Shown piece by piece: positions 1 to 64,000 of a stretch of 64,000 nucleotides of DNA. A program made the translations under genes and the position numbers. This DNA is from Earliella scabrosa (taxonomy: Eukaryota; Basidiomycota; Agaricomycetes; Polyporales; Polyporaceae): contig JABYQQ010000013.1 in NCBI GenBank assembly GCA_022605405.1, forward strand, positions 806,001 to 870,000, given 5' to 3'. How positions within the stretch are numbered: position 1 is the first letter of the stretch; every line of letters begins with the position of its first letter. The notes below the pieces were generated by a model. That model was given only the letters and a program-made list of their open reading frames with translations. It was not told the origin of the DNA and ran no database searches.

Positions 1-2684
1 CTACCACGGCTTCTTTGGCAAGAGAAGAACGGGACGTCGTTCTGGGTCAACAAGCTGCGTCATCTGAAGCATGCTCCCATTCCCCGGCACTCCTCCATCG
101 CAGATAATACGGTTCACCAATGCTCTCTGCCCATTCACATTTCGGAGGAAGAGCTTCGGCGTGCCTGTCGTGACGCTGAGGTGACTCTGCAATGCGTAGG
201 ACAGACGGCCTTTGCCAAGCTACTCGCTGTATTGACTGGACGTTCGGATGTCGTTTTCGGCCGTGTTGTCTCTGGTCGCGATGTCCCTGGTGCCGAGGAG
301 GTCATTGGGCCCATGCTGGTGAGAATCAACTTTGCATTGTAACACGCTCGCGCTAATTTTTCCATCAGAACACCGTTCCTTGTCGAGTCACGTTCCACGA
401 AGGCGTCACGAACAGGTCACTTCTCAAAGAAGTGCACGGTAGCAACATCGTATGCATGCCTTGGCAACACGCTTCACTCCGAGACATCCAACGAGAGCTC
501 GGTATATCCAGCTTGTGGGACAGCCTGTTCGTGTATCAGCCGAGACAGGAGTCGCTGGAGTCCGATGCTGACGCTCCTTGGGTCTTCGATGCCGGTGATC
601 TCGAAGAGATCAACATCCACGTAAGTGCAGCGCATGTTCGACTAGGAGGATTCTGACCGCGTTCTTGATAGTACCCCTTGAATTTGGAGCTTCACGAGGC
701 GGAGGATGGTTTTGTCGTGAAGGCAGCATGTATGTCGGATGTTGCGAGCGCCGACGATCTCCGAGGCTTGATCGAACGTTATGCTACCTTCCTCTCGGAC
801 CTCATTCATCGTCCCGACGAGCCCTGGCAATCGGGTCTCCCGAACATACCCACTACCAATGGCGCCATTGGCAACGGAGAACGAGCTCTCGAGGTGCACG
901 CCGACGGTCTTCCAGCGGATTGGGACTCTCGCTTCGCGACGTTCCTAGGCATCCTGGCGTCCACGACCAAGGTGGCGCTACCGAAGATCCTTCCAGAGAC
1001 GTACCTTGCTGCTCTTGGCATAGACTCCATCACCGCCGTCCAGATCGTCGCGAAAGCCAGACGAGAAGGCCTACGATTGACTGCAGCCGAAGTAGTGCAG
1101 AGCAGGACGGTTGGGGACTTGCTGATCCAGATCAAGGATGCGAAGTCTCCTGCTCCCAGGGGGACTGCTACGACTGACATCGACGTGCCTCGCACACTCT
1201 GGTCAAGACTGGTCTCATCTTCGTTGGTCGACCAGATCGAGCGGATCACGTTCGCCTCTCCTGGGATGGAGTGGATGGTGGGTATGTGGCAACGCAGCAA
1301 GGGATCCCGCTTCCAGCACGTCTTTGGCTATCGCGTGGCGCCGGAGGTTGACGTCCTCAAGCTGCGTCAGGCTTGGGACGAGCTGTTGCGTAGACACGCT
1401 CTACTACGTTCGACGTTCGCCTACGACGCGGAAGTTGGCCAGCCCCGGGTCATCATATTCAAACCGGAGGCGCTCAGTGCTTCATGGACGAGTGAAGGTA
1501 TAGAGGATGGGAAAGATCCTCTTGCAATCGTTGAACAACGGATGAAGGACCTTGTCTCGCATCCGCCTCCGATCGACCGGCCCATCACCCGAGCTGTCTT
1601 CCTGCGATCGCCACAAGCCAGCTACCTCTTGCTTCACCTGCATCACTTCCAATATGACGCGTGGAGCCTACAGCTGCTTGTTGACGATCTATCGCGCTTG
1701 TGCACCGGTTTGGAGCCCAGGAGCTCGAACGACTTGGATGCTTTCCTCCGCTTCGTCTCGTCCAGCACACAAGCGGAGGGTGAGCTGTCAAAATACTGGC
1801 AGACCGCTATCTCGCCCTCGTCCACGCTCTTTCCACCATTGTCCCGCAAGACTTCGTCTCCAGGCCGCGACGTCTACACAAACCACGCTGCGATAACAGG
1901 AGCAGCCAAGCTCGATCAACGCGCCAGAGAGTTGGCTGTCTCTCTGCAGAGCGTGTTCCTCGCGTGTTGGGCGCAGGTTCAGGCAAGCCGAGCCAAGGCT
2001 GGGGATCCGGTGTTCTCCCTATGGCACTCAGGTCGGACTGGTGACCTGCAGGACATTGAACGACTCGCCATACCGTGTATCAACGTCTTGCCCTTTAGCG
2101 TCCCGGGTGCACAGGTCAAGGACTCGCTCACGCTCGCGAGACAGATCCAGGACGATCTGCAGGCTCGTTCGGCTGCTGTAGAGCAAAGCAGGTTGGCGAA
2201 AGTGCATGAATGGGTCAGCCGGGGTGCCAACCCACTGTCGAACGTTTTCGTCAATATCGTCAAGATTGCCCCCGAGCTGGAGAAGACACAGCAAGCACCC
2301 CTTCAGAGCCTTGACGTATGTTTCCCCTCTTCTTTCCATATGTTCTCCCCTCTGAGTTATCTTTAGGTACCATACTTCATACCCGATGTGTCCACTGACG
2401 CGACCGCGGGCGTTGAAAACATGCATATTACAGACTTGATACAGGTCGGTGCCGGCAACGATATATCAACAGAGATATATGCTGATACATTTGGAGTACA
2501 GGACGACATCATGGTTGATATCGTCGTGCTGGAGGAGGCCGACCGAGTCGTGATGTCCATTGAGTTCTCGACCGAGGTGTTGGACGGAGCCACAGCGAAG
2601 CAGATGCTGGAGGACTGGGCTGCATTGGTCAGAGGCACATTGGGCGAAGGGGGCAAGAATGTACTTGGTTGCGAATGTATGTAG
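1..2684 (+). CDS. Siderophore-type non-ribosomal peptide synthetase, 3' end (C-T-C)
   Basis: The 5' part lies outside the window; 843 residues are visible. Exons: 1-318, 369-620, 672-2315, 2367-2684, separated by introns of 50-51 bp with clean GT-AG ends. The visible order is the end of a condensation domain (GRDVPG and GPMLNTVPCRV across the first junction), a peptidyl carrier domain with LGIDSITAVQI (phosphopantetheine Ser codon 1026-1028), and a terminal condensation domain with an HHFQYDAWS active site (His codons 1641-1646, Asp codon 1656-1658). A carrier site of GIDSI type rather than GGHSL, and an end in T-C repeats, is characteristic of fungal hydroxamate siderophore synthetases (SidC, Fso1, Sid2), which assemble ferrichrome-type iron chelators. 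No adenylation domain is visible, so the product is inferred. A donor-like GTATGT at 2677 could extend the gene, but the convergent neighbour leaves little room. Confidence 0.85.
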
Positions 2685-2718
2685 ATTATCGTTCCGTCGA
2701 TGTCGTCGATTCATCAGA

Positions 2719-3219
2719 TCATTCCCTGCCCATCCGCGCGACTTCAAGGCATTCCTTCTCCAAACCCTCCAGCCAGATGACCTCGACTCCAGCATCCTTG
2801 AGCTTCCGCGCTCCCTCACAATTCACGAAGTCGTCGGGTTCACCTACGCCTATGAAGCATCGCTTGATCCCTGCGGCGATGACCGCGTCTGCACACGGGG
2901 CCAAACCCGACGTGCGGATGGAACATGGCTCCATCGTGGTATAGATATCGGCGTGAGCTAGGATGGTCTCGATATCCAGCGGGGAAGATGCATTGGGGAA
3001 TAACTCGAGCAGCTGTGCTTCAGACAATTGTCTCGCCTTCTGAAGGGCATTGGCTTCGGCGTGCGTGTTGCCGGGGAGCTCACGAGAGTATCCGCGAGCG
3101 AGGATAACCGGCGATGAGCCAGGAGGGTATGATGCGGTGAGAATGCATCCCACGCAGAACGCAGTCGGCGATGGGACACACTTTCGGGCTTCGTCGAGAG
3201 CGAGACGGAGGAAATCCAT
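2719..3219 (-). CDS. RibD-like pyrimidine deaminase (cytidine deaminase superfamily)
   Basis: Single exon, 166 residues. The ATG at 3219 is the start; an in-frame TTG further upstream is ignored. The zinc site of the CDA superfamily is complete: HAE (His53, Glu55) and EPCS...APCAD (Cys99, Cys109). This spacing matches the deaminase domain of riboflavin synthesis (diaminohydroxyphosphoribosylaminopyrimidine deaminase) more than cytidine deaminases. The expected reaction is hydrolytic deamination of the riboflavin pyrimidine intermediate. Only the deaminase domain is present, without a reductase domain, as in fungi where the two activities are separate proteins. It converges on the NRPS with about 35 bp between stops and diverges from SPT6 across a 237-bp shared promoter. 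The family is secure; the exact substrate is inferred. Confidence 0.8.
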   Translation of the reverse strand: MDFLRLALDEARKCVPSPTAFCVGCILTASYPPGSSPVILARGYSRELPGNTHAEANALQKARQLSEAQLLELFPNASSPLDIETILAHADIYTTMEPCSIRTSGLAPCADAVIAAGIKRCFIGVGEPDDFVNCEGARKLKDAGVEVIWLEGLEKECLEVARMGRE

Positions 3220-3456
3220 GGTACAGTGAGAAGGCAAGCGCTTCGCTTGAGCGCTCGTAAGAATAGAATCAAACTCAGTAGAGCCGTTTTAAGCTCCGAT
3301 TATCATCGCCGTCAAGACGAGGCTTCATGAGTAAGTAAATTACTATTCAGATCCACATCCAGATCCTGTAGGTCACCTCGCAGAAGGGTCAAGGCGACTT
3401 GAACTTGGACTTTGGCTGTGGACAGTCATCTCGACACTCTCTCCTCTACTTCAACC

Positions 3457-6400
3457 ATGTCCTCTCCTACCCGCGACTTCGAGCACGCTGCTCGCGAAGA
3501 CGAAGACGACCCTATGCAAGGGAGTGGCCAAGAAGAGGAAGGTGAAGGTGACGACGTTCCCGCCAATGCCTCCGACGACAGTTCAGAGGAGCCCGACGAA
3601 GACGAGGAGGAGGAGAGGAGGATCAGAGAAGGTTTCATTGTGGACGAAGACGAAGACGAGGAGCCTGAGGACGAGGAGGAGGAAAGGCGCAGAAGGCGGA
3701 AGCGACGCAAGAAGCGGCACCACAAGAAGAGTAAGTATGCACACGCGTGGTTTGCTGAGTATCCTGACACGGCTTTGCATATAAGGCGACGAAGAGGATG
3801 ATGCTCTCGACGAGGACGATCTGGAGCTGCTCGAAGAGAACACCGGAGCATCGTATTCTCGCAGGCTCACTCGTATTCGTCCTGGTCGGCAGTCAGCGTC
3901 TCCTCCCGTTGCTTCTTCCTCCAAGCACAGAGCCGTTGTTGAGTCATCGGACGAGGACCTCGACGATGACGACCGCTACCCCCGAGTACAAGACATTCAC
4001 ACCATATGGGACGACGAGAGGGCCGCTGGGGGACGGGATGACGACGACGATGTCGACATGGACGACATGGACAACTTCATTGAGTATGAAGATGAAGAGG
4101 ACTTAGGTGGCGCCATGGATGAGCAGGAGCGGGAGGCGCGTCGTAGGGAGCGACGAAGGGAGCAAAAGGCGAGGCGTCGAGCATTGGGTTCGCGTCCCGA
4201 ACTCGCCGGTATCGACGCGAAGTGAGTGTTCAACCATGATATTGTCTTCAACCTATTGACAAGTTGGCGTGTTAGCGCGTGGGATGAGATTCACGAGGTG
4301 TTCGGCGATGGTCACGACTATGATTGGGCTCTAGTCGACGACGAGGAACCTGGATATGAGGAAGAGCAAGTCAAACCGGAGATGAAGTACCAGGATGTGC
4401 GTCGCCTGAACAACCACTCGGTGCAAATACTCATACTGCGCACAGGTCTTCGAGCCATCAGAGATTCGTGCACGTCTCTTGACTGAAGATGACGACCTCA
4501 TCAGAGCCCAAGACATCCCCGAGAGGATGCAGCTTGCCACATCCGCTCTCTCTCCCTCTGCCACGCTATCCGTACACAAGACCCTATCAGAGGCTGATCT
4601 GGACGACGCCGCGGGTTGGGTTATCACTCGGTTGTCAAGTCGGAAAGAACGCGATTTCTTCCGTCCCGACGGTCAATACCACAGGCATCTTCCCCAGCTG
4701 GTGGAAGCAATCACCTGCGCTCTGCGGTATCTCTTCATTCAAGACTTCGAGGTACCCTACGTCTGGATGCATAAACGAGATTACATTTCATACTTCGACG
4801 CTGACAACCCCAAACTACAAGTGGAGCTCCTCTCTTTGGACGACTTGTGGAGGATCTATACTGTCGGTCAAAAGTATCGATCCCTTTTGGAGAGAAGATC
4901 GGCGTTAGAAGCCCTCTACGCTCGCCTGGGTGTCTCGGACGACTACTTCGAGAATCACGTACGCAAGCATGTTGAAAGCGCGGAGATGGCTGCCGATGCT
5001 ACAGAGTGGCTTGGGATGAAGTATCGCGAGCAGAAGAAGAGCAGGTTCGATATCACGTTCCATGACGACGAAGAACAGGCCGAAGTACCCAAACACAAGA
5101 TGCCAAGTCGCGTGTCTGCCTACGAACTCGCGAAGAGGACCCTGGTCTCCAAGCTTGCAGAGGTGAGTCTGCTTGCATCGAGTGGCTTCTTGACGCGACC
5201 GACTGATGTATGCGCTGTAGGGTTTCGGCATCCGAGCTCATGAAGTGGTGTTGAATTTCCTGTCAGACCACAACACCCACTTTGTCGAAGAGCAAGAGAT
5301 GAATCCTCTTGCGTACGCCGAACAGTTCGCCGATCCTCACGCAACGCGACAGCAGACACCGGACGAACTGCTAGCCCGAGCAAGGATGATTATCGCAACC
5401 GAGCTTGGGAAGGACCCTCTTCTGCGTCACGAGATACGGAACACGTTCAAGAGGAATGCCCTTGTCTCAGTACTTCCTACCGAAAGAGGCGTGTCGAAGA
5501 TTGACGAGCACCATCCTTACTTCGTACGTAGCGCAAATGTTTGGTGGAACTAGATGCTCACCTGTTCTCCACAGAACTTCAAGTACCTCTATAACAAGCC
5601 CGTCAGCGAAATGCTGCAGAGCCCGCAATTCCTCAACATCCTCGCTGCGGAGGCCGAACATCTTGTCACTGTATCGATCACACTCCAAGCTGATGCGAAG
5701 GCGACATTCGAACGCAAACTCAATGACGCCTTTGCATCGGATAGCTTCAGCGACACGGCCCGCGCTTGGAACGAGGAACGCTCGCGCGTCGTTCAGGAAA
5801 CTCTCGAGCAGCACTTGCTACCTGTTGGCGTCAAGTGGACTCGGGAGTGGGTCCGCGAAGAAGTCGAGGATTATCTCGCTCGGCAATGCGCGCAGACTCT
5901 TCGTGACGTCAGTACTCGAATTATTCCAATGTGTGTCACGTGAGCTGATTGAACATTCATGTAGCGCATCGATGTAGCCCCGTACGTTGGGCCGTCCATG
6001 AAGAGTGGGGACTGTCCGTCTGTCTTGGCCATGTCCTGGGGTAAGGGTGACCCTCACAAAGACTCTATCACCGTCGTGTTCCTCGACGAGGCGGGACGCC
6101 TGCGAGAGCATACGAAGCTGGACAATCTTTTCGGCTCTGACAACCAGGACGAATTCATGGATATCCTGAAGCGGCGTCGGCCAGATGTCATCGGGATCGG
6201 CGGCTTCAGCATAGCCACAACCAAGCTCTCGCGTCGGGTGAAGGAACTGCTAGGCACAGTGAACAACTCCAACCCAAACGAGGGGTCCGGTGGTTGGGGA
6301 GAGCCGAATCGACCGGCAGACGAGTCGCTCAACATCCCGGTCATATACGTGCACGACGAGGTGGCTCGGCTGTATCAGCATAGCCAACGGGCCGACGAGG

Positions 6401-8833
6401 AGTACAGTGCGCTATCTCCTCTCAGCAAGTATTGTGTCGGCTTGGCGCGCTACGTGCAGAGTCCGCTGAACGAGTATGCTGCTCTGGGTTCTGATATCAC
6501 GGCAATCACGTTCGAAGAAGAGTTCCAGCAGCTGGTCAGTGTGGCCTCCTTGCATGCTGTACTTTGGCTTCTCTGACCGCTATTCAGATCCCGAAGGAGA
6601 AATTACTCACTGCCATGGAGCGCGTGATCGTCGACGTCGTCAACAAAGTTGGGGTTGACATCAACAGGGCTGTCACGGATTCCTACTATCAACATCTTTT
6701 GGAGTTCGTATCCGGTCTGGGACCTCGCAAGGCACAAGTCCTGGTCAAGAAGATCGCTTCAATGGTGCGTGTGCAGGACGGACCCGTGAACTTTGATACT
6801 GAATCCATGTTTTGTAGGGTGGCAATCTCGTCAACCGAGACCAGTTCATCAAGAATGGTCTGCTGACCACGAAGATCTTCATCAACGCTGCAGCCTTCCT
6901 CCGAATTAGCCAGGACTCCGAGCCGAAGCCTGCGAAGAACCGCCATGGCGAGGAGATCGACGTTCCTGATCCTTTGGATAACACCCGCGTCCACCCAGAG
7001 GACTACGAGCTCGCCCGGAAGATGGCTACGGACGCACTTGAGCTGGATGAGGAAGACATCCACGACGAGCATCCCTCTCATGTTGTCGCCGTCATCATGC
7101 AAGACGATGACAACGAGAAGAAGCTTGACGAACTCAATCTCGACGATTTCGCCGTCAACATGTACAGGACAAACCAGGATAAGAAGCGCCACACGCTGAA
7201 CGTCATCCGCCAGGAGCTGCTCCGACCGTATGGCGAGTTGCGCGCTGACTACGTCCTTCCTACCGACTGGGAAGTGTTGACTATGCTCACCGGAGAAACC
7301 AAAGCCACCCTCCGCACCGGTCTCATCGTCTCTGTCCAGGCGGTTCGTGTCAAGGATAACTTTGTTGCGGTGCGCCTCGACTCTGGCGTCGAAGGCAGCA
7401 TCGCGAAGAAGTACCTTACGGAGCAAAACCTGCCGCCGCCCTCGGTTGTCAAACCAGGACAGACACTATCCGGCGTCATCATCGAGGTCAGACTTGACCT
7501 GCCGGGTGATACTTTCGGGGTCGAGCTGTCTTCATGCGAGTCTGATGTCGGCGCGGGCGACAGCCAGTACCGCCGCGTCAAGCACGACGACGCATGGAAC
7601 CACGCCCAATTCGATCGTGATGCCGAGATGCAGGCAAGGAAGAAACGGGCGGAGGTCGACCGCACGCGACGTGTCATCAAACATCCGAACTTCCATAACT
7701 TTAACTCGCAGCAGGCAGAGCAGTACCTTGAGAAGCAGCAGCGTGGCGATGTCGTCATCCGACCGTCTTCCAAGGGCAGCAATCACCTCGCTGTGACATG
7801 GAAAGTGGACGACAAGTTGTACCAGCACATCGGTACGTTTCCAGTTGTTCACCCTTTTACACGTGCTCATATCCGCTCGATTGCAGATGTCGTGGAGCCC
7901 AATGCTGATCCTACTGGTCAGACGGTCGGCACGAAGCTCATCGTCGACGGCACGCATCAGTTCTCTGATCTCGACGAATTGATCGTCAACCACGTCCAAG
8001 CCATGGCGAGGAAGGTTGAGGAGCTGATGCTGCACGAGAAGTTCAAGCCTGGGACGGAAGACGACCTTCGTGAGTAGCTTGTCTTGCCGTGGACGCTTTC
8101 GACTGACGAAACATGTAGACCTGTTCCTACGGAACTTCGTGGCTGCTAACCCTTCCAAGAGTGCTTATGGTTTCACCCTCAATCGCAAACGCCCCGGGCA
8201 CTTCAACCTGTGCTACCTTGCCAACAAAAATTCGACGGTACAGACATGGGTACGTCATCGTAAATCTGCGTACGTACGCGAATTCGATACTGACTGCTAC
8301 GTAGCCTGTGCGAGTGACGCCCGAGGCGTATTACTTGTTCGACACGCCCGCCGCAGGCGTGCCGGAGCTGTGCGACGCGTTCAAAGTCAGGTACGTCATC
8401 CTGTTGATTCGACATCTATCATCGGGCCTGACTCCGTCACAGGCAGAAGTCCATGTCGCTCAGCAGTGGTCTGGGGGGAGCTCCTGGTGGCAAGACCCCA
8501 TTCGGCGCTCGCACACCTGGCAGGACTCCGGCTGCGGGGCACGCAACACCAGGACACATGTCCGTTCGCCAGGTCGGTCAAACTCCGAACCCATACGGCG
8601 GCGCAAGAGGCATGCCCCCGCCAGGCCCACCTGGACCTGGCGGCTTCACACCCTCGTTCACTGGGTACCCTACTGGCCAGCAGTACGGTGCCGGCTTCCA
8701 GACTCCTGGATACCCTCAGCCAGGGGCTCCAGGATATGGTCAGCCGCCACCGCATGGCGGCAGTGGCCCACCTGGGGTGCATCCGTCTCGTGCCGCGATG
8801 ATCCAGGGGAATGGATGGGGCCACCCATATTGA
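3457..8833 (+). CDS. SPT6: Transcription elongation factor and histone chaperone Spt6
   Basis: Thirteen exons give 1,578 residues: 3457-3730, 3786-4221, 4276-4396, 4446-5162, 5221-5523, 5575-5907, 5965-6534, 6588-6764, 6818-7832, 7887-8069, 8119-8249, 8305-8390, 8443-8833. The N-terminal 250 residues are extremely acidic and contain the FIEYEDEEDL region, the kind of segment that binds Spn1/Iws1. Then come the YqgF-like core (around SITVVFLDEAG), a helix-hairpin-helix (SGLGPRKAQVL), an S1 RNA-binding domain (GLIVSVQAVRVKDNFVAVRL) and the tandem SH2 region (HPNFHNF...GDVVIRPSSKG) that contacts the RNA polymerase II linker. The C-terminal tail is Gly/Pro-rich with TP-type repeats (FGARTPGRTPAAGHATPGH). 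Spt6 travels with polymerase II and rebuilds nucleosomes. The length agrees with the family. Start chosen at the first ATG, in context tcaaccATG. Confidence 0.95.
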
Positions 8834-9010
8834 CCGCTCGTCGACACGCTATGAAACGTAGAGCTCGCATACTAGCACTGGACTGTCATGTATCGTCATC
8901 TGTTATCGTTCCATATGTTATCATCCGTGCATGTTGCTCGTTGTAATACACTGTATACTATCCGCACAAACTCCTGACGAACACGCACATTGGGTGCCTT
9001 TGGGTGGGGT

Positions 9011-10418
9011 TCAAGTTGGTGTATCAAGGAGCGTCCGGACTTCTATTAGAACATGTTTCAGTTGGGGGACAAGGTTGGCCTCCCGTTGTGGGCGTGATAC
9101 GAATCTATCGAGACATCCGCGGATTCGTTTCACCATGAAAGGTAATGGCGGGATGAGATCTCGCGGCGTTGGGGGCCATAACGCGTCGTCCACAGGACAT
9201 GTCTGTCCCCTTGCAAGCAACAGCGCGTGGCGTATCATCTTCCAGAAAGTGATCCAACTGGCGAAGGTATCAGGGCGTGAGCACAATGCTATGAATGGCT
9301 TTCAGAGAATGCATAGTCACGTACTTCCAACCGGCGTCCTTCTCGACGACATCTTGCACGATGCTAGTCCACTCGTGCTCCCAACTGTTGGCTGCGTTCG
9401 CACCTTCTTGCGCGACGCCGTCTTGTTTTGCGGGGTCCGAGCCGGAGACCGCATGCGCAATGACACCAGAACCGGACAGGAGCTGCCTGACGTCCTCGAG
9501 GGCGTGTTCAACTTCGGTTACCTTGGCGGACATCGAGTCGTAGAGGGAGGGGAGGTTGACAGAGTTGCACCAGTTGTGGTTGATGGAGATGCATGCCGTG
9601 AGGTTCTCCACCTGGTGATACCATCCACTCGGTCTACCATGTTCGACATATCAACATGTGAATGTTTTGGAGAGTGGAATGATGGCCTACACGAAGATAG
9701 TTTCCCCGGGGCCTTGCTCGACGACGATCGGGCTGGCTTGGGTAAAGTTCGGAAATATCGCTGGGTCCACGTCGCGCACGTCGTATGCAGTTTCGAGGTG
9801 CTCTTCCCCACCTTTGCGGAGGAGCAGCGCGGTCTGCTCTGGAGGAAAGAGCCACCACCGTTTGCGCCCGGCTATATTTGTGGACCACGAGTAGGACGTG
9901 TAGACGTCGCGATGGAGCGGCGTGAAGGTCCCCGCCGCTCCGACGTAGACGAAGCGAAAGTCATCATCGGTGCATGCAGAGTAGTACGCGTTCATCCAGT
10001 CATCGCGGAAGATGTCCGGGGTTGCGTAGAACGGCTCCGCGCCAGAACGTTCGCGTTCGGCTGTCGTTGAGTCCGAAGTGATCGCGAGAGCACGCGCGAG
10101 GTGCCAGTCTTTCACGTAGAGTGATTGACCCTTGCCCTCTTGCCAGAGGGACACGACGTCGCGGAAGAGCATCCTTTCGCGTTTCTGGTCGCTGAAGTCG
10201 CGCGTGGCGCAATCCGCGACTGTCACTTCGCACCATCCGTAGGCGGTTTTCAAACGGTCCAAGTGTATTGAACCATTTTCGAGAACCCAATCTCTCGATG
10301 CAGGCCATGAGGAGATGAGAGATGGCCCAATAATGACGGGCTTGTTTGGCAATAAGTGATCGTGGAAGAATTCCTGGTACAAAGGGGCAGCATCAGCTTG
10401 AGGGTAGCGTATGTCCAT
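9011..10418 (-). CDS. JmjC-domain 2-oxoglutarate oxygenase, JMJD4-like
   Basis: Three exons (10418-9691, 9633-9325, 9257-9011) give 427 residues. The cupin-type JmjC fold shows the iron facial triad: PLHRDVY (His169, Asp171) and the distal His262 in SINHNW. GWYHQVENL sits just before the distal ligand, and RKRWWLFPP supplies the usual basic and aromatic residues. The pattern resembles JMJD4, which hydroxylates a lysine of release factor eRF1, rather than histone demethylases with PHD or Tudor domains. The intron at 9258-9324 is read because otherwise the frame stops; the join restores GWNWITFW. The gene diverges from 10710 over 291 bp and converges on SPT6. Subfamily assignment is from memory of the family. 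Confidence 0.82.
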
Positions 10419-10709
10419 GCTATATGATCAAGTGAGCGATCTGCATCCTCGGTTGTCAGAGTGTCGTGTCCGATCCATATGCGATATCTGGAGAATTTGC
10501 TTACGGCGTTGAGTCGATGAGGACGACGGCTTGGGATCCTAACAAGGACAAACAGATCAAGGCAGGTTTGGCGTCTGTCGCGTGACGTCATTGCCTGCGT
10601 GTCCCGCACACCGAACGAGTTTAGCACACGTTGCCGCAGTTCAGAAGCTTGAGCTTGAACCACCAGGGACTTGACTTCTTGACGACATCTTCCTCCTCCG
10701 TGATTCACC

Positions 10710-11514
10710 ATGCAAGTCTCTGAAACTGGAGGCATTGAGCTCGACGACCTCTCCACCCGCAAGCCTACCCGCCAAGAGGACTCGCCGGAGCCACACGAAA
10801 CGGCGCAAGGAGACCATCCGAAAGACGACGGAGTGATTGCGAGTTGGGCTTGGACCTCGGCCGGGCTGTAAGTCTCGTATTCACATGTGTCAGACGCGAT
10901 TCTGTTCAACATTCATACGCAGATCGCTGGTGGTCGCCGTTCCTCTCATCTTGGCTCCGAATCTATTGCTCTTCCTCTCGGAGACTGGTATGGAACGACG
11001 AGCATCACTTACACCACTGGAATCATTCCTTGCATGGAACACCGGAATCATACTTGGTGCTCTCGCTCTCGCGCTAGTCATGAACGTGAGGATGCACCTT
11101 GCTTCTTACCGCATCGGGTCATGCTCAGCGAGTTGCAGATTCCGTCGGGCCCTGAAGACCTAACTGCAAGACGGGCGGCACCTAATCATCCACTCCTAGA
11201 GCCCCTTACCGCCGCCAGCCTTCTCATCTCCTTCATCTCCTACAACACAACATCTGTTGGTTCACTCGGCTTCTTACTATGTCTAGGGTCAGGGATCATC
11301 GGCCTCTGGGGAACCTGGGCGGTGAGTTATAACGCTGCATACTATGGAATATGTCGTTTAATGCATACGTATAATACAGATGATGTTTGCCGGCTCTTCA
11401 AGCATCTCACGGAAGACTGGAGCGGACAAACGAACGTCGCGGTTTCTCTTCGGGAACAAGGCTGCCGCCTCTACCCAGAAGAAGCGTTGGAAGAAAGAAC
11501 AAGCCGAGCGGTAG
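10710..11514 (+). CDS. Unknown protein with four predicted membrane segments
   Basis: Four exons (10710-10867, 10923-11085, 11139-11321, 11380-11514) give 212 residues; all joins are GT-AG and keep the frame. The N-terminal 50 residues are polar and acidic (GGIELDDL...). Hydrophobic segments follow: VVAVPLILAPNLLLFL, GIILGALALALVM, PLTAASLLISFI and GSLGFLLCLGSGIIGLWG. The tail is basic (TQKKRWKKEQAER). The arrangement suggests two hairpins in a membrane with both ends on the same side. I do not recognise the family. It shares a 291-bp divergent promoter region with the JmjC gene. Confidence 0.7.
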
Positions 11515-11781
11515 ACGGTTCTCTGACCGGTCGTTTTTCTCGTGTGAGGGGGCACTCTGTATAGTAACACGATATGTAGTTCTAGTTTCCAATGGCAAGC
11601 TCACTTCAAGTAGCGGTACCGGCGGGCCGGACCGAGCGCCTCCCAGCAATTGCGTCAGTCATCGTTTCCCGAACCCGGAATGCCGACTGGACGCCATCAC
11701 TGACTCTGTCCGTCGGTCGCACGACCCCGTCTGGACCCTGTCTCGTCGACCACTCTCTGCATCGCTCTCATTCTCGCCGTT

Positions 11782-13517
11782 ATGCCTCAGAACGGTGAAA
11801 CCGCTCCCCTTCTGGGCGAAAACATACCCAACCTCGCGCGGACTGGCAACTTGAACCGCGAGACAGCCGTTCAACGCATCCGACGGGCAGCCAACGTCCG
11901 TGCAGTCGTCTATGCTGTCCTAACGACGATATTCGTTGTCGCATTAGTCCTCGTGTTGTTCTTCTGGGAGAAGCTGACCGGCGTAGTGGGACACTTACCG
12001 AAGGACCCACACAAGGCTGCACGCTACATCTTGAACAATGCTCCTGTTATCGTGAGTCTCACCCTTGACCTTCGTGGGTTAGTGGAGCGTTGAAATGCTG
12101 CTGGAAGGATGGTCACATAGGCAAGTGAGGTTCTTCTGAAACTTTCTCTGTACTGAACGGGATGTCAGACCTACCAATCCTCGCGCGTGGGGTGTATGGG
12201 AACAACGTATCTGCTATCGACTTGACGAAGCCATTCGACGGCCACGTCGATATTCCGCGTCTGAGGGAAGGCAAGGTTGGAGGCTTCTTCTGGTCGACAT
12301 ATGTCGACTGTCCGCATGATGGTGAAGAGGGCGAGGACTTCTTGAACTCGACATGGCGCGTTCGGTACGTTACTAAGACACTCGAACGCTCGATGTATCT
12401 GCTCAGTGTGAGTTCGACAGCGACACGCTGGAGCAGATTGATGTGGCGAAGCTGTTGATCCAGAAGTATCCCGAAGTCGGTGTTACAAACCTCACGAGCG
12501 TGTGTCGCATGCTCACGGTCCGGTGCTATAGACGTTTGCTTGGACGTTGACCGCGCGCGACATCAAGGCTGCTATCAGTCGCGGCCAGATCGCGTCCTTA
12601 CTCGGAGTTGAGGGGTACGTCCCGGCTAGTACTGATAGTTCTTCATCTTGCGCTGACGCCCTCATAAAGTGGTCATCAGCTCGGGAACTCCATCCAAGTC
12701 CTTCGGACATACTACGATCTCGGCGTACGCTATGTTACGCTGACGCACATATGCCACAACGCGTTCGCGGATTCGTGCGGATTCCTCCCCGGTATTGTGC
12801 CGCGCTGGGGCGGGCTGAGCAAGCTCGGGTACTCGCTCATCGACGAGATGAACCGCATCGGCATGCTGGTCGACCTCAGTCACACGTCCGACGACACCGC
12901 GAGGCAGGCACTGAAGTACTCGAAGGCGCCTGTCATCTGGAGCCATTCGTCCGCCCGCGCTGTGCACGATGTGCCCCGAAATGTTCCGGACGACGTTCTG
13001 GAGCTGGTCGGCATCGGCGAGAACAAGACCGACGCTGTCGTCATGGTCAACTTTGCGCCGTTCTTTGTCGCAGATCCGGGCAAGGCGGATATCAAGGCTG
13101 TCGCGGATCACGTAGACCACATCGCGAAGGTGGCTGGCAAGCTTCAGTACGTTCGCAATACGTGGACGTGGCAGTAAAGTACAGTCTGACCGTATGCCCC
13201 ACATAGCGTCGGTATCGGAAGCGACTACGACGGTATTGGCGATACCCCCGTGGGCCTCGAAGATGTTTCGAAATATCCCGACCTGGTGAGACACGATGCC
13301 TTCCCGTGTGTCCTAGTGTCTGGGTCTGACCATGGTCATGTACAAATGACAGATCGCTGAACTCTACGAGCGTGGATGGAACGCATACGATTTGGCCGGA
13401 CTCACCGGCGGGAATCTGCTGCGTGTACTCCAGGGTGCTGAACGCGTCGCCGCGCAGCTGCAGAAAGCCGGGGTCCCGCCAGTCGTTGAGAAATATGACA
13501 AGAGGACCGACCTCTAA
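11782..13517 (+). CDS. Membrane dipeptidase, metallopeptidase family M19
   Basis: Eight exons give 445 residues: 11782-12051, 12108-12120, 12169-12364, 12421-12475, 12532-12614, 12670-13146, 13207-13285, 13353-13517. A single N-terminal anchor ([20 protein letters not shown]) makes this a type II membrane protein with an outward catalytic domain. The dizinc site of renal dipeptidase is complete: His93 and Asp95 in DGHIDLP, Glu205 in GVEGGH, His277 in DLSHTS, His298 in [17 protein letters not shown] follows. The enzyme class hydrolyses dipeptides, including those with a D-residue. The second exon is only 13 nt, encodes the first zinc ligand, and is followed by a GC-AG intron (12121-12168). Without it the HxD motif is lost and the frame fails. 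One donor is weak (GTCGGT at 12476) but restores the family sequence YPETF. Confidence 0.9.
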
Positions 13518-13978
13518 GTAGACATTAGAGTATGGGATACAGGGATGTTGAGTCCATCATTGCTTACAGTGCTGTATTTTGGTCAGTATAGCATTTACCG
13601 CTGTGTTGCTTGTGCTATATCATCCGATGTCCAGGTGAGATAAGTAGTACATGAGTCCTAGGGATTATGTTCACGTTGTACAGGTTGGTACCGCCTTCAT
13701 ATCTTTTGCTAGCGTTGCTCGTCACCACAGCGCCTTCTCAGCTGATCCCATAGTAATTGGAACCAATAGCTAATGTTCGTGGACGTAGTAGTGATCTTGG
13801 ATAACCATATGTGGCATCCCTGTGAGCTTATGTAACCCAAATTTTTGGAAAGTGCGCTCTTGCAGGAGAAGCTGCTCGTCCTCCTCCGCTCATCGAGCGT
13901 CCTCTGGCTTCTCGCATCGGGCTACTAGGCTGGTTCTTGTATACTCTAGGCTTGTAATACCACTGGAACCCAACCAAG
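13518..13978. other. Intergenic, dipeptidase 3' side / NOG1 promoter
   Basis: No coding segment is supported. It holds the 3' flank of the dipeptidase and the 5' flank of NOG1. A CATATG and AT-rich patches near 13800 are unremarkable. Confidence 0.6.
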
Positions 13979-16392
13979 ATGTCTACGAGCGGACTGAAGG
14001 CCATTGCGCCGGTGCCTAAGGCATCGGACTTCCTCGATATCGTCCTCTCCAAAACGCAGAGGAAAACCCCGACTGTACGCAAGCCGTTGACCTCACTCTA
14101 TGGACATCTTGGTCTGACCTCTGCTATCAGGTCATCCACAAGAACTTCAAAATCAGTCGCATCCGCAACTTCTACATGCGCAAGGTCAAGTTCACGCAGG
14201 ATTCGTTCGACGAGAAGCTCGGAGCCATACTTGAGGAGTTCCCGATAATCGACGTGAGTCATCGCTCCAAGTGAAGTGACATTGAGGATGTTGTAGGAGG
14301 TCGTGAGAGTTACCTCCTTCCCCCTGTGCAAACGGAGCAGAATCCTTCGGTGCAATTGATCGGAGTGTGTACTCACAAGCCTCCAGGACCTCCACCCCTT
14401 CCTCTCATCACTTCTGAATGTCCTATATGACAAGAACCACTATAAGCTGGCCCTTGGTCAGCTCCGTACCGCCCGGCATCTCATCGACCAAGTAGCCAAG
14501 GACTATGTCCGCCTGCTCAAGTTTGGTGACAGCCTGTACCGATGCAAGCAGCTCAAGCGTGCCGCGCTCGGTCGGATGGCCACCATCATGAAGCGTCAGA
14601 ATGAGGCTCTTGAGTTCCTCGAGGAAGTCCGCAAGCATCTTTCTCGTCTCCCCGCCATCGACCCCACTGCTCGTACCTTACTCATCTGCGGCTACCCCAA
14701 CGTCGGAAAGTCATCTTTCCTCAACAAGGTCACTCGTGCGGATGTCGACGTCCAGCCGTACGCATTCACCACCAAGTCCCTCTTCGTTGGGCACCTCGAC
14801 TACCGCTACATGCGATGGCAGGTCATCGATACCCCTGGAATCCTCGACCACCCGCTCGAGGAGATGAACAACATCGAGATGCAGAGTATCACCGCGCTTG
14901 CTCACTTGAAGGCGTGCGTCCTCTACTTCATGGATCTCTCCGAGCAGTGCGGGTACTCCGTCGAGGCGCAATGCCAGCTCTTCCACGCCATCAAGCCCCT
15001 CTTTGCCAACAAGCCTGCCGTGCTTGTCCTGAACAAGGCCGATGTTGCGAAACTTGATGAGCTTGCACCGGAGCGCCGTGCACTGGTGGAAGAGATCATC
15101 AACGCGGAGGGTATGCGGCACGTGCAAGTGTCCTGCTACACCGACGAGGGTGTCATGACGCTTAAGACCACTGCCTGCGATGCGCTTCTCGAGCACCGTG
15201 TTGACACGAAGCTCAAGGGCAACAAAGTCAACGCGATCCTCAACCGCCTGCACGTCGCCCAGCCGAAGCCGCGTGACGACGTCGTTCGAGCACCATTCAT
15301 TCCCGATGCGATCAAGGACCGCAAGAAGTATGACAAGACCGACCCCGAGCGTAGACGTCTCGAGCGCGACATCGAGATCGAAGAGGGCGGGGCTGGCGTG
15401 TACAACATTAACCTGAAGAGTACGTGTGGACATCACGATATGCGCGAGATTTGTTGACACCCGTCTTCAGAGAACTACCTCCTTGCGGACGAAGATTGGA
15501 AGAACGACACCATGCCCGAGATCATGGACGGCAAGAACATCGCGGACTTCATCGACCCCGACATCCTCGAGAAGCTCGATGCGCTCGAGCGCGAAGAGGA
15601 GAAACTCCAAGCTGAGGGCTTCTACGACAGCGAGTCCGATATGGTGAGTCTCGCCCCGCTCGTCACATCCGCGTCACTCAACGGCACATTCCGCAGTTTG
15701 ACTCGGACGACGAGCGCGAAGCCGTCGAGGCGAAGTCTGCGCGTGAGAAGAAGCTCATCTCGCAGAGCACAAAGAAGGCGATGAAGAACCGCGCCGCACT
15801 CCCGCGCACAGCCGGACTTCGCACCCTCTCCGAGCTCACGACCGAGATGACGAAGGCGGGTCTGGACCCAAGCCGGATACAGGAGCGCGCGGAGATGCTC
15901 GCGAAGGTCGCCGGCGCGAAGCGGAAACGCCAGCGGGAAGAGGAGGAGGCAGCGATGGACGTGGACGAAGAGATGGAGGATGCGGAAGATGCCGAGGGCG
16001 AGTGGATGGACGTGGATGGCGAGGAGGCACCCAAGTTGAAGAAGGCGAAGGCGAACTCTGGCGCGGTTGTTGCGAAGGATGCGAGGCATCCACGGTCAAA
16101 CCGTCAGCTGGCAGGTTTGCGCGACGAAGCGGTATGCGATGCCTTTCATATGTCGGTTGGGATGCTTATGGTCACAACAGCAAGCATCAAAAGCAGTCAA
16201 GCTGCGCAATCTCGGTCAGAGAGAACGCAACATGCACGCACGGGCGGGAGAGAGCGACCGCGCGATCAAAGTCAAAATGGTCAGTGGCTCATCGCGTTCG
16301 CGTCGCATATCTGTCATCGCTGACGGGCGCCCTTGCAGCCCAAGCATCTATTCGCAGGAAAGCGGAAGATGGGCAAGACGGACCGTCGATGA
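13979..16392 (+). CDS. NOG1: Nucleolar GTP-binding protein Nog1
   Basis: Seven exons (13979-14074, 14131-14253, 14387-15419, 15471-15643, 15697-16131, 16181-16279, 16339-16392) give 670 residues. The GTPase motifs are complete: G1 [10 protein letters not shown]3 DTPG, G4 NKAD. The N-terminal helical region ([24 protein letters not shown]) and the long basic C-terminal region ending [18 protein letters not shown] are typical of Nog1. It acts in nucleolar and late pre-60S ribosome assembly. The second intron (133 bp) is longer than its neighbours. Acidic stretches ([23 protein letters not shown]) lie near residue 570. The family match is strong over the whole length. Confidence 0.95.
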
Positions 16393-17094
16393 TGGACCGT
16401 GTCAGTCATGTTTTCTTGCATCATGTATCCTCTCGCATTGTCGCATTGCTTGTATTTGGTATCATTCATACGATGGAATCCGCTGCATCTTTCACATCGC
16501 GCGTGGCAAGATGGGGTGCACATCGTGCATGATCCTCAAGGTCGATCGGGCTGGTGGCTATTACCCATTCAGGTACCTTCATGCAGGGGAGGTCGCATAC
16601 ACGGATTACTAGCTGATCTATCTAGCTCGTGAATTTACCGTGCTGGGCAACTCCTGTCCTTGACTCAGCTTTTACTCCAACCTCTCCTTCACGTGAGTCT
16701 CGTCTATGCATAAGCTTATTCGAATGCCGGACCACTGAGAGATTTGACACACAGCAGCGCTTATCTCCTCTCCTTGGTATCTCTCCTGACAGCGATTGCT
16801 GCTCCCTGTACTCCGGCGCTCACGCAGGAAGTCTTCCTGTGATGACCAGGGGCTCCACCCTGGATTCCGAGGTGATGAGTGCTACTGACAGTCGCTTTGC
16901 ATACACGTTGAGCCTCGAGAAAAAAGATCGTGACAGCACCTACAAGTCCAGCGGAAGTGTAAGCTGTAAGTATGACGCGTGCTGTTGTTTGGTCATATTT
17001 AGTATCGCTGGGCAAGTCAGCCTTGTGGTTACTACACCCCTGTTTGCCGCCTTTTGCCCCCTCCATTGTCCTCGCTTCGCCCAACCTTGACATC
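16393..17094. other. Intergenic, contains a DUF6533 gene relic
   Basis: Between the NOG1 stop and the next gene. Apart from the relic described at 16625-16815, no reading frame is convincing. An ORF-like stretch at 16860-17000 has no recognised motif and no clear splice partners. Confidence 0.5.
16625..16815 (+). pseudogene. Relic of a DUF6533 membrane-protein gene (exon 7-intron-exon 8)
   Basis: By eye this stretch aligns at nucleotide level with the sense strand of the DUF6533 gene at 44025-45438. Shared runs include gaatttaNcgtgc, tccttgactcagct, the intron donor gtgagtctcgtctatg, gaatgccg, cagcgcttaNct and gcgattgctgctcc. The intron is retained at the same place, so it arose by DNA duplication, not from mRNA. 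A deletion replaces the LLREGLLYF segment, and the frame then runs into stops. It is on the opposite strand and about 27 kb from its closest relative. No flanking exons could be traced. Confidence 0.7.
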
Positions 17095-18168
17095 ATGGCT
17101 AAGACCGTCATCTACAGATTTCCTTTCCAGCGTATATTCGCGGTGGTTCAGCTGGTCCCTGTGATTATGGCGCAACGTTTGGGACTAGACGAGCAAGCAC
17201 TAGCGGAAGCGAAGGCAATGACGCCTCGAAAACATCTTGTGTATCTAGCACTCGTGAGTATATTCATGCTGATTTTCCGTTGATTCGTCCTAAATACACA
17301 TTGGCAGTCCCTGGACCTGCCGTTTCTTGACAGTGAGTGGTGCAGGTACGTGGCAATGCCAGTCACACCCAGTCCTTCCCCCGAACATGGCATCGACTCT
17401 CTCATGCCGATATATCCCAACACACGTTTCGCGAAAGGACAAAGCGGATATATCACTCCTGAGACCCCTTTCCCATTCGACACTTGTTTCTTCCAGAGAA
17501 ACGGCGACATCTCGCTGCGCCTCCGTCCCAACGGCATAGGCTTCAACGCTGCACATGGCATCAAAATGGACCGCACAGAGAACAAGAAGCTCCGCAGGTG
17601 GCGGGAGCAGGAGACCTTGGTTCAGGATAACGAGCAGGCGTCCTCTGGCACTCTTCAAGCCCACGACGAACCTGTCTCCCGCAGTGGTTCTCGCCCATTC
17701 CCTTCGTCCCACTCCCTGGATACACCCGTGCCTTTGAATGCATCCGGTTCTCGTCAGGGACGCAGTGTGGTCTTCGATGGCTCCGATAGCAGCAACGACA
17801 GTGACCTACATCCCAACGACATTCTTCTGCTCAACCCCTTTGGTTGGGATCGTGACACACGCATTGAGCGCCTACCTCTTGTTGATGGGTGGATTGAACT
17901 CGAGGAACATCTCACGTCAGACACCATCCCCGATCCGAGGGGTCTATATGAAGAATGTGATGAGATTCGGTCGTGAGTGCTTCTTGTTCTTCTTGGTATT
18001 GATACTCAGAGGCATTCGTGTAGGATCATCATGCGAGCTGACGAGCGAATGAAGGCGGCGAACCTTGACGATTCCCCCAGTCATAACTCCGTCTCATCTC
18101 CTCAACCCGCCAAGTCCGAGTCGGAGCAGCTTCACCACCCCGAAATGCATGCTGGGAACATGTCATAA
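17095..18168 (+). CDS. Unknown protein, 322 residues
   Basis: Three exons (17095-17253, 17308-17972, 18024-18168) keep one frame through two normal introns. The N-terminal third is well ordered (FPFQRIFAVVQLVPVIMAQR, then LDLPFLDSEWCRYVAMPV). The middle is Ser/Pro-rich (SSGTLQAHDEPVSRSGSR) with a later ordered block (LNPFGWDRDTRIERLPL) and a short helical segment (YEECDEIRSIIMRADERMK). No signal peptide or membrane span is evident. I do not recognise the family. The true 5' end could lie further upstream, where the relic of another gene confuses the reading. Confidence 0.6.
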
Positions 18169-18583
18169 CGGGACTTCCGTCGACCGTGCCGCCCTCGAGT
18201 ACGCTGCACTTTCTCTAGAACACGATTGGAGACTCCACCAGACATGTTGTACTATTAGCTTCCGGTCCTATGCAGATTTGAATTCCTCTTCATCTCCTGA
18301 CTCTAACTCAGACTCAGTGGACCCCGGTTGTCCAAGATGCAGTACAAGTGCTTGCGGTCTCTCCTTGTATGCTCTGCAAGGCTCCTGATGACTTGTTCGT
18401 TCCGTGAAACCACAAATGCGCCATCCGTGCTAAGCTGCATGCCCTCCCGTGACCCTTCCCAGCACAACACATCCGTTCGACCGGACAGGGTGGCCATAGT
18501 CCACGATCTCAGACGACTGTCGTAGGACTCATTTTGTGCGTGTTGCGGCGTTGGAGACGACATACAGCACCAGCGAGTCGCGT

Positions 18584-21500
18584 TCAGGACGATACACCTT
18601 CGGGTTCACGGACAATGATGTCGATAACGTTCCTGCGATGACCCTGGTCAGATTTGCGTGTGTGTATTATCAGCTCGAGACTGACCTAAGATGCATGCTC
18701 AGCCCACTCTGCACGTCTGTCAACGTGAGGACGTCGATAGAGTGCACACCCGGGGCGAGCGCCAGGAAGTCCATCCTGACAGACTGGCATGTCGAGGGCA
18801 GAAGTGGACTGCACATTCTGATCAGCAACGTCCCGGTCATCGCCAAGGCCCTGAACAACACATACCCCACGCGCACACGATTCTCCAGAGGGATGATCCC
18901 CGGCGGGCGCACCTCGCCATTCTCCTTCTTTGCCTTCCTCCGCCGCCGTCGCTCGTCGGGGTAGCTCACCTCGAACCGCCGCGTCCACGATGACTGGTTA
19001 AACACGAAGATGTCGAGCGTAAACTGGTCCAGAGGGTACACCTCGCCCGTGTGGTGCACATGCGCCTTCCCACCCTTCTGCCCCGGCACCGCGGCGCGTT
19101 GGGGCGAGGGTAGCAGTCCGACCGACACAACAATGGGCTCACCTCCGGCTTCGGGCGCCATGACCCCCACAGCCGCCGCGTTCTCGCTCGCATGTTGCTG
19201 CAGCGCGTTCATCGGGTTCAGGTTCGTGAACGCAGCGAAGCCTCCGACGGTGGGCCCGGGGGTCTGCGGCACGCTCCCACCGCGCTCTCTCCGGATCTCG
19301 ACGCTCGGCCCGACGGTCCCCGGACCTGATTGCTGCGCGATGGGTGTCTGCCAGAACGGCGTCGGGGGCACCGGCCCGGGCGAGTTCGGATAGGCGGGGT
19401 AGGCGGGCGTGCGAGGCGTGCGGGGCGTCGGGGGCTCGAGCATCTCGTTGATAGTGCTCGCGCTGTCGGTGTGTGCGTGCGTGAAGCTGGCTAGGGGGTT
19501 CATGGGTGGAAGAGGCAGAGGGGGACTCGTTGGGGGGTCGTACGTCGTTGGTGAGCGCGGGAAGGATGACTGGAACGCGACGGAGGGTGGCATGTATGAA
19601 GCGCGGTTGGGAATATGCAGTGTCTGCCCGGACGAGAGACCGGTGGGTGTAGGGCTGGAGTTGGGAGGATGCGGAGGCTGGTTGTTAGGGTTGAGCATCG
19701 ACGTTGAACTCTGGTAGTTCATGGGAGACTTCGGCATGCGCGCGTACTCGTTTGTCGGAGTGTCGAAGGCGGCGATAGTGTGTCGTTTGCTGCCCGCAAC
19801 CGCAGTGAGTGGGATCACACTGCGCGTAGTCAGCGGTGTCAAACTTCGTGTGGGGGGCGCGAGGGGTGCGGTAGGGAACGGTGATGCAGGAGTTGGGAGG
19901 ACAAAGTACTCGTGGTTCTCTTCGTCTTCGGCATCGTTAGGGTCTTGCTTGCGCTGCTGGGTGATGCTCGACGAGGCGAGATCGAGCACGCAGTTCCATC
20001 TGGACGGGAAGGGGTGGGTCGGGCAAGAGGTGGTCCCATCATTTTGCTCGATTGGTTTCACCATGAGGTGAATTGCCACTGCACGCTGCAGCTCCTCGGC
20101 CACGCCCTTCTTGTCAGGACCTTGGGGCCGTGCCAAGGAGAACTCGTCGACTTCAGGACCTCGGAGAAATGAGACCGCGTACAGTAGGTTGACTTGCTCG
20201 CGCGGTCCTACCTGCAAAGGGAAAACGTCCCCGCCATTCGCACTCCAGTCAATGAACGATGCCCGAGCACCCGTTCCACTGATGGAGACATCCACACGTT
20301 CGACCTCGAAGTGGTATGAGGACGCGCCGCCAGAAAACAGGTTCTCGACCTCGACGCTGAGCACCACTGTATGCTCTTCGTTCCCGGCTTCCCGCTGCTC
20401 GCGCTCCTCCAGGATGTCGTCTTCCAATTCTGAGTCCGGGTCCGACTCGTTACCGTTCGCGTCGTGTTTCGATTTCTGCACCTTGCCATTTTGCGACTTC
20501 TGCGGAAGCAGGAAGTACGGCACGAACACGGTACGCATCCGAACGCGAAAGCCCATGTGCGTCTTGAGGGTCTTGCGGAAGGATTTGCGAAGCGTCGCTG
20601 AGCGAGGGAGATTCCCACCCGGCGGTGGGGACGTCACGCCGCTAGAGTATGGTACCGCCGTCTCTGGAGAAGCAGAGGATGGCGGGGGACCTAGCGAGAA
20701 CTCGTGCATCCGCGTGTTGGCACCTAAACGCGTCGTGGGCAGCGAGAGCCGCTTCTTCGCGTCTGAGAACGTCGGACCTGTGAACGCAATGTGGTATGAG
20801 TTTGTACAAGGTCAAACACTTCTATACACCAAGCGCCGCCCATAGGAACAACACCGTCATACAGAGTGTAGCATCTTGGGCGAGGTGAAGAGAAAGGTAG
20901 AGCCTACCTTTTGCCAGACCATCTAACAGATTGATCTCCTGCAGGCCGGACAAGATCTCGCTCTCGTCACTGTCCGAAGCGTGATCGTCCTGGGCGAAAC
21001 CATTCGATTTCACAGGGGAAGTCACGTCCGCAGCGGACTTGAGACCGCCCGACGCGTCGATCAGCGCAGCCAGTGCTTTGCGAGGGGCGGTCATCGCGAG
21101 CGGCTTATGGCGGAGGGTGGTGGATACGGTGATGCAGAGCAAAGGGTCCGGCACCTTCGTGATCATGTATACTGCACGGAGAGTTATGGCGAGCGAGGAC
21201 AGCGAGTAGGCGACTGCTTACGGACGAGAATGGTCATCTTGTAGATTGCGAGCCAACCGTTCTCAGCAGCGTCCCAGAGGAGCGCGAACGCCTCATTGTC
21301 GCGCTTGTCAGACTCGCCCCATATGGCGGAGACGAGGGGCGTACCCTGAGACTGGACGTACTTCAGGTCGGACTCAGCAGCCGAAGGGATTGGATGAGGG
21401 GTGTGCGGAGGGAACATAGAAGCATTGGCAGCACCAACGAGGAGGCTTCCTGGCCTGTTGCGCTGCATAGAGCTGTTGCGGGGCGGAGGCATGGAAAGGC

Positions 21501-21907
21501 GGGAGCTGCTGCCGCCAAGGTCTGGAGAATTGGAGGATGGGGATATGTACGAGGTCTCATAGGAGATCTGCAAGTGCGCGAGGAAGGAGAGTAGATGAGG
21601 AGGAGGGCTCGGAGTCGCGTCTGGACGAGGAGGGTCGTCTGGAGGAGAGGGAAAGCGGATGGTGAGGAAGAAGTCCAGGTTTTCGTCTGAGGTCCGCGAT
21701 CGCGCAATAACATCAGTTCTCGTCCTCGCTTGAGGCTGCTGGCTACACACCGAAGAACGCCGCTTTCCTGTCCCCCGTTGGACTTCGCATTCGAGAGATC
21801 CATTCCGCCGCCCGTTCGCCAGTGTAGTCTTCGGGGAACTCGAGAGACGGCGGCGGGGCTATTACCTCGAGTACACTCGCCTCAAACAAATCTTCATAGC
21901 TTGACAT
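18584..21907 (-). CDS. TRS65: TRAPP-II complex subunit Trs65
   Basis: Five exons (21907-21751, 21686-21222, 21171-20908, 20777-18686, 18632-18584) give 1,008 residues. Recognition rests on the N-terminal MSSYEDLFEASVLEV, the internal LPTTRLGANTRMHEF, and the C-terminal ending (CQSVRMDFLALAPGVHSIDVLTLTD, broken here as ALAPGVHSIDVL then MHLRNVIDIIVRE), which are features of fungal Trs65. It is a subunit of the TRAPP-II tether that activates Rab GTPases in late Golgi traffic. A long Pro/Ser/Thr-rich insert (about residues 500-720) is low complexity. The last exon (49 nt) is chosen because it turns the end into the family's LRxVxDIxVxE; the unspliced reading ends after LRSVSS. Confidence 0.85.
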
Positions 21908-22914
21908 TCGCTTCTGTTTATGAGTAGGTATTGACACTGATGTACGAGCGGGACAGTGCGTGAGGCCGATCGACTCCTCGGAGGAGGCTAAGGCGCTGAA
22001 GTCAGTTGCGGACTAAGCGCCCATGCGGCTATGCCTTCCTTGACCGTCACGGTGACCTGCAGCTGCTACAGCCTACAAACTTGAACTTGAAAACAGTTCG
22101 ACGCCAGTACTTTGCTGGTGTATCGTAGTAAGTCTGCCACCCAAGTGATAGGTTCTAGGGGCCGCCTAATCATCGTGGTAACGCATAGGTACTACTGTAC
22201 ATACAGTAACACATTCTTCCTGACGGCCTTCAAGCCTCGCTGCAGACTTGATCCATGGTAATCTTATGCCGACTGAATCCACTTCATGCATCAGATCTGG
22301 TTAATTCCAGCACAGTGCAGGAAGGAGTCAACCTGAGGAACCCCCTGAACCGAGATCTCCGACCTGGCTCCGATCTTGGCCGGATAGGTTCATGATGTGC
22401 GCAAGAACTAGTCCGTCTCATTCACGGTCTTGAGAAGCCATAATACTCACTAGGGTGGTCTCAGGATCAGTGACGAGACAGTAACTCACGACTACATGCC
22501 ACCGTCGCGCCGCTCAAAGTCCACGCAAAGTGATTGAGTATATGGCAACGTGCAGGAACGTGCTTCTAACCTGCCAGCGCTGGCCGACAATTCAGTCAGC
22601 GTTGCCAAGAAGATCTTCCTTGTGATGTCGTGGGGCAGGGCGGTCAGTGGTAAAGGATCCGTGATTTGCGTCGAGTTTGCTCATGACAAATGGTAAGTGG
22701 TGCGCTCCTTTTGAATGCGGTCGGTGGTGATAATCTAGACATCGCGACCGCAGCATACTTATTGGCCGCCATGCACTTCCATTGCTTTCACCCAAGCCCT
22801 CTGCTTAAGCTCCCCCGGTACGTATTGGTGTCGCCTCTGACAGTGACGGCTTATCGTTGACATTGCTCATGCTTGCTAGGTCGTCGACCACCAACGACGT
22901 CTGGGCTTACTACA
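21908..22914. other. Long divergent intergenic region
   Basis: Shared upstream region of TRS65 and the 716-residue membrane protein. It lacks coding potential on both strands. A probable 5'-UTR intron lies at 22818-22879 (gtacgt...gctag), just before the right-hand start codon. Confidence 0.55.
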
Positions 22915-25065
22915 ATGGCGGCCTCCAGACCTTCGTTGCGGAAGCTGGGTGTTCTCCTCTCCCAGGCGAGCACAGCGGTCGCCCAAGTAGACCTCTCGGA
23001 CGACCGGTCTCTTGCCGCTGCTCTCCAGAACATCAATGGCATGAGCTCCATCTTCTCCCTGCTTCCAGTCCTCACTGGCAAGACACAGAACGTGAAAGCC
23101 GTCGCGGCGCGGACATTTCCAGGGTCGCTGACTGTCGCCGGGCTGGGAGCAGGCCGCGTCCTCTCGAAGCTCCAGGTCGGGATCTTGCTTCTCAGTGCCG
23201 ACCTCTACCGCAACCTCGTCGGCGAGGTGTCCTACTACCATCAGGAATACGTCAACGTATTCTCCCCGCCCCTCGTCCACGTTCCCACCGGCACCCCGGA
23301 GCGTCATTCATCGAACGTAATAATCAACCACAACCTGACGGAGGACTACATGATTGAGGCTTGGTTCCAGACGCAAGGCCTCCCTGCCAAGGTCGAGCTC
23401 AGCCAGAACAACAACCAACGACTCTTCGTTGGCATGCTCATCTACCTCGTCGTCTACGCCTTCGAGACGTTCATTGGCGTGCAATGCGCCGCAACTGGCA
23501 CCGGGCTTCCCCTCATCATCATGCAGACTATCAGTGGCGTGTGCTGGGTTGTCGCCGTCTGTCTCTTGCAAGTCACTCGTGGACAGGGCAAACGCTACAT
23601 CTATCTCAACCGTCTTGCCACCGCAGAATACCGCTGCTTCCAGCTGATCACCTCCGGGAAACACGTCCACAGCGCGATCATCAGCACCCAGCTCAGCAAC
23701 GTGCGCGAATACAACCTCTTCGGGTCTAAGTACGAGTGCAAGCAGCTGAAGATCGTCGGTGGGGCAATGGTCGCCAGTGGCATGATCGACATCTTCGCCA
23801 CGGTGCTCTTGGTGGGTTTGAACGAGTGGGCGTACGGCTGGCTCGCGATACAGGTCTTCCTCATAGTCATCAAGGTCATCTTCAGCCTGGAGCCGATCCG
23901 CCGAATCCCCATCGTTGACGTGCAGCCCCTGGTTGGCGACTCACTCGATCAAGGCCCCCAACTCACGGCGACGTCCTCGCGACAGGGACTCAACACGAAG
24001 GCACGGCTTCCCATCATCGTCGACAGCTCACCAGACTTCTCGTTCAAAGAAGTCTGTGTCACGCAGAACGTTGTGCTCGAGACCAGCACGGGGGCCTACT
24101 GGCTTTCGCGCACGCCGGGACTCTTCATAGGCCAACCATACTACATGGAGCGACCAAGACTGGCAGAGAAGCCTACTGCGAGCAGTATGGACAGCATGCC
24201 AATGCTGCCCCAACTGCACGTGTCTCCTCCGAGCTCCGAGAGGGGTACGACCAATGTCGAGAAGCACGGCGTCCAGGCTTCCGACCCTGCCATGTTCCCT
24301 CTTCCTCCATCTCCGTCTATCGGTCGCTGTGCCTCGCCGACCTCGTCCGAGTCGGAATCGACCATCATGCCTTCTCCCGCGACAACCAGGGTTGTCACTG
24401 AAGTTCCCCGAATCATCGTATCTCCCGAGTCGCCCCTAGTCGCATCCCCACCCAACTCTCCCACCTCCCTCAGCCCACCACCCGGGATACCAGTCACCCG
24501 CACCGCGTCCATACGCAGCGCCTCAACTCAAGCCCCGTCGACTCGAGCACCCACTCCTCCCGCCAAGCCTCTCTCGCGATCTGCGACTCGTGGCCCTCCC
24601 CCTGTCAGCATCGTGACCCGCAACACATCTCTCGTCTCTTCCCCTCGTCCCATCCGCCCAGCTCGTCCCCAACCACGTCGCTCTCAATCAGACACGCTCG
24701 TCACTCCTCCAGCCCTGCCCACGACCCCTCCCGCCTCCAAAGAGAAGCAGGAGAGCGTCTCCACGACCGCATCCCCAGAGCCCGTCCGTTACCTCGCGCT
24801 CAGCAAAGACGGCAAGCTCACGCTGTCCGAGACGGAGCCGCAGCACGAGACGAACCAGGCGCTCCAGCGCGAGTTCCTCGCGTGCGTCGCCGAGGTCGTC
24901 CGGGCGAACAAGGTGCCAAGCACCGAGTTCCTGCTCGCGGTCGAGGCGATGTGCCAGGGCGTCCGGAAGACGATGAGCGACAACTGGTACGCGTTCGGGA
25001 CGACGGACCTCCTGCGCTACCTGCGCGCTGCGTACACAGACGTCTTGTGGCGCAGATTTGTGTGA
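22915..25065 (+). CDS. Unknown four-pass membrane protein with Ser/Pro-rich tail
   Basis: One uninterrupted coding exon of 716 residues; the first ATG is used, preceded by a likely 62-bp 5'-UTR intron. The N-terminal domain (about 1-170) is soluble. Four hydrophobic segments follow: LFVGMLIYLVVYAFETFIGV, LIIMQTISGVCWVVAVCLL, VASGMIDIFATVLLVGL and GWLAIQVFLIVIKVIFSL. Residues from about 430 to 620 are Pro/Ser/Thr-rich and presumably disordered. The last 90 residues are ordered again (QALQREFLACVAEVVRANK, NWYAFGTTDLLRYLRAAY) and read like an EF-like or protein-binding helical domain. I do not recognise a named family. The absence of coding introns contrasts with its neighbours. Confidence 0.75.
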   Translation: MAASRPSLRKLGVLLSQASTAVAQVDLSDDRSLAAALQNINGMSSIFSLLPVLTGKTQNVKAVAARTFPGSLTVAGLGAGRVLSKLQVGILLLSADLYRNLVGEVSYYHQEYVNVFSPPLVHVPTGTPERHSSNVIINHNLTEDYMIEAWFQTQGLPAKVELSQNNNQRLFVGMLIYLVVYAFETFIGVQCAATGTGLPLIIMQTISGVCWVVAVCLLQVTRGQGKRYIYLNRLATAEYRCFQLITSGKHVHSAIISTQLSNVREYNLFGSKYECKQLKIVGGAMVASGMIDIFATVLLVGLNEWAYGWLAIQVFLIVIKVIFSLEPIRRIPIVDVQPLVGDSLDQGPQLTATSSRQGLNTKARLPIIVDSSPDFSFKEVCVTQNVVLETSTGAYWLSRTPGLFIGQPYYMERPRLAEKPTASSMDSMPMLPQLHVSPPSSERGTTNVEKHGVQASDPAMFPLPPSPSIGRCASPTSSESESTIMPSPATTRVVTEVPRIIVSPESPLVASPPNSPTSLSPPPGIPVTRTASIRSASTQAPSTRAPTPPAKPLSRSATRGPPPVSIVTRNTSLVSSPRPIRPARPQPRRSQSDTLVTPPALPTTPPASKEKQESVSTTASPEPVRYLALSKDGKLTLSETEPQHETNQALQREFLACVAEVVRANKVPSTEFLLAVEAMCQGVRKTMSDNWYAFGTTDLLRYLRAAYTDVLWRRFV

Positions 25066-25349
25066 TACTGGTCTGGTGTCTGGCATGCATGGGGCAGGTA
25101 GTTGAGATATGGGCTGGGCCTGTCTGCTCATCCTGTCACGATGCTGACTCCGTTTGTAGATCTCTTACCTAGGTGGATGACTCCCGATGTCACTTCATGC
25201 AAGCACGACTTGCGGTATGTATGCGCGTCCGTGACAGCGCGGAGGAACACCTTCTTATGGTTACTCACGACAGCGTTGACGAGGTACGGATCCGACGACA
25301 GATAATGTACATATTAGTAGCACTAGCACAGTGTAATTTACAACATGGC

Positions 25350-27651
25350 TCATATGAGATGCTTGACCTCATGTACGAACACCGTCTTGGTGTGCTCTCC
25401 GTGCCAACCTCGGTTACTACTGGCACTGACCAGGAACCGCGCAGCCGGATCGACCACTGCGCACCTGCGGTTAGCGCAAGCATGGGTTCCAGGCACAAGG
25501 AATACGTACACATCTGAGAGACGTATCCCCCGTGGTGGCCAGGGATGATCTTGAACTGTACGCCACTCTTCATTTTGCCTGATGCGTCAGGTTCTCCGGC
25601 TTCCGCCACGTTCCAGAGACGGATATTATCTGTGGAAGCACTGCAATGAACCAGTCAGGTTGTCTACCCCCAGTCCTCCGAGTCGGCAAATCACTAACCA
25701 AGCCAGGTGTCGCCCGTCCGGGAATGCGACTACGCAGGACACCACGCCGGAGCTGACTGGGTTGCGCAGCGTCTTCAATATCCTCGGCGTGCCGGCACGG
25801 CCAGTCTGCCGAACATCATAAATCTCGACGCTTCCGTTCCGTCGTCCGACATAGATCTGGCTACCGTCCGCAGACCAGCAGGCCTGTATGCGTTGTCAAC
25901 GTTTGGCCTTCTACGTCAAGGAGAAAGGAACAGTAGGGACGTACCGACATGCACCAAGGTGGCGTCTTCTCGCTCATCCACAGCCGACCCACGCCCTTGC
26001 CAGGCGAATGCACTCTTCTGTCCCAGAGCATCACCTGGCCGTCGAAATGCGCAGTCATCAAGAGGTCGGGCGAGAACGTCGCATACGTTGCAGGGTCCAG
26101 CACGGGAGGCGCGCCTTTGGGTGCAATGGCTCCTCGTCCCATATTCAGGCCATTTGGCAGCCCATGTTCGTGCTTGAAGGGCGCGTGCGACGCGGGAGGT
26201 CCTGAGCCATCTGCGTCCCCATCCGCATCAGGCTCGTCAAACAGAGGGTCGTATGAAGTGTCCGATCTTGCATCGTCTTCTTGCTTGAACGGATGCTGGG
26301 CGTGTCCCCCATATGAGCCATTCGGGAGTGCGGGAGGTGGAGGGGGCATGGAAGCTTCATAGGAAGAATGATGTACCTGCTGGTCATCACGCGAACCTCC
26401 TCGCATCGACACCGTGAACTCGCTGCCTGCTGTGACCGTGCTCCATGGGTTGTGGATGAAGTTCGTGGTTAGGGGTCGTACAGCGATCGCTGCTAGCTGC
26501 GCGCCGTGTGCGGAGAACTTCCGAGCGATTTGTCCGGTGTTGAGATCCCAGTGCTTGCAACGGCGCTCAGTGGAGTGATGAAGATTGGGCTGAAGAGCAA
26601 CTCACTATAGCTTCGCCGTCCCATCCGGCACTGAAGAAACCCTTTTCGTCGTGTTGCAATGCAAGCGCGGAAACGGGTCCCCTATGGCCAGCCATGACAC
26701 CACATAGACGACCTGGACTGTGCCGTACGGTGTATAGACATATATGTCCTTGCTGCAGACTACAATCAGCTCGGCGAGCACAAGTAATGCAGATTCAACT
26801 CACGTCTGAGCCTGCAAGTGCCCACAGCGCGTCTGACTGCATAGCCAGGCTGTAGACTGGATACAAGGGTGCCTCCGCAACGGTTCCGTCCTGGTTCACA
26901 ACAGGAACAGTATTCTCCCACCAGCATCGAATTTGCCCGGCCTTCATGATACCTTCGATGACTCCACAGTGTTGTCTTTGCGGCGCCGTCAAGAAGACCT
27001 TGCCGTTGACTGCGGCGAATACGTCGTAGTTGCGTATGTAGCCGTCGTCCGAGCCAGTGATGAGATGGGTCATACACAAGGAAGAGGCGAGAGCATGGGT
27101 AGCACAAGGATGGGGGATAGCGCATATTGCTTCGACCGTGAAGGACTTCGGCCACGATATGTCGGAGAGTATCTTCGCTCGGCGAATTTGGGCAGGGGAT
27201 GGTGGGCGAATCTGGGGCGGAGGTTGAGGTGCTACGACAAATGAGTCGGGGAATTTGGAGACATAGCACGGGCCATACCTTGACCACCTAGGGGAGACTC
27301 GGTCGACGGTGAAGTGGATTTGCTAGGGAGGGTGGCCTCTTGCAGCGTCTGCGTGAGGATCTGTTCCAACTCCTTATTATGTGGAGGAACATATTCCTCT
27401 TCTGCATCATCATCGTCGGAACCACCGTCGGTGGTCGTAGAATCTGTGTCCTAACGAACATTGAGACAGAAGACGTGGTGAGGCAAGTGGTTGCGTACCT
27501 CGTCCCCTTCTGTGGCCTCCGCCGCAGCGGCTGCTGCAAGGTCCTCCTCCAACGCACCAAGGATGTCCTCGTCAATGTTGTCGTCCCCGTCAGAGGCACC
27601 GTCGAACTCGAGATCATCGTAGACGTCGTCGTCCGAGTCGCTGTTGACCAT
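25350..27651 (-). CDS. SPT8: SAGA complex WD40 subunit Spt8
   Basis: Eight exons (27651-27499, 27450-27279, 27231-26804, 26752-26606, 26553-25945, 25883-25699, 25640-25512, 25464-25350) give 645 residues. An acidic N-terminus (SDSDDDVYDDLEFDG) precedes WD40 repeats: HLITGSDDGYIRNYD, SALALQHDEKGFFSAGWDG, YATFSPDLLMTAHFDGQVMLWD, IYVGRRNGSVEIYDVRQ, ACASTDNIRLWNV and RFLVSASSNRGWHG. The signature IEGIMKAGQIRCWWEN and the acidic insert between repeats (SDTSYDPLFDEPDAD) are specific to Spt8. Spt8 helps SAGA deliver TBP to promoters. It diverges from SRP54 with only 104 bp between start codons, so the promoters must overlap. Acceptors are mostly TAG/CAG; two are AAG. Confidence 0.93.
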
Positions 27652-27755
27652 GGTGGACGCGTAGGATGCTCATGGGAGTAATCGAAGTCAAGTGATCGCA
27701 AAGACAGACTCGGACGCGCGAACGCAATGACCGTCCCACCTTTCGCTCACTGACC

Positions 27756-29930
<2,175 letters not shown>

Positions 29931-30376
29931 CCACACCAGTTGGATACCTCTTTGGATAATGTACGACACGACCGGTGTACTAATAGGACACATCCAACTG
30001 TAGCATATTTCCTCACGCGGACTTCCTTCCGTACTCGGTGCTCGGTGCATGCGGATGTCGAGGGCGGCAGCAGACGAGATTCGACGAGCGACAACCATCT
30101 TCAATTCGCGACGTCGCAAACACGATCGATCCCACTAGAGTAGCTGCAGTAATGATGTCACCTCTCTGTTCCTACGATTCTCGTACACACAAAGGAACGA
30201 CCGCCACACAACCCTGTCCGCCGGATGGACGGAGCAAACAGAGGCGCAGCAAACAGAGGAGCAGCAAGGAGAGAGAGCGAGAGATAAGAGCGTCGGCGAA
30301 GGGAAATGCGGAAATGGGGGGAAAACATGGGGCAAGCTACAACACCTATCAAAACAACACCGCGACGACTTTCTCT
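29931..30376. other. Convergent 3' region of SRP54 and PAB1
   Basis: No coding segment. A purine-rich tract (agaggcgcagcaaacagagg and following, 30238-30285) lies in the PAB1 3' flank. Confidence 0.5.
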
Positions 30377-32721
<2,345 letters not shown>

Positions 32722-33304
32722 TGTGGATTTTCAGGGATTGTAGGGGGTCGTTACTGCTTTGTGGACTTTTCTGCGACTGCAACCGGCCAGCAGACCGTCA
32801 GCGAACCTGTATGCGGACGCAAAAAATTGCGAGATACGGACACAGGAGGCGACAGAGCAACTGCTTTTTGGGATTTTTTATGATATTGGATTTTTTGATT
32901 GTGTTTTGACCTGGACGAGGCGAAGGAAGACATGAGTACGGGTCGAGGGCGAGCAGAAGGAGGTTCGGAGGGACAGACCTTGAATGATGGTTGAGGAAAA
33001 CTCAGCGCGATCCGGACGAGCTCTATAGCAGTTCTGTGTTCAAACTCCGACAATCGAGAACGAGCGTCTAACCTACACAAGGCAGCGACAAAAGGGGTCC
33101 TCGTCCCATGCCACACAATGACCATGCTTTCACCTCGCTTTTGCCACACAGCATCTTTATGTGGATGTTACGACATCGACCAACTCACGCTCTTTGGGTT
33201 GTATGAGAATGAGAAATCATCATAATTCGTTGACATATACGGTCCACAACAGACAACAAAATCGAGCTCAGAAAGTCATAGCACAGACAAACGGAGCCAA
33301 CGGT
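32722..33304. other. PAB1 promoter and leader; SCAMP 3' flank
   Basis: Upstream of PAB1 (minus strand). It contains the A-rich leader segment 32862-32909. Other ORFs here lack domain signals. Confidence 0.55.
32862..32909 (-). promoter_or_regulatory. A-rich tract in PAB1 5' leader
   Basis: Read in the sense of PAB1, several runs of 4-6 A separated by short C/T-containing breaks (CAAAACACAATCAAAAAATCC, trimmed here to CAATCAAAAAATCC) lie about 140-190 nt before the ATG. In animals, oligo(A) stretches in the PABP leader bind PABP itself and repress translation. Whether this segment is transcribed here is not known. Confidence 0.4.
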
Positions 33305-34655
33305 CTAACCGCGCGTGAAGTACGCCTTCGCCCCGTGCGTGGCAAGTTCGGTCTTTGCCTGAGAGGACCACGCGTGGATGAGCGCGCTGTTTGGCAAAGC
33401 TTAAAATACGTCAGAGCACGCACCTTCTCGACGGAATGTCCGGCTGCCTTGTGATGAGCCCAGATCTTACAGGGGCCGCTGTCAAAAATGGAACACTGCA
33501 GGGAAGATGTGCACTCACCTGGCGGTAATAGAACGCGAGGCCGGCACCCTGGACGACCCAACCAACAGTCGCCACGGTCCCAACGATAGCGGAAGGCAGC
33601 GAAGGCCTGGAGAATGCCTGGATGGTCTGTATGAGACCAGCAGATCCGGTACTGGCATTGCACAGTTAGTGAGGAGTGCATTGAGACGGCGTTTCTCCCG
33701 AGTACCTTGGGATTCCGATGATCCTGGGAAGATGTCAGCTGTCGAAACAGAGGACATCCATGTAACGGACGTACATGTAGACTGAGAACAGTAGATGCCA
33801 TCCACCAAAGAAGAAATACAAGTCTGAGAGGGTAACGTCAGTACGGGGGAGTGATGCATGTCAGAGATCGTACAGTAATATAGTGCTTGTTCCTGTTTGA
33901 GGAACGCATCAGGACACTGCAGCATGTCGATTATGTTCTGCTCACCTTCATGTAGCCATTATAGATAGGCCTTCATAATCAAATGTGAATCGGTCGCACA
34001 GGCGGCATCCCAAGCACGAACGTACCTGTACCATAGCAGGAAGGACAATGGGGTGATGATGAAGACATAGCTGCGTCGAAGGATTATGAGCAGGTGCGCT
34101 TCGAAAGGCCCGCCGACCTGCGTACCCTATACTGGAGCCAAGATCGCTGCCACCGTTCGGAGAGCCCGAGATCAAGATGCAGATACAGGCGACCATGTTG
34201 ACCACCAAGGTTCCAGCCAAAACGAGCCATAGCTGATACAGGCGAGTAATCAACGGTTGTGAGGCTTGAGGGATTTCTTCTTGAATTGAATGGAAGATGA
34301 GCGGGAAGACTACGTCCCAGGAGAGTATCGTCCGAAACATTCAACGCGCGTGCCTTTTGGAATGGGGCGCGGAGGCAGGGTCTACTCACATGGCGGCCAG
34401 TTGTTACGGCCATTTCTCCGAATGTGCTCAGTCTTCTGAGCAAGTTCCTGTTCTCTCCTCTCCAAGTCCAATTCTCTCTGCCTTATCTGCTCGAGTCTGG
34501 CAGCGCTGTCGGCCTGCTGGGCGTTTGCAGGGTCTTCGAAGGGGTTCGTGTCGAGAGAGTGGGAGGAGGCGAAGGGGTTTTCGTGATAACCTGGACGAGG
34601 CCACCGGTTGATGAGCGGCGAGCAAGGAAGGAAGCACAGAGGTGATCATACTCAT
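33305..34655 (-). CDS. Secretory carrier-associated membrane protein (SCAMP)
   Basis: Eleven exons give 257 residues: 34655-34652, 34590-34390, 34309-34126, 34070-34026, 33970-33946, 33892-33874, 33823-33775, 33723-33706, 33651-33519, 33465-33424, 33358-33305. The N-terminus has two NPF motifs (HENPFAS, TNPFEDP), which bind EH-domain endocytic adaptors, and a coiled coil (LEQIRQRELDLERREQELA). NWPPFFPLIFHSI is the SCAMP signature before four membrane spans; the conserved WVVQGAGLAFYYRQIWAHH and the tail complete it. SCAMPs act in post-Golgi recycling. Coding exons of 4, 25, 19 and 18 nt are unusual; the 4-nt first exon (ATGA) yields MSYHENPF. The intron at 33466-33518 ends in AAG; nearer acceptors give a 23-bp intron or a stop. 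Confidence 0.88.
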
Positions 34656-36004
34656 GACGATGACGGATTACAGATTGGCAGTGGTATACAAGTAGAGGGT
34701 GGTGGGTAGAGGTGAGGCGACTGCGGGAAGATGCGTAGGCGCCGCACACAGTGCTGGCGTGGTTTGTTCCGGTTGCTCCAAACAAGGCTGGTACGATGGA
34801 GACGCTGCTGCCCACAGCCATTCACCTAGGTCCTACTCACCACGTCTACGCCCTCTCGCACAAACAGACGTGTTTTGGAAGCTACTCGAGACTACGGCAC
34901 GATCAAGATGGCTGAAGACAGAAGTTCGAGGACGTCGGCGCAGTGATTGAGTCAGTGGCGAGTTGAAGCCTGTCGGACCGCCGCCATGACATAAGTGAGT
35001 TCCCGCTCACCGTGTATCACGCCTGGGACGTGCCCGACTCGCGAGACTGGTACGCGTCTCACATTCTCAGCATCCCGACTGTGCGGTGGCACTCGGAGTG
35101 ATGCATGTTCGCTGACGTCGTGAACGCTTCTGGGGACAGGAACAGGGAAGCTGGCGGAGAGATCGAGGGTGCAACCAGGGTCAAGCACGTTCCTGCGCTT
35201 CCGCTTCGAAGGCGACGCGCTCCGCCCGTGTCATGAACCGACGGACGTTGTGCCTGTGATGACAGCCAGCACACATGGCGAGCGGGGCGGCCAGCACAGC
35301 GCGGCCTGCGTCTCCGCGCGCAACGCCCGGTGGGAACTCCCTGAATTGGCTCGAGAATGTGCCCAAATAGACTGGCTGGCCAGCAACCGCAGCAACGGTG
35401 CCGACGACCGCGACCTGTGGAGCCCCGGAGGCGGCATCGCCGTGCGGCGTGAGCGTGCGGCACTCTGCAATTCCCTCGACGGCCAAAATTACCTGTCCAT
35501 AAACGGAAACCCACCGGGGTCGCGTTTCGCGGCTATAACGCGTCTGCTCGCGGCGGGCTTGTCTCCTCGCGCGTATGGCCCGTCCAATGCGCCGCTGGCT
35601 TGCCCCGACGGCGTGTTGATACCTGGCCATACCGACGACGGGTCCGGGGCGCGGTTACAATTGGAGGAGGGTTCCTCGGGCGAACAAACATTTCACGTCC
35701 AGTCGAGCGCCTGCGGCGCAGGCCGACTCCGAGCGCCGCCATATATAGTCCGGTTCGTATTTGTGGAACCTTCGCCCGTTTACCTCACGGTCTTCACCCT
35801 CGTTTTCCCTCCGCCTCCTCGCCTGCCACGCGTGCTCTCGACGGTAAGCCCTCCCTTCTCGCCGTACTTTACGTCCCCCGACTGACCCCTCCCCGCTCTT
35901 CAGCAGTCACTCCCTTAAATCCCGACGGTCTCTACCCTCCCGTTCTTTGACCATTTGCGTCTCCGTGTCAAGGCCTCCTACCCCTCTCAATCCCCGTAAT
36001 CACA
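34656..36004. other. Divergent intergenic region with GC-rich overlapping ORFs
   Basis: Between SCAMP and the DPBB gene. Open frames exist on both strands at 35170-35890, but they lack ATG starts or domain signals and mirror each other, as expected of GC-rich noncoding DNA. The right-hand 260 bp form the promoter and leader of the DPBB gene. Confidence 0.55.
35741..35748 (+). promoter_or_regulatory. TATA box of the DPBB gene
   Basis: ATATATAG in a GC-rich setting, about 260 bp before the start codon. It is followed by a pyrimidine-rich leader (from 35790) and a possible 60-bp 5'-UTR intron at 35844-35903 (gtaagc...ttcag). This layout is common for strongly expressed fungal genes. Confidence 0.5.
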
Positions 36005-37263
36005 ATGCACTTCCTCACTCTCGCCTCCGTTGCTCTCACTGCCGTCGCCGGTGCCTCTGCCATCTCGATCCCCCACAACCATGTCCGTCATGTCAAGCGC
36101 ATCGAGAAGGAGAAGCCCGACACGTACTACGAAGGCTATCTCGAGGTAAGCATCCCTTGTAAAATTGGTGTGTCGCACATCCTCTCATTGCTTCCTCTAG
36201 CCCTACCAGACCTACCATCACCGGTACCTAGCCATCGACTGCGATGAGCAGCACAACACCGCCTTCTTCGATCGGTGCTGCCATCCCATGCTGGTACGTA
36301 TCCTTGCTGCGACTATTTCCGCTGTCCACTCATACACCATTGCTAGGCTACGGAGACGCTCGAGAACAACCGTGACGCTGATTGCAACCCCGCCAACCGT
36401 CCCTCCTCAGTTGTTGCTTCCGCCACCTCCCAGATCCTCGCTCCTACCAGCGTATCCGGTGACGACGATGACGAGGACTGCGACGACGACGACGAGCCCA
36501 CTCACACCGTGAGGACTGCCGCCCCGACTCCCACTGCGGATGATGACGATGACGACGACGACTGTGAGGAGGAGGGTGATGAGCCATCTTCATCGGCTGC
36601 TCCCATCACCATCCCTGAAGTTCCCAAGACGTCCTCTGCCGCTCCCGTCACGACCAAGGCTCCTTCCACTACTCCCGCGGAGCCTTCCACTACCCCCGCA
36701 GAGCCTTCCAGCACCAAGGCGCCGACCCCCTCTAGCAGCAAGCCGGCCAGCACCCCCTCGCCCACCAGTGGAAGTGGGTCTAGCGGCAACTTCAAGGGTG
36801 GACAGTGAGTTTGCACAACGTATGTGTGTTCGCTCGTGCTAACCGCGTCTTTTCCAGTGCTACTTTCTACTACCAGGGCGGCCAAGCTGGCGCGTGCGGC
36901 AAGGTTAACCCTGATAGCGCCTACATTGCTGCACTCCGTCAGTGTGTTTGTGACGCCATCGGTGACATCTTGCTCACAATTGATCCACAGAGACTGAGCG
37001 GTACGGCAACCTGGGTGCCAAGTCGTCCAACTGTGGCCGCAGGATCAAGCTCACCAACACCAACAACGGCAAGAGTGTTGAGGTCGTTGTTGCTGATGCC
37101 TGCCCCTCGTGCGGCGACAAGAACGACCTCGACCTCTCTGTCGACGCCTTCAAACAGATCGCCAAGGAGGAGGAAGGTTACGTTCCCAGTGAGTACTATC
37201 AAACATGCTTCCTCCATAGTTCTTGCTCACGCATGGATAGTCGAGTGGAGCTTCCTCGATTAA
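36005..37263 (+). CDS. Secreted double-psi beta-barrel (RlpA/expansin-like) protein
   Basis: Six exons (36005-36145, 36201-36293, 36347-36804, 36858-36937, 36991-37188, 37241-37263) give 330 residues. A signal peptide (MHFLTLASVALTAVAGASA) is followed by a basic Lys-Arg site (HVKR) fit for Kex2 cleavage. A short Cys-containing segment (AIDCDE, DRCCHP) precedes two Asp/Glu runs and a Ser/Thr/Pro linker likely to be O-glycosylated. The C-terminal domain (HATFYYQGGQAGACG, NGKSVEVVVADACPSCGDKNDLDLS) is the DPBB fold shared by RlpA, expansins and barwins; the Asp of VVADACPSC is conserved. Such fungal proteins act at the cell wall or on plant substrates. The function of this one is not known. Confidence 0.85.
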
Positions 37264-37794
37264 GGGCTATGATACTCCACCTAGCTCGCATTCCCTTTAT
37301 TTGTTCCGGTCTCTCGCACTCTCACCTTAGTCGTGGTTTAATCTGGCCCAGTGCCACGCGTACCGTCTGGCAGTGGTGACGGCGAAGAGCTGACACGAGA
37401 CTAACGACCCTGGAGGCGGTGGGCTCTTCCGCTTGCTGTTCATCCGTACGATACGCTTTCATTCTCCCGACGTCTGTCGGTGCTCTTACATACCTGCTGT
37501 TCACCGGTGCATAGCGGAGCAATACAGTTATCGTTATCGCTTGTCGTCTTTCCTAGAATTTCAATGCCATATGTTGTCCATATGTGAACTGGAGCGTGTG
37601 CGCCGTTCAATATTGGTCGGGCACAAGTCGGGCGAAGTAGTTGGCGATCGAGATCCGACGCGTCCCCTGCGCGTCCCATCGGACGCGGTCAGTCCGAGTG
37701 ACGTCGACCCCTTGCGCAACGCGCCTTATATTCTCGAGCCGTCCCTTCTCGTTCCCTCCATGTCTCTCTGAACTGCCGTCCACTCCAGACCAGC
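37264..37794. other. Intergenic
   Basis: Between two plus-strand genes. Short ORFs only; I see no conserved motif or repeat. Confidence 0.5.
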
Positions 37795-39169
37795 ATGGGA
37801 CCCATCGCGCAAAGGCTTCTCGTCGTCGGGGGCAATGGTTTTGTCGGTGCGTAACGTGCACTGAAACTGGTGCGCCGGGAGTCTGCGCTCACGAGCCCTG
37901 GAACGTGCCAGGGTCGGCGGTCTGTCGCACTGCGCTCGCGCGCGGCATGCAGGTCGTCAGCATAAGGTGCGCCCGGTCGTGATTCAGCATTCTCATGGGT
38001 CCAGGGCACCGCTGACTGGATACGCACCCGCCTACTTACGTCCGAAACGCAGCCCGTCTGGACGACCATGGCAAACGCCCAAGGGCCATACGCCGGGCTG
38101 GGTGTCCAAAGTGCGGCCGCTCCCTCCCTCCCTCACCGCATATACACACGTTGACCAACCTACACCCGCTCAGGTCGAATGGCACAAGGGCAGCGCGCTC
38201 GAGCCGGAGACGTACGCGCACCTGCTGCCGGGCGCGACGGCGGTGGTGCACACGATCGGGACGCTGTTCGAGAAGTCGGGGTACAAGAGCGCGCTCAAGG
38301 ACGGGAACGTGCCGCGGTTCGTGAGCAGCATCGCCGCGGGCGTCGCGGGCGCGGGTGCGGGCGCGAATCCGCTCGAGAGGGAGGAGCGCAGAAGGGAGGG
38401 GAGCTACGAGGTCGTCAATCGCGACACTGGTGCGTCTTGTCGGTTTGGGTTCGTGGTGTGATGGGTCGGTGTGCTCATGGATATGATTGACCGCATGCAT
38501 GTGTGCGTACGGGGGACGTGGCGCGTGAAGCCTTGCGCGTGTGCGAGGCGTTCCTCAACTCTAAGCCAACGGTTGAGCTTGCTGGGCCGCGCGCGTTCGT
38601 GTATATCTCTGCTGAAGACTGCAACCGGCCGGTCGTCCCCTCGGGATACATCAGGACGAAGCGGGAGGCTGAGATGCTCATTGGGCGGATGGTGCAAGAG
38701 CAGCCTGGGTATCGAGCCGTCTACATTAGACCAAGTGCGTACCTGTTTTGCCCGCACAACGTTGCTGCATGTTGGTGCTGAAACTAACGGTCGTGCGGCA
38801 GGTCTCATCTACCATCCTCATTTCCGCCCGATCATCTCCCCACTCGCTGCGCTCCTCGACCTCTCGGCGACCATCCACTCAAAAGCGCCTGCAGGATTCC
38901 CCACTCCGTCTGGTGTTCTCCGAGCATTGGGCTCGATGATACGCAGGCCGCCTCCGACTGAGCAGGCGGCATTGCACGACACGGCGTTTGACTCGATGGC
39001 GCGAGTGCTGACCATACCGCCGATCCATGTCGACCACGTCGCTGAGGCGATATGCATCGCCGCGGATAACTCTAGGACGGATGTGCGGGGGGCGTATGGG
39101 GTGGAGCGCATGAGGGAGCTGATTGGTTGGCACCAGAAGGGCCAGCAGGGGGCGAATGCGCATGCATAG
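37795..39169 (+). CDS. Atypical SDR, Coq11/NDUFA9-like NAD(P)-binding protein
   Basis: Six exons (37795-37846, 37912-37966, 38053-38110, 38174-38429, 38531-38734, 38802-39169) give 330 residues. The N-terminal Rossmann motif is LLVVGGNGFVGSAVC, formed across the first junction. ATAVVHTIGTLFE, FVYISAEDC and SGYIRTKREAE are typical of the atypical SDR group that includes yeast Coq11 (coenzyme Q synthesis) and complex I subunit NDUFA9. The active-site Tyr/Lys pair fits YIRTKREAE. Mitochondrial location is expected from the family. Two introns are longer than usual (86 and 101 bp). The 38430-38530 acceptor is an AAG chosen because it yields NRDTALRVCEAFL. Confidence 0.8.
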
Positions 39170-39843
39170 GTTCGAGTACTGGTCACAGTATACTACTTAC
39201 TGGCCTTCCGTCTCTGTGGAAGTAATAACGACCCATATCATCCGACTCCAATTTCGCGCGGCGACCTCGGTCGATGCTCTTCGAGTGTCAAGGTTTGAAG
39301 GTACTGCTCCACCGTACGTGAGTCTGGGGTAAGTATGTTTTGCAGGAACATTGTCGATCGTCTGTCCGACTTGTCGGATGCACCCTGGTTGCGATGAATG
39401 AAGCAGGAACGATCTGCCTGACCCTGGCACGCTGCGGGGCTGCGCATAATGGAGTCTGAGAGGCGGTGGAAGAAAGAGCGGGCAAGAGCGGCCCAGACTG
39501 TGGGCCGACTCATGGGGAGAATCGGGGAGCGCTTCGGGAAGAGAGACATCGCGTGATGAGCTCACCATAACTTTGGGGAAACGTCCAAGACCCTCAGACT
39601 CAGCGCGGGCTGCCGTCTCTCTCCTCCTCTCCCTCCCCTGTCCTCCGCGCGTGCGGTTTGCTTCCGGTGCACCCAGGTCTGTTCTGCTCTGTTGCGCCTT
39701 CTGCCCGACGCTGACCGTGAGCACCCCGTTTCGCTTGCGCGAACTGCAGTCCGCGGGAGCGCAGTCGGACGACGGAAAACGGAAAACGAGAGGATCCCCA
39801 GGCCCACCCACGTCTCGTCTGCAGAACATTCTCCCAGCGCACG
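39170..39843. other. Intergenic, promoter of the adenylate kinase gene
   Basis: The pyrimidine-rich right half (39600-39680) looks like promoter or leader sequence. GC-rich ORFs running into the next gene on both strands are shadows. Confidence 0.5.
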
Positions 39844-41209
39844 ATGTCCGCCCCGGGCCCTCTCTTCTCCCTCCGCGTCCTCCGCTCGCCCGCCAAGGTC
39901 GTCGCGCGCACGCGCCTCCCCTGTCGCCGGCCCATCAGCCAGAGCGCCGCGTCCCAGAAGGCCCTCCCGTTCTCGCTCAGCTCGACGCGCTCGGAGACCG
40001 TCGCGGCGGCGGCTGGACATGGCGAGGGCAGGTTCTTGCGGATGATCATGTTCGGTGCGTCTGCGTTGCGTTCTTTTCCCGGCATGGCGGCGTTTGGAAG
40101 CGGATCTGTTACGTTTGGTTGTTGTTCGTATGACGTCGTTTGCGCGTTCGTCCGCGCGGCCAGATCCGTACCAATTCACTGTCTGCTCAGCTATGATTGA
40201 CTGTTTGGGACGGGGTTTGCAGGAAAGCCTGGTGCGGGGAAGGGCACGCTCTCTGCCAGGCTCACGAAGAAGTATGAGATCATCTCGCTCTCGACTGGGG
40301 ACCTGCTTCGGCAGCACATTGCAGAAAAGTATGTGCAGGCTATATGCGTCTCACTATAGTCCTAAATGGTTGTTCAAACTTCTTCAGGACCGAAGTCGGC
40401 TTGCTCGCCGAGGAGATCGTTGCCTCGGGTGGGCTGCTCCCGGACGACATCATGCTGAAGGTCGTTACAAGTAAGCTAGACTTGCTGCATAATAAGGTGA
40501 GCGTGTGCGTCTACTCATCCATCGCACGACATGCCAATGCATCTCTCGTAGCATTGGATTCTGGATGGGTTTCCACGGACCCTCGGTCAGGGAAAGCTTT
40601 TCGACGACCATCTTTCGTACGTCATCATCACACCTTCTCTAAACATTGCCCCTCTCATCCGTGCATTTCGCAGACGACAAGGAACGCCTATGAGTCTCAT
40701 TGTAAACCTAGATGTCCCCGACGACGTCATCCTGGGTCGCATTTCAGACCGCTGGGTACACCTGCCTTCCGGACGCGTCTACAACCTCTCGTACAACCCA
40801 CCCAAGGTCGCAGGCCACGACGACGAGACTGGGGAGCCTCTGACCAAGCGGCCAGATGACAACCCAGTACGTCCTCTTGTCCCTTACGCGTCTCTTCTCT
40901 TCGCACAATCTCTGACCTCCCTTGTTCACATAGGAAATCTTCGCTCGTCGTCTACAGCAATTCTACGCGTCCACATCCCCGCTCCTTGCGTACTATGGCG
41001 CGCAAGCGGCGGTCAACCCATCGACAAATCTCGTCTCACTTGCTGGCCGTACATCGGATGAGATCTGGCCGCAGCTGGAGAGCGTCGTCCGCACCAACTT
41101 CCCCTCCGTGAAGGAACGGCTGGAAGTCAAGCGGCGCACCAGCCTCTCCGAGGCCGTCCTGGCTCGCCGTGACTCGGATGCTCGCGACAAGGCGAAGGTG
41201 GCTGCTTGA
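39844..41209 (+). CDS. Mitochondrial adenylate kinase / GTP:AMP phosphotransferase (AK3-like)
   Basis: Six exons (39844-40054, 40223-40328, 40388-40496, 40552-40616, 40674-40866, 40934-41209) give 319 residues. The first 70 residues are Arg/Ser/Ala-rich and almost free of acid, as in a mitochondrial presequence. The P-loop is GKPGAGKGT (residues 71-79). STGDLLRQHI, HWILDGFPRT, the Arg of LGRISDRWVH and the long LID segment (SGRVYNLSYNPPK, TGEPLTKRPDDN) define a long-form adenylate kinase without zinc cysteines. The enzyme moves phosphate from ATP or GTP to AMP in the mitochondrial matrix. The nucleotide preference is not decided by sequence alone. Confidence 0.9.
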
Positions 41210-41609
41210 GGCGAGCTATGTATGACCTTGGTTTGGGTTCTTTGGGGTTCTGCGTTGTATTCGCATTTGCTGTGGTGCTTCTTTGCTTTTTTCTCCTTCG
41301 TCGTCGTCTCCGTCCGTACACACTTGCCTTCTCTTGCGCTCTGTTTTGCATACATACTGTGCGTCCTGTCATATCATCGTCTCTCTGTCTTCCGTCTTCT
41401 CTCTGTACTCGTAGAGCCTCTGCTAGTTTCCATGGATAATCATGCAACAGATATAAATACAATGTCTCGTGCGCGCACGCCATGTCCGTGTCCGTGTCCG
41501 TGTCCGTGTCCGTGTCCGTGTCCGTGTCCGTTGGTCACTACGAGTTCCTCGAAAAATATTGTGGCTGCTTCTGACCCCAACTATACAGTGACTGTATATG
41601 CAGCAGAGC
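41210..41609. other. Convergent intergenic region with a hexanucleotide array
   Basis: Lies between the stop codons of the adenylate kinase gene and the first DUF6533 gene. It holds the TGTCCG array. Confidence 0.55.
41483..41530 (+). repeat. Microsatellite (TGTCCG)8
   Basis: Eight perfect copies of TGTCCG in the 3' flanks of two convergent genes. The flanks do not continue the motif. Confidence 0.95.
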
Positions 41610-43197
41610 TCAATTCACTAGCTTCATGCGGTCCCACTCGTCTAGATGGAAGAAGAAACGAGAGATTAGAATCGGAGGGAGGCTATGGATGTCTGGTAAG
41701 CCATCAGCAGGGTGAAAGGGCATTGGTGCACTCACAGGTCAAGGAAGGTGCGGATGAGGAAGGGAATGTCGAGGCTGGGAAGGGCAGCGGTGGCCAAGTA
41801 CGTCCCATCCAGAAGCAATCTCGCCCTGTCACGGGAAGCACGTCAAGCCACGGCCACGCGGGCATGATCGTGCATCAGTCAGCTGGGGATTTGGGGGGCG
41901 CGTGTATGCACAGTGCGCGCGGGGAACATGAACAGGACGCACGCGAAGTAGAGCGCGCCCTCGCGCAGGATGAGCGCGGTGAGCGTCATGAGCTGGTGCT
42001 GCTTGCGGTAGCCCGCCCATGCCTGCGCGACGATGACGACGATGACGATCGACTCGGACAGGATCAGGGACGCGCGCGTGAGCACTTCGACTGCGGGGCT
42101 CGTTCAGCGGCGGGTCGTGAAAAGGTCGAGGCGCGGTTGGACTGTACTCACGGCTGGGGCGACATAGTGTCAGCGACGGAGCGACACACATGAATGCTAG
42201 GGGGGATTGGTACGCTCACCTGACGATGTCGTAGTACCTCAGCCTCTGGAGCGGAAAGCAGACGAGAAATTGGAAAGGGTGCGCGGGGCCGATGAAGAGC
42301 TCTGTGAGCGTGTCGAACGCCTGTAATGAGTAGTAGCCAGCGTAAGCGTAACGGTTACATCATGGCTTGTACGCCGCCATAGAGAGAGAGGGCCGGACAT
42401 ACGATGTTAGGGATGATGGGCACCAGCGCAAGCAGAACCACGAGCGATGCGATGATCTTGTTATGTCGACTAATCGCGTACACCCGCAAGCCAGAGAATG
42501 CTGGGGCCGATGATCAGCAATGCGGGGTCCGACAGCGTTAGCATCGGGCGGTCGTTGACTACGAGTTGAGGAGTGGACTGACCTGCCCAAACCACATAGA
42601 CAGCAGCTGTGATCGTCTCCATGAGCCGTGTGAGGAATATGCAACTGCAGAATCCGGTTGCAATATCAGCCTACAGGAACCCAGGAGCTCCAACTCGGAG
42701 TTCACTTGAGCTACGGGACTTGCCTCTGCGAGCGAGCGTATCAGCCATTGTGACGCTGCAGTATGTGGAGTTGATAGACTCACGAAGAACGACACGGGAA
42801 GGAAGGCGCTAGCCATACCGAACACGGAATGTAGCAGGCTGATGTATCGGTTGAGAAAGAAGATGGCCCTTGGCCATGTGAGTTGGCGGCACCAGGCATA
42901 ACGGACCTCACGGTCAAGCGTGATGCAGTACTCAAAGAACAGTATCGCTGTGAGGAGGTCCTGGGTGATCAGCGATGACACAGTGCAGGGAATGGGATGG
43001 GTCGTTCGACGCACTGGACGCTGCCACATACGTGTACTTCATGAGCTCGCTGGTGGGAACACAGCAATGTGAGCTTGAAGGACCACCACACTCCATGGAA
43101 GGCGGGACGCTCACTTTTGCTCGAAGACATCTTCCACCGCCTCCATCAGCTGCGCATTCACCCACCCGTGGGCCTCCGTGCCATTCAATGGCCGCAT
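41610..43197 (-). CDS. DUF6533 multi-pass membrane protein, array copy 1
   Basis: Eleven exons give 285 residues: 43197-43115, 43049-43015, 42947-42784, 42725-42724, 42644-42583, 42500-42403, 42320-42220, 42153-42152, 42090-41943, 41825-41736, 41682-41610. The DUF6533 signature is EYCITLDREVRYAWCRQLTW. Six to seven hydrophobic segments follow, with SGLRVYAISRHNKI and LILREGALYF as family landmarks and a C-terminal LISRFFFHLDEWD. Two exons are only 2 nt (AG at 42724, CC at 42152). Without them the third-span and fifth-span exons shift frame and lose their hydrophobic character. DUF6533 proteins are abundant in mushroom genomes and have no known function. This copy is the most diverged of the four, and its exon 8 is GC-rich. 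Confidence 0.78.
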
Positions 43198-44024
43198 GCT
43201 GCAGGAGAGGGGAGGGGCAGTGAGCCTGAGCAGCGAGGGCCCGACTTCGTATATATGCTGTCGAGAGAACCCATCAAGTGGGAAGCAAGAATGCACTGCG
43301 GCGAGCCTCACCACTGACCAATCTCCGCCCGACCCGATACCTCGATCTCAGGCTAGGAACTTCCGTGCGGCGTGGGTGTATCTTGCTCCCGACGGGCCAG
43401 TGGCATGCGTCTTAGTCGGAGTCATGCACTGTTGACCGTTATGACGGCGTTAGCTCACAGCACTCCGCGAGGAATTGGGTGGCGTGGATGCGGAGGCTGG
43501 AGCCGCACGCATGGAACTGGTGTCTGAATGCCGAGAAGACGTTCTTCTATCTCGCATGCTAATCATCTATGCGTTTTCCGAGGCAACCATTGGTGCCTCC
43601 ACGAGCGCAGCACAGCTGGGCTGTGCTGGAGAGAGCGACAGATTCGATTCTACCTGGGGTTCTCGGATTAGTAAGATGCACTGTCGGGCGGAAGCTGTGT
43701 CTGCGTACTCACCATGCCTCCTCCAGAAAGCGGTAGTCCGATGATCCTGTAGCAGTATCAACTCTGAGAAGGCAAGTGGCGGCTCGGATGTTCGTGAAAA
43801 CTTTCCCTCGCCTCTGGGACGGAATTGTGGGGATGGTGGAGACAGAGGTTCAAGCGTAGAACAACAGTGACCAGCCTGTCATCAACGACGACCGATTCCC
43901 GGTCTTCTGCGGACATACTGATTGACAAGTTGTGGCAGGAAGAAGTCACCGGGTACTATGGCATGCTCGCGAGAGGCCGGATGGTCCTGAGAAGACGTCC
44001 GATTGCCTTCGCGTGATCTCCGAC
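43198..44024. other. Spacer between DUF6533 copies 1 and 2
   Basis: No exon of the family could be recognised here, and no other gene. Short ORFs only. Confidence 0.5.
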
Positions 44025-45438
44025 TCAAATTCTATGGCTCCTTCTGTCCCAATCGTCGACGTGAAAGTAAAATCGAGAGACGCATATTGGGAGTAATCTG
44101 ACATGATGTTGAGTTTAGGTAGGGAGTTTAGGTAGGGCGCGGAGTAGATAATGATGACTTACAGAAGGATGAGGAGCGACAGGAGTGAGAGGGTGGTAGT
44201 TTGAGAAGGAGCAGCAATCGCCGCAAGGAGAAATACCGAGGAGAGCAGGTAAGCGCTGTTGTAGGTCATGTATCTCAGTGATTCTTCGGCATTCATATAT
44301 TCATAGACGAGACTCACATGAAGTAGAGCAGCCCTTCTCTGAGGAGCAGCTGAGTCAAGGAGAGGAGTCGCCCTGCACGATAAATTCTCCATGAGTATAC
44401 CAGGATGGCCACCACCACAACGATTTCCGATATGATAGGGGGTACCAAGGTCAGCATTGTGACTGCGATATGTGCTTTAGTACTTCTTCGCGCTCAGTTG
44501 CGATGCTATCCTTACGACTGACGATGAGCGGATAGCTTCAGTGATTGTGACTGATTGAAGTAGTGAACTTCTTCCTCACCTCAGTGACTGGACTCTATTG
44601 AGTGTACTGTGAGCCGAGCACAGATGGATGGAGAGGGGTTCGACAGTCCGTAGTGAATATGTTGCGTAGGCCTCGACTGTCTGTTTCCGGTCAGCGCGTA
44701 TGACATTTGTGTTACAGACAAAACGAACAATTATGCCAACCACCGGCGGAACGGAACAAAAGAAGACCACCACGGAGGTGATCAGCTTGTTCCGACCACT
44801 GATAACATAGATGCGCAATCCCGAGAATACTGAGGGCTCTCGTGAGCCATTCTGGTTGACGCATCAGGAAAAGTCCCCGCACTAGCACCGCCGATAGACA
44901 ATGCAACTGCAGTCGCATGGATGAAGCGTGCAAGGGAGGTGCAACTGCAAGAATGGAGTGGTCAAGAAGTCAAGATAACTCTACCAGCCAGTCGCAGACT
45001 TGCCTCTGTCGAAATCAGTCAGTACTGAACAGCATGCGAAGCTGGATTAGGATCGGCGGCACATACGGAGTCTGACTTAGGTAAGAATGTGTATGTAAAC
45101 GGTGCGAAGGCATAGATGAAGCCCGTGTAGCGGATGAATAGAAACACCGCCTTGCCCCACGATAGCTTGCGACCCCATGCACATCGGACCTCACGGTCGA
45201 AGGTGATCAAGTACTCGTAGACGACCAGCGCTAAGCATTTTCCAGCCAAGCGGAGATGTCAGCCGCTGTTCGAAACACACAGAAATCCAACTACGCACTG
45301 AGAATCACTAGTTCGAAGTATGCACTAAGGCGGCTAAAGCATAAGTGAGCATATTTCCGTAACCAGAGACGGACGATCCACTCACAGCGCCACAAAGCCT
45401 TGTTCAAGTTCTGTGAGCAACGAGTCCTCGGTTCTCAT
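44025..45438 (-). CDS. DUF6533 multi-pass membrane protein, array copy 2
   Basis: Eleven exons give 276 residues: 45438-45386, 45333-45299, 45230-45067, 45005-45004, 44944-44883, 44829-44729, 44680-44580, 44517-44516, 44462-44318, 44255-44163, 44097-44025. The signature is YEYLITFDREVRCAWGRKLSW; then SGLRIYVISGRNKL, RAGRLLSLTQLLLREGLLYF and RFYFHVDDWD. The 2-nt exons are AG (45004) and TC (44516). The third-span exon encodes exactly 20 residues from Cys to the junction, as in the other three copies, which decided between two possible donors. The relic at 16625-16815 is closest to this copy. Confidence 0.82.
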
Positions 45439-46290
45439 ACTGTAAGATGCGACATAGTGTCTATATTTTCATGTGTTGATATAGTGTCGGAGAGAGTGGC
45501 ACCAACTGTACAGTCCCGCTCCACTACGGACTGTTCGCAGCCCGCCACCACCCGAAGTCGATGCTAAATCTGTTGTCACTTACAAGATACCCTCGTCCTG
45601 ATAATTCACATCTGCTCCATCGGCAGTGGGAATACATGTAGGTGCTGACAACTAGGGGCCCCATTATCAGCATGGACCTATGCAGGTGGCATGATTAGCA
45701 CATACTAGTCGCAGAACGCTGTAGACCATGCACCATGACGACTGCTAAGCGAGTAGACTCGTTCTGCCAACAAGCTGCAAGACGCTTCCTGTTCCGCGCC
45801 TTCCAAGGTTTGGTGTGAAGCCGTATGGCGTGCGACTCTGAAACATTGATCCGGAAGGAGAGGTGTGGAGAAGTGGAACGTACGTGGCAATCGGCCACCG
45901 TCGAGTCGCTGAGCTGCGGTCCTGGATTCCCTCGGCAGTGCACGCCAATCCTAGAAGTGCACCTCTGACCATCCAGTATCATCGCCCGCCTTCAACGTGA
46001 AACAGGCGGAGCTCCTCCGTACTCCCCAGATCCACATATTGTCGCCTTCGCACGCAAGCCACCACCACTGAAGAGGAAAACGACTAGATGTATTCAGCCT
46101 CACTGGCGGCTGGCGAGGAGTCGACTGAGTTCAGCGTTGCATAGAGGAGCGACGGCCGGTGTCATTCTCGGTACGCAAACAAGAGCATGAGGCGGATGGC
46201 GCTGCTCTCTGCGATGGCAGGCCGTACCCTAATTCTAGTCGCCGAACATCACTGCATGTTACGATACAAGCCGGACAGGACTAACTCACA
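45439..46290. other. Spacer between DUF6533 copies 2 and 3
   Basis: No family exon or other gene recognised. Presumably the promoter of copy 2 (minus strand) and the 3' flank of copy 3. Confidence 0.5.
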
Positions 46291-47727
46291 TTACAAACTA
46301 TCTGAATCAACGCCCTTAAGCCTTCTACGGTTCCAGTCGTCCACGTGAAAGTAGAATCGGCAAACGAGGATTGGAAGGAGCCTAGTCTACTCGTGAGCGG
46401 GTACATCGTGCAAACCGAATACAAAGACTCACAGCGATATGTTCGATGATATGAGATATGAGATAACAGAATGAGGGACATAAACGATGACGAGGGCAAG
46501 AGTCAAGGAGAGGATATAAGTGCTATAACATGTCAATTGTCAGACCTAAGGACGTGGAGGTTGCTCGAGGGACCTACACAAAGTAGAGCAAGCCCTCTCG
46601 CAGCAGCAATTGAGTTAAGGACATGATCTGTCCTCCTGTGCGATACATTCTCCACGTATACACCACAATCGTCGCCACCGCCATGATTTCTGCAAGTAAT
46701 GCAGTCGCCAAGTATAGTACGACCACTATGCAAAGCTTAAGGTATTTGCCCATGCTTGGCTTCACTAGAAGATTTCCTTACCACTGGAGAATGCACTACC
46801 CAGTGAACAAACCTAGATGCAGGCAAAGCGAAGGAATCGTGCCCACCTTTGTGTTTGAGTCTTGTTGAGGGTACTCTTCATATCACAAATACGGATGGGG
46901 AAGGGATCAATGGTGAACAGCGAGAACGCCGTGTATACCACCCTGGTCTGCGCACGCCGTGAGTATGATATTAAGGAGTCATAGTGGTGAAGAGACTGAC
47001 AATCAGGGCCACACACGGCACAATAACGCCGAGGAAGATGACCATAGAGGTGACGACTTTGTTCCGTCCACTGATCACGTATACCCGCATTCCCGAGAAC
47101 ACTATGATGCATCCCTGTAGGCCTCTTGTGGAGTCACGATGAAGAACGTGGACGCACCGGCCAAACCCATCGACTGTGCGATTGCAATCGCATAGACGAG
47201 ATAGGGAAGGAGGACACAACTACGTAGGAGTCAGATATTGGTCGATGAGGGATGAGGAAGTCAGAATCAGTCAGATGGTAATTCAATCATCATGTCGTAG
47301 ACTTGCCTCTGTCAATGCAGATCAGGGAAGGCACAAACGCTCGAATGGCAAGTCACACGTACAAATTTCGTCGGAGCAAGAATCCCACTTGCGAACATCC
47401 CGAGGGCAAGGATAAGTGTGGTATAGCGAAGTAGAAAGAACAGGGCTTTTCCCGGCGATAGTTTGCGGGCGCATATGCAACGAGCTTCGCGGTCAATAGT
47501 GATGAGATGCTCGTAGAACAACATTGCTATGCGAAGATGTGATGTCTGTGAGCCTACGGAAGTAGAGAACGCTATCCACGCACCGGACCCCGCCACGAGA
47601 TTGTATCGATTCCATTGACTAGAGTATAGGTGAGCCGAGCTGGCATGCTGTTGAGCCCTTGGTAATAATGTACTCACAGTACCGCATACCCTTCCTCGAG
47701 GTCTACTATATTTGATGGAGTGTCCAT
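46291..47727 (-). CDS. DUF6533 multi-pass membrane protein, array copy 3
   Basis: Eleven exons give 281 residues: 47727-47678, 47618-47584, 47526-47363, 47308-47307, 47219-47158, 47101-47001, 46947-46847, 46783-46782, 46725-46578, 46522-46433, 46381-46291. The signature is YEHLITIDREARCICARKLS; then SGMRVYVISGRNKVV, TGGQIMSLTQLLLREGLLYF and CRFYFHVDDWNRR. The 2-nt exons are AG (47307) and TG (46782). Exons 2, 3 and 4 have the same lengths (35, 164, 62 nt) in all four copies, so the gene structure is older than the duplications. Confidence 0.82.
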
Positions 47728-48001
47728 GCTATCCGATGAGACGAAGTATCCGGAGGACTAGACCTAGGATATCATATATCTGTTAGCGTTCGTTGGCACT
47801 CCCCGTGCGATCGTGTCGGCTGCTGCATTCTTATAAAGGGAGGTCGATGACGTCTGTCAAACAGTGGACTCATGTGCATACGAAACTAGCTGTCCGTTCA
47901 GCTCCCCAAACGACGCTGGCACGTCACTGTACGACAGCATCGGAGCCGCAGCATGCACTCTATCATCGATGTCGGTAGACCAAGACGCCACACGTCTGAA
48001 T

Positions 48002-49471
48002 CTAAACACCAGAGAGCAGACTCGAAGCGTCCTGTAACGCCGTCCTTCTGCGATGGCTCCATTGGACCTTTTGAGGTTCGCGATCCCAATCGTCCATATG
48101 GATGTAGAATCGGGAGATGAGGACCGGAGGCATCCTGAGACGATATGAAGGTCATGAGTGTGACTGCAGACGCCAGTATGTCAAAGGGCGGTAACCTACG
48201 CGCCGAGGGCGATGGACACCAGCGTCGGGTACATAGGATTAGGTATGATGGCAATGACGACGAAGAGCATGCCAAGGAATGCGTACGCGCTGTTGTGTCA
48301 GTCTGTCAGCCCTGACGCATGCGGTCCCTCAATCGGCCGGAACTCACATGAAGTAGAGCAGCCCTTCCCGTAAGAGCAACTGCGTCAAGGATAGGAGCTG
48401 GCCGCCGGCCCGATATACACGCCATGAATATAACACGATCGTCACGACGACCATGAGTTCGGACGCCAGGACGGGGCACAAGCCCAGCAGGACGACTGCG
48501 GAAGTTGTCAGCTACGCTAGGTTACCAACGATGCACTCTAGGTTGCTCACCGCTGACGACAACATCGCCAGGCCCGGGTCAGCTACACCTGTACAGGAAC
48601 ACGAAATATCTGGGTCGCACCTGAAATATTCCATCTTATCCAATGCCATATCTGCAGTGCACAAACGAATAGAAAGGGGATCGATGGACTGAAGGTGGTC
48701 CACATTCGTTATCTCGAACACCTGGAGGGGTGTCAGTGTTCGCGATCCCATGATGTCAATGAAGGACGGAACATACTATTGTAGTCACCACTGGCGGAAC
48801 AGCGGCTAGGATAACGACCAGCGAGGTGATGATCTTATTAGACCCGCTGACCGTGTAAGCCCGCAGACCCGAGAATGCTAGGAAGTCTGTCAGAAAAAAT
48901 GCAATCTCGCACACAGCGGAGACGTGGACATAGTACAGGCGCATGCTGCATATTGGGCGATTTTCACGATGTTTGAGAAGTGCGCCAAGAATGCACAACT
49001 ACAGCATCGAAGGCAGTCATATCATGGGCTCGCTGATCGCTGATTAGACGACTTGCCTCTGCGAACAGGATCAGTGGTTATTGCCTTGGATGGGAGAAAC
49101 AGTGCCACGCACGAAGATTGGTCCAGGCAAGAACTCAAAAGCAAAGCCTTGGAGCACAAGGAGGAGGCCAATGTACCGACTGAACAGAAAGATGGCCTTC
49201 CCCCACGATAGCTTGTGGCTCCAGGCGATCCCGATTTCGCGGTCGAAGGTAATGAAGTACTCATATAGCAAGAGGGCTGGCAGAAGCTGCGTTAACACCT
49301 CGCCCACGGTCAGCGTATCAAAACTCACCAAGGACAGCAACGGTAATGTTCTTATACGCCCGGCTACGGTGGTGTCTTCGGATACGCATCCAGTAACAGT
49401 AGAGCTCTTTGATGTACTCACGTCGTTGCTGAGATATCCTCCAGCTCTGCAAGTGTTTGCATATGGGTCAT
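48002..49471 (-). CDS. DUF6533 multi-pass membrane protein, array copy 4
   Basis: Eleven exons give 295 residues: 49471-49422, 49363-49329, 49276-49113, 49058-49057, 48998-48937, 48877-48777, 48721-48621, 48552-48551, 48495-48348, 48289-48200, 48134-48002. The signature is YEYFITFDREIGIAWSHKLSW; then SGLRAYTVSGSNKI, AGGQLLSLTQLLLREGLLYF and SRFYIHMDDWDRE. The 2-nt exons are AG (49057) and CG (48551). The start ATG at 49471 is chosen because it gives the same phase at the first junction as the other copies; an ATG further upstream (49514) is in a different frame. Its C-terminal tail is longer than those of copies 1-3. Confidence 0.82.
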
Positions 49472-50230
49472 ATGGGGATATTGGAGGTGTATCAGCCATT
49501 GCGAAGGGGTCCATGGCTTTTCTTCGCTGTAGGCCTCAATGACTCTTCATGGTCCATCACGAATCGTCCCGCCGGATCTAATACTATCGTCATTCCCTCC
49601 CACAAATCTTGACAGACCGGCAGTGCGGGCGAGTCGCGAGCCGTCGTGGGTGGTAAGCCGCCACGACCGACGATCGGAGACGGTAGCCCACAGAAATGAC
49701 TGCACACCAGGTAGGTCTATACATTCGCACAAATTGTCGGCTAGAGGCATGGCATGACCGACGAAGGTTGACACTTTCGTTCCAACGTCAACAGCTCATT
49801 CGCGGAAGGCAAGCGAGTTACTGTGTTGGTGTCAGCGTCAAGTTCATGTTGTGAGCTTTACTGGACTCACGATTGTCTAGATCGGTGATCGCTGCTGCCG
49901 CAGGTCGATGCGCAGTATATGTCGCGTCATCCGGTATCAACGGCGAATCAATTATGGACCAAAGGAAGCGATACCAGGCTGTAGGCTGACTCAATCTGAA
50001 ACATTGGCAGTAAAGCCGTCCAATCTCCTTGCAATCAGAGGCCAGCCATGAGGCATCGTCGTGGCACAACGCGCTCCGGTCTTGTATCGGCTTCTGATTA
50101 CTGATTTGTCTACAGGTGTCGACTCTATCACATCTTGGACGTTCACATTTGAGGGGAGGCCACGCATGCTACCTCAATGCGTACCTACAATATCGTCACT
50201 TACACGAGATGAAGAGATCAAGGACGTGAC
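49472..50230. other. Spacer with an unassigned minus-strand ORF
   Basis: On the minus strand around 50069-49870 a frame reads like protein (CFRLSQPTAWYRFLWSII, then DDATYTAHRP) and meets a good donor (GTGAGT at about 49869) with an acceptor about 50 bp on. I could not find a start or a complete model, so it may be a gene fragment or chance. Confidence 0.3.
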
Positions 50231-51277
50231 TCACATTTTGACAGGGTACAGACCCTCTGGAAATCCACGCTGAGTCTCTTCGTAGATGAGCTCCAAACCC
50301 GCGTCCGCGAAGCATTGCTTCCACGCCAGATCAGACCTTGAGAACGATGTCATCGTCAGAATGCATACTAATCCTAGAGCATAAACTCACCGTGTCAAGC
50401 TGGAATCGCTCTCGTCAAAAACCGCACGGGGCCCTCCATCCTCCGAACACGTATTCTCCTTCACGACAACGAGTCCTTTGGCAGGATCTCGCAAGGCGGT
50501 CTTGCACTTCCGAAAGAACTTGATGAGGTCCGGATCGTTCATCGCTCCCAGACACCATTGGCACATCACCACATCGAACTTGTCGTCGAGATCATCGGAG
50601 GGCGGTACGTAGCCGATGCGGCCCAGGACCTTCGTCTTCGAGTTCACCGCCGTGGCAGGGTGAGTGGGATCGAGGTCCTGCAAGGTGGCTTGGATGAAGG
50701 TTACACTCTTTGATTTATCGCGGATGCCTTTCCATGGAACAACCTCCAGCTCGTGACCTTCGATTTCGGGCGAAGGCGTTGATTCGGCCTCACTAGCCTT
50801 GCCCCGTCGCATGGCCTCCTTCACGAAAGGTTCGACGGGTTCAACGAGGACGACATCGGAGAAGAGGTGGAGAATGACGTCTGCAGTCACGCGCCCGACG
50901 CCTGCACCAACGTCAAGGGCGCGTGTGCGTCGCTGTGCGCGGCGCCGTGGGACCTCGAGGTGCAGTGGGCGGATAGCAGAAGGAACGATGCATAATTCGG
51001 GAAGGAGGTAGAGCAAGAATTGGCGTGTACCGAGCGCATCGACTCTTGGAAGTGACTGGATTGCAAGTTTGAATGGAGCGCAAGATCAGCACTACTGACT
51101 GGGACGCACCCCATTTCCATAGCCGCCTGGAGATTGAGATCACTCTCAGCGGATATTGCTGTGGAGGGGAGGCATACCAAGGACGCCGTCATAACTTGCA
51201 GGCTGCGAGGCCCAGTACTCGATGCCTTTGTCGACGTCGGGGTCGGGAAGTGGTTTAGAGGGCGTTTCAGAGGACAT
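50231..51277 (-). CDS. Alpha-N-terminal protein methyltransferase, NTM1-like
   Basis: Four exons (51277-51178, 51126-51110, 51055-50391, 50336-50231) give 295 residues. KGIEYWASQPASYDGVLGGYGNG is reconstructed only if a 17-nt exon (51126-51110) is included; it supplies GYGNG. SLPRVDALGTRQFLL, the SAM-binding ALDVGAGVGRVT and MCQWCLGAMNDPD are the NTM1/Tae1 landmarks. The enzyme class methylates the N-terminal amine of proteins starting X-Pro-Lys after Met removal, including ribosomal proteins. An insert of about 30 residues (KASEAESTPSPEIEGHELE) sits after the third strand. It diverges from CSM3 over 156 bp. Confidence 0.88.
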
Positions 51278-51433
51278 GGCTGAGAGCGACAGAGACTCGG
51301 AAAAGTGAGACTCTGAGAGGGCGGGAAACGTCCTGTAGTGACGCGTGACGGGCTGTGACGGACGCGTCGGTGGCACGCGTCTCGAGCTCGGACGCGCCTC
51401 CTCGGAGCCCACAATCTCTCTCCTCAGCCCGCA

Positions 51434-52904
51434 ATGGCCTCTCTTGCCGACATCTGGGACACCCCCGCCGAGTCTGTCTCACGCTCAGACCCCGTACCCA
51501 TACCCGTGAACCATGACGATGACGACGTTCCGGGAAGCAACCCCAAGCGTTCAAGCACGCGTCCACGATCCACACTTTTCCTCGACTCTGACTCTGACAA
51601 CGACGCTCCTGCGGCGAACAAGTCACGCTATGCTTCCAAACCCGGCTCCTCAAAACCTGACATTGACGCTTTCTGGGACGACCTGGACGAAGACCCAGGA
51701 ACCGCGTTCAAGGAGCTTGCGCCATCACTCGACGTCAACGCACTCAAGCGACAAGCAGAAGCAGAGATCGCGCTTACTCCACACCAGATCCTGCCCAGCA
51801 GCTCTCCGCCACGCGATACAGGCGATGAAGATGGCGAGAAGGATAAGACGGGCAAGAAGAAGAAGGACATTGGGTTGAAGAAGAGGAAGCGGGCGATCCT
51901 CGACGAGGGCCGATTGGTAGGACCGAACGGCTTCCCCGCTCTGGTCAAGCAGGCGAAGAACTTCAAGCCAAAGGGCAAGGGGCATGAGGTGCGTTCGTTT
52001 ATATTAGCTAACGCAAAGGTCCTGGCCAACCATGTCCCCTAGGTGTCTGACTTGACCAGGCTCCTCAATGTCTACCAATTCTGGGCACACCAGATGTACC
52101 CTAACACCCAGTTCATAGACACAGTCCAGCGTGTCGAGAAGCTCTGTCACTCCAAACGACTTACCGTGCGTTCCCATCTACTGACGTTTGCTGGTATCGG
52201 CTAAGAGCTGGGGTCAGGTTGCGCTGGGTGTCTGGCGAGACGAAGCCAAGGGCCTCATCAATGGCCACAAGATACCCGACCCCGAGGACCCAAACGACTC
52301 AGACAGCGACTCGGACAAGGACGACGATGGCGCTCGTCCAACGGACGTCCCTGTCGCGACAGAAGACGAGCGTTCCTCTCCGGCACCCTCCCGTGGACCT
52401 TCCCTGCCTCCTTCCTCCGCGTCCGAAGCCGGCGGCTTCAATGACGACTTCGATATTGACGCGATGATTGCTGAGGATGAAGCAGCACGAGCACAAGACG
52501 CCGCCACCAGTGTTCAGAGTGGGAGCGGATCTATTGCACATGCCTCTGTGTCCCGCCCCGCTGCCAACCGTACGTCGAACGACGAAGACGAGGAGATGTG
52601 GGACGCAGTGGACGACTTTCCCGACGAACCGTTCATCCCATCCCACCGCCCAGCAGCGACGATCAAACCGGCTGCGCCCTCGACAGCGGACGAGGACGAG
52701 GACATGTGGGATGTGGTGAGGGAAATGGAGGCGGATGCCGACGCGCGAGCGAAGGCCGATGGCGCTACCTCGACGACAACAGCCACTACCCGAGGGGAAG
52801 GGGACCGAGCCTCTTCCCCTGTCACTGGACCGAGCGGCCTGGTGGGCGTGGATCCCACACGACCAGCGTCGAACGACGAGGGCTGGGATGAGATGTACGC
52901 GTAG
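51434..52904 (+). CDS. CSM3: Replication fork protection complex subunit Csm3/Swi3 (TIPIN)
   Basis: Three exons (51434-51988, 52043-52165, 52218-52904) give 454 residues. The Swi3 domain (about residues 140-260) includes LKKRKRAILDEGRLVGPNGF, VKQAKNFKPKGKGHEVSDLTRLL, YQFWAHQMYPNTQF and RVEKLCHSKRL. Csm3 pairs with Tof1/Timeless at forks to couple helicase and polymerase and to signal stalling. The N-terminus is short and acidic with basic patches. The 200-residue tail is acidic and repeats EDEEMWDAVDDFP and DEDEDMWDVVREM, suggesting duplicated short binding motifs. The length is within the fungal range. Confidence 0.88.
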
Positions 52905-53707
52905 TTTTCGGGTGTTGAAATGTATTGTATCGCACCTTCCGTTCCACATACTAGTTCGGAGCTGGAAAAACCTGCAATACGCCCGAAGGGTCAAAAGAAA
53001 CGAAGCTTCCTTACAGAAGGGACAAGTCAGGTCCCATACGCTGTTGATCCAACAGGTTATGAGCCCTGACTTGGGTGATCCGCAAGGCCCAGCCTCGAAC
53101 CCCGTGCACACAGGCCATCACCAAAGACTGGTTGGGCTTCGGTTGAACAGGACGATGACATACCGCTTGTCTACACGGCAGCAATATACATTGATTTTGT
53201 TCGTGATACTATCAGAGCATGCTACTCGCGAAGTTCTACGCACAAGCTAGGTACTTCTACAGCGACATGCAAGGGCTTGGGTGGTTCGTTAGGGTGTGCA
53301 GTATGGTAATGCATCAAGAAGGTACGGGCTACTGTATGAGAGATATGGGCCAAGGGAACGTGCAACGAGGAAAAAGGAGGTGATCGTATATATACAAAGC
53401 GGTCGTCGAGACGCCAAGGAACCTTGAACTCTACAAGTTACATGAGAAGCGCGGCGGCAGCCGCGCATGGAGATGATCAACAAATCAGACCTAACCAGTG
53501 GACGGACCAGAGCTATATGTACAGTGGGTCATCAAGAAAGGGAGCGGACGCAAGATCGAGCAAGCGAGAGACGTAACAATATACACAGTTTGATTTGGAC
53601 GTGCGATGGCTGGCGGCTTTGCGATGGATGTTTCTGCTGCGACAATGTCTGCGGTGGCGGCGGGGCCCACTGGCAACTGCCCGCCGGCCCCGATCCTTGC
53701 CAATCGT
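52905..53707. other. Convergent intergenic region
   Basis: 3' flanks of CSM3 and of the small gene at 53708. A plus-strand frame at 53606-53818 overlaps the small gene antisense and shows no motif. Confidence 0.5.
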
Positions 53708-54219
53708 CTACTTCTTCGGCTCGCTGGGCCTGGTGACCGACTTAGGAACGAGGAAGTCCCGGGCAGCCTGTTTGGTGAGGTACTTGTTGCACAGAGCCTT
53801 GGCCCTGGCCTGCGTTGACATGCACATACGTGAGTGCCCGGGACGAGCGCAGCGATGTTGGGAAGGGAAAGCGCGAAGATGAGGGTCAGATATTACTCAC
53901 CGAGAACGTCCTTGCCAGCCTGCTTCCGCTCAAACGCTCCGGCACTGGAAGCTCACCATCCTCCGGCTCGAGTCCAACTACGGGCAAGTCCAATACCGAC
54001 GCATCGGGATCTGGAAGCTCTTCACAACGGGGTCCTTCGGAACGCTGCAACAAATGGTACCTGATTAACATGGCTTCATCGATTGACGCGAACACGAAGC
54101 TTACTGGAGGCAGAGAAGACACTTCGACGATGGGCGGTGTTGTGTAGCGGTAGTCGATGGTCGTCTGTGGTCGGCGCGTCAGTTTGTGGACGCGTCGATC
54201 ATTGTTGGACACGTACCAT
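53708..54219 (-). CDS. Small unknown protein, 122 residues
   Basis: Model of three exons: 54219-54217 (only the ATG), 54164-53901, 53809-53708. The joined protein begins MTTIDYRYTTPPIVEV and ends ARAKALCNKYLTKQAARDFLVPK plus a short polar tail. Splice sites are good (ATG/GTACGT...CCACAG; GTGAGT...ACGCAG), and the middle exon is fully open. The last exon has a helical basic look. I do not recognise the family. The start exon is the weakest part; a start at the internal ATG (in DEAMLIRYHLL) is possible. Confidence 0.5.
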
Positions 54220-57200
54220 GAGACGATCTTCGTTATGAACCGCTACTGCCCGACCATATGGGTGGCCTCTCTCAAGGAAACTGGAGCGGTACGACGGGAG
54301 ACGGAAGTTGGAAGCTTGGGCCCGGGTCATCACGAGGGTGAATGAGGGATACGGGGGATCAAACCGCCACGCAGACATCAATTAGGGTGCTGCTATAGAC
54401 ACGAACTGCTCTAGGGGAAGCTATAAGAGCAATTGCTGTGTGTATGTTTGACAAGTAGAGAAGAGGGAGCGGAAGTGAAGAGAAAGTGAGGGGGGAAAGA
54501 GAAGTGGTAAGAGGGAAGGCGGACGAAGAAGATGAGTGGGGGGTAAATGAGAGTCCGACGAGCCTCATCGACCTCGAAAAGGAAGATATGGTGAGCAATG
54601 CGTAAGATGGGCGACCCCAATACGCGCACCTGGTCGCCCGTTACCGTCACGGTCGCGCCCCAGACCCGGCGCGTCGGGTCGGCCAATCTCGTGCCTCGAC
54701 ATCGCGAAATGCTTCCGCGAACATTGCTTGCACCGATCACTCGATCTCGCCTATGAGTAGATGCGGCTGCGGGGCAGAGAGCTATCCAGAGTACGCACGC
54801 GTCCATGACGAACATCGAATGCACATACGGTACGCATGCGGCTTGCGAATGTTTTCGTCCGCTTGTACTGACTCACCGGCCGCCGACTACCCTTCGCAAA
54901 GGGCATGCTCACTAGGCGTAATCATCGGGCCGTCAGACGTAGCTTTGTACCAGGGCACAACAGCAGAACCATGAGCTCCAGGGAAGGGAAAGAGGTGAGA
55001 GTTCTCCCTGTTCTCCCTGTTCTCCGTCCTTATTCAACCACTTTGTTGCTCCTGCATGTTGACCACCATAAGACTCGCTGAAGCAGTCGACCCGTACCAC
55101 GCTCATCTGGATCGACGGGCCTCAACGGGTCTTCCAAGACTTGAAACTGTGATCCTGCCTTGCCGAAGGACCGCCAGGTGTCCCTCCGGCCAGCCAGGAC
55201 CAGCTGGACGATCCAGTTACGAACTTCTACTCAGAGATGGCAGTCACAGACCACGTGACCTCAGTCACGGGCGTCAATGACTACAGGGCAGAATTGACTC
55301 GACATGGTGCGTTTTATGACACTACCACAACGTTCCTGCAAGGAAAGTTGCAATGCTGAAACATGGTAAAACATCACTATGTGTTGTCCATGCTGCCTCA
55401 AGATCCTTGTGTGTTCCCCAATCAAGAACCAAGCCCCAATAGCCAACCCTCAAAGCAACTGGGCGGTTCGAAACTCACCCCAAGACGATCTGCTGGCGAA
55501 GACAGCAGCAAGAGTGTGGCCTCAAGGCGTCGACAACAAGTGCTGACAGAAACTAACAACAGGGGGACGTACCGTGAGGTCGTTGAGGAGCGCGCAAGCA
55601 TGCATATGCTCCGCCCCATACACCACGAGTCTACTGAACGACTCAGGTGGTAATGCCAGATAAGTCATGGATGTTGATTTCTTCTGATTGTGCGGGTATT
55701 GTGTGCTCGTAGAATAACATGACTGACTGCGCCGTCGCGGCTGGTCAGTGATGTTGGTCTTGCGGGGCCATGCCTCCAGAAGGCATGATTGAACCGAATC
55801 GTCTTCGAAGAGGGCGAACAGACCATCGAGTATCTGGCAACGCGGCAGACAGCCTATGAGGGGCACGCTGTTGGTCCTGGCCGATTTTTTGAACCGCTAG
55901 TCGTTGGGCTGCACCTTGGTGGCGTCGTCGGCCGAATCTCGAAGCTTGAATCCCCGGGGAGACTACAGAAGAGAAGATAACGAGGAAGCAAAGCAGACCG
56001 GAGAGGCCGACGACGAGAGTGTAAGACGCAAGGGAATGGCGGACCGTGGTGGCTGGGTTGGTGGTCCCGCGCAAAGTCGAAACTCCGCGCAGCCAGTTGC
56101 CATGCGGCTGGACCGCCAGTCAGCCTCTCCCGTTCGCTCCAGTTCGCCTCTCTCACCACCGCGAACCACTTTGAATTCGAACCTTCCTCCGTGCCTCCCT
56201 GCGCTCCCTTGTCCCTCCGAGACTCTTGAGACTTGCGCCTCATGCCAACCCCCTTCCCACAGGCATCTCCATCCCCTCCCTCGTCCTCGAAATCTGTCGC
56301 CTGTCGCCCACTCGACTGGGATGTATGACCCCTCGACCATGCTCCAACCAGATATCCCGTCGATCCGACCGCTTCATCTCCCTGACCATCCGACATGGAG
56401 TTCGTCGACGTCCCCGAACCTCTCGATGCCCCAGTTTTCTTGACCGATGGCGATAGAGTCAAGTGCCTCCCTCCCTCCGCTATCGAATCCTCCGACGACT
56501 GCCGAATACGACTCTTGGACTATCAGAACACGCAAACGGCGGTGGCGATCTTTATTGGTGTGTCTTTCATCTTACCCCCTACTACCTCGCCGCGGCAATC
56601 GCGCCGACTAGTGCACTGACCCATCGTGCGCCCACTCGTCCGCATACATAATCTTCCCGCCTGCTCATCAGTCCTGAGAGCGGAATACACCCCGCTCCTG
56701 AACGCACGACGTTCTTTCTATCGGCCAACTCATCCCCGTCGCATCAGTTCCTTGCGCCCTTTCGTGCCTTTTATCATACCGCTGGTTTCACAGTCCCGGA
56801 ACTACGATCGCAACCTCAGTACCCGTTCACCTATATACCCCCTCCTCGACGGTGCTCGTCTCGAACCTACAATACGCTGGTACTGATACGTTCACATGAG
56901 CGCTCTCCACCCTCTCCCTGGTACAACTTGGTATCACCCATGACCATGGCGAAGCTCTCGGGCTCAAAGTCCCATCAAGACGACAAGCCGCATATATGTA
57001 GGGCAATGTAATCCACGTCGCGCTCGGGATCTGCCAACCAAACCACCATCTCGTGACAATCGCGCACAATATAATCAATTGCAGAAGCGAAGGAGCACGA
57101 CGTAGGTCTCTGGCGGAGCCGTGGACTAACTCATGGTATGTCTTCTTTTGGTTTCAACATTGTCCGTCCGTGGGGGTGCCGTGGGGGTGGCGGGCAATGG

Positions 57201-58435
57201 TTGAACGTCTTCTCTTATATCTGTAATGCGTCCGTCCTTACTGCAATCCACATCCACCCTCCCGCGCACCTGGGACCCCATCTTGCATGGTATTAGTGCG
57301 GCATTCAGGGAAGGTGCGACACATTCTCAGGATGTACCCCAAGCGAACTATAAATAATATATATGTATTGACGACGTTCTCCCGCGGCCGATAGCCATGC
57401 CGCAGTACGGCCCTCAAGCCTCAAGACTAACCAAGTCCTCCTGCTGATATCTAGGACAAGGCGACCGAAATGAGCAGCAGGCAAGGACGGACCGTTTGGT
57501 CCTAAAGGCGAACAAGATTCGCTTGCGCCATCAACATCTCAATAATGAGTCAATCAGCCCTCGTGTGGCTTGGAGCCGAGCTCACCCCCAGGGCCCAGCA
57601 CATCCCCTGTCACTGTTACCAGTTCCTCGCTCTTGGACCCACGCACCACGACGCTACAAGCTACCGCTGCATCACACCTGCTGCAAACTCCGCATACGCT
57701 CGCTTTCACCCTCTCCGTGGCTTGGTGTCATCACACCAATGCGTCCAATCGCATCAGTTTCGCGTCTCTGATACCTGGACACCTCCCTGTGCACATCTAC
57801 ATCTTATAGGCACGGTATTGCATGCTGTCCGTCCCAGCGTTTTACCGCCGCATTGCAAGTCGCGGGAGCACATTCGGTCTGCTTCCCACCCCACTGTGGT
57901 ACGTACACCGCACTCACAAGTTATAACTATGGCGCTATGCTGACTGGTGTAATCAGCTTATCCGCCGAAGTCGGATAGCTCATCACGGATGTCAAAGTAT
58001 CCTCAACGTCCTACATCTACACCACCCCTGTACTGGTCTACCGCTAGCCTCTGTACAAGAGATGCTCTCGGTGGCCTCCCACCGTACAGTAGTGGGCTCG
58101 AACCTGCTCAGAAACTGCTCGGAGCGTCTTGGAAGGTGCCAATTTCGAGCAACCTCGCACTCTGATTCTTCGGCACAATGATATCGTCCGTGGTAGGACC
58201 GTGTATGTCGCATAGGCAATACAACTGTTTTTCTGTAGCTCTGTGTACCTCGGAGTGATGTAGATGTCAAACACGACGACTCGGAGAACCTGTAAGTATT
58301 GCACGTCGACGACGCACGGTTTGGTGAACGATAGCCACTCTCGGTCCGGCCCGCATCCACCGCGTCTACATACCAGTCGCGCGCGCATCCAGGGACGCCA
58401 AAGGACGTCCTTGAACTCGACTCCCGTTCAGCACG
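54220..58435. other. Gene-poor tract
   Basis: About 4.2 kb without a convincing gene. Candidates seen but not called: a plus-strand frame at 56395-56562 (MEFVDVPEPLDAPVFLTDGD...) with a donor-like end, and a minus-strand frame near 56070-55970 with one hydrophobic span (YTLVVGLSGLLCFLVIFSS) but no ATG. Small direct repeats (ttctccctg) occur at 55000-55025. The rest reads as noncoding. Confidence 0.45.
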
Positions 58436-59555
58436 ATGGCACACATGACGATCCTGCGCACGTACGCCGACCGCGTCGACCCCAACAAGCTCCCGCCGAC
58501 GGTCAAGCTCTGCCACACCGACTTCTCGGTCACGATCTTCGACAAGTTCCCCAAGTCGCACTTCCACTTCCTCCTCCTCCCCTTCATCCGCCCCCCGCTG
58601 CGCGCCGCGGACCTCTGCGACCTCGCCGCGCTCCTCCGCCTCCCGCGCGAGCAGGCCAAGGCCGTGCTGCAGAACATGCGCCGCGACGCGCTCGCGGCCA
58701 AGGCCCTCGTCGAGGCCGAGATGGTGCAGCGCTTCGGGTTCAAGTGGGGCATCCAGATGGGCTTCCACGCCGTGCCGTCCCTGGAGTACGTCCCCGTCCC
58801 GCTCAGGCACCTCAAGTGTGTGCATTTCTTGTCTTTGACGTTGTGTCTGGTGTATTTGTGCCCCCTCCTCTTGCGTTCTTCGCGTCCGAGTCCTCGCGTG
58901 GAGGCGAGCCACTCTGCTGGTGAGGGGCGAGTGTGGCTGACCTCTATTTGTGTGTGCGACGGCAGGCACATTCATTTGCACATCATCTCGGACGACTTCC
59001 GGGGGCTGAACATGAAGTCGAAGAAGCACCTCAACTCGTTCCACCCCAAGCTCGGGTTCTTCCTGCACCTCGACGAGGTGCTCTCCTGGTTCGAGCCCGA
59101 CGTGGAGCCGACCTGGTTTGCGATGGTGCGTGCGTGCTGCATCCCTAGCCTTGACTTTGCGCTGACCTTGACACCCGAACTGACATCCCTGCTCACGCAA
59201 CCGCATATGCACTGACTGCTCCGCGGGCTCGGAACTTGACGGGTACACACAGAAATCGAACATCGACAAGAAAGAGTACGAGAAGTTGCTGAAGGAGGAC
59301 ATGACCTGTCCCCACTGCGACACGGCGTACAAGACGATCTCTAAGCTCAACGACCATCTGCGCGTCGTGTGGAACAAGATTTGCGAGGACCACCAAGCCA
59401 AAGTTGCGCGCGAAGCTGCAGCTGCCGAGAGAGCACGCGCAAAACGCAAGCTCGAGGACTCCGAAGCAGACCAGCCAGAGGCAGATGACTCTGAGTCACC
59501 TCCTGCCAAGAAGCATGCAGGCGATTCCGATTCTCTTGATGCGCCTGCGTCGTAG
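58436..59555 (+). CDS. HNT3: Aprataxin-like DNA adenylate hydrolase
   Basis: Three exons (58436-58785, 58966-59125, 59253-59555) give 270 residues. The HIT domain shows FPKSHFHFLLLP, GFHAVPS and the catalytic triad HIHLHIISDD (His118, His120, His122, joined across the first intron). KKHLNSFHPKLGFFLHLDEVLSWF is the aprataxin-specific segment. A C-terminal zinc finger (Cys189, Cys192 in CPHC, His205) and a basic tail (RAKRKLE) follow. The enzyme removes AMP from 5'-adenylated DNA ends left by failed ligation. The introns (180 and 127 bp) are longer than is usual here. An antisense 505-codon frame over this gene is a shadow. Confidence 0.92.
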
Positions 59556-59652
59556 TGAAGAAGGAAACTACGAAGTTGTTATCATGCTCGCTGTCGCCCC
59601 GCTTTTGTTGTCGCACGTTTGTTTTGTCCGATCTCTGCTCTGCTGTCTTGTG

Positions 59653-60500
59653 TACTACACTATGATGGTCATTCTGCACATTTAAATAAAAACGGAAAGA
59701 CATTTCTCGCTGAGAGACTTACATATGTAACACCGCATGACGACAATTTCATAGCATGCCGCAAACATTTTGTAATGTGCGCCGTAAACACTTTCTCGGG
59801 CGCCTAATCCGAGTGGCTGATTTTGGGCGCCTATTGGTAGTCTTCGGAGGTTGCCGAGGCCATGATGATGGGATGGTAGACCTGAATTTACATCGGTCCT
59901 CGGAGTGTTTGAGCTTGGTTGATCAAAAGTAGCATGATTAGGCATTAGCTAGAGGGATTATGACTGCAAATTTGACATGTATTGTGCAGTGCGAACGCCA
60001 TAGGTTGAGTTGTGACAACCTGAGGGCTGTCTGTGAGTATTACATAAGCCACGGTGGTCATGCTGCATCTTCAGAGGGCCCCCTTAATAGAAGCACCATA
60101 AGCAGAAGCTGTAAGCGATGGAAGCGTCTGTATAGAGCTCAATGACTAGCTGATCATGTAACAAGGGCCATTATCGACCATTGCCAGCCTGCGCAAAGCT
60201 GCATATAGCGCGCTGATAGACTCACCGCAGAAAGCTCTTGTGGTGTAGTGGCTGAGCGCCTGGTTCGAGGAGGCGTTAAGCGAGGTCGCTAGTTCGAGTC
60301 TTGCTCGTCGCATTTTCTTTGGCGCCCGTTCTCCCTCTGCCAAAGTCCACAAGAGCGCCCGTCGAAATGTTTACGGAGCACCTCACAAAATGTTTACGGC
60401 GTTCAGACAACATTTCGTGTGGGAATCAAAATGTATGTACGCCGGAAAGTAGAAGTTCTCGTTTTTTATTAAATGTGCAGAATGAACGTCATACTACACT
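59653..60500. mobile_element. Non-autonomous MULE-like element with long imperfect inverted repeats
   Basis: A 9-bp direct repeat, TACTACACT, flanks the element (59653-59661 and 60492-60500). Inside it the ends are inverted copies: left ATGATGGTCATTCTGCAC, right (reverse complement) TGACGTTCATTCTGCAC, both continuing into CATTTAA and a run of T/A. A second conserved inverted block follows inside (59763-59808 against 60352-60397; core GTTTACGG and ACAAAATGTTT). The arms are thus about 150 bp. Long inverted repeats with a 9-bp target duplication are the hallmark of Mutator-like (MULE) elements. No transposase is encoded, so it is non-autonomous. It sits between the convergent HNT3 and oxidoreductase genes. 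Confidence 0.75.
60239..60312 (+). tRNA. tRNA-like sequence (A and B boxes) inside the mobile element, probably a pseudogene
   Basis: GTAGTGGCTGAGCG resembles a pol III A box and AGTTCGAGTCT a B box; a TTTT tract follows 3'. A 5/5 anticodon-like arm (GCCTG/GAGGC) with loop GTTCGAG can be drawn, which would give anticodon TCG, but one pair is a mismatch. The acceptor stem needs wobble pairs, and the variable region is about 13 nt. A functional tRNA is doubtful; a tRNA-derived relic is more likely. Confidence 0.35.
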
Positions 60501-60626
60501 GTATCCCTTCTTCCACAACATGTGCATTGTCCAAGTCCAGCTCGTCTATTCAATCTACCACAATCGTACATCTGAAGCCTCTACGCTGCAATGTCTATGT
60601 TCCACCGACAGCCACACAAGTCTCTT

Positions 60627-62408
60627 TTAAGCAGCGGCGGGAGCGGGAGCAGCTGCGGCGGCCGCGTCCTTCTTGGCCTTGCGATTACGCTCGGCCGCCA
60701 GACGAATAGCCCAGGTCAACTCGTACGTCTTGCAAGCGTCTATAGAGGGAGGTCCGTCAGCATCGTCCCAACGGAGCTTTGATATACCACGAACCTTCGA
60801 ACGTGCTGAGGATCTGCGCAGTCTCAGGGTCCTCCTCGATATCCTCAATGTTGTCAATCAGAACGGAGATCTAACCAAGCGCGTCAGTATATGTTCCAAC
60901 CGAGCGGATACAAGCGAAACTCACCTCGGAGAAGAAAGGATCGTCGTCGGGGAACCGGTGACACTCCTCAATGTCACTGCCGGGCCTACGAATATACAGG
61001 ACAGGCTGGACGTAGGGGTTCACGAGCCTGTACTTGGCTCAGTACCTCCCAATTCCGCCCACTGTCAGATTGCACTTACTTGAGTTGGTAACCGTCCGCA
61101 TACACTTCCAACTCGCAACTGTAGTCGTGGCCTTGGAGAGCAACCAAGTGAGTGAAGCTGCCGACAGCGCCGCTGTCGTATTTCCTGCGATTGACCCAAT
61201 GCATCAGCAACACAGTCCGATGGCTATATGCGTAGTCTGTCTACGCACCAAGTGGCAGCGGTGACACGCGGTATCCTGTTCTCCGGCGGGATAGCGGTCT
61301 CATCCACCGTCATCTTCGACAGGTGACCAGCATTCTCGTCCCACTCAAGCGAGTGGGCGTTCACGGTCGACATGTCGACCTCACCACCAAAGTAGCGCGA
61401 CAGATCGCAGAAGTGCGTGCCCTGCTCAATAATGGGTCCAGCGCTCTTGGACTTGTCCCACCAGTCGGGCTTCGCGATAGCCTCGTACGCGCACGCGTAC
61501 CGCGCAATCGTGGCCATGACGGTCAGGTTGTTCTCGTTGATGATCTGCTTCATCATCTGGACCGCCTTCAGGTAGCGCAACATGTACCCGACCGAGCAAA
61601 TCGTGCCGTTCTCGTTGATCGCCTTCGCGACAGCGAACGCTTCCGGGAGTTCGCTCGCGGGGCCCGTCGCGGCGGGCTTCTCGATGAACATCGCGACGCC
61701 GGGGAAGAACTTCATGATCTGCGTCTCGATATCGCGACCGGGCTGGAGCGTGCCGCGAAACATGGGCGGCGACCCGACGATGACCGCGCGCGGCATGTCC
61801 TTCGGGGACATGTTGCGGACAAAGTCCTCGAGCGTCTTGAACACGCGCGTGTTCTCGTACGCGGACCGCACGAAGGTCTCGCATTTCTTCTGGAGAACGG
61901 CCGTCGCACGCTCGATAGCGGGGTCGATCAGCGCGACCACTTTCAGACGAGGGCCGAGCTTGCTGGGCAGGCGGTCGGCATGCGAGCTCCGGATGAAATA
62001 GAAGGGGGGACTCACTGTTCGAAGCGGAAGGAGTGGTTCCACGGGCCCTCGTCCGAACCTGGCATGACGCACACAGGCGTCAATTTCTCTACGCGCAAGG
62101 ACACGAGGGGCACCGCGAGGACGTACCGAACATGATGTTGCCCGCGCCGACGAAGACCACGTTGAACGAGTCTGTTCCTCCGATATGCGACGCCCTGGCG
62201 CGAACGCATATCAGGCGTGTGTCGACTTTTGGGGTTGCGCGACGCGTACTCACTTGTCCATGGGGATCAGCCTGGAGGGGTCGATCGAGGGGCGGCGCGA
62301 GGACGCGCCCGACTGCCGCCTCGAGATGGAGGTGGGCGAGTCGAGCACGGACGGGCGGCGGAAGGAGGAAGTCATTGGGCTGACGAGCTCAGAGGTGCGA
62401 CGCGACAT
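60627..62408 (-). CDS. GFO/IDH/MocA family NAD(P)-dependent oxidoreductase
   Basis: Eight exons (62408-62254, 62194-62127, 62058-62016, 61962-61249, 61184-61080, 61027-60925, 60870-60795, 60739-60627) give 458 residues. After a Ser/Arg-rich N-terminal 52 residues, the Rossmann motif FVGAGNIMFG is built across two introns, followed by LKVVALIDP. FIEKPAA is the family's EKP motif that holds the cofactor and catalytic Lys. SVGYMLRYLKAVQMM and GPIIEQGTHFCDLSRYFGGE belong to the C-terminal substrate domain. The tail ends in an Ala/Pro run. The family oxidises or reduces sugars and related compounds; the substrate here is unknown. Confidence 0.88.
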
Positions 62409-62921
62409 GGTCGAAGCTGGGGGTAAGGGTATAGAGCAAGTCAGGCGCTGCGATGGAGGCTGATATATGCGCGCGAGCCTGGTGGTCACGGAGGCGAGAC
62501 GGGGGGACAGAGAATGGAGAGAAATGAGGCGCGTCGCTATATAAGGCGGGGACCGAGACGTGGAGCGTGTGGGGGTTCTCGATCGAAGAGAGCCATCATC
62601 GCAGAGCAGCTGCTCCCCGTCCGCCTTATCCACCATCGATTTTCTCGCCCAGCGTAAAGTTTACCTTTCCCGTCCGGAACAGCTTCCGATTCGTCCACCT
62701 GCAATGTTGCCTCTCTCTGTGGTCTCGCCCTCATCGCCAGCGCGGGCACCGCCGACCACCCGCAGTCATCAGTACAAATACACAATTTCGCATCCCCGCA
62801 CGCGCGCACGACGCGGGTGCGGTCTTCCAATCATAAGGACATTACTTCCAATACGCCGTCGTGTGCAACGTCGAGGTCGTCGTCAAGCCACCCCTGCAGT
62901 CTCTAATGCACACCGTCTGAA
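62409..62921. other. Intergenic
   Basis: Promoter side of the oxidoreductase (TATA-like tatatagcga on the minus strand near 62535) and 3' flank of the coiled-coil gene. No coding segment supported. Confidence 0.5.
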
Positions 62922-63599
62922 TCAGTGTGCGCTCTCCCCAGACCGCCGCTGCGCGCGCGACTCGAGGTCCTTCTGCCTCCGTTCCGCCGCCTCCAGCCGC
63001 TCTGTCATCGCACGCAGCTCTTCCTTCAGCTTCTCGTTCTGTTCTGCGAGCTTCATCACGTTGCTTTGCCTCTTCTGGACTCGGTCCATCCTGTCAGGTG
63101 TAGATAGAGTACGTCAACACGCAGCTCTCGTCCAACAAGAAGTGAATAAGCGCCCATATACGCTCCGCGCCGTGATCATGCGCACTGGGAGCACATAGAG
63201 GGGGAGAAAGGTTCGTCAAAGGGGACGAAACTGAAAGACGACGTACTCCTCCACTTCCTGCTTGCCCTCCGAGAGGATCGAGTTGAAATCAATCGTGAGG
63301 TCGAGCTCGGACTGTGGCAGCTCGAGGTCCAACCGCGCAGGCTCCGACGGCAGGCGCTCGTGCAGGTAGTCGTCGAACACGTCCTCCTCGTCGTAGTAGT
63401 CCTCGCCGGCCTGCTCGCCCCGATGCGAGAGGGGCGTAGCAGATCTGCCGATGTGCGAGCCCCCAGACGGCTCTTTCCTGCGCAGGCGGGGGGAGGTCAG
63501 GGCGACACTAAAGCCTAAGCGCGTCCGCGCACGCGTCGATCAGCGACGACGGACGCACCCATGCTGGAGGTACTCGTGCTCGGGTCGGCCTGCACTCAT
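62922..63599 (-). CDS. Small coiled-coil protein, 146 residues
   Basis: Three exons (63599-63559, 63477-63247, 63090-62922). The start gives MSAGRPEHEYLQHG, with the donor GTGCGT directly behind. The middle is acidic (EDYYDEEDVFDDYLHERLP, then LELPQSELDLTIDF). The C-terminal 55 residues form a heptad-rich coiled coil (VMKLAEQNEKLKEELRAM, TERLEAAERRQKDLE). The second intron is long (156 bp). No named family recognised; the acidic part plus coiled coil suggests a scaffold or dimerisation role, which is inference. Codon choice is typical of the window. Confidence 0.65.
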
Positions 63600-64000
63600 G
63601 GCTTGCTATCTGAGTTGGACAGACGTGCAGAGGGCGGGGGGCAGGAGGGGGGCAACGGGGGCAAGGGCGGAGGTGAGGGTAGGAGTGTTAGAAGCAGCGG
63701 TCGATGGCCAACGCGATTTCGATTCCATGACAGTGATCACGCCCTGGCCGACCGGCTGCAACCCTGCCAGAACCTGCATTTGCCGCGTTCCTTTCTCCTT
63801 TCTTCTGACACCGCTTTCCGACGCGATCTGCCCATGATCGCCGCCCATACTCGACCGTTCCGCTCCTCGCGCTCTCGTCGTAAACTATGCATTATGTACT
63901 CAGTACAGCGTGAAGACGGAAGTATAAGACATGAGATCGGGAGACGTGTCACGGCTACATGGTCATGATCATGAACTACAACGACAGCGAAGACAGCAAG
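63600..64000. other. Window end, upstream of the coiled-coil gene
   Basis: No gene supported. A G-rich stretch (63630-63680) and pyrimidine-rich stretches on the complementary strand look like promoter sequence. Confidence 0.45.

Follow-up and report, generated by a model that had tools for sequence, protein, structure and literature searches.

The window analysed here, a 64,000-nt stretch of Earliella scabrosa DNA, holds four tandem genes on the minus strand (A to D, Table 1). They are members of a large DUF6533 family, whose membrane proteins are predicted to have seven helices. Genes B, C and D lie over the curated cut-off for DUF6533 (PF20151; C13:851115, 853411 and 855161). Gene A is absent from the 150 PF20151 places scored of 233 candidates and fits the DUF6533 family profile built here with a score of 195. 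The family includes the fruiting-body gene snb1 (PMC10949477). As marks of a class A GPCR-like protein we used seven helices, a cysteine at the top of TM3 and a cysteine in the second extracellular loop. For the homologue P0006, AlphaFold (model pLDDT 82) gives nine DSSP helices, interpreted here as seven membrane-spanning ones and a hairpin, and Cys84 and Cys152 were invariant in all 30 rows of a chosen set. Foldseek comparison of P0006 returned GPCRs for all of the best 50 of 1,141 matches, with E ≤ 0.001 in only 2 of the 1,141 and TM scores of 0.33–0.45 by query length. A search of viral contigs revealed no relatives.

A preliminary description of this DNA had proposed that each gene contains a 2-nt exon, AG, between a DUF6533 exon ending in phase 0 and an exon opening with TTG(C/T). 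The window contains exactly four matches of CAGAGGCAAGT, each on the minus strand, at one of the four places proposed and reading CAG/AG/GCAAGT, while 100 dinucleotide shuffles of the window gave a mean of 0.02 matches and never more than one. The exon coordinates, the phase of the upstream exon, the opening of the following exon and the sizes of the introns on either side all agreed with the proposal. At this position (site 1), AG and the T of the following exon form a Ser codon directly before a conserved Cys codon that opens the predicted TM3; 62 nt is the usual length of the following exon across the DUF6533 family loci. In addition, every window gene carries a further 2-nt exon ahead of the TM5/6 exon (site 2), which the preliminary description had overlooked. 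The 2-nt exon was the top-scoring candidate in 8/8 cases (two sites in four genes), with a 14-nt alternative scoring almost level at site 2 of gene C. A codon-only gene-finder, run with neither a protein profile nor a cost for small exons, called it in all four genes at site 1 and in three of four at site 2.

Table 1. Exons modelled around the two 2-nt exon sites of the four DUF6533 genes (positions in the window; introns given as upstream / downstream)
Gene	Feature	Position	Strand	Remarks
D	DUF6533 exon before site 1, phase-0 end	49113..49277	-	modelled from domain start
D	site 1, 2-nt exon AG, GC donor gcaagt	49057..49058	-	introns 54 / 58 nt
D	62-nt exon after site 1, opens T TGT (Cys)	48937..48998	-	profile model
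D	site 2, 2-nt exon CG, GT donor gtgagc	48551..48552	-	introns 68 / 55 nt
D	TM5/6 exon after site 2	48348..48495	-	profile model
C	DUF6533 exon before site 1, phase-0 end	47363..47530	-	modelled from domain start
C	site 1, 2-nt exon AG, GC donor	47307..47308	-	introns 54 / 87 nt; no other frame-restoring candidate
C	62-nt exon after site 1, opens T TGT	47158..47219	-	profile model
C	site 2, 2-nt exon TG, GT donor gtaagg	46782..46783	-	introns 63 / 56 nt; called by profile model, not by codon-only gene-finder
C	TM5/6 exon after site 2	46578..46725	-	profile model
B	DUF6533 exon before site 1, phase-0 end	45067..45237	-	modelled from domain start; hand model begins at 45230
B	site 1, 2-nt exon AG, GC donor	45004..45005	-	introns 61 / 59 nt
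B	exon after site 1, opens T TGC	44883..44944	-	profile model 62 nt; hand model end 44889
B	site 2, 2-nt exon TC, GT donor gtaagg	44516..44517	-	introns 62 / 53 nt
B	TM5/6 exon after site 2	44318..44462	-	profile model and hand model
A	DUF6533-like exon before site 1, phase-0 end	42784..42945	-	modelled from chosen in-frame start
A	site 1, 2-nt exon AG, GC donor	42724..42725	-	introns 58 / 79 nt
A	62-nt exon after site 1, opens T TGC	42583..42644	-	profile model
A	site 2, 2-nt exon CC, GT donor gtgagt	42152..42153	-	introns 66 / 61 nt
A	TM5/6 exon after site 2	41943..42090	-	profile model

The 2-nt exons are ultra-short in the sense used here: 1–2 nt long, bounded by AG and by GT or GC, and flanked by two complete introns. 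The arrangement extends beyond the four tandem genes in which it had been described and is family-wide in the genome. Using profile-guided spliced alignment with hand-set splice weights and a profile trained on models that contain the 2-nt exons, we analysed 95 DUF6533 loci of the E. scabrosa genome, which has at least 150 DUF6533 places. At the same protein junctions, a 2-nt exon was modelled in 82 of the 95 loci at site 1 and in 79 at site 2. The microexon was absent from 8 and 11 loci, respectively, some of which are explained by poor models (L012, L014, L053). The length variants (at site 1, one of 5 nt, three of 8 nt and one of 6 nt; at site 2, four of 8 nt and one of 6 nt) are mostly 2 modulo 3, with one 6-nt call per site. 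Scored with neither frame nor protein, the best internal exon of 1–30 nt had a length of 2 in 71/81 loci at site 1 and 74/79 at site 2, among loci already called as 2-nt. When the four junction columns were masked, which applies to the shuffle control only, the site-1 2-nt exon was called in 77 of the 81 real loci versus 35 of 324 shuffles; four real loci lost the call and 89 of the 324 shuffles gained some exon shorter than 9 nt. Ahead of the 2-nt exons the acceptor plus branch score was 7.5 (median, n=161) versus 4.2 for 277 control AGs, and the flanking introns had a median of 58 nt on each side. Paralogs with one intron at the junction hold the two bases fused to the neighbouring exon, at site 1 as cag/AGCTGC (L007, L076) or cag/ATCTGC (L051) and likewise at site 2 (L035, L058). 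The pair of 2-nt exons is probably ancestral within this large gene family. The 10-mer AGAGGCAAGT was not enriched genome-wide (121 matches versus 154 for a reversed-pattern control).

That AG is the only way to repair the frame, as had been claimed, held in part. It scored best in 4/4 window genes and was the sole candidate in gene C, but the stop-free candidates numbered 22 in gene A, 5 in B, 1 in C and 6 in D. A rival reading is that the transcript uses an internal exon of greater length, or a donor or acceptor at another position, with the 2-nt exon a by-product of consensus matching. For gene A this would be the 11-nt exon AGGCAAGTCCC, the runner-up at 9.3 versus 10.0 for AG, and public model P0001 follows that path, reading RQVP at site 1. 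Gene B offers a single-intron path 10 nt upstream (2.3 versus 8.9 for AG), and alternative upstream donors at seven frame-restoring offsets from -7 to +11 scored above zero in 12/81 loci, none of them in the window. However, the longer candidates vary between copies, and all single-intron and longer-exon readings enumerated in the window were outscored by the 2-nt exon. The shifted-donor path would need one intron of 103–143 nt, and a length of 100 nt or more is seen in just 8 of the 551 other introns. Together with the dominance of length 2 in the frame-free scoring and the retention of exactly two bases in the one-intron paralogs, this makes the use of a longer exon or shifted site unlikely.

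Skipping of AG was predicted to cost the downstream hydrophobic span, and our models agree: the frame shifts and runs into a stop after 30, 77, 60 and 33 codons in genes A, B, C and D, respectively. Site-1 skipping led to a stop within the model in every window gene and in 74 of the 78 loci tested, so the reading frame requires the exon in these cases. When site 2 was skipped, genes A and D ran into a stop, and the modelled part of B and C contained none. These results bear on a stwintron, in which an internal intron would split a splice signal of the outer intron, with zero exonic bases between. Fungal nested introns removed in two consecutive splicing reactions are of the same kind (PMC9024468; PMC12403724). 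Yet with no exon at all between the introns the frame would lack two bases, and the two bases that remain exonic in our models form part of a neighbouring exon where a paralog lacks one intron. We therefore regard a stwintron as very improbable.

The 2-nt exons are often mishandled by annotation. The public annotation of genes A and B is faulty, and other public models of the same species take other paths at site 1: P0002 reads GLSC, and P0005, P0027, P0072 and P0080 read V-C, a reading permitted by the GTGTGT double donor of L031 and L041. In contrast, the site-1 junction of P0003, TPQSCPPLVRV, is identical to that of our L002 model, and at site 2 the two read VYSMFVIV and VYSIIVIV, respectively. 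Six proteins on short contigs of the sources lgn/jgi (possibly cDNA) are uninterrupted and have exactly one residue before the Cys, which is indirect evidence that transcripts include the exon. Protein junctions in the union alignment were read from residues, and insertion tags count union-alignment columns. The failure on genes A and B would also suit decaying pseudogenes with a genuine frame break. However, in all four copies the modelled frame, which starts at the DUF6533 exon and ends close to the C-terminus, is open and has consensus splice sites. The introns flanking site 1 in the window have diverged, as had been described, and have drifted to chance level (pairwise identity 0.16–0.42 over both introns, versus 0.31 on average when the upstream intron was shuffled 20 times), while the preceding DUF6533 exon keeps 0.53–0.63. 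Since the pattern is moreover family-wide, decay is the least probable of the readings considered.

The GC donor attributed to the four window copies is real, but it is a local or lineage variant of a family norm that is GT. At site 1 it occurs in 6 of 81 loci, namely the window copies, L064 and L091, with GT at the same place in the others, so that we rejected it as a common family feature. On the tree it needs three changes; its carriers are clustered but are not one clade, and comprise most of the window clade plus one distant locus. The GCAAGT that follows the AG exon in these six loci resembles GC-AG introns, a known class.

Our favoured reading, which rests on the sequence analyses above, is that DUF6533 genes very probably carry two constitutive 2-nt exons, each between ordinary short introns and recognised by intron definition. 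Each flanking intron would be recognised in vivo by its own donor, branch-point-like site and acceptor; the exon at site 1 would contribute its two bases (AG in the window copies) to a codon split just before the conserved TM3 Cys, and that at site 2 would be joined ahead of the TM5/6 exon. Since the acceptor and donor signals overlap around the dinucleotide, simultaneous splicing seems unlikely and the two introns are most likely removed sequentially. If the upstream intron left first, the joined AG would re-create the exonic part of the donor that follows, giving AG/GCAAGT in the window and AG/GT elsewhere.

Such a recursive order, in which AG, joined to the final base of the preceding exon, rebuilds the donor needed downstream, is plausible, and we give it about an even chance. 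The sequence AG/GCAAGT fits the donor consensus. At site 1 the upstream donor outscores the downstream one (mean over +3 to +6, 2.22 versus 0.92; paired P=8e-8, 80 loci), although this does not establish the order of removal. Downstream donors at site 1 are weaker after AG than after other dinucleotides (0.70 versus 1.36, P=0.04; 54 and 27 loci), as if the exonic AG were read as part of the donor, which would favour the recursive order. At site 2, however, the two donors score nearly alike (2.26 and 2.10, P=0.33, 79 loci) and the dinucleotide is AG in only 4 of 79 loci, which suggests that a rebuilt AG is not a general requirement. We also asked whether donor strength tracks the final base of the preceding exon, which would have supported this order, and saw no significant association (P=0.10 and 0.85). 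Pairing between AG and the donor would also aid the reverse order. Recursive, upstream-first splicing was earlier proposed for an Arabidopsis 1-nt exon. Around the 9-nt exon of potato invertase, as described in PMC4674806, the downstream intron is removed first.

Exons as short as two bases are very rare and difficult for the splicing machinery. Read aligners cope badly with exons shorter than 3 nt (PMC8831610). The E. scabrosa genome provides about 160 modelled 2-nt exons (82 + 79) at two homologous positions, with natural variation in the dinucleotide, in donor strength, in GC versus GT, in length (2, 5 or 8 nt) and in the absence of either intron. Nature has here repeated many times over a test of how an exon that is smaller than the footprints of the spliceosome is dealt with, and of the sequence in which the introns leave. 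A further implication is that many gene models in the DUF6533 family may be wrong precisely at the TM3 Cys. More speculatively, the exons could be obligate ordered-splicing cassettes inherited in mushroom-forming fungi. Receptor output would then depend on order and might be regulated via skipping and decay, and the 2-nt exons would number about 250 by extrapolation to at least 150 places, possibly the largest set known; we consider this broader proposal rather doubtful. Microexons are reportedly mentioned in a 2025 paper that used long reads to annotate Coprinopsis cinerea. In the literature titles and abstract openings searched, we found no 2-nt exons in DUF6533 genes; the term DUF6533 itself occurred in two papers (PMC10949477 and PMC8955403).

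In the reports considered here, 1-nt exons occupy single positions in single gene lineages (PMC4674806, PMC8831610, PMC12940212). The plant APC11 and VPS55 exon (PMC4674806, PMC8831610) resembles the DUF6533 exons in being too short for exon definition, required by the protein, flanked by ordinary introns, missed by annotation and matched by intron-free relatives. It differs in that it measures 1 nt, lies at one site per gene and is proven by RNA, whereas the DUF6533 exons measure 2 nt, lie at two sites with about 80 paralogs per site in one fungal genome, are mostly not AG at site 2 and are modelled from sequence. The Fusarium CYP621A exon (PMC12940212) is likewise fungal, has short introns and was argued from frame and an intron-free relative, but it is 1 nt long, at one position of one ascomycete P450 subfamily (20 orthologs), and is backed by RNA reads. 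Hypoxylaceae stwintrons (PMC9024468) share two abutting fungal introns and consecutive reactions; they leave no exonic bases between the introns, whereas in DUF6533 genes two coding bases stay. Finally, the P450 genes of Phanerochaete chrysosporium (PMC1184071), also a white-rot basidiomycete, combine short introns with tiny exons across a large family, the shortest described there being 6 bp versus 2 nt here.

Four tandem DUF6533 genes (A to D, from the lowest to the highest coordinates) lie on the minus strand of the window, and each very probably carries two constitutive exons of only two nucleotides. The first (site 1) precedes a conserved Cys codon at the start of predicted TM3. Here the preliminary description had placed an AG exon in each gene, and all four CAGAGGCAAGT sites were found as described; 100 shuffles yielded a maximum of one. 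Its claim that AG alone repairs the frame held as far as the best-scoring path in all four genes is concerned, but genes A, B and D offer other paths. In our hand model of gene B, the frame breaks by two bases again 5' of the TM5/6 exon (site 2) and is repaired by TC, set between cag and gtaagg. A 2-nt exon was the top-scoring frame-restoring path in 8/8 window cases (both sites of genes A–D), narrowly over the runner-up at gene A site 1 (10.0 versus 9.3) and gene C site 2 (4.1 versus 3.1) and with a margin of at least 3.7 in the remaining cases. A codon-only gene-finder without protein profile recovered site 1 in all four genes and site 2 in three, gene C site 2 not being recovered. Beside these genes, we observed an open frame upstream of gene D with the stretch DVGAGVGRVT, which we take to be a methyltransferase-like SAM-binding motif, and a short tandem GGACAC run downstream of gene A that may continue below 41500.

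Positions and details of features in the window and of repeated family loci
Feature	Position	Strand	Detail
Window	C13:806001-870000	forward	
Site-2 exon, gene A		minus	CC
Site-2 exon, gene B		minus	TC
Site-2 exon, gene C		minus	TG
Site-2 exon, gene D		minus	CG
P0001 (public model)	43197-41643 and 45438-44027	minus	genes A and B
Open frame	50387-51016	minus	SAM-binding methyltransferase-like
GGACAC run	~41500-41525		tandem repeat
L027 and L028	C2:1324794 and 1335270		surveyed loci
Equally scoring places	C2:1322312 and 1332788		DUF6533 matches

The assembly (51.7 Mb, 48 contigs) contains at least 150 DUF6533-matching places (150 scored of 233 candidates), 56 of which lie outside our survey. The 95 surveyed loci comprised the four window genes and 91 fetched ones, namely the 30 best DUF6533 matches, the 60 next-ranked outside the window, and L091, chosen on account of its AGAGGCAAGT. 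Two of the 95, L027 and L028, gave an identical model; DUF6533 places repeat there about 10.5 kb apart, reflecting a recent tandem duplication or an assembly duplication. Spliced alignment was profile-guided, with splice weights set by hand, exon length unweighted and intron length slightly weighted. In most loci, exon lengths of about 165, 2, 62, 95-98, 83-92, 2, 141, 16 and 49 nt resulted. The successive 16-nt and 49-nt exons near the 3' end are near-constant in length in most family loci (for example L057), the 16-nt exon being missing from the window clade.

At site 1 the exon measured 2 nt in 82 of the 95 loci, 8 nt in three (L048, L072, L080), 5 nt in one and 6 nt in one, and eight had none. 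The corresponding counts at site 2 were 79 with 2 nt, four with 8 nt (L004, L021, L068, L074), one with 6 nt (L091, with a 2-nt exon AT immediately 5' of it) and 11 with none. The 8-nt exons, standing in place of the 2 nt of most paralogs, amount to in-frame microexon growth by two codons. Site-1 dinucleotides were 54 AG, 13 GG, 6 AC, 5 AT and four singles; those at site 2 were 25 AT, 9 AC, 7 CC, 6 CT, 6 TC and others. Introns on either side of the 2-nt exons had a median of 58 nt versus 59 nt for 568 other introns of the same models.

After masking of four profile columns at the junction, a site-1 2-nt exon was called in 77 of 81 real loci (the 82 minus L012). When the interior was dinucleotide-shuffled, such an exon was called in 35 of 324 sequences, and 89 of the 324 gave some exon shorter than 9 nt. 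The gain over the best parse without exons below 9 nt reached at least 8 in 41/81 real loci and 8/324 shuffles. Scoring free of frame and protein, over internal exons of 1–30 nt and in loci previously called 2-nt only, favoured length 2 in 71/81 (site 1) and 74/79 (site 2). Acceptor plus branch-point scores had a median of 7.5 before 2-nt exons (161 sites) versus 4.2 at other AGs (277 sites), and CTNAY was found upstream in 134/165. Alternative donors scoring above 0 at the seven frame-restoring offsets (-7 to +11) occurred in 12/81 loci, none of them in the window.

Paralogs without one flanking intron take the forms predicted if the dinucleotide is coding. Where the site-1 downstream intron is missing, AGCTGC (L007, L076) or ATCTGC (L051) directly follows the acceptor; without the site-2 upstream intron (L035, L058), the two bases form the end of the upstream exon. 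The other loci lacking a site-1 call (L001, L003, L014, L030, L044) had poor models or were ambiguous.

We compared public protein models among the matches listed (120 of 274). P0003, the model of L002, reads TPQSCPPLVRV at site 1, identical to ours, and VYSMFVIV at site 2 versus our VYSIIVIV. P0090 and P0091 have Ser-Cys at site 1, with one residue preceding Cys. Six proteins (P0053, P0054, P0086, P0111, P0120, P0121) run uninterrupted across the junction, again with one residue preceding Cys; they come from short contigs of the sources lgn (presumably Logan assemblies) and jgi, which we infer to be spliced RNA. Other junctions diverge in Earliella: P0001, a 424-aa fusion of genes A and B that drops most of gene B, reads RQVP, P0002 reads GLSC, and P0019 and P0069 contain extra stretches. 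The junction is missing from P0039, and P0005, P0027, P0072 and P0080 have Val where Ser is expected. These divergent Earliella models suggest that misannotation is frequent; they are also the chief evidence against 2-nt exons at those loci.

Cys84, which follows the site-1 codon, and Cys152 were invariant in 30/30 alignment rows (30 of 121 proteins, picked with well-formed ones favoured). In the AlphaFold model of P0006 (Lentinus tigrinus), DSSP assigns nine helices, interpreted here as seven membrane helices, and Cys152 lies in a hairpin. The 50 PDB matches listed for it, all of them GPCRs, have low TM-scores (0.33-0.45, normalised to the query length), the best E being 8.6e-4. Cys84 and Cys152 would form a disulfide as in class A GPCRs.

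In a tree of 91 proteins rooted at its midpoint, the site-1 2-nt exon is present on either side of the root; given that rooting, the exon is therefore older than the split of these paralogs. A GC donor at site 1 was found in genes A–D, L064 and L091, requiring three changes on the tree, and L017 and L046, both within the window clade, have GT. L012 has GCAAGT too, but a low family score (71).

Given flanking introns that are each short and complete, recognition by intron definition would be enough. Since the upstream acceptor and downstream donor overlap across the two bases, the introns would most likely be removed sequentially; that the upstream one leaves first, as in the recursive splicing proposed earlier, has about even chances. 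At site 1 the intronic donor score is 0.92 downstream versus 2.22 upstream (p 8e-8), and the downstream donor is weakest following AG exons (0.70 versus 1.36 for others, p 0.04), which suggests that the donor takes in the exonic AG. The perfect AAGT of the GC-donor copies is in keeping with such compensation. At site 2, upstream and downstream donors displayed no such asymmetry (2.26 and 2.10, p 0.33).

Extrapolated to the at least 150 DUF6533 places, the genome would hold some 250 2-nt exons. As far as our literature search can tell, a conserved 2-nt exon pair throughout a large gene family is new. The kind of arrangement is already known, and the nearest to paired 2-nt exons in fungi are the stwintrons (PMC9024468).
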